From Hymenobacter sp. BRD128 (lineage in GTDB: Bacteria > Bacteroidota > Bacteroidia > Cytophagales > Hymenobacteraceae), in NCBI RefSeq assembly GCF_013256625.1, contig NZ_CP053908.1, forward strand, positions 1,178,001 through 1,242,000: a stretch of 64,000 nucleotides of DNA, in the 5' to 3' direction. The first letter of the stretch is position 1. Each line of letters opens with the position of its first letter. Under the pieces are notes generated by a model. It did no database searches, was not told the DNA's origin, and was given only the letters and a program-made list of their open reading frames with translations. The position numbers and the translations under genes are program-made. Of this stretch, positions 1-64,000 are shown piece by piece.

Positions 1-336
1 AAGCTGGTATACAGCGGCCCCGTTTATGCCGGTATGAGCCCGGCTGGGGCAGCCATTAAACTGAAATTCACCCAGCTAGGGTCCGGCCTGGCGGTGCGGG
101 GCGACGGCGCTTTGCAGGGCTTTGCCGTGGCGGGTGCCGACCATAAATTTCACTGGGCTACCGCTAAGCTAGTGGGCAACGAGGTAGAGGTGCAAAACCC
201 CGCCGTGCCCCAGCCCGTGGCCGTGCGCTACGACTGGGCCGACAACCCCAGTGGCAACCTCACCAACCGCGAAGGCCTGCCGGCCTTGCCTTTCCGCACC
301 GATAGCTGGCCGGGTAGTACGGCTGGTCGCAAATAA
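1..336 (+). CDS. Sialate O-acetylesterase, C-terminal end (partial)
   Basis: The frame is open from base 1 and stops at 336, so only the last 111 residues of a longer protein are present. The opening SGPVY motif and the ending with D-W-A-D-N-P, the glycine-asparagine pair and F-R-T-D-S-W-P match the C-terminal part of the SASA-type sialate O-acetylesterase family. These enzymes remove acetyl groups from sialic acids in the periplasm or outside the cell. The catalytic Ser and His lie upstream of the window or cannot be judged here. Six bases separate it from an SGNH esterase, followed by a GH92 mannosidase on the same strand, so it probably belongs to a glycan-degradation cluster. Confidence 0.8.
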   Translation, partial: KLVYSGPVYAGMSPAGAAIKLKFTQLGSGLAVRGDGALQGFAVAGADHKFHWATAKLVGNEVEVQNPAVPQPVAVRYDWADNPSGNLTNREGLPALPFRTDSWPGSTAGRK

Positions 337-342
337 CGTATT

Positions 343-1430
343 ATGTTGAATAGAAGAATATTAAAAACATGCAGGCTGCTTGCTCTCGTGCTGGCTAGCT
401 TACTCGGGCCAGCGGCGAGCTACGCGGCGCCCGCGCCCCGGTTCTTTGCCGCCGACAACCCGAACATTCAGTATACCGGCCGCGTCGATTTTAGCGAAGT
501 CAAAAAGCCGCGCTTCTGGGCGCCGGGCGTCTACCTCACGGTGCGGTTTAAGGGGCCGTCGTGCACGGTGCAGCTCACTGATGAGCTGCTGAATGGCAAG
601 AGCCAGAACTACGTGCAGCTCGTGGTTGATGGCCGGCAGTCGCGCCGCAAGCTCACCGGCCCCACCAACACCCTGGTAGTGGCCGAAAACCTGCCCAACA
701 CCGCCCACACGCTCGTCATCTGCAAAGACACGGAAGCCGGACAGGGCTACGTCGAGTTCACGGGCCTGACCTGCGCCCGGCTGCTGCCGCCCCCGCCCGG
801 CCCGCGCGCAAAATCGAGTTTATCGGCAATTCCATTACCTGCGGCTACGGCGCCGATATGGCCGAAATTGGCTGTGGCAAAGGCGAGTGGTACGACCAGC
901 ACAATGCCTACCAGGCCTACGGCCCGCGCACCGCCCGCGCCCTGGGCGCCGAGTGGCAGCTCACCGCCGAGTCGGGCATTGGGCTGGTACACAGTTGCTG
1001 CAACAAGCCTAATCTGATGCCCCAGGAATTTGGTACCACAGACCTGCGCGTGGGCGGCCGGCCCTGGGACGTGCGCCGCTACCAGCCCGACCTGGTCACT
1101 ATTTGCCTAGGCCAGAATGATGGTGTGCAGGACTCGGTGCAGTTTTGCGGGGCCTACCTGGCGTTTCTCAAAACGCTGCGCGCCGACTACCCGCGCGCCC
1201 GCCTGGTGTGCCTCACCAGCCCCATGGCCGATGCCCGCCTCACGGCCGTGCTGCGGCGCTACCTCACGGGCGTAGTGGCGGCCGCCCGAGCCGGCGGCGA
1301 GCCGAATATCGACGCCTTTTTCTTTGCCCGCAGCTATACCAGCGGCTGCGGCGCCCACCCCAGCCTAGCCGAGCAGGAGCTGATTGGTAATGAGCTGACA
1401 GCCTACCTAAAGCAGACACTGCACTGGTAA
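343..1430 (+). pseudogene. CE2-like SGNH/GDSL esterase, frameshifted
   Basis: Two consecutive frames form one secreted esterase. The first (343 to about 790) has a signal peptide ending near SYAAPAP and a beta-sandwich domain of the kind found before SGNH domains in CE2 acetyl-xylan esterases. The second, entered near 795 and ending at 1430, carries the SGNH blocks: IEFIGNSIT with the nucleophile Ser, LGQNDG as block III, and GAHPS with the catalytic His. The join falls in the C-rich stretch at about 786-798, and restoring one base rejoins the frames. Both halves look well conserved, so a sequencing indel is as likely as a real mutation. Its role is probably deacetylation of a polysaccharide, together with the flanking sialate esterase and GH92 genes. 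Confidence 0.8.
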
Positions 1431-1474
1431 ATGCCTGCCCGCTCACGTCTGACAGATGATTTTATTTGCCTCCT

Positions 1475-3774
1475 ATGCCTAAACTCTTCGCCGCCCTGCT
1501 GGGCCTGAGCGCGCTCGCCGCCACCTATTCGGCCCCGGCCCAAAGTCGCTCCGTGCCCAGCCCCGCCGACTTGGTCAACCCCTTGATGGGCACCGACTCG
1601 AAGCCCGAATTTTCCAACGGCAACACGTATCCGGCCATTACGCGGCCCTGGGGGATGAACTGCTGGCTGCCCCAAACGGGCAAAATGGGCAACGGCTGGG
1701 CCTACCAGTACGGGGCCGACAAAATCCGGGGCTTCAAGCAAACGCACCAGCCCTCGCCCTGGATGAACGACTACGGCCAGTTTGCCCTCATGCCCGGCAC
1801 CGGCAAAATCAAGGTGGAGGAGGACGCCCGCGCCAGCTGGTTTTCGCACAAGGCCGAAATCGCCCGGCCCTACTATTACAGCGTGTATTTGGCTGATTAT
1901 GACCTCACCACCGAGATAACGCCCACCGAGCGGGCGGCGCGCTTCCGCTTCACATTCCCGCGCACCGACAGCGCCTATGTGGTAATTGATGCCTTTGACA
2001 AGGGGTCGATGGTGAAAGTGCTGGCTGGCCAGCACCGCATCATCGGCTACACCACCCGCAACAGCCGGGGCGTGCCGGCTAATTTCAAAAACTACTTCAT
2101 CATCGAGTTTGACCGCGACTTCGTGGCTAGCCAGGTGTTCAATGGCAAAGCCCTGGCCAGCGGCGCCACCGAGCTCACGGCCGACCACGCCCTGGCCGCC
2201 GTGAGCTTTCGCACCCGCAAGGGCGAGCAGGTGCAGGCGCGGGTAGCCTCGTCGTTTATCAGCGCCGAGCAGGCCGAGCGCAATCTGCAAGAGCTTGGCA
2301 ACGATGATTTTGATACCATAAAAGAGAAGGGCAAAGCTGCCTGGAACCAGGTGCTGGGCCGCATTGCCGTGGAAGGGGCACCGACGAGCAGCAGCGCACC
2401 TTCTACTCGTGCCTGTACCGGGCGCTGCAGTTTCCGCGCAAGTTTTATGAGCTCGACGCGGCCGGGCAGCCGGTGCACTACAGCCCCTTCAACGGCGAGG
2501 TGCGGCCCGGCTACCTCTACACCGATACGGGGGTGTGGGACACGTTTCGGGCGCTCTTTCCGCTGCTCAACCTCGTGTACCCCGAGGAAAATGCCCAGAT
2601 GCAGGCCGGCCTCGCCAACGACTACCGCGAGGGCGGCTGGCTGCCCGAGTGGGCTAGCCCCGGCTATCGCAACGTGATGGTGGGCAACAACTCGGCCTCG
2701 GTAGTGGCCGATGCCTACCTCAAGTGCGTGCGCCCCGCCGCTGCCGCCGACGCCAATACGCTCTACGAGGCGCTCATTAAAGATGCTAATCAAGCCGGGC
2801 CGCTCACGGCCGTGGGCCGCGCCGGCGTGGAGTATTACAATAAGCTGGGCTACGTGCCCTACGATGTCAAAATCAACGAGAATGCGGCGCGCACCCTCGA
2901 ATACGCCTACGATGACTTTGCTATTGCGCAGCTAGCCAAGGCCTTGCACAAGCCGCAGAAGGAGATAGACCTCTACACGAAGCGCAGCCAGAACTACCGT
3001 AAGCTTTTCGATAAGCAAACCGGCCTGATGCGCGGCCGCAACCAGAATGGCACGTTTGAGACACCTTTTAATCCGTTCAAGTGGGGCGATGCCTTCACCG
3101 AAGGCAATGCCTGGCACTATACGTGGTCGGTGTTTCACGACGTGCAGGGGCTGATGAACCTGATGGGCGGGCGCCGGAAATTCGTGGCCACGCTGGATTC
3201 GGTGTTCACGCTGCCGCCCACGTTCGACGACAGCTACTACGGCGAGGTAATCCACGAAATCCGGGAGATGCAGGTAGCCAACATGGGCCAGTATGCCCAC
3301 GGCAACCAGCCGGCCCAGCACGTCATCTATCTCTACAACTACGCCGCCGAGCCCTGGAAGGCGCAGTACTGGACCCTTGAGGTGCTCAACCGCCTCTACC
3401 ACCCCACGCCCGACGGCTACTGCGGCGACGAGGACAACGGCCAGACCTCGGCCTGGTACGTGTTTTCGGCGCTGGGCTTCTACCCCGTGTGCCCCGCCAC
3501 CGACCAGTACGTGCTGGGGGCCCCGCTCTTCCCCAAGGCCACGCTGCACCTGCCCGGCGGCCACGACGTGGTACTGAATGCGCCCGCCAACAGCGCCGAA
3601 AACCGCTACATCAACCACCTGACCGTCAATGGCCAGGAATACGCTCGTAACTGGCTCAGCCACACCGAGCTGGTGAAAGGTGCCACCCTGAACTTTGAGA
3701 TGGCGCCGCAGCCTAATAAGGCGCGCGGCACTCAGCCGGCCGACGCGCCGTTTTCGATGTCGAAGGCGAAGTAG
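1475..3774 (+). pseudogene. GH92 family alpha-mannosidase, frameshifted
   Basis: Glycoside hydrolase family 92 enzymes are calcium-dependent exo-alpha-mannosidases that trim N-glycans and yeast mannan. ATG 1475 gives a clean signal peptide ending APAQ; a TTG nine bases earlier is a weaker choice. The N-terminal half has the GH92 opening VNPLMGTD. The C-terminal half, read from about 2379, contains GDEDNGQTSAWYVFSALGF, the family motif that carries the catalytic base aspartates. The frame breaks at the GGGG run 2375-2378: adding one G restores the sequence EGGTDEQQRTFYSCLYR. The two halves together make about 765 residues, a normal GH92 length. Sequence error or a very recent mutation is likely. 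It is the last gene of the glycan cluster. Confidence 0.85.
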
Positions 3775-3800
3775 CCGGGGCTTTTGGCGTTCCCGCAGAG

Positions 3801-5237
3801 CTATGCGACCTCCGTCACCCGCACTTTCACGCCTTTTACTTTGGCGCCGTTGAGCTTTTCGAGCAGCTCGGGCGCCTGCTTGCGCGGCACGGCCACGTAG
3901 GAGTAAAAATCGAACACCTCGATGCGGCCCACGGTGTGGCGTTCGAGGCCGCCCACGTTGACGAAGGCGCCGACCAGGTCGTGGGCGCTCACTTTGTGTT
4001 TTTTACCGGCCGTGACGTGCAGCGTGATAGTTTCGGGGCGGGGCAGCTTATTGGCCGCATTGGCGGGCGGGAGAGGTGCCGGCTTGAGGCGCGCCCACTG
4101 CGCGCTCTGGGCGCTGGGCCAGGCCTGCACGCGGGCCTGCTCGGGCGGGGTGGCTAGCAGGTGGGCCGTGCCGGCAACCCCGGCGCGGGCCGTGCGGCCG
4201 GCCCGGTGCTGGAAGGTTTCGGCATCGTGCGGCAGGTCGTACTGGATAACCGTATCGAGGGCGGGCACGTCGATGCCGCGGGCAGCTACGTCGGTGGCTA
4301 CGAGGGCCTGGGCCGAGTTATTGCGCAGCTTCATCAGGGCTTTGTCGCGCTCGGGCTGGGGCAGCTTGCCGTGCAGCACCTCGGCGGCCACGCCCCGGCC
4401 CCGCAGGAACTGGGCTAGCTCCTCCACCTTGTCGCGGGTGTTGGCGAAAATGAGCGTCTGGCCGGTTTCGGGCAGTTGCAGCAGGTGATAGAGGGCGGCC
4501 GGCTTCTCCTCCACGGCATTGAGCACGTGGCCGCGCAGCATGAGGGAGGCGGGCAAGGCATCGCCGGTTATTTCGCCATTGAGGCCGCCGGCCGCCGTGA
4601 GCATGCGGGGGCGGGTGAGGTAGTCGCGCACCAGGCCCATCACCTTGTCGGGCATAGTAGCCGAGAACAGCAGCGTCTGGCGGCGGCGCGGCAGGCGGCT
4701 GATGATGGTCGCCATCTCCTCCTGAAACTTCAAATCAAGCAGCTTGTCGGCCTCGTCCAACACCAATACTTTCAATTGGTTAGGAATGATATTGCGCTTT
4801 TCGAGGTGGTCGAGCAGGCGGCCGGGCGTGGCCACAAGTACGTGCGGCGTTTGCTGCAAGGTCTGCACCTCATCGCGCATGGCGTGGCCGCCGTAGAGGG
4901 CGGCCACGCGCAGGCCAGGGGCGGGCAGGTACTTGCCCAGGCTCTTGAGCGCGTCGCGCACTTGCAGCGCCAGCTCGCGGGCGGGCACCAGCACAATGGC
5001 CTGCACGGCCTTGGCGCTCGGGTCAACCTGAGATAAGATGGCTAGCCCGTAGGCCGCCGTTTTGCCCGAGCCGGTGGGGGCCTGGCCAGCCACGTCCTGC
5101 AAGTCGAGGGCGGGCTGGAGCACCAGCGCCTGCACGGGCGTGGGCTGGGTGAAATTCAGCTCGGCCAGCCCTTGCAGGAGTTCGGGCGAGAGGTTGAAAT
5201 CGGAAAACGAGGCCGGAGCGGCAGAGTCAGCTTGCAT
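3801..5237 (-). CDS. dbpA: DEAD-box RNA helicase, DbpA-like
   Basis: This 478-residue ATP-dependent RNA helicase has all the DEAD-box motifs in order: APTGSGKT (about 53-60), PARELA, TPGR, DEAD (161-164), SAT (192-194), ATDVAARGID and HRAGRTAR. The last 75 or so residues form a separate domain with the look of the DbpA RNA-recognition fold (TVGRIEVFDFYSYVAV), which in DbpA targets 23S rRNA during large-subunit assembly. It is therefore probably a ribosome-assembly helicase, though related CsdA-type proteins share this tail. A TACCTTTG promoter element sits four bases upstream of the ATG, suggesting a leaderless message. It converges with the GH92 gene. Confidence 0.88.
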   Translation of the reverse strand: MQADSAAPASFSDFNLSPELLQGLAELNFTQPTPVQALVLQPALDLQDVAGQAPTGSGKTAAYGLAILSQVDPSAKAVQAIVLVPARELALQVRDALKSLGKYLPAPGLRVAALYGGHAMRDEVQTLQQTPHVLVATPGRLLDHLEKRNIIPNQLKVLVLDEADKLLDLKFQEEMATIISRLPRRRQTLLFSATMPDKVMGLVRDYLTRPRMLTAAGGLNGEITGDALPASLMLRGHVLNAVEEKPAALYHLLQLPETGQTLIFANTRDKVEELAQFLRGRGVAAEVLHGKLPQPERDKALMKLRNNSAQALVATDVAARGIDVPALDTVIQYDLPHDAETFQHRAGRTARAGVAGTAHLLATPPEQARVQAWPSAQSAQWARLKPAPLPPANAANKLPRPETITLHVTAGKKHKVSAHDLVGAFVNVGGLERHTVGRIEVFDFYSYVAVPRKQAPELLEKLNGAKVKGVKVRVTEVA

Positions 5238-5241
5238 CCGG

Positions 5242-5249
5242 CAAAGGTA
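5242..5249 (-). promoter_or_regulatory. -7 promoter element of the helicase gene
   Basis: TACCTTTG on the minus strand matches the Bacteroidota primary sigma -7 consensus TAnnTTTG. Only four bases (CCGG) separate it from the ATG at 5237, so transcription should start at or next to the start codon. Confidence 0.6.
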
Positions 5250-5290
5250 CGGCTTTCGGAAACGAGGAATTTGGCAGGCTGAATAAAGGA

Positions 5291-6274
5291 TTATTTTTTG
5301 GGTAGTTCCTCATTCGGCCTGTCAAACTCCTCGTTAATATTCACCAGCCGGTAGCGCACGGCAGTTTTCTTGGGCCGGATATCGAGCCCCACGTGGTGCG
5401 CGTAGGCCCAGGTAAACGCGGCCCCGAAATAGAAAATCATGGCCGAGTAGAACACGAACAGCAGCACCAGCACCGAACTGGCCGCCGGCCCGTAGATGGG
5501 CCCCAGGTCGCGGCCCACCAGCAGCTGGCCCAGCGCCCGCTCGCCCAGCTCGATGAGCACGGCCGTGAGCAGCGCCCCGCGCCGCACGGCCCGCCAGGGC
5601 ACTTTGGCGGCGCTCAGGGTGCGAAAAACGAAGCCGCACCACGCGGCCAGAATGAGCAGGCTCACCAGCAGATTGAGCACCCAGATAACGTAGAACGCAA
5701 ACGTGGGGTCAAAATCAGACACGAAATCGGCGAAGAGCGCCAGGGCCGCATCGGCCGAAAAAGCCAGTACCGACAGGCCCGCCGTGGCCAGCAGCACGCC
5801 CGCCGAGCGCAGCCGCTCGCGCGCCACCATCGACACCTGGCTTACTTGCCGCCGGGGTCGCACGCGCCACAACTGATTGAGCGAGTGTTGGATAACGGTA
5901 AAGAGCGTAGTGGCGATAAACACCAGGAACGCGAAGCCTAGCCAGGTGATGAGCCGGTTGCGGCTGGCGTGGGCCACGTTGTGCACGGTTTGGGCCACGA
6001 GGCCGGTGGCGGTGCTGCCAATGACCTCACCGAGCTTGGTGAGCAGCATCACGCGGGCGCCGTGGGCCGAATAAAGCGAGCCCAGCAGCTGCACCAGGAT
6101 GATAAGAATGGGCGGCAGCGCAAAGGAGGTGAAGAATGCCGTGGCCGCCCCTAGCCGCAGCGGGTCGTTGGCACCGAGCTCGCGGGCGGCGCGCCGCAGC
6201 AGCAGCCACAGCTCCAGCCACCACGGAAAGCGGTGCGACGGTGGTGACTGAACGGAAGAAGAATCCTTGGTCAT
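5291..6274 (-). CDS. YihY/BrkB family inner-membrane protein
   Basis: A 327-residue integral membrane protein with about six hydrophobic segments, the first near residues 44-66 (ATAFFTSFALPPILIILVQ). The N-terminal LGAATAFFTSFALPPI pattern and the long central helices match the YihY/BrkB (UPF0761) family. The biochemical role of that family is not settled; an RNase BN label once given to it was an error. The gene reads away from the DUF2062 gene at 6408 and lies 53 bases beyond the helicase start on the same strand. The C-terminal tail (after FGAAFTWAYAHH) is polar and probably cytoplasmic. Confidence 0.8.
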   Translation of the reverse strand: MTKDSSSVQSPPSHRFPWWLELWLLLRRAARELGANDPLRLGAATAFFTSFALPPILIILVQLLGSLYSAHGARVMLLTKLGEVIGSTATGLVAQTVHNVAHASRNRLITWLGFAFLVFIATTLFTVIQHSLNQLWRVRPRRQVSQVSMVARERLRSAGVLLATAGLSVLAFSADAALALFADFVSDFDPTFAFYVIWVLNLLVSLLILAAWCGFVFRTLSAAKVPWRAVRRGALLTAVLIELGERALGQLLVGRDLGPIYGPAASSVLVLLFVFYSAMIFYFGAAFTWAYAHHVGLDIRPKKTAVRYRLVNINEEFDRPNEELPKK

Positions 6275-6407
6275 GAGAAACTTAACGCCGGGCCGACAAC
6301 ATTTTGCGCCCGGCGGGGTACAAAGGGCGGCCGCCGGGCAGCCCGGCCTGCTGCCTACCCAGCAGCGGGGTGCGCTACTAACACGAACTCCGCGCGGCTA
6401 GTTACGC

Positions 6408-6962
6408 ATGACTATCACTTCCATCTCCGCCACCGGGGTGCGGGCCGTGCCCGAGCCCCCGCCCCGCACCTGGATTCAGCGCCGGCTGGTCGACCCATTT
6501 CTGAGCCTGCTCAAGGCGGGCCTGGCGCCCGGCAGCCTGGCCCTCACGGCGGGCCTGGGCGTGGCCTTTGGGCTAGCGCCGACGTTTGGCATTACTACGC
6601 TCGTGAGCACGGCCGTGGCCCTGCGCCTGAAACTCAACGTGGCCGCCATGCAGCTGGTGTGCCACGTGCTAAGCCCGGTGCAACTCATTCTGCTACTGCC
6701 GTTTCTGCGCTGGGGGGCTACCCTGCTCGGGCAGGGCCGCGAGGTAGCGCACCTGAGCATGGCTCAAATCAGGCACATGGTAAAAATAGACGGCTGGAGC
6801 CACGTGCTGCACCTGCTGTGGCGGGCCGAGCTGGGCGCCCTCATGATATGGGCCGTCGCCTCGGTGCCGGTGGTGCTGGGGCTGTACGTGGCCCTGCGCC
6901 CCTTGTTCAAGCGGTTTATTACCCGTCACGAAGAAGCCGAAGAAGTGACCGTGGCGGCGTAA
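6408..6962 (+). CDS. DUF2062 domain membrane protein
   Basis: A 184-residue membrane protein. It has the DUF2062 pattern: an amphipathic entry (RRLVDPFLSLLKAG), then G-x-A-F-G-L-A-P-T-F-G at about residues 48-58, where a Gly-Pro rich loop lies between two helices, then two or three more helices. DUF2062 proteins have no established function; some are fused to glycosyltransferases, which hints at a role in envelope or polysaccharide work. The gene stands alone between the divergent YihY gene and a strong bidirectional terminator. The acidic C-terminal tail (HEEAEEVTVAA) is probably cytoplasmic. Confidence 0.75.
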   Translation: MTITSISATGVRAVPEPPPRTWIQRRLVDPFLSLLKAGLAPGSLALTAGLGVAFGLAPTFGITTLVSTAVALRLKLNVAAMQLVCHVLSPVQLILLLPFLRWGATLLGQGREVAHLSMAQIRHMVKIDGWSHVLHLLWRAELGALMIWAVASVPVVLGLYVALRPLFKRFITRHEEAEEVTVAA

Positions 6963-6995
6963 AAACCTTGGCATAACCTAGCTTCAACCAAGCAA

Positions 6996-7032
6996 AAAGC
7001 ACGTCAGGCTGCCCTCAGCCTGACGTGCTTTT
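6996..7032. terminator. Bidirectional terminator between DUF2062 and SseB-like genes
   Basis: AAAAGCACGTCA at 6996-7007 pairs with TGACGTGCTTTT at 7021-7032, with extra GCTG/CAGC pairing inside. T runs at both ends let it serve both convergent genes. Confidence 0.8.
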
Positions 7033-7061
7033 CGTATTCAACACCAGTGCTCAGCTACTGG

Positions 7062-8034
7062 CTAGGCCGAGTAAATGGGCTGCACCTCGGGCTGCCGGAA
7101 GTAGGGATTCACGCCCTGGTCGGAGGTCGGGTCGAGCAGCATCAAATCGACGTGCTGGAACGTGCCGGTGCGGCCTTCGAGGGCGGGGCCGAGCTGCTGC
7201 ATAAACTCGGGTCGTGGCTGATGGTATCGAAGCCGAGCAGCAGGCGCGGCGGTTGGCTGTCGTCGCCCACCAGCTGCATCTGCGCCACGTAAATCGCCTT
7301 GATGTCGGCATTTTCGGCGCCAAACTGGGCTAGCGACCCGGCCAGGCCCTCGGGCAGCTCGGGTGCGCTCAGCGTTACCTGGGCATCGCTGGGCAGGCCG
7401 CCACCCTGGGTGAGCTGGCCCGTGAGCAGGGCCTGAATTTCGGCGGCGGGCAGCAGCTTGCCGGCCGGCGAGAAGGGGTTCAGCACGCAGTCCTGGCCCT
7501 GGGTCATGGCAAAAAACGCCTGGCCGGGAATGGGCGTCCAGGCGATAGTGCTGGCGTCCATGCCGCCGTCGCTGAGGCGCGCTTCGGAGGTGAAGATGGG
7601 CAGGCGCCCATCCTGCAATACCTGCAGCTGAATCTGCTGACCTTCGGTGAGCTGCACCTCGCCGGTGCCCACGTTTTCGTCGGGGGCCAGCACCATCAGA
7701 ATATGCTCCTGCAGCAGCGCCTGGTAGAAGGCCGGGCGGGCATTCTCATCCACGGGGCTAGCAACAGCAAGTGCTCCAGCACGTTCTGGGGCTCGAATGG
7801 GAACTCGGGTACCGGCGGTGGGGCTAGCGGGCCCTGGCCCTGCGGCATGGGGGGCATGGGCGGAATCTGGGGCGTGGGCTCGGCCGGGGCCACGTACTTG
7901 GAGCCCTGGTAGCGGGGGCCGCTCTTGGGAGCCGGGGCAGCCGCGTCGCCGGCCGGGGGGGCGCCGGGCGCCGGGGTGGGAGGGGTGGCCGGGGCCGACT
8001 CAGGTTTGTTTTTTAAAAAGTCGAAGAGACCCAT
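7062..8034 (-). pseudogene. SseB family protein, two frameshifts
   Basis: Three consecutive minus-strand frames form one protein of about 325 residues. Part 1 (from 8034) starts MGLFDFLKNKPES and has a long Pro/Gly-rich linker. Part 2 (about 7755 to 7210) carries the SseB-type core (PAFYQALLQEHILMV, then LPIFTS) and the start of the SseB C-terminal domain. Part 3 (about 7210 to 7062) continues with EFMQQLGPALEGRTGTFQ and ends QPIYSA at the TAG. Each junction needs one added base, at the GGGG run 7754-7757 and at the CTCGGG stretch 7206-7211. The conserved sequence on both sides favours sequencing indels. SseB gives enhanced serine sensitivity in E. coli, but its molecular role is unclear. Confidence 0.8.
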
Positions 8035-8073
8035 GTCAACAAGAAAAGATTAGCGTTGGAAATCAAAGGTAGC

Positions 8074-8508
8074 CTAGCGCTCGCCACAGGCGCGCAGCTC
8101 GGCCTCGGTGCCGGCAATGGTGCGCCGGCCGGCCGGCCCGGGGTGGTTGCCCCAGTGGCTCTCAATAAAGTTAAGCAGATTGGTAATCTGGGCGGGCGAC
8201 AGCTGGTGGTGGGTGGTCGTGTCCTGCACGCCCAGCATCAGCTGGTCGTAGCCCACGCCATTTACCGTAATCGGCCCTTTCAGCCCTACCCGCACAATGC
8301 AGGCGAGCTGGCCGGGGTGCTGCGCCACGTAGTCGGACCCCGCCAGCGGCGGCACAAGCTGCCCGATGCCCTGGCCCTGCTCGCCGTGGCAGCTGGCGCA
8401 GTGCTGCCCGTAGAGGCGCTCGCCCTGGTGCTGCTTATTGGTGAAGCAGCTGGGCAAGGCTAGCAGGCCGAGCAGCGCAAGAACTACCGCTGGCGAAAGG
8501 AGGCGCAT
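8074..8508 (-). CDS. Class I c-type cytochrome lipoprotein
   Basis: A 144-residue exported monohaem cytochrome c. The N-terminus has a lipoprotein signal peptide with a lipobox-like LALPSC, so it is probably anchored to a membrane on the periplasmic side. CASCH (residues about 37-41) is the covalent haem site with the proximal His. A downstream Met in YDQLMLGV is the likely sixth ligand. The gene lies 80 bases after the SCO gene on the same strand, and a Met/His-rich lipoprotein gene is further upstream, so the three may supply electron transfer and copper handling for a respiratory oxidase encoded elsewhere. Confidence 0.88.
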   Translation of the reverse strand: MRLLSPAVVLALLGLLALPSCFTNKQHQGERLYGQHCASCHGEQGQGIGQLVPPLAGSDYVAQHPGQLACIVRVGLKGPITVNGVGYDQLMLGVQDTTTHHQLSPAQITNLLNFIESHWGNHPGPAGRRTIAGTEAELRACGER

Positions 8509-8588
8509 AGAAAGTTAAGCTAGTAGCAGGCGCTGGTTTTTGCGAGGATAATGAAGTAAGGGCCAGCGTTTTGGTGAACTGTTTTGAC

Positions 8589-9272
8589 TTACCGGGCGGC
8601 GGTGGCTTTGCGGGCATTTACTTCGGCCAGCAGCACGGGCAGCTGGCGGATGAGGCGGTTGACGGCGGCGGCATTGAGGCCGTCGTAGGTGCCGCGCACG
8701 TAGCCCTGGTCATCGACGAGAGCCAGCGCGCCGCTGTGGGCAATGCCGCCGGGCGCTTTCAGGTCGGTTTCGGCGGCGGCCAGGTAGCTGTTGGCTAGCT
8801 TGTAGGCAGCGGGGCGGTCGGGGGTGCGCACAAAGCGCCAGGTGCTAGCGGGCGCATTTACCCCTAGCCGGCGGGCGTAGTCGGCCAGCACGGGCTGGGT
8901 GTCGTGCTCGGGGTCGATGGTGAACGACACGAACACCACGTTGGGGTTAGCGGCAAACTGCTTGTAGACGCGCAGCAGCTCGCTCTGCATTTTGGGGCAA
9001 ATGCCGGGGCAGGTGGCGAAGAAAAAATCGGTCACGTAAACCTTGCCCGCCAAGCTTTTCGTCGAAACTATTTTGCCTTCCTGGTCGGGCAGGCTGAAGG
9101 CCAGCACCGGCTTTTTGCCTTCGGCTCCGAGATAGGGCAGGGTGGCCGAAGTTGAGTCTTCCTGGGCATCCATGTGCACGTCGGCAATGCCGGTATCGTC
9201 GGTGGCCGGGGTGCTGGGGCCGCAGGCCGCCAGGGCGAGCAGGCCTGCGAGGGGCAGGTATTTTAAAAACAT
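8589..9272 (-). CDS. SCO1/SenC family copper chaperone
   Basis: A 227-residue thioredoxin-fold lipoprotein (lipobox LAAC). It has the SCO copper site: C-P-G-I-C-P at about 88-93 after DFFFAT, and a distal His in GGIAHSGALALVD. SCO proteins deliver copper to, or reduce, the CuA site of cytochrome c oxidase in the periplasm. The gene precedes a cytochrome c gene in the same direction, and a lipoprotein gene of unknown function lies 100 bases upstream. No oxidase subunit is in the window, so the target is inferred from the family only. Confidence 0.9.
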   Translation of the reverse strand: MFLKYLPLAGLLALAACGPSTPATDDTGIADVHMDAQEDSTSATLPYLGAEGKKPVLAFSLPDQEGKIVSTKSLAGKVYVTDFFFATCPGICPKMQSELLRVYKQFAANPNVVFVSFTIDPEHDTQPVLADYARRLGVNAPASTWRFVRTPDRPAAYKLANSYLAAAETDLKAPGGIAHSGALALVDDQGYVRGTYDGLNAAAVNRLIRQLPVLLAEVNARKATAAR

Positions 9273-9371
9273 AGCGTATCGGGAGAAGGCAACGAAGTGG
9301 CCGGTGCCGGCTCACTTTCTAAACCAAGTAGCCGGGCCGGGCGTTCGCCGCTGGCTAGCCCTGGGGGCGGG

Positions 9372-9851
9372 TTATTTTGATTTAGGCGCGGCAGGGGCCG
9401 TGGCCGCCGGCGTGTGGGTGACGCGCGTTAGCGTAGCCTGGGCCGAGTCGAGCACCGTGCGCAACTGCTGCTCAATGGCGCTGAGCTGCTTTTGCTGGTC
9501 TTGCAGGTAAGCCAGGCGCTGCGGAGCAGGAGCCGTGCTGTCGGGCGCCTGGTAGGTGTGCATCCAGGTCATCATGGCGTGGTCGGCGGCCTGCATCTTG
9601 GCCATAATAGGCGCCTTGGCTGGCACTTTGGCGGCCGTGAGCTGGGCCTTAACGGCAAACAGCTGCTCGGTCTGGTTCATGGCTAGCTCGTGGTGGGCCA
9701 GCAGGCTGTCTTCGAGGGCGCGGGCCTGCGTGGTGGGCGAGGCCGCTTCGGTGGTGGCCGTGGTAGTTGTTTTGTTTCCGCAGCCGGGTAGCGCGCCCAG
9801 GCTTAGCAATCCGAACGCCGCACCCAGCGGCAAAAGCAGCAGTTTTTTCAT
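9372..9851 (-). CDS. Met/His-rich lipoprotein of unknown function
   Basis: A 159-residue lipoprotein starting at ATG 9851 ([19 protein letters not shown], lipobox LPGC). A longer frame upstream lacks an ATG and is rejected, because a TACCTTTG promoter element lies four bases before 9851. After a Thr-rich linker the protein is helical, with HHELAMNQ and a cluster [18 protein letters not shown] that is unusually rich in Met and His. The DHAMMTWM signature recalls a conserved Bacteroidota lipoprotein group loosely named viral A-type inclusion protein. Its place upstream of SCO and cytochrome c genes makes a copper- or electron-transfer role plausible, but this is inference. Confidence 0.75.
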
Positions 9852-9855
9852 CTGG

Positions 9856-9863
9856 CAAAGGTA
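9856..9863 (-). promoter_or_regulatory. -7 promoter element of the Met/His-rich lipoprotein gene
   Basis: TACCTTTG on the minus strand, then CCAG, then the ATG at 9851. The same motif and spacing occur at the helicase gene. Confidence 0.6.
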
Positions 9864-9947
9864 CGGTCGGTAAGAAGTGCGCAAGGTGCCGGGAACAATG
9901 GGCAGCCAACTTGTTCATTGCGCACTGTTCACCATTTCCTGCTTGTA

Positions 9948-10946
<999 letters not shown>

Positions 10947-10965
10947 GAGAGATAGTAGCCAAACA

Positions 10966-11070
10966 AGAACGTCATGCTGAGCTTGTCGAAGCATCTTGCC
11001 CGCACCGCTAGGGTCGCTTCCCCAACGATGCGAGCGAGATGCTTCAGCAAGCTCAGCATGACATTCTTTT
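10966..11070. repeat. REP-like inverted repeat, copy 1
   Basis: The left arm at 10966-10996 contains GTCATGCTGAGCTTG followed by TCGAAGCATCT. The right arm at about 11037-11067 is its near reverse complement (AGATGCTTC, then CAAGCTCAGCATGAC). Some 40 bases lie between the arms. The core also occurs at 14230-14338, in altered form at 27211-27312, and perhaps as a half copy near 51144. It may act as a terminator or be a mobile palindrome. Confidence 0.85.
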
Positions 11071-11096
11071 GTAACTGATTATTTCGACAGGGTCCC

Positions 11097-11104
11097 CATC
11101 TTCG
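11097..11104 (+). promoter_or_regulatory. Candidate -7 element of the Lgt-family gene
   Basis: CATCTTCG followed by CCCC and the ATG at 11109. It is a weaker match to TAnnTTTG, but it has the same four-base spacing seen at other genes in the window. Confidence 0.35.
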
Positions 11105-11108
11105 CCCC

Positions 11109-11867
11109 ATGCACTACCCCGTTGAGCTGGCCTGGGGCTCCTTCCGCCTACCCGTGCATCTACTGTGCGAGGTGCTGGCCTATTCGCTAGGGTACCGCTT
11201 TTACACTTACCTGCGCGCCCGCACCGCCGACCGTATCAGCGACCAGGGCCGGCAGTGGATATTCGTGGGCGCCGCGGCCGGCGCGCTGCTCGGCTCGCGT
11301 CTGCTCGGCCTGCTCGAACACCCTGCCGAGCTGCTGCACCCGCCCGGCGGCTGGCTCTATTATTTCACCAATAAAACTATCGTGGGCGGCTTCCTGGGCG
11401 GTTTGGTAGGGGTGGAGCTGCTGAAAAAACGCCTTGGCATCACCAGCAGCAGCGGCGACCTCATGGTGTTTCCGCTGGCGCTGGGGCTAGCCATCGGCCG
11501 GCTCGGCTGCCACTTCAGCGGCCTTGAAGATGGCACCTACGGCTCCGCTACGCGCCTGCCCTGGGGCATCGATTTTGGCGATGGCGTCCGGCGCCACCCC
11601 ACCAACCTCTACGAAATCGGGTTTTTGATGCTGCTGGCTAGCCTGCTCTGGCTGCTGGAGCGCCGTCAGCCACTGCCTAACGGCCGCCGCTTCGAGCTAT
11701 TTTTGAGCGCGTACCTGCTGTTTCGCTTACTAATAGAATTTTTCAAGCCTACAGTGGCGCTGCCGGGCCTGGGTCTCACGGCGATACAGTGGGCGTGCGT
11801 GGCAGGGCTAGGGTATTATGTTTGGCTGTGGGTGCGGCCGGTTACTGTAAAGTACCGCCCGATATAA
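11109..11867 (+). CDS. Lgt-family (prolipoprotein diacylglyceryl transferase-like) membrane protein
   Basis: A 252-residue polytopic membrane protein with about seven hydrophobic segments. The motifs KTIVGGFLGG, GRLGCHFSGLEDG and HPTNLYE match Lgt, which moves diacylglycerol from phosphatidylglycerol to the lipobox Cys of prolipoproteins. The central signature differs from classical Lgt, where G-R-x-G-N-F is usual: here it is G-R-L-G-C-H-F. This points to a paralogous subgroup rather than the housekeeping enzyme. It is followed, after a small AT-rich gene, by a Tes-like radical SAM protein, so a special role in lipid or lipoprotein tailoring is possible. Family is secure; substrate is inference. 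Confidence 0.8.
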   Translation: MHYPVELAWGSFRLPVHLLCEVLAYSLGYRFYTYLRARTADRISDQGRQWIFVGAAAGALLGSRLLGLLEHPAELLHPPGGWLYYFTNKTIVGGFLGGLVGVELLKKRLGITSSSGDLMVFPLALGLAIGRLGCHFSGLEDGTYGSATRLPWGIDFGDGVRRHPTNLYEIGFLMLLASLLWLLERRQPLPNGRRFELFLSAYLLFRLLIEFFKPTVALPGLGLTAIQWACVAGLGYYVWLWVRPVTVKYRPI

Positions 11868-11908
11868 ATGGTTTCAAGCAATACTATTTAGCAGGCAAGT
11901 AATAGAGC

Positions 11909-12472
11909 ATGAATACTGCAATTGTAAAGTTGCTGTTGGCAATAGTGTTTTGCTTTAACAGTTTTCAAAGTGAGTGTCAGAAGCAGCCAGCTTTGCTAAT
12001 CACGGCCGAGTTTACCGGTAGTGGCACTTATCACTGTGCTTATGGTCAAGATGGCGCCTATGTCAAGCTCACGGTTAAAAATGCTACGGCCAGTACCCGT
12101 TCTTTCTTCGTCTGGTCGTGTGGTTGGGCTACTTGGTCAATCAATAAGATAGTAATGTCTTTTCCTGTGCGTACTTGCGATAAGACTATACCTGAAGAAA
12201 TAAAATTAGCGCCAGGTCAAGAGGTTGATTTTTATACGTTCGTAGTTCTAACTGCGAAGAATGACGAAGTTATTTGGACGGATGTAACAAAACAATTTCA
12301 AGACAAAAGAAATGAAATTCGCTTCGCCTTTACAGAAGTTACTAAGTTTGAAGATATAGAAAATATTAAGGCGTTGACAAATCAAGAGGTTGGCACAACA
12401 TATTGGAGCGAGCCAATTGCTATTGATTTACCGGACAATTCTTACCGAATAAGGCCATTACTCACTAAATAA
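11909..12472 (+). CDS. Secreted protein of unknown function, AT-rich gene
   Basis: A 187-residue protein with an N-terminal signal peptide (LLLAIVFCFNSFQSECQ) and an all-beta look after it. Cys residues (YHCAYG, WSCGW, VRTCDK) could form disulphides. I do not recognise the family. Two counted lines give about 37% and 42% GC, far below the 65-70% of the neighbours. The gene sits between the Lgt-like and radical SAM genes, 41 bases after the first and 16 before the second, as if inserted into an existing operon. Confidence 0.6.
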   Translation: MNTAIVKLLLAIVFCFNSFQSECQKQPALLITAEFTGSGTYHCAYGQDGAYVKLTVKNATASTRSFFVWSCGWATWSINKIVMSFPVRTCDKTIPEEIKLAPGQEVDFYTFVVLTAKNDEVIWTDVTKQFQDKRNEIRFAFTEVTKFEDIENIKALTNQEVGTTYWSEPIAIDLPDNSYRIRPLLTK

Positions 12473-12488
12473 TAAACTCTGGCCTACT

Positions 12489-13895
12489 ATGCCCGAACGC
12501 CCCTACACCTACTACGACTTCACCCTGAGTTTATGCCCGCAGTGCTTGCGGCGTATTGAGGCTAAAATCGTCTTTGAGGACGGCAACGTGTTCATGCTCA
12601 AGCGCTGCCCCGAGCACGGGCGGCAAAAGGTGCGCATCGCCACCGATATTGAGTACTACAAAAGCATTCGCAACTACGTGAAGCCCAGCGAGACGCCGCG
12701 CCGCTTCAACATGGCCACGCACTACGGCTGCCCCTACGACTGCGGCCTCTGCACCGACCACGAGCAGCACTCCTGCCTCACCGTGATTGAGGTGACGGAC
12801 CGCTGCAACCTCACCTGCCCCACCTGCTACGCCGAAAGCAGCCCCACCCACGGCCGCCACCGCACCCTAGCCGAAATAGAGGCGATGGTAGACCTGGTAG
12901 TGGCCAACGAAGGCGAGCCCGACGTGGTGCAGATTTCGGGTGGCGAGCCCACGCTGCACCCGCAGTTCTGGGAGATTCTGGATATGTGCAAGCGCAAGCC
13001 CATCAAGCACTTGATGGTGAACACTAACGGTGTGCGGCTAGCCAAGGATGAGGCTTTTGTGGCGCGGCTAGCCACCTACGCGGGCGCGTTCGAGGTGTAC
13101 TTGCAGTTTGACTCCTTCCGCGAAGACGTGCTGCTGGCCATGCGCGGGCGTGACCTGCGCGAGGTGCGCCAGCAGGCCATTGCTCATCTCAACAAGTACA
13201 ACCTCAGCACCACGCTGGTCGTGACCCTGCAAAAGGGCCTCAACGACGACGAGATGGGCGACATCATCGACTACGCGCTGAAGCAGCGCTGCGTGCGCGG
13301 CGTCACGTTTCAGCCCACCCAGGCCGCCGGCCGGCTCGATAATTTCAACCCCGAAACCGACTCGTTTTCGCTCACCGAGGTGCGCCAGGGCATCATCGAC
13401 CAGAGCCCGGTTTTCACGGCCGCCGACCTGCTGCCCGTGCCCTGCAACCCCGATGCCTTAGCGATGGCCTACGCCCTGAAGCTCGACGGCGAGGTGTTCC
13501 CGCTCACGCGCTACGTCGAGCCCGCCGACCTGCTCCAGAGCGGCGGCAACACCATCGTGTATGAGCGCGACCCGCGCCTGCGCCAGCACCTGCTTAAATT
13601 ATTCAGCACCGCCAATACCGTAGATACGGTGGTGCCCGAAATCAACCAATTATTATGCTGCCTGCCGCAGGTGTCGGCACCCAATCTGGGCTACGATAAT
13701 TTATTCCGGATAATTATTCTGCAATTCATGGACGCCTGGAATTTCGACGTGCGCGCCGTGAAGAAGTCCTGCGTGCACATCGTGAGCAAGGATTTGAAAA
13801 TCATTCCGTTCGAAACGATGAATATTTTTTACCGCGACCAGGAGAAGCTGGCGCGGCTAGAGGAGTTGCGAGGCGAGCGCATCGAAATTATTTAG
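12489..13895 (+). CDS. Radical SAM protein resembling tetraether synthase (Tes/MJ0619 family)
   Basis: A 468-residue iron-sulphur enzyme. The radical SAM cluster is C105-x3-C109-x2-C112 (DRCNLTCPTCYAE), followed by ISGGEPTLHP for SAM binding. Upstream is the extended Cys set of the MJ0619/Tes group: CPQC at 16-19 with C40 and H43 (a probable zinc site), and C80, C84, C87, C95 in GCPYDCGLCTDHEQHSC. Late Cys residues (LLCCLP, SCVHIV) could bind another cluster. In archaea Tes joins two lipid chains through C-C bonds to make tetraethers; bacterial relatives are mostly uncharacterised. The Lgt-like neighbour suggests a membrane-lipid or lipid-anchor substrate. Family assignment is fairly sure; the reaction is inference. 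Confidence 0.8.
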   Translation: MPERPYTYYDFTLSLCPQCLRRIEAKIVFEDGNVFMLKRCPEHGRQKVRIATDIEYYKSIRNYVKPSETPRRFNMATHYGCPYDCGLCTDHEQHSCLTVIEVTDRCNLTCPTCYAESSPTHGRHRTLAEIEAMVDLVVANEGEPDVVQISGGEPTLHPQFWEILDMCKRKPIKHLMVNTNGVRLAKDEAFVARLATYAGAFEVYLQFDSFREDVLLAMRGRDLREVRQQAIAHLNKYNLSTTLVVTLQKGLNDDEMGDIIDYALKQRCVRGVTFQPTQAAGRLDNFNPETDSFSLTEVRQGIIDQSPVFTAADLLPVPCNPDALAMAYALKLDGEVFPLTRYVEPADLLQSGGNTIVYERDPRLRQHLLKLFSTANTVDTVVPEINQLLCCLPQVSAPNLGYDNLFRIIILQFMDAWNFDVRAVKKSCVHIVSKDLKIIPFETMNIFYRDQEKLARLEELRGERIEII

Positions 13896-13909
13896 CTAAT
13901 CCAAAGCTA

Positions 13910-14212
13910 ATGGATAAGCCCACACAGCGCATAATTCGCAATAATTTATTAATTATATTGGCAATAGCTTTGCTGCAAGGTTTGCTGGCAATATATCTTA
14001 CAGAATCGGCTATTTTCTGGTTTGCCTTGCTTTACCTGGGACAGGTTGTGACAAACCTTGTGTTAGGATTAAGGCATTGGGGTAATGCTACTAGCAAAAC
14101 TGGTCCCGCGCCTTATTTTCTGAGCATGTTGCTGGTGCTCATCATCGGGTTTGGCTCGTGTGCAGGCATCTTTGAGTTATTAGATATCAATGGTGGCCCC
14201 CCCGCTAATTAA
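13910..14212 (+). CDS. Small membrane protein of unknown function, AT-rich gene
   Basis: A 100-residue protein with about three transmembrane helices (LLIILAIALLQGLLAIYL; FWFALLYLGQVVTNLVLG; FLSMLLVLIIGFGSCAGIF) and a positively charged N-terminus, so that end is probably inside the cell. It starts 15 bases after the radical SAM stop on the same strand. GC is 35-43% in counted lines, much lower than the radical SAM gene. I do not recognise the family. It may be co-transcribed with the radical SAM gene and ends 18 bases before an inverted-repeat element. Confidence 0.6.
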   Translation: MDKPTQRIIRNNLLIILAIALLQGLLAIYLTESAIFWFALLYLGQVVTNLVLGLRHWGNATSKTGPAPYFLSMLLVLIIGFGSCAGIFELLDINGGPPAN

Positions 14213-14229
14213 GATGTGTACACTGTCAC

Positions 14230-14338
14230 AAAAAGAACGTCATGCTGAGCTTGCCGAAGCATCTCTACCGAATCGTTAGAATGACCTAATAACGAAGCAG
14301 TAGAGATGCTTCGGCAAGCTCAGCATGACGTTCTTTTT
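14230..14338. repeat. REP-like inverted repeat, copy 2 (perfect 39-bp arms)
   Basis: The left arm at 14230-14268 and the right arm at 14300-14338 are perfect 39-base reverse complements around a 31-base spacer. The outer AAAAAG/CTTTTT ends could also make it a bidirectional terminator. The core GTCATGCTGAGCTTG is shared with 10966-11070. Together the two copies bracket the Lgt/radical SAM cassette. Confidence 0.9.
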
Positions 14339-14375
14339 AGTTTTTATCGAATATAAGTAATTTACAGACAAATAG

Positions 14376-15200
14376 TTAACTTAGTGCCGACTGGCACACC
14401 GGGCAGATGTACGTAGCCCGGCCGCCCACGTAAAATTTCTCGATTTTTACTTTCGTATGGCGTGGGCAAAACAGGTGTGCATCGGTGCCCGGCGTGGCCG
14501 AGTCGTCCCACTCGCGGGCGTGGATGAGAAACGACTTCGGGAAATGCCGGTAATTGGCCTCGTGCCTGATGGCCGTGGTCAGCACCAGCTGAATGGCGGC
14601 GTGCAGGGCCGTGGCTTCCTTTTTGGTGATGGAATTGCCCAGCCGCTCGGGGTGAATTTTGGCCTGAAACAGCACCTCGTCCACTATCCAGTTGCCGAGG
14701 CCGGCGGTGAGGCTCTGGTTGAGCAGCAGGGGCTTGACGAACACCTTGCGGCGGCTGAGTTTCTGGTGCAGCTCGGCGGCCGTTATTTGCAAGGCGTCGG
14801 GACCGAGCTTCTTGGCTTTCTGGTAGGCTTCGGCGCTGTCGGCCAGGCGGATGCGGCCGAACTTGCGCGGGTCGATAAAGGCTAAATTCAAGCCAGTATC
14901 GCTGAGTTGCCAAGCTACTCGGGTGAAGCGTGGGGCATCGGGCGCGTCGCGGTAGGCGCCGATGTCGCCAGTCATGCCAAAGTGTAGCACTAACAGGCGG
15001 CCGTTATCTAACTCTAAAAAGCAGTTTTTGCCTAGCCGATTGGTACCGGTAATGGTGCGGCCTAGCAGGGCGGCGCGCAGCTCATCTTCGGGCACGGCTA
15101 GCACGTGTTTATCAAATACTTCGAGGCCGGTAATGGTCTGGCCCACGGCCACTTCATCGATAAAGCGGCGGTAGGTTTCGACTTCGGGTAATTCGGGCAT
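14376..15200 (-). CDS. mutM: Formamidopyrimidine-DNA glycosylase (Fpg/Nei family)
   Basis: A 274-residue base-excision repair enzyme. It begins PELPEVETY, where the Pro exposed after Met removal is the Schiff-base nucleophile and Glu3 helps catalysis. GKNCFLEL holds the conserved Lys. The helix-two-turn-helix segment includes NQSLTAGLGNWIVDEVLF. The C-terminal zinc finger is CPRH, then GGRATYICPVCQ, so the usual second Cys is His (C-x2-H, then C-x2-C). Fpg removes 8-oxoguanine and ring-opened purines. The MPELPEVE start is unambiguous. It lies downstream of the M48 gene, separated by a terminator. Confidence 0.92.
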   Translation of the reverse strand: MPELPEVETYRRFIDEVAVGQTITGLEVFDKHVLAVPEDELRAALLGRTITGTNRLGKNCFLELDNGRLLVLHFGMTGDIGAYRDAPDAPRFTRVAWQLSDTGLNLAFIDPRKFGRIRLADSAEAYQKAKKLGPDALQITAAELHQKLSRRKVFVKPLLLNQSLTAGLGNWIVDEVLFQAKIHPERLGNSITKKEATALHAAIQLVLTTAIRHEANYRHFPKSFLIHAREWDDSATPGTDAHLFCPRHTKVKIEKFYVGGRATYICPVCQSALS

Positions 15201-15227
15201 TGCGGGAGAAAATTAAAAATCAGGCAT

Positions 15228-15264
15228 AAAAACGGCAGGCCAGTGTGCGCTAGCCTGCCGTTTT
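15228..15264 (-). terminator. Terminator after the M48 peptidase gene
   Basis: AAAACGGCAGGC (15229-15240) pairs with GCCTGCCGTTTT (15253-15264); on the minus strand the stem ends in a T run. It lies between the M48 stop and the mutM start. Confidence 0.75.
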
Positions 15265-15283
15265 CAACAAATGCAAGTGTGTC

Positions 15284-16291
15284 TTACGAAGGGTCGCGCA
15301 GCTTGGCCACGCGCTGGCCTTCCTTGTTGTAGACATCGCCGCGGGGCGTAACGTAGAGCGGGCGCTGCTGGCCGTCTTCAAGGATAAACGGGAAGGCGGC
15401 GTTGCCGGTGCGGCGCAGGTGGCCCACTACTTCAGCCTCGCGCACGGCGCCAGTCTCGTCGGTGCTGCTTTCATCGGCCAGGCGCACCACATTCAGGGCG
15501 CTGGTGAGGTAGAAGGGTACGTCGGGGTTGTCGCGAAAGGTAAGCTGGCCCACTACGCGCACGGGCTCATTGCTGGCGCCCCGCGCCAAGGCCTCGGCCG
15601 CGCTACTGGCATCATCGTCGCTAGCCATCCCGTAGCGCGTGGGAGCGCTGGATTGCCGCACCGGGCGCGGCGCCAGGGCCACCGGCTGGGCCGAAGGCTG
15701 CGCGCTGCCCGCCTTGGTGCTGGCCGTAATCTGGGCCGTGGCGCGGCTCCAGCCCCGGCTGATGGCCGCCAGGCGCGGGGCCCGGCCGGGGTGCGTGGCC
15801 GAGCCTTCCTCGGGCGACACGGCGGCCATGGCGGCCTGCGCCTGGGCCAGGCTAGCCCCTAGCCGACGCAGTACGAAGCCCGAAAACTCGTCGGCTTCCA
15901 ACTCATCCTGCGGCTGCGAGCCGCCGGCGCGCAGGGTGTGGCCATTGAGGTGGTGGCCCATTTCGTGGGCCAGGATGCTGATGCCGGCCCAGTCGGTGTG
16001 GCCGGCGCGGTTCACGGCCGCCAGAAATCTGGGATTGTAGAGCAGGTAACGCCGCCCGCCGTAGACCACGGCGGCCGCATTATCGACCTGCGTGGTGGCG
16101 CGCAGTTCGAAGCGCGGCTGCAAGCCCACGGCGTCGGTAATCTCACGGATAATGCCCTCGGCCTGGCTGGCCGGCATATCGGTGGCGCGCGGGGCCTGGG
16201 CGCTGGCGGGGGCCGCGGCGGCGCCCAGCAGCAGGGCCGGTAATCCCAGCACAACGGCTAGCCGGCGAAAAGAACGGGAAAGCATAGTCAT
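15284..16291 (-). CDS. Exported M48 family zinc metallopeptidase
   Basis: A 335-residue secreted protease. ATG 16291 gives a normal signal peptide (MTMLSRSFRRLAVVLGLPALLLG, ending APASA); an upstream extension is not needed. H109-E110-M-G-H113 is the zinc site with the catalytic Glu, and ELEADEF at about 131-137 supplies the third ligand. M48 enzymes of the BepA/Oma1 type watch over membrane or outer-membrane protein quality. The C-terminal 100 residues (from about PVRVVGQLTFRD) are a low-helix region without a family I recognise. The gene is transcribed alone. Confidence 0.85.
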   Translation of the reverse strand: MTMLSRSFRRLAVVLGLPALLLGAAAAPASAQAPRATDMPASQAEGIIREITDAVGLQPRFELRATTQVDNAAAVVYGGRRYLLYNPRFLAAVNRAGHTDWAGISILAHEMGHHLNGHTLRAGGSQPQDELEADEFSGFVLRRLGASLAQAQAAMAAVSPEEGSATHPGRAPRLAAISRGWSRATAQITASTKAGSAQPSAQPVALAPRPVRQSSAPTRYGMASDDDASSAAEALARGASNEPVRVVGQLTFRDNPDVPFYLTSALNVVRLADESSTDETGAVREAEVVGHLRRTGNAAFPFILEDGQQRPLYVTPRGDVYNKEGQRVAKLRDPS

Positions 16292-16461
16292 GGTGAAAAA
16301 CAGGGAGGTAGCAGCGGGGTAAGGCAATTTCGGCGCCAAAAAACGGAACTAGCGGCGAGCGCCGGGCTGCTTATTGTGCTACCAATACAACGTTAGGAAG
16401 CACCTTTTTCGTTTAATTAAGAATGCGGCTGGTACTGGCCGGTTTTTTTCATCCTTCTCCT

Positions 16462-17286
16462 ATGGCATCAGCCACCTCCGCTACTACGCCCGCCGTGCGC
16501 GTGCAGCCCGCCACTCTACTGCGCTTGGCCGACATCGACCCCGCCACTAATGCGCCTTTCGACCACAAAAAGAAAGCTGAAAAACGCCTCGAAGAGCTGC
16601 GCGCCCAGCTCAGCGACTACCAGGAAAAGCTTTATGCCGAGCACCGCCAGAGCGTGCTGCTCGTGTTTCAGGCCATGGACACGGGTGGGAAGGACGGCAC
16701 CATCCGCAACCTGCTCACGGGCGTAAATCCGGCCGGGGTCGAGGTTTCGGCCTTTAAGCAGCCTAGCGCGGAGGAGCTGAACCACGATTTTTTGTGGCGC
16801 ATTCACCAGCACACGCCGGGGCGGGGGCACATTGGGGTGTTCAACCGCTCGCACTACGAAGATGTGCTCGTGACGCGCGTGCACGGCCTCATCGAGCCCT
16901 TTGCCTGGCAGCAGCGCTACCAGGATATTGTCAATTTTGAGCAGCTGCTCACGCGCAATGGCACGCGGGTACTCAAGTTTTTCCTGCACATCTCGAAGCA
17001 GGAGCAGGCCACCCGCCTGCAAGCCCGCCTCGACAACGCCAAAAAGCGCTGGAAATACGAGCCCGGCGACCTCAAGGAGCGCCAGCTCTGGGATGCCTAC
17101 CAGGTGGCCTACCAGGAGGCGCTAGCCGCCACTTCCACGGCCGAATGCCCGTGGTACGTCATCCCGGCCAATGATAAGCGCGCCCGTGACCAGGCCGTAG
17201 CCGAAATCGTGGTAGCTGCCCTGGCCGAAATGAACCCGCAGCCGCCCGCCGCCACCTTCGATGTAGCTGCCCAAGTAATAGAATAG
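16462..17286 (+). CDS. Polyphosphate kinase 2 family protein
   Basis: A 274-residue PPK2-type phosphotransferase (TIGR03709-like group). MASATSATTP at 16462 is chosen over an ATG 39 bases upstream because the extra codons are unlike the family. Walker A is M-D-T-G-G-K-D-G-T at about 72-80, and the Walker B/lid segments are NRSHYEDVLVTRVH and PWYVIPANDKRARDQ. These enzymes use polyphosphate to phosphorylate AMP, ADP or other nucleotides in the cytoplasm. Which nucleotide cannot be told; the FDHKKKAEKRL N-terminus resembles the class that works on AMP and ADP. A strong terminator follows. Confidence 0.88.
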   Translation: MASATSATTPAVRVQPATLLRLADIDPATNAPFDHKKKAEKRLEELRAQLSDYQEKLYAEHRQSVLLVFQAMDTGGKDGTIRNLLTGVNPAGVEVSAFKQPSAEELNHDFLWRIHQHTPGRGHIGVFNRSHYEDVLVTRVHGLIEPFAWQQRYQDIVNFEQLLTRNGTRVLKFFLHISKQEQATRLQARLDNAKKRWKYEPGDLKERQLWDAYQVAYQEALAATSTAECPWYVIPANDKRARDQAVAEIVVAALAEMNPQPPAATFDVAAQVIE

Positions 17287-17307
17287 GGGCCTAGCCAGTT
17301 AAAAAAG

Positions 17308-17337
17308 AAGCCCGTTTTGCGCAAGCAAAACGGGCTT
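17308..17337. terminator. Terminator between ppk2 and a small convergent gene
   Basis: AAGCCCGTTTTGC pairs perfectly with GCAAAACGGGCTT around a GCAA tetraloop, followed by a T run. Confidence 0.85.
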
Positions 17338-17360
17338 TTTCAGGTAAGAGAAAGCAAGTA

Positions 17361-17609
17361 CTAATTCATCCAGAGCGTGGCCACCGGTTCGAAGCGGTGG
17401 GCCGCAAAAGCGCCGTAAGGGCGCTCGGCATAGAAGCCCAGTACGTGCACGTGGGCCTGGCCGGTGCGCACATGGGGCAGCACCCGCACGGGGTACACGC
17501 GGCCAGCCTGGGGCCAATCGCCGATGTAGCCGGCGGGGCGGGCAGTATCGTCGATGCAGCGGGCAAACTGCTGCACGGGCAGGGGAGTCGGGAGCTGGGT
17601 GTTACGCAT
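17361..17609 (-). CDS. Small protein of unknown function (82 aa)
   Basis: A short soluble protein starting at ATG 17609 (MRNTQLPTPLPVQQFARCIDD). The upstream frame reads through low-GC non-coding DNA and is rejected. A TATCTTTG promoter element lies three bases before this ATG. The sequence contains several aromatic and His residues (GYIGDWPQAG, AHVHVLGFYAERPYG) and reads like a single small beta domain. I do not recognise a family. It converges with ppk2 and shares its terminator. Confidence 0.6.
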   Translation of the reverse strand: MRNTQLPTPLPVQQFARCIDDTARPAGYIGDWPQAGRVYPVRVLPHVRTGQAHVHVLGFYAERPYGAFAAHRFEPVATLWMN

Positions 17610-17612
17610 AGC

Positions 17613-17620
17613 CAAAGATA
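17613..17620 (-). promoter_or_regulatory. -7 promoter element of the 82-aa protein gene
   Basis: TATCTTTG on the minus strand, three bases (GCT) before ATG 17609, a full match to TAnnTTTG. Confidence 0.6.
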
Positions 17621-17793
17621 CGAAAAATAAGCGAGAAGCTAAAAATATTGGCAAGAAAAAATGTGCGTAAAATCGCTCGATGGAATAAGCTAAAAAGGTG
17701 AAAACAATGCAAGTTAGCAAGCAATGCGGGCATTGTCAAGCCTGCTAATGCTGCTGGCTAACAATTGTTCGTGCAGCGGCCTATGTACGGAAA

Positions 17794-17826
17794 AGCCGGG
17801 CCACCCGGATTGGGGGTGGCCCGGCT
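17794..17826 (-). terminator. Terminator after the T9SS plug gene
   Basis: AGCCGGGCCACCC (17794-17806) pairs with GGGTGGCCCGGCT (17814-17826). On the minus strand it ends in TTTT, 25 bases beyond the gene's stop. Confidence 0.8.
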
Positions 17827-17850
17827 GGCAGAGGCTAGCCGCCTATGGTT

Positions 17851-19191
17851 CTAGAGTTTGTTGAGGTCGATGGCCTGGTAGGCGATGAGCAGGTCGGTGC
17901 GGGTGCCCGGCGGGCGGTAATACACGAGCAGGTCGTACTGGTTTTCGGTTTCCTGGTGGGTGCCCTCGAAGTAAACTTCGTCGGGCGCGGCGCCGGCCCG
18001 CTTGGGCGCCACGGCGTAGTCGTAGTTGTAGTAGCCCTGCTTGAGCAGCGCGTGGCCGGTGTAGCGCTGCTGGGTCGAGTCGTAGGTGAGCCGAAACTCG
18101 TCGCGCAGCTGCCAGTCGCTGAGCGCGCCAAACACGTAGACCGGGCCGGGCGCCGGCTGCGCGGCTTTCAGGTTAAACGTGACCAGGGCATAGTCGCCGT
18201 TATAGGCCCCGTTGCCAAACTCGCGGTTCTCGAACACGCGCTGGCCGTTGGCGTCCACGTACTGGTTGTAGGCCAGCCCGTTGCGGGTGGTTTCTTCGAG
18301 CAGCTCGACTTGCGTGGGGTTGCTCTGGCGCAATAGCCTAGCCACGCCCAGGCCATTGGCCTGGAGCGAGCGCGCGTCGAAATAGCGGTATTCGCTCAGG
18401 CCCGGAAAGGCGTTTTCGTAGTTGATGTACTGGTATTCGAGCCGGCGCTCGGCGTCGCGCACGAAAGTGGGCGTAAGGTTGTAGTGGGCATTGTCCCAGC
18501 GGAAGTTCTGGCGCAGCACCACTTTCACTTCGGCGGCCGGGTTCACCAGTTCCACGGCGCTGTAATTAATGACAAAATTGAGCTGCTGGTAGGCGTAGCG
18601 CGCCTCGACGCCACCCGCCAGCACGCCCTGCTGAATAACGGCCGCCACCTGGTTTTCATACACCAGCACGCGGCGCGACAGCATGGGCACGCCGGCCTGG
18701 TTTTGCACTACCAGCAGGTAATTGCCGCTGAGCTTGACGCGCGGCACCTGCAAGGTGTAGTGATAATACGGCACCTTGGTATTGACCGAGGTTACGTAAT
18801 TGGTGAGCGTAAACTCGTTTATCTCGCTCAAAAACTGCATATCCGTCAGCTGCGAGGGCGCCCAGTTCAGGTCGCAGTGAATGAGCTTGGCCGTGAGGCG
18901 CGGCGCCCGCTCGGTCAGCACGTCAAACTCCAGGGTCACGGGCTGCTCCTGGGTGATGGGCACGATGGGCGGATTGAAAATCGCATTAACCTGGCCCGTA
19001 GGCACGTAGCACTGCACCGAGTGCACGCTAGGGTCGTAGATGTAGTCCTGGTAGCGCAGGGTGCGGTCGGCGTAGTACTCGGCCGGCTTCTGCTGGCTCA
19101 CGGGCGCGTTGGGATTGGTAATGGGGGTACCGAGCGGCACGCAGCCGGCGGCCAGCAGCAGGGCAGGGTAGGAGAGAAGGCGAAAGCGCAT
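17851..19191 (-). CDS. DUF5103 family protein, type IX secretion plug
   Basis: A 446-residue lipoprotein (MRFRLLSYPALLLAAGC). The N-terminal domain includes LRYQDYIYDPSVHSVQCY and the C-terminal domain includes FGALSDWQLRDEF, which together match DUF5103. In Flavobacterium a DUF5103 protein (Plug) closes the periplasmic side of the SprA translocon of the type IX secretion system, so this gene marks the host as T9SS-bearing. ATG 19191 is preferred to a longer frame because the lipobox follows it directly and TACTTTCG lies four bases upstream. No other T9SS gene is adjacent, as is usual. Confidence 0.85.
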   Translation of the reverse strand: MRFRLLSYPALLLAAGCVPLGTPITNPNAPVSQQKPAEYYADRTLRYQDYIYDPSVHSVQCYVPTGQVNAIFNPPIVPITQEQPVTLEFDVLTERAPRLTAKLIHCDLNWAPSQLTDMQFLSEINEFTLTNYVTSVNTKVPYYHYTLQVPRVKLSGNYLLVVQNQAGVPMLSRRVLVYENQVAAVIQQGVLAGGVEARYAYQQLNFVINYSAVELVNPAAEVKVVLRQNFRWDNAHYNLTPTFVRDAERRLEYQYINYENAFPGLSEYRYFDARSLQANGLGVARLLRQSNPTQVELLEETTRNGLAYNQYVDANGQRVFENREFGNGAYNGDYALVTFNLKAAQPAPGPVYVFGALSDWQLRDEFRLTYDSTQQRYTGHALLKQGYYNYDYAVAPKRAGAAPDEVYFEGTHQETENQYDLLVYYRPPGTRTDLLIAYQAIDLNKL

Positions 19192-19195
19192 GAGG

Positions 19196-19203
19196 CGAAA
19201 GTA
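19196..19203 (-). promoter_or_regulatory. -7-like promoter element of the plug gene
   Basis: TACTTTCG on the minus strand, then CCTC, then ATG 19191; one base off the TAnnTTTG consensus. Confidence 0.5.
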
Positions 19204-19322
19204 CGGGCTAGCCGCGTGGGTGGTAGCCGGGCGCCTGGCCACTACCGGCAGGCCGGCTCACCCCAAACCTTCATTTGGCCAATTGGTTGTGCTGAAAAAA
19301 TATTTGCCTTAATACAATTATT

Positions 19323-19640
19323 ATGAAAGCAGTAGCCGCCACTGAGCCGCAGGGCCGGGTGTGGGAGCAGGTCAGCGAAGGGGTGAGCCGCACCCTGCTG
19401 CGGGCCGAGCCCGGCGAAAAGCGGGTGCTCATCACTATAGAGGCGGGCTGCACCTACCCCAGCCACGCCCACCGCACGCCCGATGAAGTATTCGTGGTAG
19501 CTGGGGTATATACCGACCCCGGCGTAGAAAATGGCCGCGAATTTCCGGCGGGCTCCTACCTGTATTACCCGCCCGGCACCGAGCACCGGGCCAGCAGCCC
19601 GAGCGGCTGCACCATTCTGGTGTGGAACTCGGGCAAATAG
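19323..19640 (+). CDS. Cupin domain protein
   Basis: A 105-residue single-domain cupin of the ChrR-like kind. The first cupin motif is visible as PSHAHRTPDEVFVVAG (two His and a Glu as metal ligands) and the second as PPGTEHRASS with the last His. Such proteins bind a divalent metal and act as small dioxygenases, isomerases or sensor domains. No sigma factor or enzyme partner is adjacent. The start has no upstream alternative. It is divergent from the plug gene across about 130 bases. Confidence 0.82.
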   Translation: MKAVAATEPQGRVWEQVSEGVSRTLLRAEPGEKRVLITIEAGCTYPSHAHRTPDEVFVVAGVYTDPGVENGREFPAGSYLYYPPGTEHRASSPSGCTILVWNSGK

Positions 19641-19804
19641 GCTAGCCGGTGCCATTAAGCAGGTAGGCCCGGGTTTAAAATTGTTTAGGAATTCGGGGTA
19701 AGTAAAAGCAACGTGCTCCGGGGTGCGTTGTCGTTGCGGGCAACTGTTTTATTCGGCAGGTTTACCCCGGCTGGGCGCGGGGCGCGTTATTACCTATTAT
19801 TCCC

Positions 19805-20713
19805 ATGCATAAAAATCTTCTTTGCCTCAGTTTAGTTGCGGCGCTCTCAGGTAGCCCGTGCTTTGCCCAGTTAGCTGCGCTGCCCGATAAAACGCCCGCA
19901 CAGGTGCAGGCGGCCTACACGGTCACAAAAGACGTAGCCTACGGCACTGATAAAGAACAAGCCCTGGATATCTATCTCTCGCCGACGGCTAAAAGCCTGA
20001 AAAAAGAGAACTACACCATCGTTTTTTTGCACGGGGGGGGCTACTACGTCAGCGACAAGTCACGGGAGGAGCGCTACATTCAGCCATACTTGAAAAAGGG
20101 GTTGAATGTGGTCAATATGAACTACCGCATTAAAAGAGGCGTGCCGATTGCCACCGAAGACTTGACGTATGCGCTGAATTTTCTGCGCGCTAATAATTCC
20201 ACGTATCACTTAAATCTGGACCGGGTAATCGTAACGGGTTTTTCGGCCGGCGCGCACATTGCCAGCCTGGTAGCGGTGACCGCCAACGACCCGGCTTATT
20301 CTCCCAAGCTAGCCAGCGGAATTAAAATTGCCGGCGTAATTAATTTCTCAGGACCAGTCGATGGCCTGGACGTGGTGGAGAAGGTATTTACCAGCAACGA
20401 CGTGCCGGTAATGCATGCCATCGGCGTCGCGCTTTTCCCGGAAACCACGGAGTATGCGCCCAAAGAATACATCCGTAAATTCGAGCCGATTACTTATTTC
20501 GATAAAAACGACCCGCCATTTTTTATCTGGCAAGGTGGTAAGGATGACCAGGTTCCGCCCGTAACCTTCGAGAAATTCGTGGCCCTACTCCAGCAGGAGC
20601 CGCAGAAAAACGAAGTGCTGTTTGTGCCGGAAGGGCAGCACAGCCCAAATGCTAATGAGCTAGCGGATGCTTACCAGGCGATTTTTAATTTTCTGGATAA
20701 AAAAATTAAATAA
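19805..20713 (+). CDS. Secreted alpha/beta hydrolase (esterase)
   Basis: A 302-residue exported carboxylesterase of the BD-FAE/esterase-lipase kind. It has a signal peptide ending PCFAQ, the oxyanion motif FLHGGGYY at about residues 72-79, the nucleophile elbow G-F-S-A-G at about 143-147, an Asp in GKDDQVPP, and a catalytic His in EGQHSPN. GC is about 42-52% in counted lines, lower than its neighbours, so it may be a fairly recent acquisition. The natural ester substrate cannot be told. It converges with the ABC-F gene through a shared terminator. Confidence 0.85.
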   Translation: MHKNLLCLSLVAALSGSPCFAQLAALPDKTPAQVQAAYTVTKDVAYGTDKEQALDIYLSPTAKSLKKENYTIVFLHGGGYYVSDKSREERYIQPYLKKGLNVVNMNYRIKRGVPIATEDLTYALNFLRANNSTYHLNLDRVIVTGFSAGAHIASLVAVTANDPAYSPKLASGIKIAGVINFSGPVDGLDVVEKVFTSNDVPVMHAIGVALFPETTEYAPKEYIRKFEPITYFDKNDPPFFIWQGGKDDQVPPVTFEKFVALLQQEPQKNEVLFVPEGQHSPNANELADAYQAIFNFLDKKIK

Positions 20714-20736
20714 AAATCCGTAGGCGAGGCGCAATT

Positions 20737-20777
20737 AAAAGCCCCGTTAGAAATTATGAGTTTCTAACGGGGCTTTT
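20737..20777. terminator. Bidirectional terminator between esterase and ABC-F genes
   Basis: AAAAGCCCCGTTAGAAA (20737-20753) pairs perfectly with TTTCTAACGGGGCTTTT (20761-20777). Confidence 0.9.
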
Positions 20778-20792
20778 GCGCAGCTGGCTTTT

Positions 20793-22700
<1,908 letters not shown>

Positions 22701-22914
22701 GGCGGGGCCGGCAGCGGCCGCTAAAAGCGAAGTAAGATGTAGGGCGTGGGGAAGGGCGCAAATCAGCCACCGGCCCGCGCACTAGCGGCAGGGCAAAGGT
22801 ACGGCCCAAGCGGGTGCCGGGAGCACTACCTAACAGCCGAAGACCGGCCGGGTGTTCGCGCGCGGCCCGAAAAATGCGCGCTACCCGGCCCCGGCGCGTT
22901 GCGGCGGCCGGCCC

Positions 22915-22922
22915 CACCTTTG
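22915..22922 (+). promoter_or_regulatory. -7-like promoter element of the sigma-54 activator gene
   Basis: CACCTTTG, then CACC, then ATG 22927. It supports the chosen start, 25 codons inside the longest open frame. Confidence 0.55.
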
Positions 22923-22926
22923 CACC

Positions 22927-24300
<1,374 letters not shown>

Positions 24301-24303
24301 ACC

Positions 24304-24615
24304 CTAGCGGCGCGTGGCGGGCATTGGCAAATCGCCGTTGAGCTCGCCGTGGGCGGCCCAGCGGTCGTAGGCCGCCACCGAGAGGTGCTCGGCCATGAAG
24401 GGGCGCATGGCGTAGCCCCGGCATTCGAGGCAGTAGCGCAGAAAATCGGGCTCCGACTGGCTAGTGGTGAAGCCGCGGGCCAGCACGTCGGCCTGGCGGG
24501 CGGCGGGCAAGGTGCCCAGCCAGTCGTAGAAGTCGGTGGCCGTGAGGGGAAAGTCGCTGGTTTGAGCGTAATATGCCTGGGCGGCGTGGGTTATTTCGGT
24601 GCACAAATCGGACAT
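24304..24615 (-). CDS. Small protein of unknown function (103 aa)
   Basis: A short soluble protein (MSDLCTEITHAAQAYYAQ) with a helical look and Cys residues in YCLECRGY. Its stop codon lies three bases from the stop of the convergent sigma-54 activator, so the two transcripts must overlap or end very close together. I do not recognise the family. Its reading frame keeps the GC-rich third positions of real genes, which supports coding. Confidence 0.55.
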   Translation of the reverse strand: MSDLCTEITHAAQAYYAQTSDFPLTATDFYDWLGTLPAARQADVLARGFTTSQSEPDFLRYCLECRGYAMRPFMAEHLSVAAYDRWAAHGELNGDLPMPATRR

Positions 24616-24728
24616 AAGACAAACGCCCCGGCTAGGGTAGGGGCCGCGCGCACCCCTGCCAACGCGAGGCCAATCGCCTTAAAACCCGCCGGACAGCCCG
24701 CCAGCGGCCTTTGGTGGCCGGCGCCACC

Positions 24729-24763
24729 CTAGCACTTTGCACAAGGCCCTAGCAAAACGCTAG
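24729..24763. promoter_or_regulatory. Candidate activator-binding inverted repeat, distal copy
   Basis: CTAGCACTTTGC, an 11-base spacer, then GCAAAACGCTAG. The arms are complementary with two mismatches. The same layout recurs at 25056-25091. It could be an upstream activator site; a role is inferred from layout only. Confidence 0.45.
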
Positions 24764-25055
24764 GCCCGGCTGGGCCGCCGGCATAAGCATTGCCAAAGCT
24801 AAGCGCCTGTTCAAAAAGATTTTGGGGAAGATGCGACGCCGGCCTAAGCGCCTTGGTACCGGGCTTGCTGCCGCCGGGGCTAGCCAGCTGCTGGCCGCTA
24901 CTTAATCCCTACGCCTACGACTCCCCGCGAAACGGCCGACCTGCTCACGGCCGAATTTCCGGAGCTGGCCGCCAACCTGCATTCGCCTATCGCGCTGCAC
25001 GCGGGCTGCTGCCCGCCGCCCGCCACTAGGCTGCCCTAGCCGGCCCCGCGCCGGG

Positions 25056-25091
25056 CTAGCGTTTTGCACAGCCTCCCTAGCAAAATGCTAG
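25056..25091. promoter_or_regulatory. Candidate activator-binding inverted repeat, proximal copy
   Basis: CTAGCGTTTTGC, a 12-base spacer, then GCAAAATGCTAG. The arms are complementary with one mismatch. It lies about 100-135 bases upstream of the candidate sigma-54 promoter, a usual place for enhancer-binding sites. Confidence 0.5.
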
Positions 25092-25190
25092 TGCCCGCTC
25101 GCGGGTGGCCTGGGGCCGGGCCATGATTTTAGAAAAAATTATCCTTAGTAGCCAGCTGCTTAACTGATTTCCGGAGTCGGTTCCGCGCCC

Positions 25191-25206
25191 TGGGCCGGGG
25201 TTTGCC
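25191..25206 (+). promoter_or_regulatory. Candidate sigma-54 (-24/-12) promoter of the kdp operon
   Basis: TGGGCCGGGGTTTGCC keeps the invariant GG and GC twelve bases apart and matches TGGCACG-N4-TTGCW at 9 of 12 positions. It lies 47 bases before the first small kdp gene. GC-rich DNA makes chance matches possible; the adjacent sigma-54 activator gene raises its likelihood. Confidence 0.5.
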
Positions 25207-25252
25207 AGAAAAAGCCGGCTGTGCTTCGCCACCTCATTTTTCGCTCCCCATT

Positions 25253-25348
25253 ATGACACCCATCCTGTTGATTCCGCTGCTCTCTACGGCTGGTATTGGC
25301 TTCTTCTGGCTCTTCTACAAGTCAGTCGATTTTTTTGATAACATCTAA
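25253..25348 (+). CDS. 31-aa membrane protein at the head of the kdp operon
   Basis: A tiny open frame with ATG 25253 and stop at 25348. The product starts MTPILLIPLLSTAGIGFFWL and continues FYKSVDFFDNI: one hydrophobic helix, then an aromatic-charged tail. It precedes kdpF by 19 bases on the same strand and is far smaller than usual gene-calling limits. The helix with a short cytoplasmic-type tail resembles KdpF-like stabilising peptides, but it is a second such protein next to a recognisable KdpF. It might be an extra accessory subunit of the Kdp complex or a leader peptide. I do not know a family name for it. Confidence 0.6.
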   Translation: MTPILLIPLLSTAGIGFFWLFYKSVDFFDNI

Positions 25349-25367
25349 CCCTACCCCCGCTGCTGCC

Positions 25368-25448
25368 ATGATGCTCGCCCTGCTGCTGCTCTCCCTCGCC
25401 ACGTTTGGCTACCTCGGCTACGTGCTGCTGAAACCGGAGAAATTTTAA
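25368..25448 (+). CDS. kdpF: KdpF-like subunit of the potassium ATPase
   Basis: A 26-residue single-helix membrane peptide (MMLALLLLSLATFGYLGYVL, then LKPEKF) directly before kdpA. KdpF in E. coli is a 29-residue peptide that stabilises KdpABC; the G-Y-x-x-Y-x-L-L-x-P-E-x-F ending matches the usual pattern. ATG 25368 or the next codon could be the start. It is 53 bases from kdpA on the same strand and surely part of the operon. Confidence 0.8.
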   Translation: MMLALLLLSLATFGYLGYVLLKPEKF

Positions 25449-25501
25449 CGGGCCGGGGCCGCCGGCTAGCCGCCGGCCACCCCCGCCACTGACTTACTGC
25501 C

Positions 25502-27202
25502 ATGAACAAAGAATTACTCGGCATCGCCCTCATTTTTGGGACCACGGTGCTGCTGGCCGTGCCGCTCGGCCGCTACCTGGCTACTATTTACCGAGGCGAT
25601 AAAAGCTGGTCCGATTTCCTGGCGCCGTTCGAGCGCCTGCTCTACCGCCTCGGCGGCGTGCGCCCCGAGCGCGACATGACCTGGCAGCAGCACCTGCTGG
25701 CGCTGCTGGCCATCAATATCGTGTGGTTTGGCTGGGCCATGCTGGTGCTCTGCACCCAGGGCAGCCTACCCCTCAACCCCGACCATAACCCCAGCATGAC
25801 GCCCGACCAGGCGTTCAATACGGCCATCTCCTTCCTCGTCAACTGCAACCTGCAGCACTACTCGGGCGAGTCGGGCGCCACGTACTTCTCGCAGGCTTTC
25901 TGCTTGATGTTCTTGCAGTTCGTGACGGCCGCTACCGGCATGGCCGCCTGCGTGGTCGTCTTCAATGCCCTGCGCGAAGGGGCCAGCGAAAAGCTCGGCA
26001 ATTTCTACGTGTATTTCGTGCGCAGCATCACGCGGGTGCTGCTACCCCTCTCGCTGGCGGTGGCACTGGTGGTAGCCTTTCAGGGCACGCCCATGACGTG
26101 GCAGGCCAAGCAGCCAGTAGTGACCGTGCAGGGCGACAGCACGTTCGTGAGCCGCGGCCCGGCCGCCGCTATGATTGGTATCAAGCAAATTGGTACCAAC
26201 GGCGGTGGCTTCTTCGGCGTCAACTCGGCCCACCCGCTCGAAAACCCGACCTACCTCACCAATGCCGTGGAGAATGGTGCTATCGTGCTCATTCCCATTG
26301 CCATGGCCCTGGCCTTCGGCTACTACCTGCGCCGGCCCCGGCTGGGCTGGATGGTATTTGGGGTGATGACGGCCGGCTACCTGCTGCTGCAAGTGCCCAC
26401 CGTGTACCTCGAAATGCACGGCAACCCCGCCATCAGCCATATGGGCGTTGACCAAAGCCTGGGCTCGCTCGAAGGCAAGGAAATGCGCCTCGGCGCGCCG
26501 GCCTCGGCGCTCTGGGCCATCACCACCACCGTCACCTCCAACGGCTCGGTCAATGCCATGCACGACTCGCTCACGCCGCTTTCGGGCATGAATGCGCTGC
26601 TCGGCATGATGACCAACGCCTTCTACGGGGGGGTAGGGGTTGGCTTTCTCAACTTCTTCGTGTTCATCATCGTGGCCGTGTTTATCTCGGGGTTGATGGT
26701 GGGGCGCACGCCCGAGTTTCTGGGTAAGAAAATCGAGGCCCGCGAAATGAAAATCGCCGTGCTCATTGCCCTGCTGCACCCGCTGCTCATCCTCGCCGGC
26801 ACCGCCCTGGCGGCCCACCTCTACGCCCACAACCCCACCGAGCTGGCCGGCTGGCTGGCCAACCCTGGCTACCACGGCTTCTCAGAGATGCTCTACGAGT
26901 TCACGTCCTCGGCCGCCAACAATGGTTCGGGCTTCGAGGGCCTCGGCGACAATACGCCCTGGTGGAACATCTCGACGGGGGTAGTGCTGCTGCTGGCTCG
27001 CTACCTGCCCATCATCGGCCCGGTGGCCATCGCCGGCATCCTAGCCCGCAAAAAGTTTGTGCCCGAAAGCGCCGGCACCCTGCGCACCGACACCGGCACC
27101 TTCGGCATCATGGTCTTCTTCGTGATTTGGATTATCGCCGCGCTGGCCTTCTTCCCGGCCCTGGCGCTGGGTCCGCTGGCCGAGCATTTCACGCTGTATT
27201 AA
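25502..27202 (+). CDS. kdpA: Potassium-transporting ATPase subunit KdpA
   Basis: A 566-residue polytopic inner-membrane protein, the potassium channel-like subunit of KdpFABC. The four selectivity-filter repeats are recognisable, for example FLVNCNLQHYSGE, IGTNGGGFFGVNSAHP, TSNGSVNAMHDS and SAANNGSGFEG. It has about ten hydrophobic segments, and its length fits the family. It takes up potassium with very high affinity when the ion is scarce. It is followed by a 118-base gap that holds an imperfect inverted repeat before kdpB, which is unusual because kdpA and kdpB are normally close. Confidence 0.95.
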   Translation: MNKELLGIALIFGTTVLLAVPLGRYLATIYRGDKSWSDFLAPFERLLYRLGGVRPERDMTWQQHLLALLAINIVWFGWAMLVLCTQGSLPLNPDHNPSMTPDQAFNTAISFLVNCNLQHYSGESGATYFSQAFCLMFLQFVTAATGMAACVVVFNALREGASEKLGNFYVYFVRSITRVLLPLSLAVALVVAFQGTPMTWQAKQPVVTVQGDSTFVSRGPAAAMIGIKQIGTNGGGFFGVNSAHPLENPTYLTNAVENGAIVLIPIAMALAFGYYLRRPRLGWMVFGVMTAGYLLLQVPTVYLEMHGNPAISHMGVDQSLGSLEGKEMRLGAPASALWAITTTVTSNGSVNAMHDSLTPLSGMNALLGMMTNAFYGGVGVGFLNFFVFIIVAVFISGLMVGRTPEFLGKKIEAREMKIAVLIALLHPLLILAGTALAAHLYAHNPTELAGWLANPGYHGFSEMLYEFTSSAANNGSGFEGLGDNTPWWNISTGVVLLLARYLPIIGPVAIAGILARKKFVPESAGTLRTDTGTFGIMVFFVIWIIAALAFFPALALGPLAEHFTLY

Positions 27203-27210
27203 AATTTCCG

Positions 27211-27312
27211 GTCATGCTGACGAAGGAAGCATCTTATCACGGCTGCCTTCGCCAAAATCAGTTAAATCCAGCGGCGCGGGCGTGATAAGGTCCTTCGCCA
27301 GCTCAGGATGAC
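27211..27312. repeat. REP-like imperfect inverted repeat between kdpA and kdpB
   Basis: The left arm (27211-27241) starts GTCATGCTGA and ends CTTATCACG; the right arm (27281-27312) starts CGTGATAAG and ends AGGATGAC. The outer ends resemble the repeats at 10966 and 14230, but the core differs. Confidence 0.75.
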
Positions 27313-27320
27313 ATAACGTT

Positions 27321-29369
27321 ATGGCAACCCAATCCCAATCTCTCTTTCAACCTGCGCTCGTGGCCGAGGCCACCAAGCAGGCGTTCGTGAAGCTCGACCC
27401 GCGCAGCATGTTCCGCAACCCGGTGATGTTCACCGTGGAAATCGGCACCGTGGTGATGCTGCTGGTCACCATCGGCCTGCTGCTGAAGCCCGATGCGGCG
27501 CAGGGCAGCTTCGGCTACAACTTCACGGTGTTCATCGTCCTGTTTCTCACCCTGCTGTTTGCCAATTTTGCCGAGGCCATTGCCGAGGCGCGTGGCAAGG
27601 CTCAGGCCGACTCGCTACGCAAAACCCGCCAGGACACGCCTGCCAAGGTGCGCCAGCCCGATGGCAGCTTCACGAGCGTGAGTTCGGCCCAGCTCCAGAA
27701 AGGCCAGGTATTTGTGGTCGAGGCCGGCGAAATTATCCCCACCGACGGCGAGATTATCGAGGGCCTAGCCACCATCGACGAGTCGGCCATCACCGGCGAG
27801 TCGGCCCCGGTTATCCGCGAGGCGGGCGGCGATAAATCGAGCGTGACGGGCGGCACCAAGGTGCTCTCCGACCGCATCGTGGTGCTGGTGACTACCGCCC
27901 CCGGCGAGTCGTTTCTGGATAAGATGATTGCGCTGGTCGAAGGCGCCTCACGCCAGAAAACGCCCAACGAAATCGCCCTCACTATCCTGCTGGCCGGCTT
28001 TACGCTGGTGTTCGTGATTGTGTGCGTGACCCTGCAGCCGTTTGCGGCTTATTCGAAGACGCCCATCGCGGTGGCCTCGTTCATTGCCCTGTTTGTGTGC
28101 CTGATTCCGACGACCATCGGCGGGCTGCTCTCGGCCATCGGCATTGCGGGCATGGACCGCGCATTGCGGGCCAACGTCATCACCAAGAGCGGCAAAGCCG
28201 TGGAAACGGCCGGCGACATCGACGTGCTGCTGCTCGACAAAACCGGCACCATCACCATCGGCAACCGCAAGGCGACGCACTTCTGGCCCGCGCCCGGCGT
28301 GAGCGAGCGTGAACTGGTAGAGGCCGCTACCCTCAGCTCTTTGCACGACGAAACGCCCGAGGGCAAGAGCATCGTGGAGCTGGCCCAGCAGGTGCGCCGC
28401 CAGGATGCGGCCGACCTGCAAAAGCGTGCCCAGGGCAGCGAGGCTATCAAATTCACGGCCGAAACCCGCAGCTCGGGCGTGACGCTGGCCGGCGGCGAGC
28501 GCATCCGCAAGGGCGCCTCCGACGCCATCCGCACCCTGGCCAACGCCGCCGGCCAAGAGTTTCCCAACGAAACTACCCAGCAGGTAGCCGCGGTGGCCAG
28601 CAACGGCGGCACCCCGCTGGTAGTGAGCCAAAACGACCGCATTCTGGGAGTAGTAGAGTTGCAGGACATCATCAAGCCCGGCATTCAGGAGCGCTTCGAG
28701 CGGCTGCGCAAAATGGGCATTAAAACCGTGATGGTGACTGGTGACAACCCCCTTACCGCCAAGTTTATCGCCGAAAAAGCGGGCGTCGATGACTTCATTG
28801 CCGAGGCCAAGCCCGAGGACAAGATGAAGTACATCCGCAATGAGCAGCAGGGCGGTAAGCTGGTGGCCATGATGGGCGACGGCACCAACGACGCCCCCGC
28901 CCTGGCCCAGGCCGACGTGGGGGTAGCCATGAACTCGGGCACCCAGGCCGCCAAGGAAGCCGGCAACATGGTAGACCTCGACAACGACCCCACCAAGCTC
29001 ATCGAGGTAGTCGAAATCGGCAAGCAGCTGCTCATGACCCGCGGCACGCTCACCACCTTCTCCATCGCCAACGACGTGGCCAAGTACTTCGCCATCGTGC
29101 CGGCGCTATTTATGGTGGCCATCCCGGCCCTGGGCGCCCTCAACATCATGGGCCTGAAGTCGCCGCAGTCGGCCATTCTCTCGGCCGTTATTTTCAATGC
29201 GCTCATCATCCCGGCCCTGGTGCCGCTGGCCCTGAAGGGGGTCGCCTATACGCCGGTGGGCGCCTCGGCGCTGCTGCGCCGCAACCTGCTCATCTACGGG
29301 CTAGGGGGGGTAGTGGTACCGTTCATCGGCATCAAGGTCATTGACTTGGTAGTGGGGGTTTTTCTTTAG
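27321..29369 (+). CDS. kdpB: Potassium-transporting ATPase subunit KdpB
   Basis: The 682-residue P-type ATPase that powers KdpA. It has the actuator motif TGES (in [10 protein letters not shown]), the phosphorylation motif DKTGTIT with its catalytic Asp near residue 309, and the hinge [11 protein letters not shown]. Membrane helices precede and follow these as in KdpB. ATP hydrolysis on the cytoplasmic side drives potassium import. Its last 32 bases overlap the 3' end of an oppositely oriented AT-rich gene (29338-29928) that separates it from kdpC. Confidence 0.96.
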
Positions 29370-29928
29370 GCAACTCTTTAACGCAGAAGTCTTTGGCAAT
29401 GACGTAGCCTTTGCCGATAAGAAGCAGGTGAAACACTGGAGCAATTGGTGAGACATCGCCAATTCCACCAATGCAATAAGCGGATGCACCATACTCTGCA
29501 CAAGCCACAATAACAGCTTCTGCAATCGTAACAGGCACGTCTTCCAACAGCATTCCAGACCCATCGAGCAGGTTCTTGCGAAGTATATAATCCCCTCCGA
29601 AAGCTCCTTTGCCGAATATCACGCGGTGCCAATCGCGCCAGCCCTGAATGCCAGCTTTGATTTGTTCTTTAATCCTATCTAATAAGCCTTCGGGGTCTTG
29701 CGGGCGCGAACTGATGTACACGGTAGTCGAACGGCTGTTGTAATTCAGCAGCAGCGGATGCTCCTTGTGAATGCTAAACTCTCCCCGCAGCCCCGGCTTC
29801 AGGCATGCCTCGGCCTTGTCTATAAAATCAATCTGGAACTGCTTGCCAGGCATCGATAAAACGGCAAAGGTTGTCTGCGCTACCTGCACGGTAACCACCT
29901 GGTTGTTCGGAATCGGCAGGTCAAGCAT
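29338..29928 (-). CDS. AT-rich gene of unknown function inserted antisense between kdpB and kdpC
   Basis: A 196-residue soluble protein ([20 protein letters not shown]) with no signal peptide and no recognised family. Two internal features stand out: [19 protein letters not shown], and a Gly/Ala-rich stretch around [15 protein letters not shown] is about 42-43% in counted lines against roughly 65% for kdpB and kdpC. It reads against the operon, overlaps the end of kdpB by 32 bases, and starts 31 bases from the kdpC start on the opposite strand. It looks like a recent insertion. It could disturb KdpC supply or bring a new divergent promoter. Confidence 0.7.
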
Positions 29929-29959
29929 ACGTCAAACTTACTTAATCCAGTAACTAATC

Positions 29960-30520
29960 ATGAAATCCCAATTCCTTCCCGCCCTGCGCCTGACCCTCGT
30001 GATGATGGTGCTGTGCTGCGGCATTTACCCGGCCCTGGTGTGGGCCGCCGCCCGGCTAGCCCCTGGCCGCGGCGAAGGCGTGCAAGTGCGCCAAAACGGC
30101 CGCCTCGTGGGCTTCGCCAACGTGGGCCAGCGCTTCGACAAGCCGCAGTATTTCAGCTCGCGGCCCTCGGCGGCCAGCTACCACGCCGACGGCTCCAGCG
30201 GCTCGAACAAAGGCCCTAGCAACCCCGACTACCTCAAGGAAGTGCAAGCCCGGCTCGATACTTTTCTAGTGAAAAACCCCGGCGTAGCGTGCGCCGACGT
30301 GCCCGCCGAATTGCTCACCGCCAGCGGCTCTGGCCTCGACCCCGACCTCTCGCCCCAGGGCGCGGCGGTGCAGGTGGCGCGCGTGGCGCGGGCCCGCGGG
30401 CTAGCCCCGGCGCAAGTGGCCAGCCTGGTGCGGCAGCACACCGAAACCAGCCTGCTCGGCCCCAGTAGGGTGAACGTGCTGCAACTCAACCTGGCGCTGG
30501 ATGCGCTGCCGGGCCGCTAA
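29960..30520 (+). CDS. kdpC: Potassium-transporting ATPase subunit KdpC
   Basis: A 186-residue membrane-anchored subunit with one N-terminal helix (LTLVMMVLCCGIYPALVW) and a periplasmic domain. The conserved FSSRPSAASYHADGSSGSN and the segment SGSGLDPDLSPQGAAVQVAR are KdpC hallmarks. It joins KdpA and KdpB and may raise ATP affinity. In this operon it is parted from kdpB by a 591-base antisense gene, so it may need its own promoter. The porin gene follows after 36 bases. Confidence 0.95.
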   Translation: MKSQFLPALRLTLVMMVLCCGIYPALVWAAARLAPGRGEGVQVRQNGRLVGFANVGQRFDKPQYFSSRPSAASYHADGSSGSNKGPSNPDYLKEVQARLDTFLVKNPGVACADVPAELLTASGSGLDPDLSPQGAAVQVARVARARGLAPAQVASLVRQHTETSLLGPSRVNVLQLNLALDALPGR

Positions 30521-30556
30521 TCCAGTGCCAGTTATTCTTTCAGCTGCTTCAAAATC

Positions 30557-31900
30557 ATGCGTTTAGCTTATTATTTGCTGACGGCCCTGTGCGCGCTGCC
30601 GCTGGCTAGCCAGGCCCAGGCCCTGGCCGATACCGTGCGCCAACCCGGCCGGCCCACCGTGGACGGCTCGAATGGCCGTTGCCTGCCGTCGCCCATCACG
30701 GGGCCGTTTCCGGTATCGGAGTGGGATGGCGCGCCCGTGGTCGGGCTGCCGGCTGAGGCGCCCGCGTACCCGCTGCAAAAGGCCCTGGGGCTGAGCAAAA
30801 GTCGGTTCAAAATCTACGGCTGGGCCAGCATCGGGGGCAACCTGAGTACCTCGCACGACTCAAACTCGCCTACGGCCTACAACGTGGTGCCCAATACGGT
30901 GGTGCTCGACCAGATAATCCTGCGCCTGGAGCGCCAGCCTAATACTGTGCAGACCGACCACGCCGACTGGGGTTTTCTGGTCGATAATATCTACGGCATC
31001 GACTACCGCTATACCGTCGCCAAGGGTATTTTCAGCGACCAGCTGCTCACCCATAACAATCTCTACGGCTACGACCCTACCCAGGTGTACGCCATGCTCT
31101 ACCTGCCCAAAATAGCCCAGGGCGTGCTGCTGAAGGTGGGGCGCTTCATTTCGCCCGCCGACATTGAGGCGCAGTGGGCGCCCGACAACTACCTCTACTC
31201 GCACTCGCTTATGTTTGCCGTGGACCCCTACACGTTCAGCGGGGCGCAGGCCACCATCCGGCTCAGCCCGTACTGGCAGCTGGAGCTGGGCCTGCACGGC
31301 GGCAACGACGTGGCCATCTGGAGCAATTCGGCCCACCTCAACGGGCTGGCGATGTTCCGCTGGGTGTCGCGCAGCAACACCAACTCGGTGTACGCGGGTA
31401 TCAACTCCATCGGCAGCGGCGAGTACCGCAACGGCCACGACAACCTGCAGATGGCCGTGGCCACCTGGGGCCACCGCTTCAGCCCCACCGTGCACATGAT
31501 GACGGAGGCCTACTACCTCTGGCAGTACGATGCCCTGGCGGGCGGCACCGTTATCGACGGGCCGGGCCGGCGCTTCTACGAAAATACCGGGGCGGGCGCC
31601 CTGCACCCCGGCCGCTCCAACGCCGTGGGGGCCGTCAATTACTTTCAGGTGCTGCTCTCGGCAAAAGATTATTTATCAGTGCGCAACGACCTGTTGGTGG
31701 ACCCCCAGGGCAACCGCACAGGCTACGCCACTTCCTATTCGAGCCACACGGTGGGGGCAGTGCACAGCTTCAGCTCGCTGGTGCGCATCCGGCCCGAAGT
31801 GCGATACGAGCGCGCCTATGCCGACGGCGTGGCGCCTTATGACAATGGCCAGAAAAAGGACCAGTTCACGGCCGCGATGGACGTGATTGTCAGGTTTTAA
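30557..31900 (+). CDS. OmpL-like outer-membrane beta-barrel porin, first
   Basis: A 447-residue outer-membrane protein with a signal peptide (CALPLASQAQA) and alternating aromatic beta strands. The stretch VGRFISPADIEAQWAPDN, followed by NYLYSHSLMFAVDPYTFSG, matches the putative beta-barrel porin-2 (BBP2) family. The terminal DVIVRF ends in Phe, as outer-membrane barrels do. Lying 36 bases after kdpC on the same strand, it probably belongs to the operon and may let potassium cross the outer membrane; that specificity is inference. Confidence 0.78.
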   Translation: MRLAYYLLTALCALPLASQAQALADTVRQPGRPTVDGSNGRCLPSPITGPFPVSEWDGAPVVGLPAEAPAYPLQKALGLSKSRFKIYGWASIGGNLSTSHDSNSPTAYNVVPNTVVLDQIILRLERQPNTVQTDHADWGFLVDNIYGIDYRYTVAKGIFSDQLLTHNNLYGYDPTQVYAMLYLPKIAQGVLLKVGRFISPADIEAQWAPDNYLYSHSLMFAVDPYTFSGAQATIRLSPYWQLELGLHGGNDVAIWSNSAHLNGLAMFRWVSRSNTNSVYAGINSIGSGEYRNGHDNLQMAVATWGHRFSPTVHMMTEAYYLWQYDALAGGTVIDGPGRRFYENTGAGALHPGRSNAVGAVNYFQVLLSAKDYLSVRNDLLVDPQGNRTGYATSYSSHTVGAVHSFSSLVRIRPEVRYERAYADGVAPYDNGQKKDQFTAAMDVIVRF

Positions 31901-31989
31901 AATGACGTTCTTACTTAGTCCACATCTTACCCCAACCCCACTCTTCCTACCCCCTGTTTGCCCACCTGCTACCGTTTAGCTTAGCCCCA

Positions 31990-33435
31990 GTGAAAAATCT
32001 TTCCCTTGCTACCCTTTTGCTGCTAGTCGCCGGTGCGCCGGCCCTGGCGCAGACTACCGAAACTGCCACCGCCCAAAATCCCGCTGCCAAAGCGGACACC
32101 GCTACCCCTAGAGTGCCGTTCGATGGCATGGACTTGAGCTGGGTCAATGGCCAGAACCGCCAGCAGTATTTTCCGCTCCAGTTTAAGGACCAGGACGGCG
32201 AAACCGTGCTCACGGCCACGTCTTTCCTGGATGGCTACTACAACTACAACTTCGCCCGGCCCCTCGACCACACCCAGACGATTTCGGCCGTGACGGGCCG
32301 CGCCCAGGAGTTTTCGCTGGCGCTGGCCAGCATCGGCATCGAGTCGAACTATAAGAATATCATTGGTCGGCTGTGGCTGCAAACGGGCTCGATGCTGAAC
32401 GTGGTGCAGGAAACCGACGGCTCGGTGCTGCGCGGGCGCAACACGGGCACCACCATCGGGGCCAACGGCGCCAACCTGGGCTCGGGCATTACCACCAACA
32501 ACCTCAAGTACATCCGCGAGGCGGCGGCGGGCTACCACTTCAACGTGGCTTACGGCCTGAACCTGGAGCTGGGCATTTTCATGAGCTACATCGGCCTGGA
32601 AAGCTACGTGACCCAGGAAAACTGGAGCTACCAGCGCTCGCTGGTCTGCGACTTCACGCCCTTCTACTTCCAGGGCGCGCGGGCGCAGTTTTACCCTAGT
32701 AAGAAGTTTAAAACCGAGCTGTGGGTGATGAACGGCTGGCAGACCTACAACACCTACAACAAGCGCCCCGCCTTCGGCAACTCGAACTACTACCGGCCCA
32801 GCGAGAACGTGCAGCTGGTGGCCAACTTCTACGTGGGCAACGACTCGCGGCCGGGCACCGACTCGCTGGCCGTGGGCCGGGCGGCCTACCCCAACATCAC
32901 GCGCTTTCACCACGACAACTCCGTGGTGGCGCGCTACTACCACAAGGATAAAAAAGGCCCGCTGCGCGGCATTACCCAGGCCGCGTTCAGCCTGAACACG
33001 CACTACGGCTTCCAGGCCGGCACCGATGCCGGCGGCAACGATGTGCTGGCCAAGAACAACTACATGGTGGGCTCGTCGCTGGCCAACCGCCTGTGGTTTG
33101 CCAAAAACAAGCTGGCCCTGACCACCCGCGTAGGGTTTGTGAAGAACCCTAGCCGCTACCTCAGCTTCAACCCCTCGGTGGTGGGCTTCACCAATACCGA
33201 CGCCAGCAAGCTGACGGCCAAGGAAGTGACGGCCACCTTCGACGTGATGCCGAGCGACTTCGTCACGTTTCGCCTCGAATACCTGCACCGCTGGGCCGAC
33301 GTGCCCTACTTTGCCGGGCCGGGCGGCACCACCTCGCCCAGCGGCTACGCCGACCAGCCCCTGCCCCCCACCTACGTGCCCGACCTGCGCGACTACGAGA
33401 ACCGGCTCATCTTCGCCGTCAACTTCCGGCTCTAG
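31990..33435 (+). CDS. OmpL-like outer-membrane beta-barrel porin, second
   Basis: A 481-residue barrel protein that starts at GTG 31990 with a clean signal peptide (LLLLVAGAPALAQ). Its middle holds LELGIFMSYIGLESYV and VMNGWQTYN, shared in pattern with the porin at 37682 (DAGIFLSHIGLE and AINGWQ), so the two are related. The final residues NRLIFAVNFRL fit a barrel end. It lies in the same direction between the first porin and the two Kup genes. The 89 bases before it carry no clear promoter. Confidence 0.78.
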   Translation: MKNLSLATLLLLVAGAPALAQTTETATAQNPAAKADTATPRVPFDGMDLSWVNGQNRQQYFPLQFKDQDGETVLTATSFLDGYYNYNFARPLDHTQTISAVTGRAQEFSLALASIGIESNYKNIIGRLWLQTGSMLNVVQETDGSVLRGRNTGTTIGANGANLGSGITTNNLKYIREAAAGYHFNVAYGLNLELGIFMSYIGLESYVTQENWSYQRSLVCDFTPFYFQGARAQFYPSKKFKTELWVMNGWQTYNTYNKRPAFGNSNYYRPSENVQLVANFYVGNDSRPGTDSLAVGRAAYPNITRFHHDNSVVARYYHKDKKGPLRGITQAAFSLNTHYGFQAGTDAGGNDVLAKNNYMVGSSLANRLWFAKNKLALTTRVGFVKNPSRYLSFNPSVVGFTNTDASKLTAKEVTATFDVMPSDFVTFRLEYLHRWADVPYFAGPGGTTSPSGYADQPLPPTYVPDLRDYENRLIFAVNFRL

Positions 33436-33482
33436 CGGCCGGCCCGGCCGCAACCAGGACTTAGCTCTTTTTCGCGCTTGCC

Positions 33483-35471
33483 ATGCTGAATTCCTCCGTC
33501 TCTACTACCGTGCCGGTTCCGGCGCCCGAGCCGAGCGGCCACGCCGCGCTGCACACCCGCATGACGGCGGCCGGCACGCTCATCGCCCTGGGCATCGTGT
33601 ACGGCGACATCGGCACCTCGCCGCTCTACACCGTGCGGGGCGTGTTTGTGGCTAGGCCCGTAACGGAGGCGGTGGTGCTCGGCACCGTGTCGGCCATTAT
33701 CTGGACGCTCACGCTGCTTACTACGCTTAAGTACGTATTTATTGCCATGCGGGCCGACAACCACGGCGAGGGCGGCATCTTGTCGCTCTACGCCCTGCTG
33801 CGGCGGCTCAAGCTGAAGTACCTCTACCTGCCGGCCATCGTGGGGGCGGCGGCGCTGCTGGCCGACAGCATCATTACGCCACCCATCTCGGTGGCCTCGG
33901 CCATTGAGGGGCTGCAAATGGTAAAGCCCGACCTCAACCCGGTGCCTATCGTATTGGTTATTCTGGTGGGGTTGTTCGCGTTTCAGCAGTTTGGCACGGC
34001 CGTCATCGGCAAGCTGTTCGGGCCCGTCATGCTCGTGTTTTTCAGCATGCTGGCCGTGCTGGGCCTCGCGCACCTGAACCAGGAATGGAGCATTTTGCGG
34101 GCCCTGAACCCGTACTACGCGCTGCACATGCTCACGGCCAACCCCGGCGCGTTCTGGCTGCTGGGCTCGATTTTTCTGTGCAGCACCGGAGCCGAGGCGC
34201 TGTACGCCGACATGGGCCACGTGGGCCGGTCGAACATCTACGTGTCGTGGACGTTCGTCAAAATCTGCCTGGTGCTCAACTACCTGGGCCAGGGCGCGTG
34301 GCTGCTTCAGCACCTGGGCCGGCCGCTGGGCGAGCGCAACCTGTTTTTTGAGATGATACCGGGCTGGGGTTTGCTGCCGGCCATCGGGCTGTGCACGCTG
34401 GCCACCATTATTGCCTCGCAGGCGCTGATTTCGGGCTCGTACACGCTCATTATCGAGGCGATGCGGCTCAACTTCTGGCCCAAGGTGAAAGTGCTGTATC
34501 CGACCGATTTGCGCGGGCAGGCCTACGTGCCCTCGCTCAACTGGCTGCTGTGCGCCGGCTGCGTGGGCGTGGTGCTCTACTTCCGCGAAAGCAGCCGCAT
34601 GGAGGCCGCCTTCGGCCTGGCCGTGACCGTGACTATGCTCATGACCACCATTTTACTGGCCTACTACCTGCGCCTGCGCCGCGCCGGGGCTTTTTGGATT
34701 GGGCTGCTGCTGGTGGTGTATTTCACGGTGGAGGGCTCGTTTCTGATTGCCAACCTGCGCAAGTTTACCCAGGGTGGTTGGCTAAGCGTGCTGCTGGGAG
34801 CTATCCTGCTGCTGGTAATGACGAGCTGGATTCAGGGGCGGCGTCTGCGCCGGGAGCTGGCCCGGTACGTGCCGCTAGCCGACTGGCTACCCCTGCTCAA
34901 GGAGCTGCACCGCGATGAGTCGGTGCCCAAGTTTGCCACTCACCTCGTCTACCTCACCGACTCAGCCAACCCTAGGCTGGTAGAAAGTGCCATCACGCAC
35001 AGCATTTTCCAGAAGAGCCCGAAGCGGGCGGACGTGTACTACCTGATTCACGTGGTGACGACCGACGAGCCCTACACGCGCACCTACCACGTCGAGACGC
35101 TGCTGCCCGACGACTTGGTGCGCATCGAGTTTCACCTGGGCTTCCGGGTGGACCACGCCATCAACTACATGTTCCGGCAGGTGGTGACGGACTTGGTCAA
35201 GAACAAGGAAATCGACATCACCTCGCGCTACCACTCGCTGCGCGAACAGGATGTGGTGGGCGATTTCCAGTTCGTGATTCTGAACCGCACGCTGCCCTAC
35301 GCGCAGTCGCTGAGCAGCTGGCAGCGGCTGGTGGCGCGCCTGGCGGGGGTGCTGCGCTGGCTCGGGGCTAGCCAGCAGGAAAGCTTCGGGCTCGACAACT
35401 CCTCGCTCACCATCGAAAACATTCCCCTGCTCACCCCCGAGCGCCCCGAATTACATCTTAGCAGAAAATGA
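33483..35471 (+). CDS. kup: Kup family potassium transporter, first copy
   Basis: A 662-residue inner-membrane potassium/proton symporter. The N-terminal IALGIVYGDIGTSPLYT is the Kup signature, followed by about twelve helices and a cytoplasmic C-terminal domain of some 200 residues. Kup works as a moderate-affinity uptake system, mostly at low pH or under osmotic stress. A second, closely related copy follows immediately. The two share a 371-base identical block in the C-terminal region (35010-35380), a sign of recent gene conversion or duplication. Confidence 0.94.
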   Translation: MLNSSVSTTVPVPAPEPSGHAALHTRMTAAGTLIALGIVYGDIGTSPLYTVRGVFVARPVTEAVVLGTVSAIIWTLTLLTTLKYVFIAMRADNHGEGGILSLYALLRRLKLKYLYLPAIVGAAALLADSIITPPISVASAIEGLQMVKPDLNPVPIVLVILVGLFAFQQFGTAVIGKLFGPVMLVFFSMLAVLGLAHLNQEWSILRALNPYYALHMLTANPGAFWLLGSIFLCSTGAEALYADMGHVGRSNIYVSWTFVKICLVLNYLGQGAWLLQHLGRPLGERNLFFEMIPGWGLLPAIGLCTLATIIASQALISGSYTLIIEAMRLNFWPKVKVLYPTDLRGQAYVPSLNWLLCAGCVGVVLYFRESSRMEAAFGLAVTVTMLMTTILLAYYLRLRRAGAFWIGLLLVVYFTVEGSFLIANLRKFTQGGWLSVLLGAILLLVMTSWIQGRRLRRELARYVPLADWLPLLKELHRDESVPKFATHLVYLTDSANPRLVESAITHSIFQKSPKRADVYYLIHVVTTDEPYTRTYHVETLLPDDLVRIEFHLGFRVDHAINYMFRQVVTDLVKNKEIDITSRYHSLREQDVVGDFQFVILNRTLPYAQSLSSWQRLVARLAGVLRWLGASQQESFGLDNSSLTIENIPLLTPERPELHLSRK

Positions 35472-35639
35472 ACGACTTATGAAAAGAGTAGCAGTCGGTG
35501 GTTACCCGCGCCCGGGACGGCACAGGTAGCCGGCCCCCGCCGGCCGGTGGCGGCCTTTCCGCCGTCAACCTCCGCCGGTGAGGTCCGTAGGAAGCCCGGC
35601 CGGCCAGTGCCGGACTTCCACCGACGAACGACGCTTACC
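35472..35639 (+). promoter_or_regulatory. GC-rich structured leader before the second kup
   Basis: 168 bases with several potential hairpins (GGCGG/CCGCC; CCTC/GAGG; GCCGG/CCGGC) and a loose tandem repeat of about 55 bases. Complementary GTCCG/CGGAC and GGAAG/CTTCC are interleaved, so a pseudoknot is possible. It matches no riboswitch class I know. Confidence 0.3.
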
Positions 35640-37622
35640 ATGCAAACTTCTCCTCCCGCCGCCCCGCTAACCCCCGCCGAGGCCGGCGGCCACGAGGCCC
35701 TGAAAGCCGGGGCCTCGGCGGCCGGCACGCTCATCGCCCTGGGCATCGTGTACGGCGACATCGGCACCTCGCCGCTCTACACCGTGCGGGGCGTGTTTGA
35801 GGGCCGGCCCGTGACCGAAGACGTGGTGCTCGGCACCGTGTCGGCCATTATCTGGACGCTTACCTTACTGACAACCATCAAGTACGTGCTCATCGCCATG
35901 CGGGCCGACAACAATGGCGAGGGCGGCATCTTGTCGCTCTACGCTCTGCTGCAACGGCTCAATTTCAAGTATCTCTACCTGCCGGCCATCGTGGGGGCGG
36001 CGGCGCTGCTGGCCGATGGGGTTATCACGCCGCCCATCTCGGTGTCGTCGGCCATTGAGGGATTGCGCATTCTGCGGCCGCACCTGGCTACGGTGCCCAT
36101 CGTGCTGGTTATTCTGGTGGGGCTGTTTGCCATTCAGCAGTTCGGCACGGCCATTATCGGCAAGCTGTTTGGGCCCGTCATGCTGGTGTTTTTCAGTATG
36201 ATAGCGGTGCTGGGCGTGCAGTTCCTGTTTCACGATTTTAGTATTTTGCGCGCCTTCAACCCGTACTACGCCCTGCACATGCTAGCCACCATTCCGGGGG
36301 GCTTCTGGCTGCTGGGCTCCATTTTTCTGTGCAGCACCGGGGCCGAGGCGCTGTACGCCGACATGGGCCACGTGGGCCGGTCAAACATCTACGTGTCGTG
36401 GACGTTCGTCAAAATCTGCCTGGTGCTCAACTACCTGGGCCAGGGCGCGTGGCTGCTCCAGCACCTAGGCCGGCCGCTCGGCGACAGCAATCCGTTCTTC
36501 GCCATGATACCGGGCTGGGGCCTGCTGCCGGCCATCGGGCTGTGCACGCTGGCCACCATTATTGCCTCGCAGGCGCTGATTTCGGGCTCGTACACGCTCA
36601 TTATCGAGGCGATGCGGCTCAACTTCTGGCCCAAGGTGAAAGTGCTGTATCCGACCGATTTGCGCGGGCAGGCCTACGTGCCCTCGCTCAACTGGCTGCT
36701 GTGCGCGGGCTGCGTGGGCGTGGTGCTGCACTTCCGCGAAAGCTCGAATATGGAGGCGGCCTATGGCCTGGCCATCACCTTCACCATGCTCATGACGACG
36801 GTGCTGCTGGCCTATTTTCTGCACCTGCGCCGGGTGAGCCCGGTCTGGATTGGGCTGCTGCTGCTCACGTATTTCACGGTGGAAGGCTCGTTTCTGATTG
36901 CCAACCTGCGCAAGTTTCCCGAGGGCGGCTACGTGAGCGTGCTCATGAGCCTGGTGCTGCTGGCCGTGATGGTGAGCTGGATTCAGGGCCAGCGCCTGCG
37001 CGAAGGCTTTATCAAATACGTGCCGCTGGCTGACTGGCTGCCGCTGCTCAAGGAGCTGAGCCGCGATGAGTCGGTGCCCAAGTTTGCCACCCACCTCGTC
37101 TACCTCACCGACTCGATGGACCCTAGCCAGATTGAGCGGGGCATCACGCACAGCATCTTTCAGAAGAGCCCGAAGCGGGCGGACGTGTACTACCTGATTC
37201 ACGTGGTGACGACCGACGAGCCCTACACGCGCACCTACCACGTCGAGACGCTGCTGCCCGACGACTTGGTGCGCATCGAGTTTCACCTGGGCTTCCGGGT
37301 GGACCACGCCATCAACTACATGTTCCGGCAGGTGGTGACGGACTTGGTCAAGAACAAGGAAATCGACATCACCTCGCGCTACCACTCGCTGCGCGAACAG
37401 GATGTGGTGGGCGATTTCCAGTTCGTGATTCTGAACCGCACGCTGCCCTACGCGCAGTCGCTGAGCAGCTGGCAGCGGCTGGTGGCGCGCCTGGCGGGGG
37501 TGCTGCGCTGGCTCGGGGCTAGCCAGCAGGAGAGCTTCGGGCTCGACAACTCCTCGCTCACCATCGAAAACATTCCCCTGCTTACTCCCGAGCGCCCCGA
37601 GCTGCACCTCACCCGCGAATAA
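35640..37622 (+). CDS. kup: Kup family potassium transporter, second copy
   Basis: A 660-residue paralogue of the preceding gene with the same IALGIVYGDIGTSPLYT signature and C-terminal domain. Start 35640 (MQTSPPAAPLTPAEAGG) is chosen over an upstream in-frame codon because the longer frame runs through the structured leader. The N-terminal halves differ by scattered substitutions, while 37161-37531 is base-identical to the first copy. Two Kup proteins side by side may differ in affinity or regulation. A hairpin (37634-37664) lies between this gene and the third porin. Confidence 0.94.
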   Translation: MQTSPPAAPLTPAEAGGHEALKAGASAAGTLIALGIVYGDIGTSPLYTVRGVFEGRPVTEDVVLGTVSAIIWTLTLLTTIKYVLIAMRADNNGEGGILSLYALLQRLNFKYLYLPAIVGAAALLADGVITPPISVSSAIEGLRILRPHLATVPIVLVILVGLFAIQQFGTAIIGKLFGPVMLVFFSMIAVLGVQFLFHDFSILRAFNPYYALHMLATIPGGFWLLGSIFLCSTGAEALYADMGHVGRSNIYVSWTFVKICLVLNYLGQGAWLLQHLGRPLGDSNPFFAMIPGWGLLPAIGLCTLATIIASQALISGSYTLIIEAMRLNFWPKVKVLYPTDLRGQAYVPSLNWLLCAGCVGVVLHFRESSNMEAAYGLAITFTMLMTTVLLAYFLHLRRVSPVWIGLLLLTYFTVEGSFLIANLRKFPEGGYVSVLMSLVLLAVMVSWIQGQRLREGFIKYVPLADWLPLLKELSRDESVPKFATHLVYLTDSMDPSQIERGITHSIFQKSPKRADVYYLIHVVTTDEPYTRTYHVETLLPDDLVRIEFHLGFRVDHAINYMFRQVVTDLVKNKEIDITSRYHSLREQDVVGDFQFVILNRTLPYAQSLSSWQRLVARLAGVLRWLGASQQESFGLDNSSLTIENIPLLTPERPELHLTRE

Positions 37623-37633
37623 CCACATCAGGC

Positions 37634-37664
37634 GTGCCTCACTCCCTGGGGGGTGAGGTGCACA
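37634..37664. terminator. Hairpin after the second kup
   Basis: GTG-CCTCAC pairs with GTGAGG-TG-CAC around a G/C-rich loop. There is no strong T run, so it may be an attenuator or a processing stem rather than a full terminator. Confidence 0.4.
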
Positions 37665-37681
37665 CTGCTCCATTAGTTTCT

Positions 37682-38854
37682 ATGCGCAACTCCTTACCCT
37701 ATTTCCTGGCCGCTGGCCTACTGCCCGGCCTGGCCCTGGCCCAGACTACCCCGCCGCCCGCGCCCACCAGCACCACTACCACCGCGCCGCCCGCCGCGCC
37801 CACGGCTACTGCTGCCGCCACCACGGCCGCTGCGGCGGCCGATACGGCCAGGGCCGACCCCAAGCCCGAGTTTTTTGGCTACGTGGGGGTGTACTACGGC
37901 TACGATTTCAATAACCCGGCGAGCTTGCAGCGGCCCGGCTTTATTTATTCGGAAAACCTGCACAACCAGATTGCCGTGAACCTGGCCTACCTCGGCGCGC
38001 GCTACACCGGCGAGCGGGTCCGCGGCACGTTTACCATCCAGACCGGTACCTACCCCGATGCCAACTACGCCGCCGAGCCGGGTGTTTTTAAAAACATTTA
38101 CGAAGCCTGGGGCGGCGTGCGGGTGGCCAAAAACCTGTGGCTCGATGCCGGTATCTTTCTCTCGCACATTGGCCTGGAAGGCCCCAACTCGCGCGACGAC
38201 CTTACGCTGACGCGCTCCATTATGGCCGACAACTCGCCCTACTACGAGACCGGCGCCAAGCTCACCTACGACCGGGGCAAGAAGTGGCTGTTTACGGTGC
38301 TGGCCATTAATGGGTGGCAGGTTATTCGCGACCGCAACCAGAACGAGGCCGTGGGTACGCAGGTGCAGTTTCGGCCCAGCGCCAAGTGGCTGCTCAATTC
38401 GAGCACTTTCGTGGGCGAGGGCCGCAATGTGCCCGACTCGGTGGGCATCCGGCTGCGCTATTTTCACGACTTTTACGTCACCTACGACCCTTCCAGGAAG
38501 TGGAAAATTGCGGGTGCCTTCGATACTGGCTGGCAAGAGAAGCTCGACGGCAAGGGCGGCTATGATGCCTGGCAGGGGGGGGCGCTTATCGTGCGCCGCC
38601 GCCTGTGGGAGCGGGCCGGCTTGGTAGGCCGCGTTGAATATTTTCATGACCCTAGCGGCGTGCTGGCGGCCACCCGCGTGGGCGGCCTTTATACTACTGG
38701 CTATTCGCTGGGCGTCGACTACCTGCCCGTGCCCCGCGTCATCCTGCGGGCCGAGTTTAAGGAATTTGTAGACCACAACAGCGTGTACCTCAAGGATAAA
38801 ACCTATAAGCGTACCGATGCGGCCGTGACCACAATGCTGGGGCTTACCTTTTAA
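37682..38854 (+). CDS. OmpL-like outer-membrane beta-barrel porin, third
   Basis: A 390-residue outer-membrane protein. ATG 37682 gives MRNSLPYFLAAGLLPGLALAQ as signal peptide; an in-frame codon 48 bases upstream lies in a hairpin and is rejected. An Ala/Thr/Pro-rich linker of about 45 residues precedes the barrel, which holds LDAGIFLSHIGLEGPN, VLAINGWQVI and a terminal MLGLTF with the expected last Phe. It is related to the porin at 31990. The linker may span peptidoglycan or hold a partner. It follows two potassium transporters and precedes the YnfA-like gene by 14 bases. Confidence 0.78.
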   Translation: MRNSLPYFLAAGLLPGLALAQTTPPPAPTSTTTTAPPAAPTATAAATTAAAAADTARADPKPEFFGYVGVYYGYDFNNPASLQRPGFIYSENLHNQIAVNLAYLGARYTGERVRGTFTIQTGTYPDANYAAEPGVFKNIYEAWGGVRVAKNLWLDAGIFLSHIGLEGPNSRDDLTLTRSIMADNSPYYETGAKLTYDRGKKWLFTVLAINGWQVIRDRNQNEAVGTQVQFRPSAKWLLNSSTFVGEGRNVPDSVGIRLRYFHDFYVTYDPSRKWKIAGAFDTGWQEKLDGKGGYDAWQGGALIVRRRLWERAGLVGRVEYFHDPSGVLAATRVGGLYTTGYSLGVDYLPVPRVILRAEFKEFVDHNSVYLKDKTYKRTDAAVTTMLGLTF

Positions 38855-38868
38855 AAAGCATTGTCGCT

Positions 38869-39201
38869 ATGCCGGCCATTCTCAAATCGGTGCTGCTGTT
38901 TCTACTGGCCGGGCTCTTCGAAATAGGAGGTGGCTACTTGGTGTGGCAGTGGCTGCGGGCCGGCCGGCCGTGGTGGCAGGGCGCCCTGGGCTTCGGGCTG
39001 CTGGCCGCCTACGGCATCTTGCCGACCCTACAAACGGCCTCGTTCGGGCGGGTGTACGCGGCCTACGGCGGGCTGTTCATTGTGCTGGCATTTTTCTGGG
39101 GCTGGCGCGTAGAGGGTGTCGTACCCGACCACTTCGACTGGCTGGGCATTTGTCTCTGCCTGGTAGGCGCGGCGTGCATTCTGTACACGCCTAGAACTTA
39201 A
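38869..39201 (+). CDS. YnfA family (UPF0060) small membrane protein
   Basis: A 110-residue protein with four helices (LFLLAGLFEIGGGYLVW; GALGFGLLAAYGILPTLQ; AYGGLFIVLAFFWGW; WLGICLCLVGAACILYT). The motif AGLFEIGGGYLVWQWLR is the YnfA/UPF0060 signature, including the conserved Glu of small multidrug-resistance-like transporters. YnfA has been linked to export of drugs and cations. Its place between a porin and KdpD suggests that in this island it may serve cation balance; that is inference from position alone. The length fits the family. Confidence 0.85.
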   Translation: MPAILKSVLLFLLAGLFEIGGGYLVWQWLRAGRPWWQGALGFGLLAAYGILPTLQTASFGRVYAAYGGLFIVLAFFWGWRVEGVVPDHFDWLGICLCLVGAACILYTPRT

Positions 39202-39231
39202 ATATTATTCATAACCAGTTAACTACAGGCA

Positions 39232-40401
39232 ATGCCGACCCCCGACGATGCCCTGCGCGACCAGTCGGCCGAGCGCTTTCTGCGCCTCGTGCAGCAGAAG
39301 CGGCGCGGCACGCTTAAAGTGTACCTGGGCCTGGCCGCCGGGGTAGGGAAGACCTATCGCCTGCTGCAAGAGGCCCGCGACCTGCACCAGCACGGCGTGG
39401 ATGTGCTGCTCGGCTACGTCGAAACCCACGGCCGCGCCGACACCGTGGCCCAGCTGGCCGACGTGCCGCTGCTGGCCCGCAAGCAGGTGTTTTATAAAGG
39501 CCACGCGGTGGAGGAAATGGACCTCGACGCCATTGAGAAGCGCCGCCCGCAGGTGGTGATTGTGGATGAGCTGGCCCACTCCAACGTGCCCGGCTTGCGC
39601 AACCAGAAGCGTTGGCAGGACGTGGAGGAATTGGTGAAAAACGGCATTTCGGTGATAACGGCCGTGAACGTGCAGCACCTCGAAAGCCTGCACGACCAAG
39701 TGCTGAAAATCACTGGTACCGACGTGACCGAGCGCATTCCGGACCAGCTTCTCAGGCAGGCCGACGAGGTGGTAAACGTGGACCTGACCGTGGGTGAGCT
39801 GCGCGCCCGCCTCCAGGAAGGCAAAATCTACGACGCCGCCAAGGTGCCCACCGCGCTGGCCAATTTCTTCCAGCCCGAAAACCTGCTGCAATTGCGCCGG
39901 CTAGCCGTGCGCGAAGTAGCCCAGCTGCTGGGCCGGCAGGTCGAAACCGACGCCGGCGGCGCGCTGGCCGTGGCGCCGCAGCGCCGCAACGACGACCGCC
40001 TGCTGGCCTGCATCAACACCAACAACGAGGCCGCCAAGGAGATAATCCGCAAGACCTCGCGTTTGGCCGACCGCTTTGGCGCGGCCGCCTGGTACGTGCT
40101 CTACGTGCAGACCGGCCGCGAGAGCGCCGACCGCATCGGGCTAGCCCCGCAGCGTTATCTACTTAATAACCTCCAGCTTGCCACGGAGCTGGGCGCCCAG
40201 ATTCTGCGGGTGAAGGACGACGACATCGTGGCCGCCATTCGGCGGGTGGCGCAGGAAAAAGCGGCCACCCTGCTCGTGTGCGGCATCACCCGCGAGAAAA
40301 GCCTGTGGCAGCAGCTCAGCCGCGGCGGCGTCACGCACGACCTGCTCACGGCCGTGGCCGGCGACGGGAGCGATGTGGATGTGTATTTGGTAACGTATTG
40401 A
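39232..40401 (+). CDS. kdpD: KdpD N-terminal sensor protein without kinase domain
   Basis: A 389-residue soluble protein equal to the first part of E. coli KdpD. Residues 17-230 form the KdpD domain with Walker A GLAAGVGKTYRLL and Walker B VVIVDELAHSN. Residues about 245-389 form a universal-stress-protein-like domain, which in Gram-positive KdpD binds c-di-AMP. There are no transmembrane, HisKA or ATPase segments, so it cannot phosphorylate a regulator. Truncated KdpD proteins are known, for example in cyanobacteria. The next gene, 94 bases away, is a membrane histidine kinase that could supply the missing half. Confidence 0.88.
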   Translation: MPTPDDALRDQSAERFLRLVQQKRRGTLKVYLGLAAGVGKTYRLLQEARDLHQHGVDVLLGYVETHGRADTVAQLADVPLLARKQVFYKGHAVEEMDLDAIEKRRPQVVIVDELAHSNVPGLRNQKRWQDVEELVKNGISVITAVNVQHLESLHDQVLKITGTDVTERIPDQLLRQADEVVNVDLTVGELRARLQEGKIYDAAKVPTALANFFQPENLLQLRRLAVREVAQLLGRQVETDAGGALAVAPQRRNDDRLLACINTNNEAAKEIIRKTSRLADRFGAAAWYVLYVQTGRESADRIGLAPQRYLLNNLQLATELGAQILRVKDDDIVAAIRRVAQEKAATLLVCGITREKSLWQQLSRGGVTHDLLTAVAGDGSDVDVYLVTY

Positions 40402-40420
40402 TTTTTTTGTCCTAACGTAG

Positions 40421-40470
40421 CGCCTCTTCCCTGGCCCCTCTGCGAAAAGGAGGGGGCCAGCGGGGGAGGC
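40421..40470. repeat. Imperfect inverted repeat between kdpD and the kinase
   Basis: GCCTC-TTCC-CTGGCCCC at left and GGGGGCCAGCGGGGGAGGC at right can pair around CTCTGCGAAAAGG. It resembles small GC-rich intergenic palindromes of other Bacteroidota and may weaken read-through. Confidence 0.5.
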
Positions 40471-40495
40471 ACCCGCCAGCGCGCGAGCCCCCCTC

Positions 40496-42259
40496 ATGAC
40501 CCTCAAAACCAAGATTACCCTCGGCTTCCTGGCCATGCTGCTGCTGCTGCTCAGCATCGGCGGCTATGCGTTTTATACCGTGCGGCAGCTCGACTTGAGC
40601 TCGCGCAATATATTGAAGGCCAATTTCTATTCGATAGAATTGGGCCAGCAGATGCTGCGTGGGCTCGATGCCCTGGGGCAGGCGCCGGCTAGCCCTGCGG
40701 GCATGCGCCAGCTCAGCCAGGGCCTCACGCGGGAGGCCGGCAATATTACCGAGCCCGGCGAGCGCGAGCTCGTGGACAGCCTCACCCAGAGTCTGGCCGC
40801 CTACAATCAGGCGCTGAGCCGCAATAGCCAGGCCCTGCCCGCCGCCTGGCAGCCGCTGCGCGGCCAGACCCTGCGCATGATGGCGATGAATACCGCCGCC
40901 CTGACGCGCAAAAATGACCTGGCCGACCAGCATGCCGAGCGCGCCAACCGCAACCTCATCCTCTTCATCACCCTGGCGGTGCTGCTGGGGCTGGGCTTCG
41001 TGGCCAGCGTGCCCGAGGCGGCGGTGCAGCCCCTGCGCAAGCTCAACGCGGCGCTGGCCCACGCCACGGCGCGCAACTTCGCGGCGACCATTCCGCAGGA
41101 GAGCCAGGACGAGTTTGGACAGGTGGCGCAGTCGTTTAACCGGATGCTGAGTGAGTTGCGCGAGTTTCGCAGCTCCACGGCGGCCGAGCTGATAACGGCC
41201 CGCAACCGCGCCGCCAGCATCGTCAATACCCTGGATGAGGGTATTCTGGTGCTCGATGAAAGCCGCCACGTGCTGCTGGCTAACCCCGTGATGTGCGAGC
41301 TGCTGGGCCTGCCCCCCGCGAAGCTGGTGGGCCGCCCGGCCGCCACCGTGCGGCTCGAAAACGACCTGTTTCAGACCCTGCTCAGGCCGCTCGACGCGCC
41401 CCAGCGCGAGCAGGCGGTAGCCGAAATGCCGGTGCTCACCATCGCGCAGCGCGGCGAGGAAGCGTTTTACCGCCTCGCGGTGCAAGACCTGGTTTCCTTC
41501 AACGAGGCTACCGACAAAACGGAGTTTGTGGGCCAGGTGCTGACCCTGCGTAACGTATCCGACTTTAAAAAGCTCGACCAGGTGAAGTCGAACTTCCTGG
41601 CCACCGTGTCGCACGAGCTGAAAACGCCGCTTTCAAGCATCAATCTCAGTCTGAAGGTATTGCAGAAAGATAATCTGCCCGCCACTGAGCGCCAGGACAT
41701 CACGGTGGGCATTCAACGCGAAACCCAGCGCCTCCAGCGCCTGGTGAGCGAGCTGCTCGACGTGTCGCGCCTCGATTCGGGCCAGGGTATTCAGCTCAAC
41801 TTTGCGCCCACTCAGCTCGCCGACGTGGTGCGCTTTGCCGAGGCTACCGTGCAGGCCCAGCTGGCCCACAAGCAGCTCACGCTGCAAACCGACCTGCCCG
41901 CCGACCTGCCGCCCGCCCGCGCCGACGTGGAAAAAACGACCTGGGTGCTTATCAATTTGCTAGCAAACGCTATCCGCTACTCGCCGGCCGGTGAAGGTAT
42001 CGGCGTACGCGCCGTGGTGGCCGGCAAGTTTGTGCAGGTGACGGTGCAGGACCAGGGTCCCGGCATTGCGGCCGAGCACCACGACAGGATTTTTCAGCGC
42101 TTCGCCCAGCTGCCCGACAAGGCCGGCTACACCGGCGGCTCGGGCCTGGGGCTGAGTATTGCCCGCGAGTTTATCACCACGCAGGGCGGGCGGCTGTGGG
42201 TCGAGAGTGAGCTGGGTAGTGGCAGCGCCTTTCACTTCACGCTACCGGTGGCGGGATAA
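40496..42259 (+). CDS. Membrane histidine kinase (HAMP-PAS-HisKA-HATPase)
   Basis: A 587-residue sensor kinase. TM1 is at about 8-28, followed by an extracytoplasmic helical region (about 30-155) and TM2 (about 155-178). Then come HAMP, a PAS domain (IVNTLDEGILVLDESRHVLL), HisKA with the phosphoacceptor in ATVSHELKTPLSS, and HATPase with NLLANAIRYSP, DQGPGIA and GSGLGLSIA. No response regulator is next to it. It follows the kinase-less KdpD in the same direction. I infer that the two together replace full-length KdpD and that the regulator is the NtrC-type protein at 22927 on the other side of the island. Confidence 0.9.
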   Translation: MTLKTKITLGFLAMLLLLLSIGGYAFYTVRQLDLSSRNILKANFYSIELGQQMLRGLDALGQAPASPAGMRQLSQGLTREAGNITEPGERELVDSLTQSLAAYNQALSRNSQALPAAWQPLRGQTLRMMAMNTAALTRKNDLADQHAERANRNLILFITLAVLLGLGFVASVPEAAVQPLRKLNAALAHATARNFAATIPQESQDEFGQVAQSFNRMLSELREFRSSTAAELITARNRAASIVNTLDEGILVLDESRHVLLANPVMCELLGLPPAKLVGRPAATVRLENDLFQTLLRPLDAPQREQAVAEMPVLTIAQRGEEAFYRLAVQDLVSFNEATDKTEFVGQVLTLRNVSDFKKLDQVKSNFLATVSHELKTPLSSINLSLKVLQKDNLPATERQDITVGIQRETQRLQRLVSELLDVSRLDSGQGIQLNFAPTQLADVVRFAEATVQAQLAHKQLTLQTDLPADLPPARADVEKTTWVLINLLANAIRYSPAGEGIGVRAVVAGKFVQVTVQDQGPGIAAEHHDRIFQRFAQLPDKAGYTGGSGLGLSIAREFITTQGGRLWVESELGSGSAFHFTLPVAG

Positions 42260-42324
42260 GGACCTCCGCGGGGTACTGCCCCGCAACGTAACCTGCGCAT
42301 AATGCCAAATTCCCGCGTTTGCCC

Positions 42325-42332
42325 GACCTTTG
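42325..42332 (+). promoter_or_regulatory. -7-like element of the YncE/phosphoesterase gene
   Basis: GACCTTTG, then CAGC, then ATG 42337. Confidence 0.5.
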
Positions 42333-42336
42333 CAGC

Positions 42337-44796
42337 ATGCTGATTTTTTCCCGAATCGTAATGAAGCGCTTGCTGACCGTGGCAGCTCTAAGCCTGCTCG
42401 CCGGTGCCGCCCAGGCCCAGCGGCCGTCCAATAACCTGCACGCCGAGAAAATATTGCTGCCCAATGGCTGGAGCCTAACGCCGGCCGGCCGGCCCCTGCA
42501 GCTCGGCGACCTGCCGCTGAACATGCAGCTGGCGCCGGGCGGCACTCTGCTGGCCGTCACCAACAACGGCCAGGGCAAGCAGAGCATCCAGCTCATCGAC
42601 CCTGGCACCGAGAAGCTGCTTGATGAGCGGCCCATCGGCAAGGCGTGGTACGGGCTGGCGTTCGGCCAGAAAGGTGACCGGCTGTACGCCTCGGGCGGCA
42701 ACGATAACATCATCCTGAGCTATCCCACGGCCGGCCGCAAGCTGGGCGCGCCCGACACCTTGCGCCTTGGCCCAGCCTGGCCCAAAGCCAAAATCAGCCC
42801 CACCGGCCTGGCCGTGGATGCGGCCGGGCAGCGCCTCTACACCGTGACTAAGGAAGACAGCGCGCTTTACGTCGTGGACCTTAAGACCAAGCGCACGCTG
42901 AGCAAGGTGAAGCTGGGCCACGAGGCCTACGGCTGCCTGCTTTCGGCCGATAATAAGACTGTTTACGTCACGCTCTGGGGCGGCGATAAGGTGCTGGCCT
43001 ACGACCGCGCCACCGGCCGCGTGCGCGGCGAGCTGGCCACCGGCAGCCACCCAAACGAGCTGATTCAGAGTAAGAATGGCCGCTACCTGTTCGTGGCTAA
43101 TGCCAACGATAACTCGGTGTCGGTGATTGACGCCAAGACGTGGAAGGTGCTCGAAACCATTTCGACCTCGCTCTACCCCACGCGCCTCACCGGCTCGACC
43201 ACCAACGGGCTAGCCCTCTCGGCCGACGAAAAAACGCTCTACATCGCCAACGCCGATAATAACTGCCTGGCCGTGTTCGACGTGAGCCAGCCGGGACGCA
43301 GCGCCAGCCGGGGCTTCATCCCGACGGGCTGGTACCCTACCTGCGTGCGCGTGCAGGGCAGCAAAATACTGGTGGCCAGCGGCAAAGGCCTAACTAGCCT
43401 AGCCAATCCCAACGGGCCGCACCCGCTGCGCAAGAACGACGACAGCGGCTACCAGTCGGGTGGCGCGCACCGCGAGTTTGAGTACATCGGCAGCTTGTTT
43501 AAGGGTACGCTGCTGTGCATTCCGGCGCCCGACGCGGCGCGGCTCAAAGCCTACACCCGGCAGGTGTACGACAACACGCCCTTCACGCCGGCGCGCGAAA
43601 AGCTGGCCCTGGGCGAGGCCGGCAACCCCGTGCCGCGCCGCGTGGGCGATAAGTCGCCCATCAAGCACGTGTTCTACATCATCAAGGAAAACCGTACCTA
43701 CGACCAGGTGCTGGGCGATGTGAAGGAGGGCGAGGGGGACACGGCGCTGTGCATTTTTGGCCAACGCGTGACGCCCAACCACCACGCGCTGGCCCGCGAG
43801 TTTGTGCTGCTCGACAATTTTTACGTGAATGCCGAGGTGAGCGCCGACGGCCACAACTGGAGCACTGCCGCCTACGCCACCGACTACGTGGAGAAGTCGT
43901 GGCCCGTCAGCTACGGCGGGCGCGGCGGCACCTACGACTTTGAGGGCACCCGCAAAATAGCCTACCCGCGCGACGGCTTCATTTGGGACTACTGCCAGCG
44001 CGCGGGCCTCACGTACCGCACCTACGGCGAGTTTGCCGACTACGCCAAAACGTCGCTCAAGTCACTGCGCGGGCACGCCTGCCCCCGGTCGCCGGGCTTC
44101 GACATGAACATTACCGACCAGGAGCGGGAGCGCGCGTGGGCCCAGGATTTTGACTCGCTTTTGGCTAAAAACGCCGTGCCGCAGTTCAATACCATCCGCC
44201 TCAGCAACGACCACACCAGCGGCCAGCGCCTGGGTAAGGTGAGCCCCCGGGCGGCCGTGGCCGACAACGACCTGGCCCTGGGGCGCCTCGTGGAGCACCT
44301 GGCGGCTAGCCCCATCTGGGGCGAATCGGTGGTTTTCGTGCTCGAAGACGACGCCCAGAACGGCTCCGACCACATCGATGCGCACCGCTCGCCGGCCTTC
44401 GTCATCGGCCCCCACGTAAAGCACAGCTACGTCGACCACACACTCTACACCACGGCCGGCGTGATGCGCACCATAGAATTAATCCTGGGCCTGCCGCCCA
44501 TGAGCCAGTACGACGCCGCCGCCCGGCCATTATTCGGCGTATTTCAGGCCATGCCCAACCTGGTCAAGTACCAGGCCAAGCCCAATCAGATTCCGCTCGA
44601 CACCCGCAACACGGCCTGGAACCACAGCGCCGAGCGCTCGGCCAAGTTCGACTTCGCCCACGAAGACGCCGTGCCCGACCTGGACCTGAACGAAGTAGTC
44701 TGGAAAGCCGTGAAGGGCGAGCAATCGACCATGCCCGCCCCGCGCCGGGGCGCGTTTTTGCAGCTCACCCCCAAGCGCAAGGACGACGACGACTAG
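42337..44796 (+). CDS. YVTN/YncE beta-propeller fused to phosphoesterase
   Basis: An 819-residue exported two-domain protein. A signal peptide ends GAAQAQ. The first half is a YncE-like beta-propeller (YVVDLKTKRTLSKVK; NGRYLFVANANDNSVSVID). The second half, from about residue 440, is an alkaline-phosphatase-superfamily phosphoesterase (KHVFYIIKENRTYDQVLGD; VVFVLEDDAQNGSDHIDAHR) with the metal-binding residues of PF04185-type enzymes. The substrate is not known; a phosphate ester at the cell surface is likely. Two starts are possible: ATG 42337 sits right after the promoter element, and ATG 42361 gives a shorter, classical signal peptide. Confidence 0.85.
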   Translation: MLIFSRIVMKRLLTVAALSLLAGAAQAQRPSNNLHAEKILLPNGWSLTPAGRPLQLGDLPLNMQLAPGGTLLAVTNNGQGKQSIQLIDPGTEKLLDERPIGKAWYGLAFGQKGDRLYASGGNDNIILSYPTAGRKLGAPDTLRLGPAWPKAKISPTGLAVDAAGQRLYTVTKEDSALYVVDLKTKRTLSKVKLGHEAYGCLLSADNKTVYVTLWGGDKVLAYDRATGRVRGELATGSHPNELIQSKNGRYLFVANANDNSVSVIDAKTWKVLETISTSLYPTRLTGSTTNGLALSADEKTLYIANADNNCLAVFDVSQPGRSASRGFIPTGWYPTCVRVQGSKILVASGKGLTSLANPNGPHPLRKNDDSGYQSGGAHREFEYIGSLFKGTLLCIPAPDAARLKAYTRQVYDNTPFTPAREKLALGEAGNPVPRRVGDKSPIKHVFYIIKENRTYDQVLGDVKEGEGDTALCIFGQRVTPNHHALAREFVLLDNFYVNAEVSADGHNWSTAAYATDYVEKSWPVSYGGRGGTYDFEGTRKIAYPRDGFIWDYCQRAGLTYRTYGEFADYAKTSLKSLRGHACPRSPGFDMNITDQERERAWAQDFDSLLAKNAVPQFNTIRLSNDHTSGQRLGKVSPRAAVADNDLALGRLVEHLAASPIWGESVVFVLEDDAQNGSDHIDAHRSPAFVIGPHVKHSYVDHTLYTTAGVMRTIELILGLPPMSQYDAAARPLFGVFQAMPNLVKYQAKPNQIPLDTRNTAWNHSAERSAKFDFAHEDAVPDLDLNEVVWKAVKGEQSTMPAPRRGAFLQLTPKRKDDDD

Positions 44797-44822
44797 GGAG
44801 TTGCCCGTAAAATGACCGGTTC

Positions 44823-45527
44823 TTAGTGCGCCACCGCCAGCACCAGCAGCAGCGCGTCGTTGCTGAGGGCTTCCAGCTCGACCGGCGCGGGGGCATCCCA
44901 CAGGGCTAGCCCGTCGCTTTCGTGTAAAAGCCGGCCCTCGGCCTCGAAGGCGCCGGCCAGCACAAAGGCGAAAAACAGCCGGCCGGGTGGCACCACGTAC
45001 TCCACCTCGTGGCGGCCCGCGAAGCGGCCCAGGCTGACCGTAACCGGCAGGGTAGGGCTGGCCGGCAGCAGCAGGGCTAGCCGGTTGGCCAGCGTCCCGG
45101 CGCTGAATGCGGCAAGGGGGCCGATGGCTACCGCGCTAGCCTCGGCGGCCCGCAGCCACACGTGCAGAATACGGATAATGTCGTGCGGGAAGGGGTTTTG
45201 CAGCCGCAGCGCACTGCCGGCCGGCAGCGTCAAAACCTGGAGTTGCTCGGTTTCGACGGGCAGTGGGTCGCCGCTGGGCAGCAATACCTCGACTACGCCC
45301 GTGATGGGCAGCAGCAGCACGTGTGCGGCCTCGGCCACGGGCAGCGCCACGGTGGCCCCGCCGGCTAGCAGCTCTTCATTGAGGGCCAGCAGGGCACCCA
45401 GCGGTTGCTTATGAGCGTGCTGAAACAAGCCAAAACTGAACGTGCAGTAGCGGCGGAACTCGCTAGTTTCGACAAGGCCCCGCTGGTCGGCCAGGAAGAT
45501 TTTACCGGGCGTCGTCGGGGCTGGCAT
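44823..45527 (-). CDS. Pirin-like bicupin protein
   Basis: A 234-residue protein starting at ATG 45527 (MPAPTTPGKIFLADQRGLVE). The F-L-A-D-Q-R-G start and two beta-barrel cupin domains match the pirin/YhhW-like group, some of which are quercetin 2,3-dioxygenases. The first cupin lacks a full set of His ligands (only FQHAHKQPLG shows), so activity is uncertain. The gene start overlaps the preceding same-strand gene's end by 26 bases, so the two are translationally linked. Confidence 0.75.
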   Translation of the reverse strand: MPAPTTPGKIFLADQRGLVETSEFRRYCTFSFGLFQHAHKQPLGALLALNEELLAGGATVALPVAEAAHVLLLPITGVVEVLLPSGDPLPVETEQLQVLTLPAGSALRLQNPFPHDIIRILHVWLRAAEASAVAIGPLAAFSAGTLANRLALLLPASPTLPVTVSLGRFAGRHEVEYVVPPGRLFFAFVLAGAFEAEGRLLHESDGLALWDAPAPVELEALSNDALLLVLAVAH

Positions 45528-46032
45528 CGGTAGCGAGTTCTTGGATGGCGTGAATGGCCAGGTAGGGCTGCAGCCGGAACGTGTGCACCGGGGCCGGGGC
45601 GTCGCCAGCCGCCTCCAGCGAGGCAAGCAGGTAGGGCCCCACGGTATCGTGCCACAGCAGCGCCTCGGTGAAGAAATTGATGGCCACCTGGTGCTTGCTG
45701 GGGTCGAGCAGGTCGGAGTTAATCAACTCAAACTGAAATTTCCCGAACCGCAAAAAGCGCCGGCCCAGGTTGTCGAGCACGTCGGGCACCACGCCGCCCA
45801 ACTGCTGCAAATAGCCGACAATGGCGCCGCTCACCAGCCCGTGCAGGCGGTCGGCACCCGGCACGTAGTGCACCAGCTCGCCGAAGGTGCGGTACTTTTT
45901 CTCCTGGTTGAAATACTGCGCCTGTAGCCGCAGCTCGCGGTAGCTATCGTCGAGCACCAGCTTGTCCCAGGGCCGGGTAGCGCTGGCATCGATGATTTTG
46001 CGGTAGCAGAGCGTGATGCGGCGGGCAGGCAT
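45502..46032 (-). CDS. Protein of unknown function coupled to the pirin-like gene
   Basis: A 176-residue soluble protein starting at ATG 46032 (MPARRITLCYRKIIDASATR); a longer frame upstream runs into a terminator hairpin and is rejected. It is mixed alpha/beta with YFNQEKKYRTFGELVHYV and FRLQPYLAIHAIQELATD, and has no signal peptide. I do not recognise the family. Its end overlaps the pirin-like start by 26 bases, so the two probably form an operon and may act together. Confidence 0.65.
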   Translation of the reverse strand: MPARRITLCYRKIIDASATRPWDKLVLDDSYRELRLQAQYFNQEKKYRTFGELVHYVPGADRLHGLVSGAIVGYLQQLGGVVPDVLDNLGRRFLRFGKFQFELINSDLLDPSKHQVAINFFTEALLWHDTVGPYLLASLEAAGDAPAPVHTFRLQPYLAIHAIQELATDASPDDAR

Positions 46033-46053
46033 GGGGCAGTCAGTGCTAAAAAA

Positions 46054-46093
46054 TCGTTTGTCATTGTGAGCCCACGCGCACAGTGACAAACGA
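46054..46093. terminator. Hairpin after the intradiol dioxygenase gene
   Basis: TCGTTTGTCATTGTG pairs with CACAGTGACAAACGA with one mismatch. It sits 20 bases beyond the stop of the minus-strand dioxygenase gene. Confidence 0.65.
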
Positions 46094-46112
46094 CTGCAAA
46101 ACCAGTTGGAGT

Positions 46113-46844
46113 TTACACCGCGATGTTCATCGTCAGCACGAAGCCATCGGTGAGGCTGCCCGTGACGGTGGCGATTTCGATGCCGGCCGTGTCGTCGCTG
46201 AATATACTGTCGCTTTTATTATACGTGTAGCCGCTCATGCCCTTGGCGTAGCCATTCACGAGGGCCAGCGCCGTGCCGGTGCCCTCGGGGAAGGCAATCT
46301 GGGTCACCTTGAGCGAGATGCCGCTGGCGTTGTAGACGTGCACGTGGATGTGCGTGGCGCGGCCCGAATACCAACCCGGAAAGATGCTCGTGAACGTGAC
46401 CAGGCCCGCCGAATCGGTAGTCTGGCGGCCGCGCAAAAAGTGCACGCCCGTGTAGCTGGTGCTCTGCATACTCGTGCCGCCGTATTCGGAGTAGTTGCCC
46501 TCAGCGTCGCAGTGCCAGATGTCGACCAGCGCGCCGGCCAGCGCCGCGCAGCCGGCGCTGCTACTGGTGATGGTGATTTTGGCGGTTAGCTTGTAGCCCG
46601 TGCGACCATCCGTGATGTCGGAGCGCACGTAGGAGGAAGGCGTGTGCGTGGGAAATGGGCCTTCGGTTTCGGTAGGCGCCACCGTACAATTCGAGCTGCT
46701 AGCGCCGCCCGTAGTGGTAGTCGTGGTGCCGGTAGTCGCGGAGGTAGTGCTGGGCGTCGCATTGTCTTTGCCGCAGGCGGCGAGCAGCGCGGGCGCCGAC
46801 ACGGCGCCGGCCAGCAGGCTTTTCAAGAAATACTTCCGTTCCAT
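46113..46844 (-). CDS. Secreted intradiol ring-cleavage dioxygenase-like lipoprotein
   Basis: A 243-residue lipoprotein (MERKYFLKSLLAGAVSAPAL, lipobox LAAC) with a long Thr/Ser/Gly linker. The dioxygenase core has the intradiol fold markers: WHCDAEGNYSEYGG with a first Tyr, then FPGWYSGRATHIHVHV, which supplies the second Tyr and two His ligands of the non-haem Fe(III) site. Cytoplasmic relatives cleave catechols; exported ones are found in bacteria that handle aromatic or lignin-derived matter. ATG 46844 is chosen because the signal peptide begins there. The gene stands alone with its own hairpin terminator. Confidence 0.82.
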   Translation of the reverse strand: MERKYFLKSLLAGAVSAPALLAACGKDNATPSTTSATTGTTTTTTGGASSSNCTVAPTETEGPFPTHTPSSYVRSDITDGRTGYKLTAKITITSSSAGCAALAGALVDIWHCDAEGNYSEYGGTSMQSTSYTGVHFLRGRQTTDSAGLVTFTSIFPGWYSGRATHIHVHVYNASGISLKVTQIAFPEGTGTALALVNGYAKGMSGYTYNKSDSIFSDDTAGIEIATVTGSLTDGFVLTMNIAV

Positions 46845-47022
46845 GAGCAGGGGCGAGTGAATGAGTGCGTTTAGTACGCCAAAGGTGAGCCGGGGCACGG
46901 CCGGGCTTGCACACCAATCGCTCATTCAAAGCCCCAGCTCGACAGATTCCGCCTTTTAGCCCCTCCGGCTGATTAGGCGATGTTGGCAGCCAGGCCATCC
47001 GATTTTCCCGATAGGCCCGGCG

Positions 47023-49197
47023 CTAGGGCGGCGGCAGCGGCCCGTGGTCCGACGACTGGCTGTATTTCTGGGCTAGCCTGCCGGGCACGCCGGTGCTGTG
47101 CAGCAGGCCGCGCAGCAGCCCCTGCCGCCAGGCCGTGAAGGTCGAAAACTGCAGCTGGCGGTCGGAGGTCATTTTGCCCACCACGAAGCGCCCGCCGGGC
47201 CGCGGGTTCTGGTCGCGAATGATGAGGCCATTAACCAGCCCGCTCTTGACGCGACCCAGCAAGGTCTTTTTCACCTCCCCTTGCTTATAGCCCAGAAACT
47301 CAAACCGCAAATCGGTGTAGGTAGCCCGCATGGTGCCCGTAATGCGCTGGCGGTCGAGGCGCTCATCGAAAGAAATGCCCTGCACCTGGCCGCTTTTGAA
47401 CGACACCAGGCGCGTGGGCCGCATAATGGGGTTGAGAATGGCCAGCGGCGCGGCGCCAAAGCGGCCCCACAAATGCTGGCGGCCGAGCGGGTCGAGCAGC
47501 GAGGTAGTAAGGTGCACCTCGCCCCGGCAGCGGTTTTGAAGCAGCGCCGTGGCCGTGCCGGTGAGCGGGCGGGCCAGGCTCATGCGGCGCGGGTCGTTGC
47601 TGACGTTGTGCAGCGTCACGTTCAGCTGGTTAATGGCAAAGGTGCCCACCAGCGGCGTGCGCGGGCTGCGGTAAGTGGCGGCAATGGTACCCTGGCGCAG
47701 GTCGAGGCGGCGCACATCGAGGTGCAGCCGCAGCTTGCGCACGGCCTCGGGCGTGAGCACCGAGGGGCTCTTGTTGATGGGGCCGCGCCCGTCGCTGCTC
47801 ACGCGCAGGTAGGGCCGCTCGGCCACTACCCGCGCAATGCGCAGGTGACTATTAGCCGAAAGCTGCTGAAAATCGAAGCCCGCCGCGCGCAGCTCGGGTA
47901 AGTGCGCCGCAAGCTGCGTGAGCTGGTAGCCGCTGCGCCGGTTTAGCTGCGCCGGGCTGAGCGTGGGCCGCACCGCCAGCCCCGTGAGGCGCAGCGCCTG
48001 CTTATCGGTGTTCAAAAACGCGTGCTCGATGCTGCTCGGGTACACCGGCGGGGCCAGCGTGCCCGTGATGCGGCCAGTGTGCCCCACCCAGGCACGGGCG
48101 TAGAGCACGCGCCGGGCGGCAGCCTGCTCGGCTACCGAGTCGACGCGCAGGCTGCGCCCCTGGCCAAAAATGTGGCGCACCGCTGGCCGCTCGGCCACGC
48201 CCGCCACGGCCAGGTAGCCATTATTAATGGTTAAGAGCCGCAAGTCGGCTCGTTTAAATACGCCCGCCAATAGTTTCCAGAGCGGCGGTGGTGCCTGGGC
48301 CGGCGGCCGAAACGTGAGGCGCGGGCCGCTCAGGCGGGCCGAGTCGGCCCGCAGGCGGTGCTGGTGCTGCCAGGTAGCGGCCCGCAGGCCCTGCACCCGC
48401 AGCCGGGGCATGGTAAAAAACACCCGCACGGCCCCCGGCTTGCCCTGGCCCGGCGCGGGCGGCGTAATGCGCAGCGAATCAAGCCCTAAAAATTGCTGCG
48501 CACTGGAAAAATCTACGCGCTGCGCCGCGATGGTGTGCCCGCCCAGCCGGCCCACGGGCCCGCGCAGCCCCACCCGCCAGGCCGCCGCAAAGGCTAGCCG
48601 CTGGGTATCGGCCGCGCCAGCCGCCGTAAAGAGCACGTCGCGGGCGCTCACGTTGGCCGAGGCCAGCCGGCCCTGAGGCGCGTTGGCCGGCCCAAAGGTG
48701 CCGCCCGCGTGGCGCAGCGCCAGGTAGCCCAGCCGCAGCGGCCGCTGCCGATACAGCGGCGGGCTGGGGTGCGGAGCCGGCCGCTTGGCCAGCGCGGCTA
48801 CAGCTACGCGCAGCGAGTCGAGGGTGAGGCTGTCGATGGGTACGGTGCGGCCGCGCAGCAGGGCTACTAGGCCCACGCCACTCACATCGAGGCTAGCCAG
48901 GCGGGCCGTGAGGCGGGGCAGCGTGTCGGCCAGGGTGGGGGTGGCGGGGCGCAGCACCACGCCGCCCAGGTGCAGGCGGCGGGCCAGCAGCTGGGTGCGC
49001 AGGCTAGCCACCGTGAGCGCATACTGGCCGTGGGTTTGGGTGCTGGCCTGCTGCTCCAGCTTACGGCGCAGCCAGGGGTCGAGGCCCCAGTGCAGCCAGG
49101 CCAGCGCGGCCAGCAGCAGCACGCCCAGAATGAGTAGTGCCCACCGGCCCCACGGGCGGGGCGGGGTAGGAGAGGAAGACCTGACTGATTCGGGCAC
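47023..49197 (-). CDS. AsmA-like inner-membrane-anchored protein
   Basis: A 724-residue protein with one N-terminal helix (WALLILGVLLLAALAWLHWG) and a long beta-rich periplasmic part with repeated amphipathic strands (LTARLASLDVSGVGLVALL; LRLHLDVRRLDLRQGTIAAT). This layout matches AsmA/TamB-type proteins, which form lipid-carrying bridges or help outer-membrane assembly. The similarity is structural and weak in motif, so the name is cautious. Codon use is very GC-rich. It is transcribed alone and diverges from the propeller lipoprotein gene at 49331. Confidence 0.6.
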   Translation of the reverse strand: MPESVRSSSPTPPRPWGRWALLILGVLLLAALAWLHWGLDPWLRRKLEQQASTQTHGQYALTVASLRTQLLARRLHLGGVVLRPATPTLADTLPRLTARLASLDVSGVGLVALLRGRTVPIDSLTLDSLRVAVAALAKRPAPHPSPPLYRQRPLRLGYLALRHAGGTFGPANAPQGRLASANVSARDVLFTAAGAADTQRLAFAAAWRVGLRGPVGRLGGHTIAAQRVDFSSAQQFLGLDSLRITPPAPGQGKPGAVRVFFTMPRLRVQGLRAATWQHQHRLRADSARLSGPRLTFRPPAQAPPPLWKLLAGVFKRADLRLLTINNGYLAVAGVAERPAVRHIFGQGRSLRVDSVAEQAAARRVLYARAWVGHTGRITGTLAPPVYPSSIEHAFLNTDKQALRLTGLAVRPTLSPAQLNRRSGYQLTQLAAHLPELRAAGFDFQQLSANSHLRIARVVAERPYLRVSSDGRGPINKSPSVLTPEAVRKLRLHLDVRRLDLRQGTIAATYRSPRTPLVGTFAINQLNVTLHNVSNDPRRMSLARPLTGTATALLQNRCRGEVHLTTSLLDPLGRQHLWGRFGAAPLAILNPIMRPTRLVSFKSGQVQGISFDERLDRQRITGTMRATYTDLRFEFLGYKQGEVKKTLLGRVKSGLVNGLIIRDQNPRPGGRFVVGKMTSDRQLQFSTFTAWRQGLLRGLLHSTGVPGRLAQKYSQSSDHGPLPPP

Positions 49198-49318
49198 GGG
49201 ATTAAGCTGAAGCGCTGCGCCGCTAACGGCAAAGCCCCCGCCTAAGGTTGTCGTTGGCTCAACCCTGGCCCCCCCGCTTGCCGTACAGCAGCCAGCTTCA
49301 GCTTTTCCTAAGCCCGTT

Positions 49319-49326
49319 TATTTTCG
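49319..49326 (+). promoter_or_regulatory. -7-like promoter element of the propeller lipoprotein gene
   Basis: TATTTTCG, then TTTT, then ATG 49331; one base off TAnnTTTG. Confidence 0.5.
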
Positions 49327-49330
49327 TTTT

Positions 49331-50473
49331 ATGCAGTTTTATTCCATCTTGGGTGGGGCCCGGCTAGGGGTGTGGGGGAGCTTGCTCGTGCTGGGGGTAG
49401 CTTGTAAAAAAGACAGCGATATTGGTGCCGCTACCAGCGCCGGGCTGCCCAAAATTGTCAGTTTCGTGCAGCCCGGCTTATATCCCGAAGGCACCCAGTA
49501 CGATAGCCAGAGCGGGCGCTTCCTGGTCAGCTCCCAAACGGCGGGCCGCATCGGGCAGGTAACGGCCGACAGCCTGAATGCATCCAGTACCTACACCTAC
49601 TCCACTTTTGCCGATGACGCGCGGCTGGTTTCGACCATCGGCCTCAACCTCGACGCCTCGCGCAACCGCCTGCTGGCCGCCGTGTCGGACCCCGGCTACA
49701 ATGCGGCCCGCACCAGCGCCGCCACCAAAGGCAAGCTGGCGGCCATGGCCATCATCAACCGCAGCACGGGCACGGTGACGCAGTTTATCGACCTGGGCGC
49801 CGTAGCGCCGGCTGCCTACCCGGCGCACTTCGCCAACGACCTCGCCGTCGATGCCCAGGGCAATGCCTACGTGACGGACAGCTACGCCCCGATTATTTAT
49901 AAAATCGCGTTCGACGCCTCGGGCAACGGCACGGCCTCGGTGTTTTTTACCAGCAGCGCCCTGAGCGCGCCGGCCGGCAAGTTTGGCCTCAACGGCATCG
50001 TGTATCACCCGAGCGGCTACCTGCTGATTGCCAAGTCGGATGAGGGCAAGCTGCTCAAACTACCAATCACGACCGGGGCTGGCACCACCACTACGGTCCC
50101 TGGCACGCTCACCACCGTCACGCTGCCCACGGGCCTTGACCTGAGCGGCGACGACGGCCTGCAGCTACTCGACAATACTACCCTGCTGGCCTCTTGCAAT
50201 GCCCAGGGCAAGGTGTATAAAGTGACGACGGCCGACGACTTCGCCACCGTTACCACCACGGGCACTTTCACGGCTAGCATTGGGGGCGTGTCGCCTTATC
50301 CGACCACGCTGGCCCGGCGCGTGGTTAGCGGCCCCGGTACCGTCGGCACGGCCACTGGCACCACTACAGGCACGACCGCCGCCAGCTACGTGCTCTACTC
50401 GCACCTCGACGCGCTACAGGCCGGCAAAACGCCCCCAGTAGAGCAGTTTACCCTCAGGCAGCTACCGTTTTAA
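49331..50473 (+). CDS. SMP-30-like beta-propeller lipoprotein
   Basis: A 380-residue lipoprotein (lipobox LGVAC followed by KKDSD). The body is a six-bladed propeller of the SMP-30/gluconolactonase/NHL type, with blades such as YPEGTQYDSQSGRFLVSS, ANDLAVDAQGNAYVTDSYA and FGLNGIVYHPSGYLLIAKSD. Similar lipoproteins bind sugars or lactones, but no catalytic set can be named with confidence. Thr-rich loops interrupt later blades. It stands between the AsmA-like gene and the 2H phosphoesterase gene. Confidence 0.7.
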   Translation: MQFYSILGGARLGVWGSLLVLGVACKKDSDIGAATSAGLPKIVSFVQPGLYPEGTQYDSQSGRFLVSSQTAGRIGQVTADSLNASSTYTYSTFADDARLVSTIGLNLDASRNRLLAAVSDPGYNAARTSAATKGKLAAMAIINRSTGTVTQFIDLGAVAPAAYPAHFANDLAVDAQGNAYVTDSYAPIIYKIAFDASGNGTASVFFTSSALSAPAGKFGLNGIVYHPSGYLLIAKSDEGKLLKLPITTGAGTTTTVPGTLTTVTLPTGLDLSGDDGLQLLDNTTLLASCNAQGKVYKVTTADDFATVTTTGTFTASIGGVSPYPTTLARRVVSGPGTVGTATGTTTGTTAASYVLYSHLDALQAGKTPPVEQFTLRQLPF

Positions 50474-50596
50474 TTGCAAATTTCAGGCAGGCGCCTGGGC
50501 GCTAGCGGCCCAACAATTGCCCGACCTGCTAGCTTTAGGGCTCGAAGCGCTGGCTAGCCCCGCGCCGTGCCTCCTTCGTTTCGTTTTCCACCGCCA

Positions 50597-51133
50597 ATGC
50601 TCGCCATCACTTCGCTGCTGCCCTCGCCGGCTTCCGACCACATCAACGCGCTTATCAAGAGCCTGGAAAAGGAATTTGGACTGACTGACGTGCAGGCAAC
50701 TCCCGAGCCGCACCTCACCTACCAGATAGTGGAGCCCGCCGACCTGGAGCTGCTCAAGCAGGGGCTGCACGAGATTGCGCGCACCACCAAGCCGTTTGTG
50801 GCGCACACTACCGGGCTAGGCATGTTTCCGGGCGATAACCCCGTGATTCACATCCCGGTGCTGCGCTCCGACCACCTCAACCAGCTGCACCACCGCGTGC
50901 TGGAGCTGGCCGCGCCGCTGTGCTCGCGCACCGATAAGTTCAGCGCCCCCGACCTGTGGCTGCCCCACGTGTCGCTAGCCCTGCACGACACCACGCCCGA
51001 GCTACTCGGCCCGGTGCTGCAATTCCTGAATAACCAGACCTTTAACCTGGAGCTCGAAATCAGTAACCTCGCCATCCTGCGCCCCCAGGGCGATATGTTT
51101 GTGCGCGAGGTGGTATTTGAGTTTGGGCAGTAA
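50597..51133 (+). CDS. 2'-5' RNA ligase / 2H phosphoesterase family protein
   Basis: A 178-residue protein with the two HxT/S-type motifs of 2H phosphoesterases: PHLTYQ at about 39-44 and PHVSLA at about 127-132. These two His residues act on 2'-5' or cyclic 2',3'-phosphate bonds in RNA. ATG 50597 (MLAITSLLPSP) is chosen over an upstream non-ATG start. The cellular RNA target is unknown. It converges with the LptD gene, whose stop is about 50 bases away. Confidence 0.85.
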   Translation: MLAITSLLPSPASDHINALIKSLEKEFGLTDVQATPEPHLTYQIVEPADLELLKQGLHEIARTTKPFVAHTTGLGMFPGDNPVIHIPVLRSDHLNQLHHRVLELAAPLCSRTDKFSAPDLWLPHVSLALHDTTPELLGPVLQFLNNQTFNLELEISNLAILRPQGDMFVREVVFEFGQ

Positions 51134-51184
51134 TCCAAAAAACACGTCCTGCTGAGCTTACCCGTTCGCAGGTGCTTCGCTGGC

Positions 51185-54100
51185 CTAGCGGTTCAGAATC
51201 GTCTTGTTCCGGTTTAGCTTCAGGTCTTGCAATAAGCTGCTCTTAGCGGCGATGGTGAAGTTGTAGCCCCGATAGGGGCCCACGGGTATCCAGAGGCCCG
51301 AAATCTGCCAGCAGTGCAGGTCGCGGGTAAAGTTGACGGTCGGGTACACGAAAGTGTTGTGCACCAAGTCGTAGTTGAGGCTGGTGCTCAGGCGCAGATT
51401 GGGCGTGAGCTTGACCGAGCCGCTGGCCGTGACGGAATTGCCCGAGAGCAGCGGCACGAACCCGTAGAGCGTGGGCCTAATGGGCGCGCCGGCCGTGGTG
51501 TACGAGGCCGTGTAGCTCACCGTAGCATCCCATGGAATGTCGAAGTCGATGTAGTCGGCATACAGCTGCTGTTGCAGCGGCGAGCCCAGTATCGGGTCGT
51601 TGCCAGGGGCCACGGCGCGCGGAATGTTGCTCTTGCGGTTAGGCCGGGCGGCGGGGTTAAACTGGTAACCCAGGCTCAGGTTGGCGTTGATGAGGCGGGC
51701 TAGCCGGAACTTGTTGTTGCCCTCAAACAGGTAGCGGTTGAGGAGACGCCCCGTGGAGTCGCGCTGGTAGAACGAGAACGCGCTGCTTACCACCACGTTC
51801 AGCTTCTTGGCCACCTGCACGCGGTAGCCCAGGCTCAGGTTGGAGAGCTTGAGCGAATCGACCGGCCGGCCACGCGCATCGCGGCGGCCCGAGCCAAAAT
51901 TGTAGGCAATGGCCAGGTCGATACCGTCGGCCAGGCTCACTTTCTTATACGGGTCGGTGCCAGTGGTGTCGCGGTTGTTGCGCACCTTCATCTCAATCTG
52001 GTTTTGCAGCGTAAAGGCCACCTGGCTCAGCTGCGTGCTGGCCTGCGACTGGTACACGCCCTGGTAGCGCGTAAACTGGCGCGGGTCCAGAATACGGTTG
52101 TTATACGCTGACTGCAAGCTGCCGAAAGTAGTGGCGCCGCCCGCAAACGCCTCGTACTGTGAGTTGCTGGCCAGGTCGGGCGAGAACGCGTAGCTGATGC
52201 TGGGGGCCACCTTGTGGCGAATGGCCTTCACGAAGTGGTCGCCCTTAAACTGCACCGTGCCGTAGAAATTGGTGCTGGCCGAAACGTTGGCCGAGTACGA
52301 ATACGCCCGCTCGAAGGCGGGCGAGATGGTATCGACCTTCACCGCCCGCACGCGCTCCAGATAACTGTACGTCAGGCGTTTGGAATACCAGGTTTCGCCG
52401 TAGTTGATGGAGGGCTGCACCTGAATGTGGCGGCCCACCAGGGCAAAGCCGGGCAGCGTAATCTGGAACTGGTGCTGGATGCCGTTCTGGGCGTTGCGCA
52501 GCAGGCGGCCGGCGTTGGCAAAGCTCACGGGGATGTTGTAGGCCGTGGTGCTGCCGCCCAGCAGCGGCACATCGGCCGAAAGCGAGCGGGCCGGCACCAG
52601 GCTGCTGATGCGGTTTTGGGCCACCAGGTTGTAGCTGAGGGCAAACTGCTCGTACCAGGCCCCGCGCGACTGCTTGGTAAACAGCTGGTACGGGTACTGC
52701 CGCGCCACGCCCAGGTTGAAGTTGGGCAGCGTAAAGTCCATCACGCCGGTTTGCACGTTCTGGCTTTGCGAGAGCTGAATGGCGTAGTTGATGGGCAGCC
52801 GGCGCGACTGCTTGCTGTAGCTGATGGTCGAGTTGAAGGTAGCCGACAGCAGCTGCCTGGCATTCAGGGTATTCACGCGGTTATACGACGAGCTGCCCGC
52901 CTGCACGCTGGCCGAAAACACGCCGCCGCCCGGCAGCGGCGTGGGCGAGTGGCTCCAGCTTATCCAGAAGGTATTCACCGAGTTAGAGTACAGATAATCG
53001 GCATTATTTACCGAGGTAGTGCTCAGGATGGGCGCCACCGGCTGGTTGGCAAACGTAAAGCGGAAGCTACCCTGGTACTTATAGCGCTTGCGGTACGTCA
53101 GCTCGGTGCCGATGCCGTAGCCGCCAGGGATGCGGTCGGCATTGCCGGCGTAAAAGTCGCCGGTTACGCGCAGGCCGATGTAGTCGTTGGGCGCCCAGTA
53201 GTAGCCGCCGTTGGTGAGCGAGTAGCCCCGCTGCTGGCCCTGCCCAAACGTGGGAATGATAAAGCCCGACCCGCGCCCCGCGTGCGGCGTGGGGAAGTAG
53301 CCAAACGGCAGCCCGATGGGCAGCGGCACGTCGGCAATGACCATGTGAAACGGCCCGGTTATGACCTTCTGGCCCGGTATCACCTTCATCTTGCCCGCCT
53401 CAATGTAGAAGTGCGGGTGCTCCAGGTTACAGGTGGTGTAGCGCCCGTGCAGGCCGTAGAAGTCATTGTCGGGCAGTTTTTTAACTACCTCGGCGTGCAC
53501 GTAGCCCTCACCCTGCTGGGTCACTACCTCGGCAATCTTGCCCTTCTTGGTTTTGAAGTTGTAGTTGATTTTACCGGCCGAGTACGTGCCCGCCTCATCC
53601 TTAAACAGTGGCAAATCGGCCATGCGGTGCTTCACCGTATCGCGGCGGCCGGCGGCCTGCACCGTATTGGTGCCGTAGTTGACGGTGATAAGCGCCGCCT
53701 TCAGGCTCATCTTGCCATAATCGACGTTGGCCTTGTTGTAGAGCCGGGCAATCTTGGTCGTCACGTCGAACTGAATCGAGTCCTTGGCGGCGTACTTTAC
53801 GGTGGTTTCGACCTGGCTGCGGCGGCGCAGCAGCACCACGTTGAGCGAGTCGCGCACGCGGCGGCTGGTGTCGGCGGCCAGGCCGGAGCTGTCGGGCGTG
53901 AGGCTGGGGGCGGGCTTGCGCGACACGCCCGGCACGGCGGGCTGGCCCACGTTGCGCTCGCCGGGTGGCGGCGGGCTCTGCGGGGAGTTGCGGTCGTAAA
54001 TGAGGTCGCGCGCCGGCTGGGTGGGCACCGAGCCCGGCCGCCGCGGATTGCGGCTAGTGCGGGTCGAGTCGGTCGTCTGGGCCAGGGCCGGGGCTAGCCC

Positions 54101-54211
54101 GCCGCCCAGCAGCCAGAGGCACAGGCCCACTACGCTCGCCAGCGCCCCGCGCCGCCGACCGAAAATACCCGAAAAGAGTGCGTTAGAAAAAACCAAATTC
54201 AATAAAGCCAC
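51185..54211 (-). CDS. lptD: LPS assembly outer-membrane protein LptD (Bacteroidota type)
   Basis: A 1008-residue outer-membrane protein with a signal peptide ending LAPALAQ. The region 120-330 is the periplasmic OstA-like jelly roll (DSIQFDVTTKIARLYNKANV; GRYTTCNLEHPHFYIEAGK), and the rest is a large barrel. It places lipopolysaccharide in the outer leaflet, fed by the Lpt bridge. The start is GTG 54211 and no ATG is suitable, so the exact start is open. The gene is divergent from the amidase gene, with 94 bases between. A TACTTTTGA sequence on the plus strand in that gap may serve the amidase. Confidence 0.85.
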   Translation of the reverse strand: MALLNLVFSNALFSGIFGRRRGALASVVGLCLWLLGGGLAPALAQTTDSTRTSRNPRRPGSVPTQPARDLIYDRNSPQSPPPPGERNVGQPAVPGVSRKPAPSLTPDSSGLAADTSRRVRDSLNVVLLRRRSQVETTVKYAAKDSIQFDVTTKIARLYNKANVDYGKMSLKAALITVNYGTNTVQAAGRRDTVKHRMADLPLFKDEAGTYSAGKINYNFKTKKGKIAEVVTQQGEGYVHAEVVKKLPDNDFYGLHGRYTTCNLEHPHFYIEAGKMKVIPGQKVITGPFHMVIADVPLPIGLPFGYFPTPHAGRGSGFIIPTFGQGQQRGYSLTNGGYYWAPNDYIGLRVTGDFYAGNADRIPGGYGIGTELTYRKRYKYQGSFRFTFANQPVAPILSTTSVNNADYLYSNSVNTFWISWSHSPTPLPGGGVFSASVQAGSSSYNRVNTLNARQLLSATFNSTISYSKQSRRLPINYAIQLSQSQNVQTGVMDFTLPNFNLGVARQYPYQLFTKQSRGAWYEQFALSYNLVAQNRISSLVPARSLSADVPLLGGSTTAYNIPVSFANAGRLLRNAQNGIQHQFQITLPGFALVGRHIQVQPSINYGETWYSKRLTYSYLERVRAVKVDTISPAFERAYSYSANVSASTNFYGTVQFKGDHFVKAIRHKVAPSISYAFSPDLASNSQYEAFAGGATTFGSLQSAYNNRILDPRQFTRYQGVYQSQASTQLSQVAFTLQNQIEMKVRNNRDTTGTDPYKKVSLADGIDLAIAYNFGSGRRDARGRPVDSLKLSNLSLGYRVQVAKKLNVVVSSAFSFYQRDSTGRLLNRYLFEGNNKFRLARLINANLSLGYQFNPAARPNRKSNIPRAVAPGNDPILGSPLQQQLYADYIDFDIPWDATVSYTASYTTAGAPIRPTLYGFVPLLSGNSVTASGSVKLTPNLRLSTSLNYDLVHNTFVYPTVNFTRDLHCWQISGLWIPVGPYRGYNFTIAAKSSLLQDLKLNRNKTILNR

Positions 54212-54305
54212 CGAGCGAAGTACTTTTGAGGCTTAACACAAAGATAAGAGGCCGCTGCCCCGCCCGAGGGTTGCCAGTGCGCCGGTTTTTTCCCCAACGA
54301 CTGAC

Positions 54306-55157
54306 GTGCGGATTATTGCGCTGACTTGTATCCTGCTGAGTGCACAATGCCCGGTGCTCAATGCCCAGGATTCGCTGGCTAGCCCCCGGCACCCGCAGCC
54401 CCTGGCCCCCGACTCGGCCACCGCCCCGTGCCCCGCCGACGAGGCGCGCTACCGCCTGCGCACCGTCGTGCTCGACGCGGGCCACGGCGGCAAAGACATC
54501 GGCTGCAACGGGGAAGATGCCCACGAGGCCGACGTGGCCCTGGCCATTATCAAAGACCTGGGCCACCAGATTGAGGAAAACATGCCCAATGTGCGGGTCA
54601 TCTACACGCGCAAAACCAACGTGTTTATCGAGCTCGACGAGCGCGCCGCCATCGCCAACCGCAACCACGCCGACCTCTTCATCTCGGTGCACTGCAACGC
54701 CGGCCCCAAGGGTTCGCGCGGCACCGAGGTCTGGACGATGGGCCTGCACAAAACCACCGCCAACCTGGGCGTGGCCCAGCGCGAAAATTCGGTTATTCTG
54801 CAAGAAAAAAATTATACGCAGCGCTACGACGGCTTTGACCCGCGCTCGCCGCAGTCGCACATTTTATTTTCCCTATTTCAGAGCGCCTATATCACCAACT
54901 CGCTGCGGCTGGCCCAGCGCATCGACCGGCAGTTTCGCACCAGCGTGGGGCGCAGCTCGCGCGGCGTGAAGCAAGCCGGCTTTCTGGTGCTCTGGAAGTC
55001 GACCATGCCCTCGGTGTTGGTGGAAGCGGGGTTTCTGACCGACCGCAGCGAGGAAAATTACCTCGATACTCAGGCTGGCCAACAGGCCATTGCGGGCGGT
55101 ATTTACCGGGCGTTTCGCGAGTATAAGCGCGACCTGGAAGGTACGCGGGGCGAGTGA
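54306..55157 (+). CDS. N-acetylmuramoyl-L-alanine amidase (Amidase_3)
   Basis: A 283-residue exported peptidoglycan hydrolase starting at GTG 54306 with signal peptide MRIIALTCILLSAQCPVLNA. The zinc site is visible: His in VVLDAGHGGKD, Glu in DAHEADVAL, His in LFISVHCNA, and the catalytic Glu in VLVEAGFLTD. It cleaves the amide bond between muramic acid and the stem peptide, as in daughter-cell separation. No LysM or SPOR domain is present. It is followed by an MlaD-like gene 142 bases later. Confidence 0.9.
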   Translation: MRIIALTCILLSAQCPVLNAQDSLASPRHPQPLAPDSATAPCPADEARYRLRTVVLDAGHGGKDIGCNGEDAHEADVALAIIKDLGHQIEENMPNVRVIYTRKTNVFIELDERAAIANRNHADLFISVHCNAGPKGSRGTEVWTMGLHKTTANLGVAQRENSVILQEKNYTQRYDGFDPRSPQSHILFSLFQSAYITNSLRLAQRIDRQFRTSVGRSSRGVKQAGFLVLWKSTMPSVLVEAGFLTDRSEENYLDTQAGQQAIAGGIYRAFREYKRDLEGTRGE

Positions 55158-55299
55158 GTCACGGCTGGGCTTAGCCGCTAGCCTAACATCCGTCCCCGGT
55201 TTGCCGTTAAGGGCACTAACAGGCCTGCCGACGCAACCATTCGGGGCCATTTCTCCCTCTAGCAGTTGGCCTATTTCAGCCTTAAAAATCTACTTTCCT

Positions 55300-56310
55300 G
55301 TGTCTAAAGAAATAAAAGTGGGCCTCTTGGCCGTAGTGGCCCTAGTAGCTCTGGCTATCGGATTTAACTTCTTGCGTGGTAGTAATTTACTGTCGAGCGA
55401 CCGTACCTACTACGCCATCTATCCTAATGTTGACGGCTTAAATGTAGGCGCCCCGGTTGTTCTCAACGGCATTAAAGTGGGCCAGGTAAAAAACCTGGAG
55501 CTGCAACCTAACGCTAACAACTCCATTAAGGCCTCGCTGGAGCTGCAAAAGGGCGTCACGCTCGGCGACTCGACCAAGGCTGGCCTCAGTGGCTCCCTGC
55601 TTGGCTCCAAAACCATTACCCTGGTGCTGGGCCGCAACACCAAGGAGTACAGCGGCGGCGAAACGCTGCGCACTACTACGGCCATCGGTATTGCCGATGC
55701 TTTTCAGGCCAAGGCTCTCCCCGTGCTCGATACGGTGGGCGCCACGCTGGCGCATATTAATGGCTTTCTCAATAAAGACGCGCAAACCAACATTCAGGGT
55801 ACGCTGCTCGGGGCGCGCGCCAGCACCGAAGCGCTCCAGCGCCTTATTGCCTCTAACCAGGCAAATATCAACGAGATTACCCGCAACCTGGCCCACATGA
55901 GCGCGGCCCTCAACAAGACCACCGCCAAGCTCGACCGCATCGCCAACAACTTCACGCAGCTTTCCGACTCCATTAAGACTGCCCCCGTTGGGCCGGCCCT
56001 GCGCAACCTGAATAAGACGCTTACGGAGGCGCAAACGTCGCTCAAGGGCGTAAGCACGGCCCTGAACGACAAAACCGGCTCGCTCGGCAAGCTCATCAAC
56101 GATACCACGCTCTACAACAACCTGAACGCCACGGCCGCTAGCTCCAATGCGCTGATATCGGATATGAAGGCCAACCCCAAGCGCTACGTGCACTTCTCGG
56201 TATTTGGCGGCGGCAAAGACAAAACAAAAAAGGAAACCACCAAAAACCCCGATGGCTCGGTAACTACCGAAACCAAAAAGGTGACCACTACCCCGGCCAT
56301 GACCAACTAA
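55300..56310 (+). CDS. MlaD/MCE family protein
   Basis: A 336-residue protein that starts at GTG 55300 (VSKEIKVGLLAVVALVALAI). A longer frame from 55090 has no sensible start and overlaps the amidase gene. One N-terminal helix precedes the MCE domain (about 35-115; YPNVDGLNVGAPVVLNGIKV). A long helical/coiled-coil part follows (NINEITRNLAHMSAALNKTT), then a Thr/Lys-rich tail. MCE proteins are the substrate-binding parts of lipid-transport ABC systems of the Mla type. No mlaE or mlaF gene is adjacent. A terminator follows. Confidence 0.85.
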   Translation: MSKEIKVGLLAVVALVALAIGFNFLRGSNLLSSDRTYYAIYPNVDGLNVGAPVVLNGIKVGQVKNLELQPNANNSIKASLELQKGVTLGDSTKAGLSGSLLGSKTITLVLGRNTKEYSGGETLRTTTAIGIADAFQAKALPVLDTVGATLAHINGFLNKDAQTNIQGTLLGARASTEALQRLIASNQANINEITRNLAHMSAALNKTTAKLDRIANNFTQLSDSIKTAPVGPALRNLNKTLTEAQTSLKGVSTALNDKTGSLGKLINDTTLYNNLNATAASSNALISDMKANPKRYVHFSVFGGGKDKTKKETTKNPDGSVTTETKKVTTTPAMTN

Positions 56311-56339
56311 GCCCGCTGCTGGGGCACCTAGTATCTTTG

Positions 56340-56368
56340 AAGCCCGCCCCGCCAGGGGTGGGCTTTTT
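56340..56368 (+). terminator. Terminator after the MlaD-like gene
   Basis: AAGCCCGCCCC pairs with GGGGTGGGCTT around a three- to four-base loop, followed by a T run. It precedes the carboxylase gene. Confidence 0.75.
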
Positions 56369-56404
56369 CTTGCTCTATACCCTTTCCCACCCAGTTTTTA
56401 GGTT

Positions 56405-58033
56405 ATGAACGTCGAGTTTAATCGCAACGAAGACCACCTCAAGCAACTCACTTTTCAGCTGCGCCAGAAGCTGGCTAGGGTGGCCCTTGGCGGCGGTCCC
56501 AAGCGCATCGAAGCCCACAAAGCCAAGGGCAAGCTCACGGCCCGCGAGCGCATTGACTATTTGCTAGATAAAGGCGCAGCGCAGGTCGAAATCGGCGCCT
56601 TTGCCGGCGAGGGCATGTACCAGGAGGAAGGCGGCTGCCCCGGCGGCGGCGTGGTCGTCGTTATCGGCTACGTGCAGGGCCGCCAGTGCGTGGTGGTAGC
56701 CAACGACGCCACCGTGAAGGCCGGCGCCTGGTTTCCCATCACGGCCAAGAAAAACCTGCGGGCCCAGGAAATCAGCCTCGAAAACAAGCTGCCCATTATC
56801 TACCTCGTCGATTCGGCGGGCGTGTACCTGCCCATGCAGGACGAGATTTTTCCGGATAAGGAGCACTTCGGCCGCATCTTCCGCAACAACGCGGTGATGA
56901 GCAGCCTGGGCATCGTGCAGATTTCGGCCATTATGGGCCCCTGCGTGGCGGGCGGCGCCTACCTGCCCATCATGAGCGATGAGGCCATGATAGTGAGCGG
57001 CACCGGCTCGGTATTTTTGGCCGGCTCGTACCTGGTGAAGTCAGCCATCGGCGAAACCATTGACAACGAAGCGCTCGGCGGCGCGGCCATGCACTCCGAA
57101 GTATCGGGCGTGACGGACTACAAGTTCGACACCGACGCAGAATGCCTTGACCACATCCGCAACATCTTCGACAAGCTGGGCGCGCAGCCCTCGGCCGGCT
57201 TTAGCCGCGCCACGCCCGCCGCGCCCAGGCTGGACCCTAGCGAGCTCTACGGCCAACTGCCCGCCGACCGCGCCAAGCCCTACGACATGATGGAAATCAT
57301 CAATCGGCTGGTCGATAACTCGGAGTTTGAGCCCTACAAGGACCTCTACGGCCAGACGCTCATCTGCGGGCTAGCCCGCATCGATGGCTGGGCGGTAGGC
57401 ATCGTGGCCAACCAGCGCAAAATCGTGAAGAGCAAAAAAACCGGCATGCAGATGGGCGGCGTCATCTATTCCGACTCGGCCGACAAGGCCGCCCGCTTCA
57501 TCATGAACTGCAACCAGAAGCGCATCCCGCTGGTGTTTCTGCACGACGTGTCGGGCTTCATGGTGGGTAGCAAGAGCGAGCAGGGCGGCATCATCAAGGA
57601 TGGCGCGAAGATGGTGAATGCCATGGCTAACAGCGTAGTGCCCAAGTTCACGGTAATAGTGGGCAACAGCTACGGCGCCGGCAACTACGCCATGTGTGGC
57701 AAAGCCTACGACCCGCGCCTCATCGTGGCCTGGCCCAGCGCCCAGCTCGCCGTAATGAGCGGCGCCGCGGCGGCCAACACCTTGCTCCAAATCCAGGTGG
57801 CTAGCCTCAAAGCCAAGGGCGAAGTCATCACCCCCGAAGCCGAAAAGGAACTACTCGACCGCATCAAAGCCCGTTACGACGAGCAGTTATCGCCTTATTA
57901 TGCCGCAGCGCGGTTGTGGGTCGATGCCGTTATTGACCCGCTCGAAACGCGCAAGGTTATTTCCGAGGGAATTTCTGCCGCGAACCATGCGCCGATTGAG
58001 AAGGCGTATAATGTGGGGGTAATTCAGGTGTGA
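56405..58033 (+). CDS. Acyl-CoA carboxylase beta (carboxyltransferase) subunit
   Basis: A 542-residue carboxyltransferase. It has both crotonase-fold halves with the oxyanion-hole glycines (IMGPCVAGGAYLP; VGNSYGAGNYAMCGKAYDPR). The DSAGVYLPMQDEIFPD segment and the length match the MccB/propionyl-CoA group rather than AccD. It transfers a carboxyl group from biotin to methylcrotonyl- or propionyl-CoA, as in leucine or odd-chain breakdown. The biotin carboxylase partner is not in the window. The start is unambiguous. Confidence 0.9.
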   Translation: MNVEFNRNEDHLKQLTFQLRQKLARVALGGGPKRIEAHKAKGKLTARERIDYLLDKGAAQVEIGAFAGEGMYQEEGGCPGGGVVVVIGYVQGRQCVVVANDATVKAGAWFPITAKKNLRAQEISLENKLPIIYLVDSAGVYLPMQDEIFPDKEHFGRIFRNNAVMSSLGIVQISAIMGPCVAGGAYLPIMSDEAMIVSGTGSVFLAGSYLVKSAIGETIDNEALGGAAMHSEVSGVTDYKFDTDAECLDHIRNIFDKLGAQPSAGFSRATPAAPRLDPSELYGQLPADRAKPYDMMEIINRLVDNSEFEPYKDLYGQTLICGLARIDGWAVGIVANQRKIVKSKKTGMQMGGVIYSDSADKAARFIMNCNQKRIPLVFLHDVSGFMVGSKSEQGGIIKDGAKMVNAMANSVVPKFTVIVGNSYGAGNYAMCGKAYDPRLIVAWPSAQLAVMSGAAAANTLLQIQVASLKAKGEVITPEAEKELLDRIKARYDEQLSPYYAAARLWVDAVIDPLETRKVISEGISAANHAPIEKAYNVGVIQV

Positions 58034-58079
58034 GACCGAATTATTTTTAACTGCTGATTACATTCTGCCAGTTGCTGCG

Positions 58080-58448
58080 ATGAAAGGTGCCTACTACATG
58101 CTTTCCCTTCTGATGCTTAACTCATGCACTTTCACTTGTAATGAAGTGAAGAATGAGTTCTACATGGGTAGGGCATGTAATATAGTTGTTGAAAGCAACA
58201 GAAGTACCCCCAGAAACATGGAGATTTACGGCTATAATCCTGAGAATAACTCAAAGGAAAAATATGTGGCTGATGGCAATGTATATATCGAATTGATAAG
58301 TGCTTTAGAAGTAGGGGATACTCTAATCAAGAATAATGACGAACCCTTTTTCATTTTAAAGAAAAAGCAATTTGCTATTAAATTCGGTATGAACTGTGGT
58401 TCAAGAAATGAGTTTGCAGGAGTAGCTATAGATACGTTACGTCGTTAA
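58080..58448 (+). CDS. Small lipoprotein-like protein, AT-rich gene
   Basis: A 122-residue protein with a hydrophobic N-terminus and a lipobox-like LMLNSC, so it is probably a lipoprotein. Several Cys (CTFTCNE, GRACNIVV, GMNCGSR) and a beta-rich body follow. I do not recognise the family. GC is about 35-37% in counted lines, far below the surroundings, so it was probably acquired. It lies 47 bases after the carboxylase stop on the same strand and is followed by a long gap with a candidate small RNA. Confidence 0.6.
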   Translation: MKGAYYMLSLLMLNSCTFTCNEVKNEFYMGRACNIVVESNRSTPRNMEIYGYNPENNSKEKYVADGNVYIELISALEVGDTLIKNNDEPFFILKKKQFAIKFGMNCGSRNEFAGVAIDTLRR

Positions 58449-58479
58449 TACAAAACTCGCCTCAGCTGGCGCGAGTTTA

Positions 58480-58699
58480 GCGCAGTGTAACGCGTGCCTA
58501 TACTATTGCTAGAAGTTGTGCCTCCACTGCCGCGCTAGCTGCTAGGCAAAGCGGCGCCGCTAGGGTCGTGCAGCAAAGTCTTTTTAGGGGAGACACAGCC
58601 CCAACCAACGAGCACGAATTACGGTTGCGCCTAAACTCGCGCTAGTAGTAGCCTATATGAAAGAGCTACAAAAATGCCGCTTATTAAGCGGCTTTTTTT
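58480..58699 (+). ncRNA. Candidate structured small RNA with terminator
   Basis: About 220 bases without a gene. Near 58566-58616 TCGTGC can pair with GCACGA and encloses a GGGG/CCCC hairpin. The stretch ends in a good plus-strand terminator (58676-58699). Nothing coding on the plus strand lies directly upstream of that terminator. It may instead simply end the AT-rich gene or the minus-strand SDR gene. Confidence 0.3.
58676..58699. terminator. Terminator before the SDR gene end
   Basis: GCCGCTT-ATT-AAGCGGC followed by seven T residues on the plus strand; AAAA on the other side also lets it work for the minus-strand SDR gene. Confidence 0.85.
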
Positions 58700-58723
58700 A
58701 TAATTTATGGATTGGCAGATTCC

Positions 58724-59461
58724 TTACAAGTGGTCCAGCCGCCCGCCATCCACGCGCACCTCGGCGCCCTGCACGAAAGCCGCATCATCCGAGGCCAGGT
58801 AGGCGACCATGGCGGCCACGTCTTCGGGCTTGCCCACGTCGCTAGGGTTGATTTTTTCGACGCCTGACTTTACGTTGGGATTGTTCCAGAGCATGGGTGT
58901 GTCGATGGCGCCGGGTAGCACCACATTGGTACGGATGCCCTTGGGCTTACCCTCAATCACGGCCGAGCGCGTGAGCGAGAGCACCGCCGCCTTGGCCGCC
59001 GCGTAGGGCGCCACCAGCGCCTCGGTAGCGATGGCGTGGATGCTGGCCACGTTCACGATATTGCCGCCCGGCTTCATGTGCAGAAACGCCTGCTTGGTGA
59101 AGTAAAATGCCCCTAGCAAATCCACGCTCAGCACCCGCAGCCAGTCTTCGCCGTCGAGTTCTTCGAGGGGCTTGAACTGCATGAGGCCGGCGTTATTAAT
59201 AATCACGTCGAGGCGACCAAACTTGGCTAGGGTAGCTTGCACGGTGGCGATTACCTGGTTTTCATCGGCCACGTTGCAGATGGTAGGCAGCACCTCGGGC
59301 GCGCCGAATTTTTGCACGTCGGGCGCGGCTTGGTCAAGATTGGTCTGGTTGATGTCGGCCAGCACGATGCGGGCGCCTTCCGAGGCTAGCCGCTTGGCGA
59401 TGGCCAGGCCAATGCCGCTGGCGCCGCCGGTGATGATAACTACTTTATCCTGAAAGCGCAT
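58724..59461 (-). CDS. Short-chain dehydrogenase/reductase
   Basis: A 245-residue NAD(P)-dependent oxidoreductase. It has the SDR marks: TGGASGIG at about 11-18, NNAG at about 89-92, the Ser of VASIHAIA, and YAAAK with catalytic Tyr and Lys. A D-I-N after the second strand (IVLADINQT) points to NAD(H) preference. The natural substrate is not deducible. It is preceded by an inverted repeat and a GH1-like gene on the same strand, which could hint at sugar metabolism, but the 90-base gap weakens this. Confidence 0.9.
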   Translation of the reverse strand: MRFQDKVVIITGGASGIGLAIAKRLASEGARIVLADINQTNLDQAAPDVQKFGAPEVLPTICNVADENQVIATVQATLAKFGRLDVIINNAGLMQFKPLEELDGEDWLRVLSVDLLGAFYFTKQAFLHMKPGGNIVNVASIHAIATEALVAPYAAAKAAVLSLTRSAVIEGKPKGIRTNVVLPGAIDTPMLWNNPNVKSGVEKINPSDVGKPEDVAAMVAYLASDDAAFVQGAEVRVDGGRLDHL

Positions 59462-59474
59462 GAGTAGGGGAGGT

Positions 59475-59550
59475 GTAGCGCAGACTTTGCGAGTCCGCGC
59501 GTGAGGTGGTTGGAGTCGTGCATTACGCGGACTCGCAGAGTCCGCGCTAC
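59475..59550. repeat. Inverted repeat with GTAGCGC ends
   Basis: The 25-base arms at 59475-59499 and 59526-59550 are reverse complements with two mismatches, separated by 26 bases. The arm core is TGCGAGTCCGCG. It is a small REP-like element or terminator between the GH1-like and SDR genes. Confidence 0.8.
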
Positions 59551-59552
59551 GC

Positions 59553-60875
59553 TTAATGGTTGTCTTGCAGCGGCGCGTTGGCGACGGCTACTGCGGGCTG
59601 GCTTTGAGCAGCCTGCGCAGTAGCTTGCTGCTGCTTGGCCCAGGCGTCGTTGCTTTCCTGAGGCATCACGAGCGGTATTTGCAGGCAGGCCGTTTGGGTA
59701 GGCAGCACCTGCCGCCACTGGCTGATAAGCTTTTTATACGCCTCACCTACCGGCCGGATATTGCGGTTCAAGTCGTACAGGCCTAGCGGGTTCAGGTTGC
59801 CGTTGCTTTCGCGCAGGGCCGTATCCCAGTCTACCTGGTCGGTGAGCGAGTACCACGTAAAGCCCACGATGGGCACACCGTCGTTGCGCACGCGCAGCAC
59901 GTTGGCCCATTCCTTCCAGAGCCAGTTCACGGCCTCGTCGCCCTCGGGACCCTGCCAGCGGTTGGTTTCGGTGTGCATTACGGGCAGTTGGTAGCGGTCG
60001 TGGTACTGGGTGGTAATGACGTGGTAGCCAAATATTTCGCCCGATGCCGTGGTGCTGCCGTCGGGCCGCACGCGGTGCTCATTGGTCCAGTAATAATCAT
60101 TGCCCATGATGCACTGGTGCTTCAGATTATTATCCAGAAAGAAGTGGTATTCCTCGCGCGTCATGCCACTATCCATCAGGTACTCATACATATCCGAATC
60201 CACGCGGCGGCCGTAGTTCAGGTCCAGCGACAGAAAGCGCTTGGCATTCAATACCTCCGCGGGCTTGATAGCCTCGGGGTTGGAAGCGTGGAAATACTCG
60301 CTCGACTCACTCTGAATAAACAGCGCATCGGGCCGCACGGCCAGGATGGCGTGCATGGCCAGTACGTTGGCCTTCACAATGTACTTGAGGGCCGTCACGA
60401 ACGCTTGGTCGCTGCTCAGCTGCTCGTTCCACCACCCGTAAAGGGCCGAAAATTCGGCGCAGATGTACATCTCATTCACCGGCGTGTAGAGCTGCACCCA
60501 CGGAAATCGCCGGGCAAAATCGCCGGCGTATTGCCCAAACAGCGCCGGAAAATCGGGATTTTGAAAATTGCCCAGCCAGTCGGGCACCCCGAAGTGGCAC
60601 AAGTCCACGATGGGCATAATGTTGCGCTTCAGCAAGTCGCCAAACGTGGCATCGGCAAAGTCCCAGTTGTATCTGCCCGGCCCTAGCCAGGTAGTGTGAA
60701 TGGGCGGGCCGTAGCGCAGGTACTCGATGCCCAGCTCCTGCACCAGCTCAAAATCCTTCTGCCAAAACTTGTAGTGGCCGCATTTTTCCATCTCATCCTG
60801 GCGCACTTTGCCGTTTTGGATGGTGGGATAACTGTTTTCGATGCCGGTAGCGAAAAGAAATTGGGAAGCAGCCAT
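59553..60875 (-). CDS. GH1-like family glycoside hydrolase
   Basis: A 440-residue cytoplasmic enzyme starting at ATG 60875 (MAASQFLFATGIENSYP); the longer frame starts from a rarer codon. The order FATGIENSYP, then a TIM barrel, then LYTPVNEMYI (acid/base Glu) and VMHTETNRW (nucleophile Glu) fits glycoside hydrolase family 1 or a close clan-A relative. The NEM replaces the common NEP. An Ala/Gln-rich tail after about residue 410 is unusual. The sugar specificity cannot be read off. Confidence 0.78.
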   Translation of the reverse strand: MAASQFLFATGIENSYPTIQNGKVRQDEMEKCGHYKFWQKDFELVQELGIEYLRYGPPIHTTWLGPGRYNWDFADATFGDLLKRNIMPIVDLCHFGVPDWLGNFQNPDFPALFGQYAGDFARRFPWVQLYTPVNEMYICAEFSALYGWWNEQLSSDQAFVTALKYIVKANVLAMHAILAVRPDALFIQSESSEYFHASNPEAIKPAEVLNAKRFLSLDLNYGRRVDSDMYEYLMDSGMTREEYHFFLDNNLKHQCIMGNDYYWTNEHRVRPDGSTTASGEIFGYHVITTQYHDRYQLPVMHTETNRWQGPEGDEAVNWLWKEWANVLRVRNDGVPIVGFTWYSLTDQVDWDTALRESNGNLNPLGLYDLNRNIRPVGEAYKKLISQWRQVLPTQTACLQIPLVMPQESNDAWAKQQQATAQAAQSQPAVAVANAPLQDNH

Positions 60876-61311
60876 GCGAGAGGAAAAGAGTGGGCTAGGG
60901 TAGGGCACTGGCACTACCTACAAGTAAGTGAATTATTTTTTAGCACTACGGAAAACCTCGAAAAAAAGGCGCTTTCTTTTGGGCGTGAAGTATTTATGAA
61001 GCATTTGCAAATTGATTTACCAGCTTAAGTCAGGGCTACCCAGCGTCGACCACCAGAGCGGGCAGCAACTCGCCAGCCCCGCCATTCCGCAGCTGCACCA
61101 CCACTTCGGCGACAGCGCCAAGGTGACGCTCACCGGCACTGCGCTAGGCAGCGTGTTGAAGCAGTGCCGGCCGAAACAACCCGCTGCCTGCTAGCGGTTA
61201 AGCCCGACCCAGGCGCCCAGTGGCGGCCGGCGGGGCTTTTGGCTGAACAAAAAACCCGTTGGCGGGTGTTAAATTCGACCCCGGCGTCCGCCAGGGGCCA
61301 TTCCTGCCTGC
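60876..61311. other. Gap without a recognised gene
   Basis: 436 bases. A 60-codon frame at 61012-61194 begins with TTG and has no known features. Small GC-rich palindromes lie near 61200-61275. I see nothing else. Confidence 0.5.
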
Positions 61312-62196
61312 ATGACTACCAACGAAATCAAAGCGCTTATCTCGCTGCTCGACGACCCGGAAATCGCTCCCCAGATTCAGGGCGAAATTCAGAATCTGGG
61401 TGAGGCTATCATTCCCTTTCTCGAAGAATCCTGGGAAGAAACCCTCGACCCCCAGCAGCAGCGTCGCCTCGAAGACCTTATTCATAATCTGCAATTTGAG
61501 GGCTTGCAGCAGCGCCTGCGGGTGTGGCGCGACTCGGGCGCCCAAGATTTGCTGGAAGGCATGTGGCTGCTGAATTCGTACCAATACCCCGATGCCGACT
61601 TACAGGCCCTGAACCGCGCCATTGAGCAGCTGCGCTTCGAGGCCTGGACGCTGCTGCGCCCCGAGATGCACCCCGCCGACCAGGTGCAGGTGCTCAACCA
61701 CGTTATTTTTCGCAATCACAAGTTTGCCGCCAACACCCAGCACTTTCACTCGCCGGCCAACTCGATGCTGCACCGGGTGCTCGAAACCAAGCGTGGCAAC
61801 CCCTTGTCGCTCTGCGTTATCTACCTGCTGGTGGCCCAGCGGCTCGACCTGCCGGTGTTTGGCGTGAACCTGCCCAACTTGTTTGTGCTGACCTATCAGC
61901 TCTACAAGGATGCCGACGCCAAGCCGGTGCTGCCCTTCTACATTAACTGCTACAACCGGGGTGTCATTCTGTCGAAGGCTGATATTGAGCACTACGTGGG
62001 CCAGCTCGGCATCACCTCGCAAGACAGCTTTTACGAGCCCTGCACCCACCTCGACATCGTGCGCCGCGCCATGCGCAACCTGCAAGTAGGCTTCGAAAAA
62101 TTGCAGGAACCCGCTAAGGCCGAAGAAGTTGCCCAGCTGCTAGCCATCCTGCTGGAGCAGGACGAGCCCGGCCCCGACACCGACGACGAAGAATAG
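61312..62196 (+). CDS. SirB1-like transglutaminase-related protein
   Basis: A 294-residue soluble protein. The central region (about 110-220) has RFNH-type features and RGNPLSLCVIYLLVAQRL, which match the SirB1/transglutaminase-like family (PF13369-type). A Cys and His pattern is only partly kept (LSLCVIYL; a later His in CTHLDIV). The N-terminal helical part (DDPEIAPQIQGEIQNLGEAI) is HEAT-like. SirB1 relatives are common next to RNA- or invasion-related genes, but the role here is unknown. A hairpin follows directly. Confidence 0.75.
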   Translation: MTTNEIKALISLLDDPEIAPQIQGEIQNLGEAIIPFLEESWEETLDPQQQRRLEDLIHNLQFEGLQQRLRVWRDSGAQDLLEGMWLLNSYQYPDADLQALNRAIEQLRFEAWTLLRPEMHPADQVQVLNHVIFRNHKFAANTQHFHSPANSMLHRVLETKRGNPLSLCVIYLLVAQRLDLPVFGVNLPNLFVLTYQLYKDADAKPVLPFYINCYNRGVILSKADIEHYVGQLGITSQDSFYEPCTHLDIVRRAMRNLQVGFEKLQEPAKAEEVAQLLAILLEQDEPGPDTDDEE

Positions 62197-62218
62197 CGCG
62201 AAGCTGCGGCTTCGCGCT
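62195..62218. terminator. Hairpin between SirB1-like and redoxin genes
   Basis: AGCGCGAAGC pairs with GCTTCGCGCT around TGCG; it overlaps the last base of the SirB1-like stop codon. There is no T run, so termination is uncertain. Confidence 0.55.
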
Positions 62219-62224
62219 GCGGCA

Positions 62225-62791
62225 TTATCGTTTAATAAGGCAGCCGGCGGCGCGCTTGTCGGCCACGCCGGCGGCGCGGCCGGCCAGCACGTTGTCGAGC
62301 ACCTGCTGCAAATAATGCTGCTGCACGCCGCTGGCTATCTGGGGATTATCATCAATAGCCCCCCGGTAGCGCACCGCGAAGCCCGAGCCCGCGGGCTGGA
62401 GTACCACGGCCTCGGTGGTTTTTGACACGCCCAGGGCGGCGCTGGCGGCGCCCTCATCGGTGAAGGTGGCTAGCGAGCCGCCGCCGGCACCTTCGGCCGT
62501 GTCGAGGTTGATGGGCACGTTGACGAACATAAACTGCACGCCCCGGCCGCTGTAGGCACTGCTGAGGGCCGCCAGGCGCTCCTGATAGAGGCGGGTGTAG
62601 GCGCAGGCCGGGTTCATAAACACCACAACCACTGCTTTTTGGCCGGCGAAGGCACTGAGCGAGGTGCTGCCACCGCCGGTTTTTTGCACCGTAAAATCAC
62701 CCACGGTCCCCTGGGCACGGGCAATGCCTACCGTAACGGTGGCCAGCAACAGGGCCGCCGCGAGCAAGACCGGAAGTTTGCGAAAAGACAT
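62225..62791 (-). CDS. Secreted redoxin/peroxiredoxin-like protein
   Basis: A 188-residue exported thioredoxin-fold protein. The start is ATG 62791, giving MSFRKLPVLLAAALLLATVT as signal peptide; a 267-base longer frame is not supported. The core has VVVVFMNPACAYTRLYQERL, where one Cys stands in the position of the PRX-like1 group; the second Cys of a CxxC motif is Thr, and the C-terminal GCLIKR holds another Cys. Such proteins reduce peroxides or carry thiol electrons in the periplasm. It converges with the SirB1-like gene. Confidence 0.8.
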   Translation of the reverse strand: MSFRKLPVLLAAALLLATVTVGIARAQGTVGDFTVQKTGGGSTSLSAFAGQKAVVVVFMNPACAYTRLYQERLAALSSAYSGRGVQFMFVNVPINLDTAEGAGGGSLATFTDEGAASAALGVSKTTEAVVLQPAGSGFAVRYRGAIDDNPQIASGVQQHYLQQVLDNVLAGRAAGVADKRAAGCLIKR

Positions 62792-62853
62792 GGCTAGGGT
62801 AGAAAGAACCAAAAGAAATAAGCCGCGCGGGCCGCGCAAGAAGTACGTGAAAA

Positions 62854-63540
62854 TTAGCAGCAATACGTGAGCACGTAGCCCGCCGCTGGCCGAAGATAAC
62901 AAATCTGGTGCCGGGAACTCGTGCCGTTTAGTTGCAGCCGGGCGGGCAGCGTGCCAGGCAGGGGCCAGGTGCCCGCCGGCAGGTCGAGCAGCAGGGTTTC
63001 GCGGAAGATAAGGCCCCGCTGGCCGGCCAGCTTGTACAGCGTTTCCTTGGCGCTCCACAGCAGGCTGAACAGCTCCAGGGAAGGGCCGGCTTCGGGGCTG
63101 CCGGCTAGGGTAATAGTTTCACTGGCAGCTAGTTCCTCCTCATTAAGAAACTTGCGGGCAATGCGCCGGGCCTTGTCGCGCACCAGCTCTACGTCGATGC
63201 CCACGGCCGCACCGGGCGGGGCTAGCAGCGCCACCACCCACTCGCCCGAGTGCGACAGCGATACGGCGGGCAGTGCTGGCGGCCCTGCTAAAAAAGGTCG
63301 GCCGTTTTCATCGTTGCGCAGCATAGCTAGCGGTGCGCCGCGGGTGGCCAGCAGCAGCTGCACCAGCACCCGGCCGGCCAGCCACTGCGCCTGGCGCGGG
63401 CCATCGGCGCGGGCGGGCAGCAGGGGGGCGTAGGCCGCCGCCTCGGCCAGCTGGGGCCAGAGGGCGGCGGGCGTTTCGGTGAGGTGCCAGAGGCCCAGTA
63501 GCGGGCCGCTGGCTAGGGGCGTAATCGAATGAAGCGGCAT
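62854..63540 (-). CDS. 4'-phosphopantetheinyl transferase
   Basis: A 228-residue Sfp-type transferase starting at ATG 63540 (MPLHSITPLASGP). The magnesium/CoA-binding motifs are VGIDVELVRDKARRIARKFL and LLWSAKETLYKLAGQRG. It moves phosphopantetheine from coenzyme A to a Ser of carrier proteins in fatty-acid, polyketide or peptide synthesis. Which carriers is unknown. The gene is divergent from the WD40 gene at 63622, and a TACCTTCG element lies about 20 bases upstream. Confidence 0.88.
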   Translation of the reverse strand: MPLHSITPLASGPLLGLWHLTETPAALWPQLAEAAAYAPLLPARADGPRQAQWLAGRVLVQLLLATRGAPLAMLRNDENGRPFLAGPPALPAVSLSHSGEWVVALLAPPGAAVGIDVELVRDKARRIARKFLNEEELAASETITLAGSPEAGPSLELFSLLWSAKETLYKLAGQRGLIFRETLLLDLPAGTWPLPGTLPARLQLNGTSSRHQICYLRPAAGYVLTYCC

Positions 63541-63621
63541 AAACGGGCGAGCAGCGGCGAAGGTAGTACCGGCCCGCAGCCCGACCTTTGCGGCGGCCCG
63601 GCCCGGGCTGCTCCGTTTGCT

Positions 63622-64000
63622 ATGCTCGCTACCACGCCCCCGCCTCGCCCCACCGCCACCCGCATCGGCACCCTGGCCGGGCACCGCGACGCGGTGTACG
63701 CGCTGGCCGGGCGGCCCGGCGCCGACCGGGTATTTTCGGGCAGCGCCGATGGCATGGTAGTGGCCTGGAACAGTGCCCGGCCCGATGCCGACGGTGAGCT
63801 GCTGGCCAGGGTCGAAAACTCGGTGTATGCCCTGCTGGAGCTGCCCACGCGCGGCCTGCTGCTGCTGGGGCACAATTTTCAGGGCGTGCAGGCGATTGAT
63901 TTGCCGAGCAAAACCTTGGCCTTCGCCACGGCGCTGCCACCGGTCGCCATCTTCGAGATGGTGTATTCGCAGAGCCGCCAGCGCCTGTACTGCGCCCTCG
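63622..64000 (+). CDS. WD40 repeat protein, N-terminal part (partial)
   Basis: An open frame from ATG 63622 that runs off the window at 64000 without a stop, giving the first 126 residues. It begins MLATTPPPRPTATRIG and has a WD40 blade (LAGHRDAVYALA; RVFSGSADGMVVAWNSAR) and the start of a second (VENSVYALLELPTRGLLLLGH). It would be a cytoplasmic or periplasmic propeller scaffold. A GACCTTTG element lies at 63583-63590. The remaining blades and any other domain are outside the window. Confidence 0.72.
   Translation, partial: MLATTPPPRPTATRIGTLAGHRDAVYALAGRPGADRVFSGSADGMVVAWNSARPDADGELLARVENSVYALLELPTRGLLLLGHNFQGVQAIDLPSKTLAFATALPPVAIFEMVYSQSRQRLYCAL

Follow-up and report, generated by a model that had tools for sequence, protein, structure and literature searches.

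In E. coli, kdp is controlled by KdpE together with sigma-70. Sigma-54 promoters of the NtrC/IHF type are built from parts in a set order, with activator dyads upstream, then a bend site and then the −24/−12 promoter. KdpE has a winged-helix DNA-binding domain and binds AT-rich 6-bp direct repeats, according to one report (PMC3264566), and another places IHF sites at RpoN promoters (PMC7962754). In Desulfovibrio vulgaris Hildenborough, kdp is controlled by the GAFTGA response regulator DVU3334, and sensing and kinase functions are carried by two proteins, a K+ sensor/UspA protein and a kinase; kdp is also bound there by DVU3305 and DVU0596, and the authors reported orthologues of DVU3334 only from D. 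vulgaris Miyazaki and S. fumaroxidans (PMC3333781, PMC4641369). Within the open-access literature, a 2025 survey of sigma-54 regulons mentions neither kdp nor potassium (PMC12316311).

The stretch analysed here, a 64-kb window of the Hymenobacter sp. BRD128 genome, encodes the same pump and the same KdpD-type sensor domain as E. coli, but its activator is of the NtrC type, its sensor is split and its promoter is sigma-54-like (Table 1). An E. coli-type KdpD/KdpE pair is not present at the locus, where the KdpD sensor is without a kinase domain and the regulator adjoining kdp is of the NtrC type. This regulator combines a receiver domain, an AAA+ domain with GAFTGA and a Fis-type helix-turn-helix; as noted originally, its gene lies just before the repeats and ends about 890 nt before the kdp promoter P1. 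With the DVU3334 system the locus shares the GAFTGA regulator and the split sensor, a likeness of anatomy, whereas the DVU3334 gene lies inside the kdp operon that its product controls and the Hymenobacter regulator gene lies upstream of kdp. Sigma-54 control of kdp had been put forward as a different solution. This would hold in comparison with E. coli KdpD/KdpE but not in the sense of an unprecedented one, because an NtrC-type kdp regulator with a split KdpD has already been published in D. vulgaris. The order of parts is that of NtrC/IHF-type sigma-54 promoters. Compared with the usual promoters of this type, however, the spacing is unusually constant across the genus, dyad and terminator can coincide in part in other families, and the dyad sequence shifts with the recognition helix. 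Based on the comparison of related genomes, we estimate a probability of roughly 88% that the kdp control region is sigma-54-dependent and enhancer-driven.

Table 1 Features of the kdp control region and its partner genes in the window
Feature	Position	Strand	Remarks
NtrC-type response regulator, recognition helix AHTTLYRK	22927..24300	+	Pfam Response_reg, Sigma54_activat, HTH_8
orfm, conserved 103-aa ORF	24304..24615	-	53-83% identical in ten relatives
Sigma-54-like site ATTGGCCTCGCGTTGGCA, predicted for orfm	24657..24674	-	12.2 bits; 82 nt from distal dyad centre
Degenerate dyad CTAGCACTTTGCACA	24729..24743		20 bp from distal full dyad; paired arrangement also in relatives
Distal regulator dyad CTAGCAAAACGCTAG, putative	24749..24763		Likely common to orfm (leftwards) and DUF7674 remnant (rightwards)
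Sigma-54-like site TTGGTACCGGGCTTGCTG before DUF7674 remnant	24853..24870	+	12.1 bits; 97 nt from distal dyad
DUF7674 gene remnant	24920..25040	+	Compared by eye with L059
Degenerate dyad CTAGCGTTTTGCACA	25056..25070		21 bp upstream of proximal dyad
Proximal regulator dyad CTAGCAAAATGCTAG, putative kdp enhancer	25077..25091		Fixed spacing, cluster specificity, helix co-variation
Degenerate IHF-like bend site (A/T block and CTTAGTAGCCAG)	25131..25155	+	Conserved position; weak match in this genome
Sigma-54-like promoter P1, CTGGGCCGGGGTTTGCCA	25190..25207	+	De novo motif; top site of the window
31-aa single-membrane-span ORF MTPILLIPLLSTAGIGFFWLFYKSVDFFDNI, first gene of the kdp operon	25253..25348	+	Precedes kdpF
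kdpF	25368..25448	+	PF09604
kdpA	25502..27202	+	ORF; homologues in relatives
kdpB	27321..29369	+	ORF; homologues adjoin kdpA in relatives
kdpC	29960..30520	+	ORF; homologues in relatives
KdpD sensor and Usp domain protein without kinase domain	39232..40401	+	PF02702
Separate histidine kinase (HAMP, PAS, HisKA, HATPase)	40496..42259	+	Pfam

The −24/−12-like sequence TGGGCCGGGGTTTGCC stands at 25191-25206, as had been noted, with the TGG at 25191-25193 and with the GG (25192-25193) separated by ten bases from the GC (25204-25205), which is the −24/−12 pattern of sigma-54 promoters. The genome encodes RpoN (Sigma54_DBD match, 190 bits). Matches to the plain −24/−12 consensus are not in excess, since 105 were counted in the window at up to three mismatches and 146 were expected from shuffled sequences, so that only a comparison with relatives can set P1 apart from chance. 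kdpA was found in 44 of 121 genomes of the family and in 92 of 293 genomes of the order, and upstream DNA was compared from about 80 kdp loci. A de novo motif search in 40 kdp upstream regions recovered a motif of the type TGG-N9-TTG[GC]CA. Scored with a matrix that was built from relatives alone, without this genome, P1 came to 16.6 bits and ranked first among the sigma-54-like sites on both strands of the window, where no other site reached 14 bits. In 30 of 41 genomes GG-N10-GC is found no more than 90 nt from the small first ORF (expected 17.3 ± 2.9), and in some relatives GT replaces GC at −12. Lack of conservation of the promoter and the repeats in relatives had been named as grounds for abandoning the prediction; what was found is that a P1-like site and positioned dyads recur upstream of kdp.

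Both repeats are present at the places originally given, the distal one as CTAGCACTTTGC (24729-24740) with CTAGCGTTTTGC on the minus strand (24752-24763) and the proximal one as CTAGCGTTTTGC (25056-25067) with CTAGCATTTTGC on the minus strand (25080-25091). A 15-bp dyad, CTAGC-N5-GCTAG, preceded at 20-21 bp by a degenerate copy, describes each of them better than one long inverted repeat does. Such a degenerate second dyad is found about 20-22 bp upstream of the main dyad in the family. In the whole 4.88-Mb genome, CTAGCRTTTTGCTAG has two exact matches, both at the repeats of the kdp locus. CTAGC-N5-GCTAG itself occurs at 22 places, among which the core AAAAC or AAAAT is found only in the distal and proximal dyads of this locus. 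In the very close relatives L094 and L096 the proximal dyad has the same stem, with its inner five bases flipped (AAAAT versus ATTTT), and a similar flip of the inner bases is seen between L083 and L085.

The centre of the proximal dyad lies 106 nt from the P1 motif. Of 40 genomes in the family, 39 keep this distance at 104-108 nt, irrespective of the letters of the dyad. Further loci were found by the dyad sequence alone and searched for the promoter motif at distances of 60 to 175 nt from the dyad, and 31 of their 35 high-scoring promoter sites fell at 104-108 nt within this 115-nt range. In other families a spacing of 82-85 nt is common for the best site, with 93-97 or 105-106 nt in some cases; several of these sites have weak scores, and the spacings differ by roughly whole helical turns. 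In most genomes an IHF-like motif, an A/T block with CTGATAATCA, lies between dyad and promoter, with its centre some 40 nt ahead of the promoter motif; a palindromic motif search for the bend site gave a log-likelihood of 138, compared with a maximum of 43 in shuffles. Several copies, read by eye, match the IHF consensus WATCARNNNNTTR; the copy in this genome is degenerate. Only one gene of the HU/IHF family was found in the genome.

The placement of the dyads in 120 genomes of the genus points in the same direction. All 25 matches of GGGTCAGAATGACCC lie at the kdp or regulator cluster, as do at least 41 of the 45 matches of CTAGCRAAAYGCTAG; one dyad match (G415) was left out of the inspection, and CTACCAAAAYGGTAG had no genus-wide specificity for the cluster. 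In G048, a genome without kdp, a dyad with a promoter site at 105 nt precedes the porins of the cluster, and in G115 dyad and promoter site are placed between kdpB and kdpC. Two A-rich CTAGC dyads of genome G419 (L178, L179) have no kdp-cluster gene within about 3 kb and may mark other targets of the regulator. Some Hymenobacter genomes carry second, divergent copies of kdpA with about 49% identity (L144, L181, L182), two of which (L144, L181) adjoin further dyads.

Most relatives that have kdp carry the regulator gene upstream of it; the protein identities are 59-86% within the family and 47-56% for the remaining families of the order. Recognition helices with AHT, as in this genome, or ALT pair with the dyad arm CTAGC (one GTAGC), GTK pairs with GGGTC in 12 of 12 cases, GLT with CTACC (one TTACC), and GVA with CTATC or CTCTC within the family. 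Beyond the family, GIA pairs with CTATC or TTATC in four of four cases, and the ALT and GLT dyads are more mixed. For the comparison of helix and dyad, a tree was calculated from the regulator sequence without its helix-turn-helix domain. The GLT/CTACC combination of L066 and L074 is nested in this tree within the CTAGC group, and thus helix and dyad changed together. Within the family, three of three well-supported independent pairs agree in linking the helix residue A with the dyad base G and none disagrees, a number too small for significance. Joint change of the regulator's DNA-reading residues and the palindromes across species, as it appears from these sequences, supports a real control circuit. 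Six loci (L183, L186, L190, L192, L194, L200) encode a paralogous regulator with a GLT helix. Directly after it comes a kinase that shares 48-55% identity with the kinase described here, so that Hymenobacter has a second such system.

The proximal repeat retains the role proposed for it, lying at enhancer distance from P1, but the distal repeat is probably no second kdp enhancer. Because it lies 434 nt from P1 and has the standard spacing of 82 nt to a divergent sigma-54-like site, the distal dyad probably serves other units than kdp. A site 82-83 nt from the dyad occurs in five genomes, namely this one and L059, L060, L067 and L070; orfm itself has no family match in Pfam or NCBIfam. On the other side, the site before the DUF7674 remnant corresponds, as judged by eye, to CTGGCCCCCGCCTTGTGT in L059, which is 107 nt from the dyad of that relative. 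The gene is intact in relatives such as L059, whose protein belongs to DUF7674 (PF24722). In some relatives the DUF7674 gene is part of the kdp operon, where it follows the promoter and precedes the small ORF.

The repeats might have been explained as terminators of upstream genes, unconnected with activator binding and with a promoter site that is independent of them. Both form hairpins, with folding energies of −22.4 and −16.3 kcal/mol (z-scores −3.75 and −1.96), and in many relatives the equivalent palindrome directly follows the stop codon of the regulator gene and is itself followed by a T-run. Here, however, no T-run adjoins the repeats on either strand, and the position of the dyad is kept where the upstream gene is a different one (L072, L084) or where kdp has been lost (L162). 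A terminator has no need of a fixed distance of 104-108 nt to the promoter motif, and the dyad arms track the regulator's recognition helix; this fixed spacing and the co-variation with the helix argue for binding, and we consider a role as terminators only to be improbable. A combined role as terminator and enhancer is an attractive possibility for other families. An origin of the palindromes as a dispersed repeat element that came to lie near kdp by chance would agree with the 22 genomic places of CTAGC-N5-GCTAG, but the A-rich core is confined to two of these places, both at this locus, and A-rich dyads sit at the kdp cluster across 120 genomes, so that we attach next to no credence to it. 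The fixed spacing and the genome-wide placement overturned the terminator and dispersed-element interpretations of the repeats.

Other alternatives leave the repeats aside and concern how the operon is read. Transcription by the Bacteroidota housekeeping sigma factor from −33 TTTG and −7 TANNTTTG elements, with a KdpE-like or other regulator, would follow the precedent of KdpE and sigma-70 in E. coli. Yet the −7 motif is not enriched, occurring in one of 36 upstream regions, below the 1.7 expected by chance, and is absent from 25090-25252 before the kdp operon of this genome; moreover, the regulator adjoining kdp is of the NtrC type across the order, and sigma-54-like sites are conserved upstream of kdp. 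Such a housekeeping promoter seems to us quite unlikely, somewhat more so than the terminators discussed above. Control by a cis-acting RNA in the kdp leader could draw on the leaders before the first gene and on the hairpins in the region, but no Rfam family was matched at E ≤ 1 in 24300-25600 and the hairpins lie upstream of the predicted transcription start, which makes this explanation hardly credible. Control of kdp through sigma-54 by the neighbouring NtrC-type regulator, acting from the proximal repeat at enhancer distance as originally predicted, is well supported because the promoter site is conserved, the spacing is fixed, the dyads are tied to the cluster, and helix and dyad co-vary.

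Homologues of the 31-aa ORF were present in all 41 kdp loci of the family that were examined. It has no match in Pfam or NCBIfam and is possibly a new Kdp-associated peptide. Between kdpB and kdpC, a 196-aa ORF without a Pfam match occupies the minus strand at 29338-29928. Two tandem genes for KUP-type potassium transporters follow at 33483-37622, whose 3' halves encode nearly identical protein; this likeness suggests duplication or gene conversion. The same cluster also contains three BBP2 porin genes. The best NCBIfam match of the KdpD sensor protein is the KdpD-like non-kinase potassium sensor, with a score below the family cut-off. We infer that the separate kinase is a candidate partner of the NtrC-type regulator.

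We propose that at low K+ the KdpD sensor/Usp protein and the separate kinase would bring about phosphorylation of the regulator. The regulator would then bind the proximal dyad and its degenerate copy 21 bp upstream, as suggested by the co-variation of helix and dyad, the fixed position and the cluster specificity. From there it would contact sigma-54 polymerase at the −24/−12 site 106 nt downstream, assisted in most relatives by a bend site of the IHF/HU type between dyad and promoter, and its GAFTGA AAA+ domain would open the promoter. Transcription is predicted to start near 25217 and to proceed through the 31-aa membrane ORF, kdpF, kdpA and onwards. The distal dyad would serve two promoters, a divergent sigma-54-like one before the 103-aa gene and a relict one before the decayed DUF7674 gene. 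In other families, where a T-run often directly follows the proximal dyad, this dyad may double as the terminator of the regulator gene.

In conclusion, we think it fairly likely that in Cytophagales and beyond an NtrC-type regulator runs kdp, that the letters of its operator changed on several occasions along with two to three helix residues while the operator's position stayed fixed, and that in many genera the operator is also the terminator hairpin of the regulator gene. If this is true, these loci would provide a natural code for the specificity of an enhancer-binding protein, and an element used both as terminator and as enhancer. The paired changes of helix and operator represent a ready-made experiment in which the specificity of an NtrC-type protein shifts at fixed promoter geometry, and with promoter, operator and partner genes defined the circuit is directly testable. 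The 31-aa membrane peptide, the 103-aa protein, DUF7674 and the BBP2 porins are probable new members of the K+ response. The response to K+ starvation is predicted to be controlled via sigma-54 and not via KdpE in a large part of the Bacteroidota.
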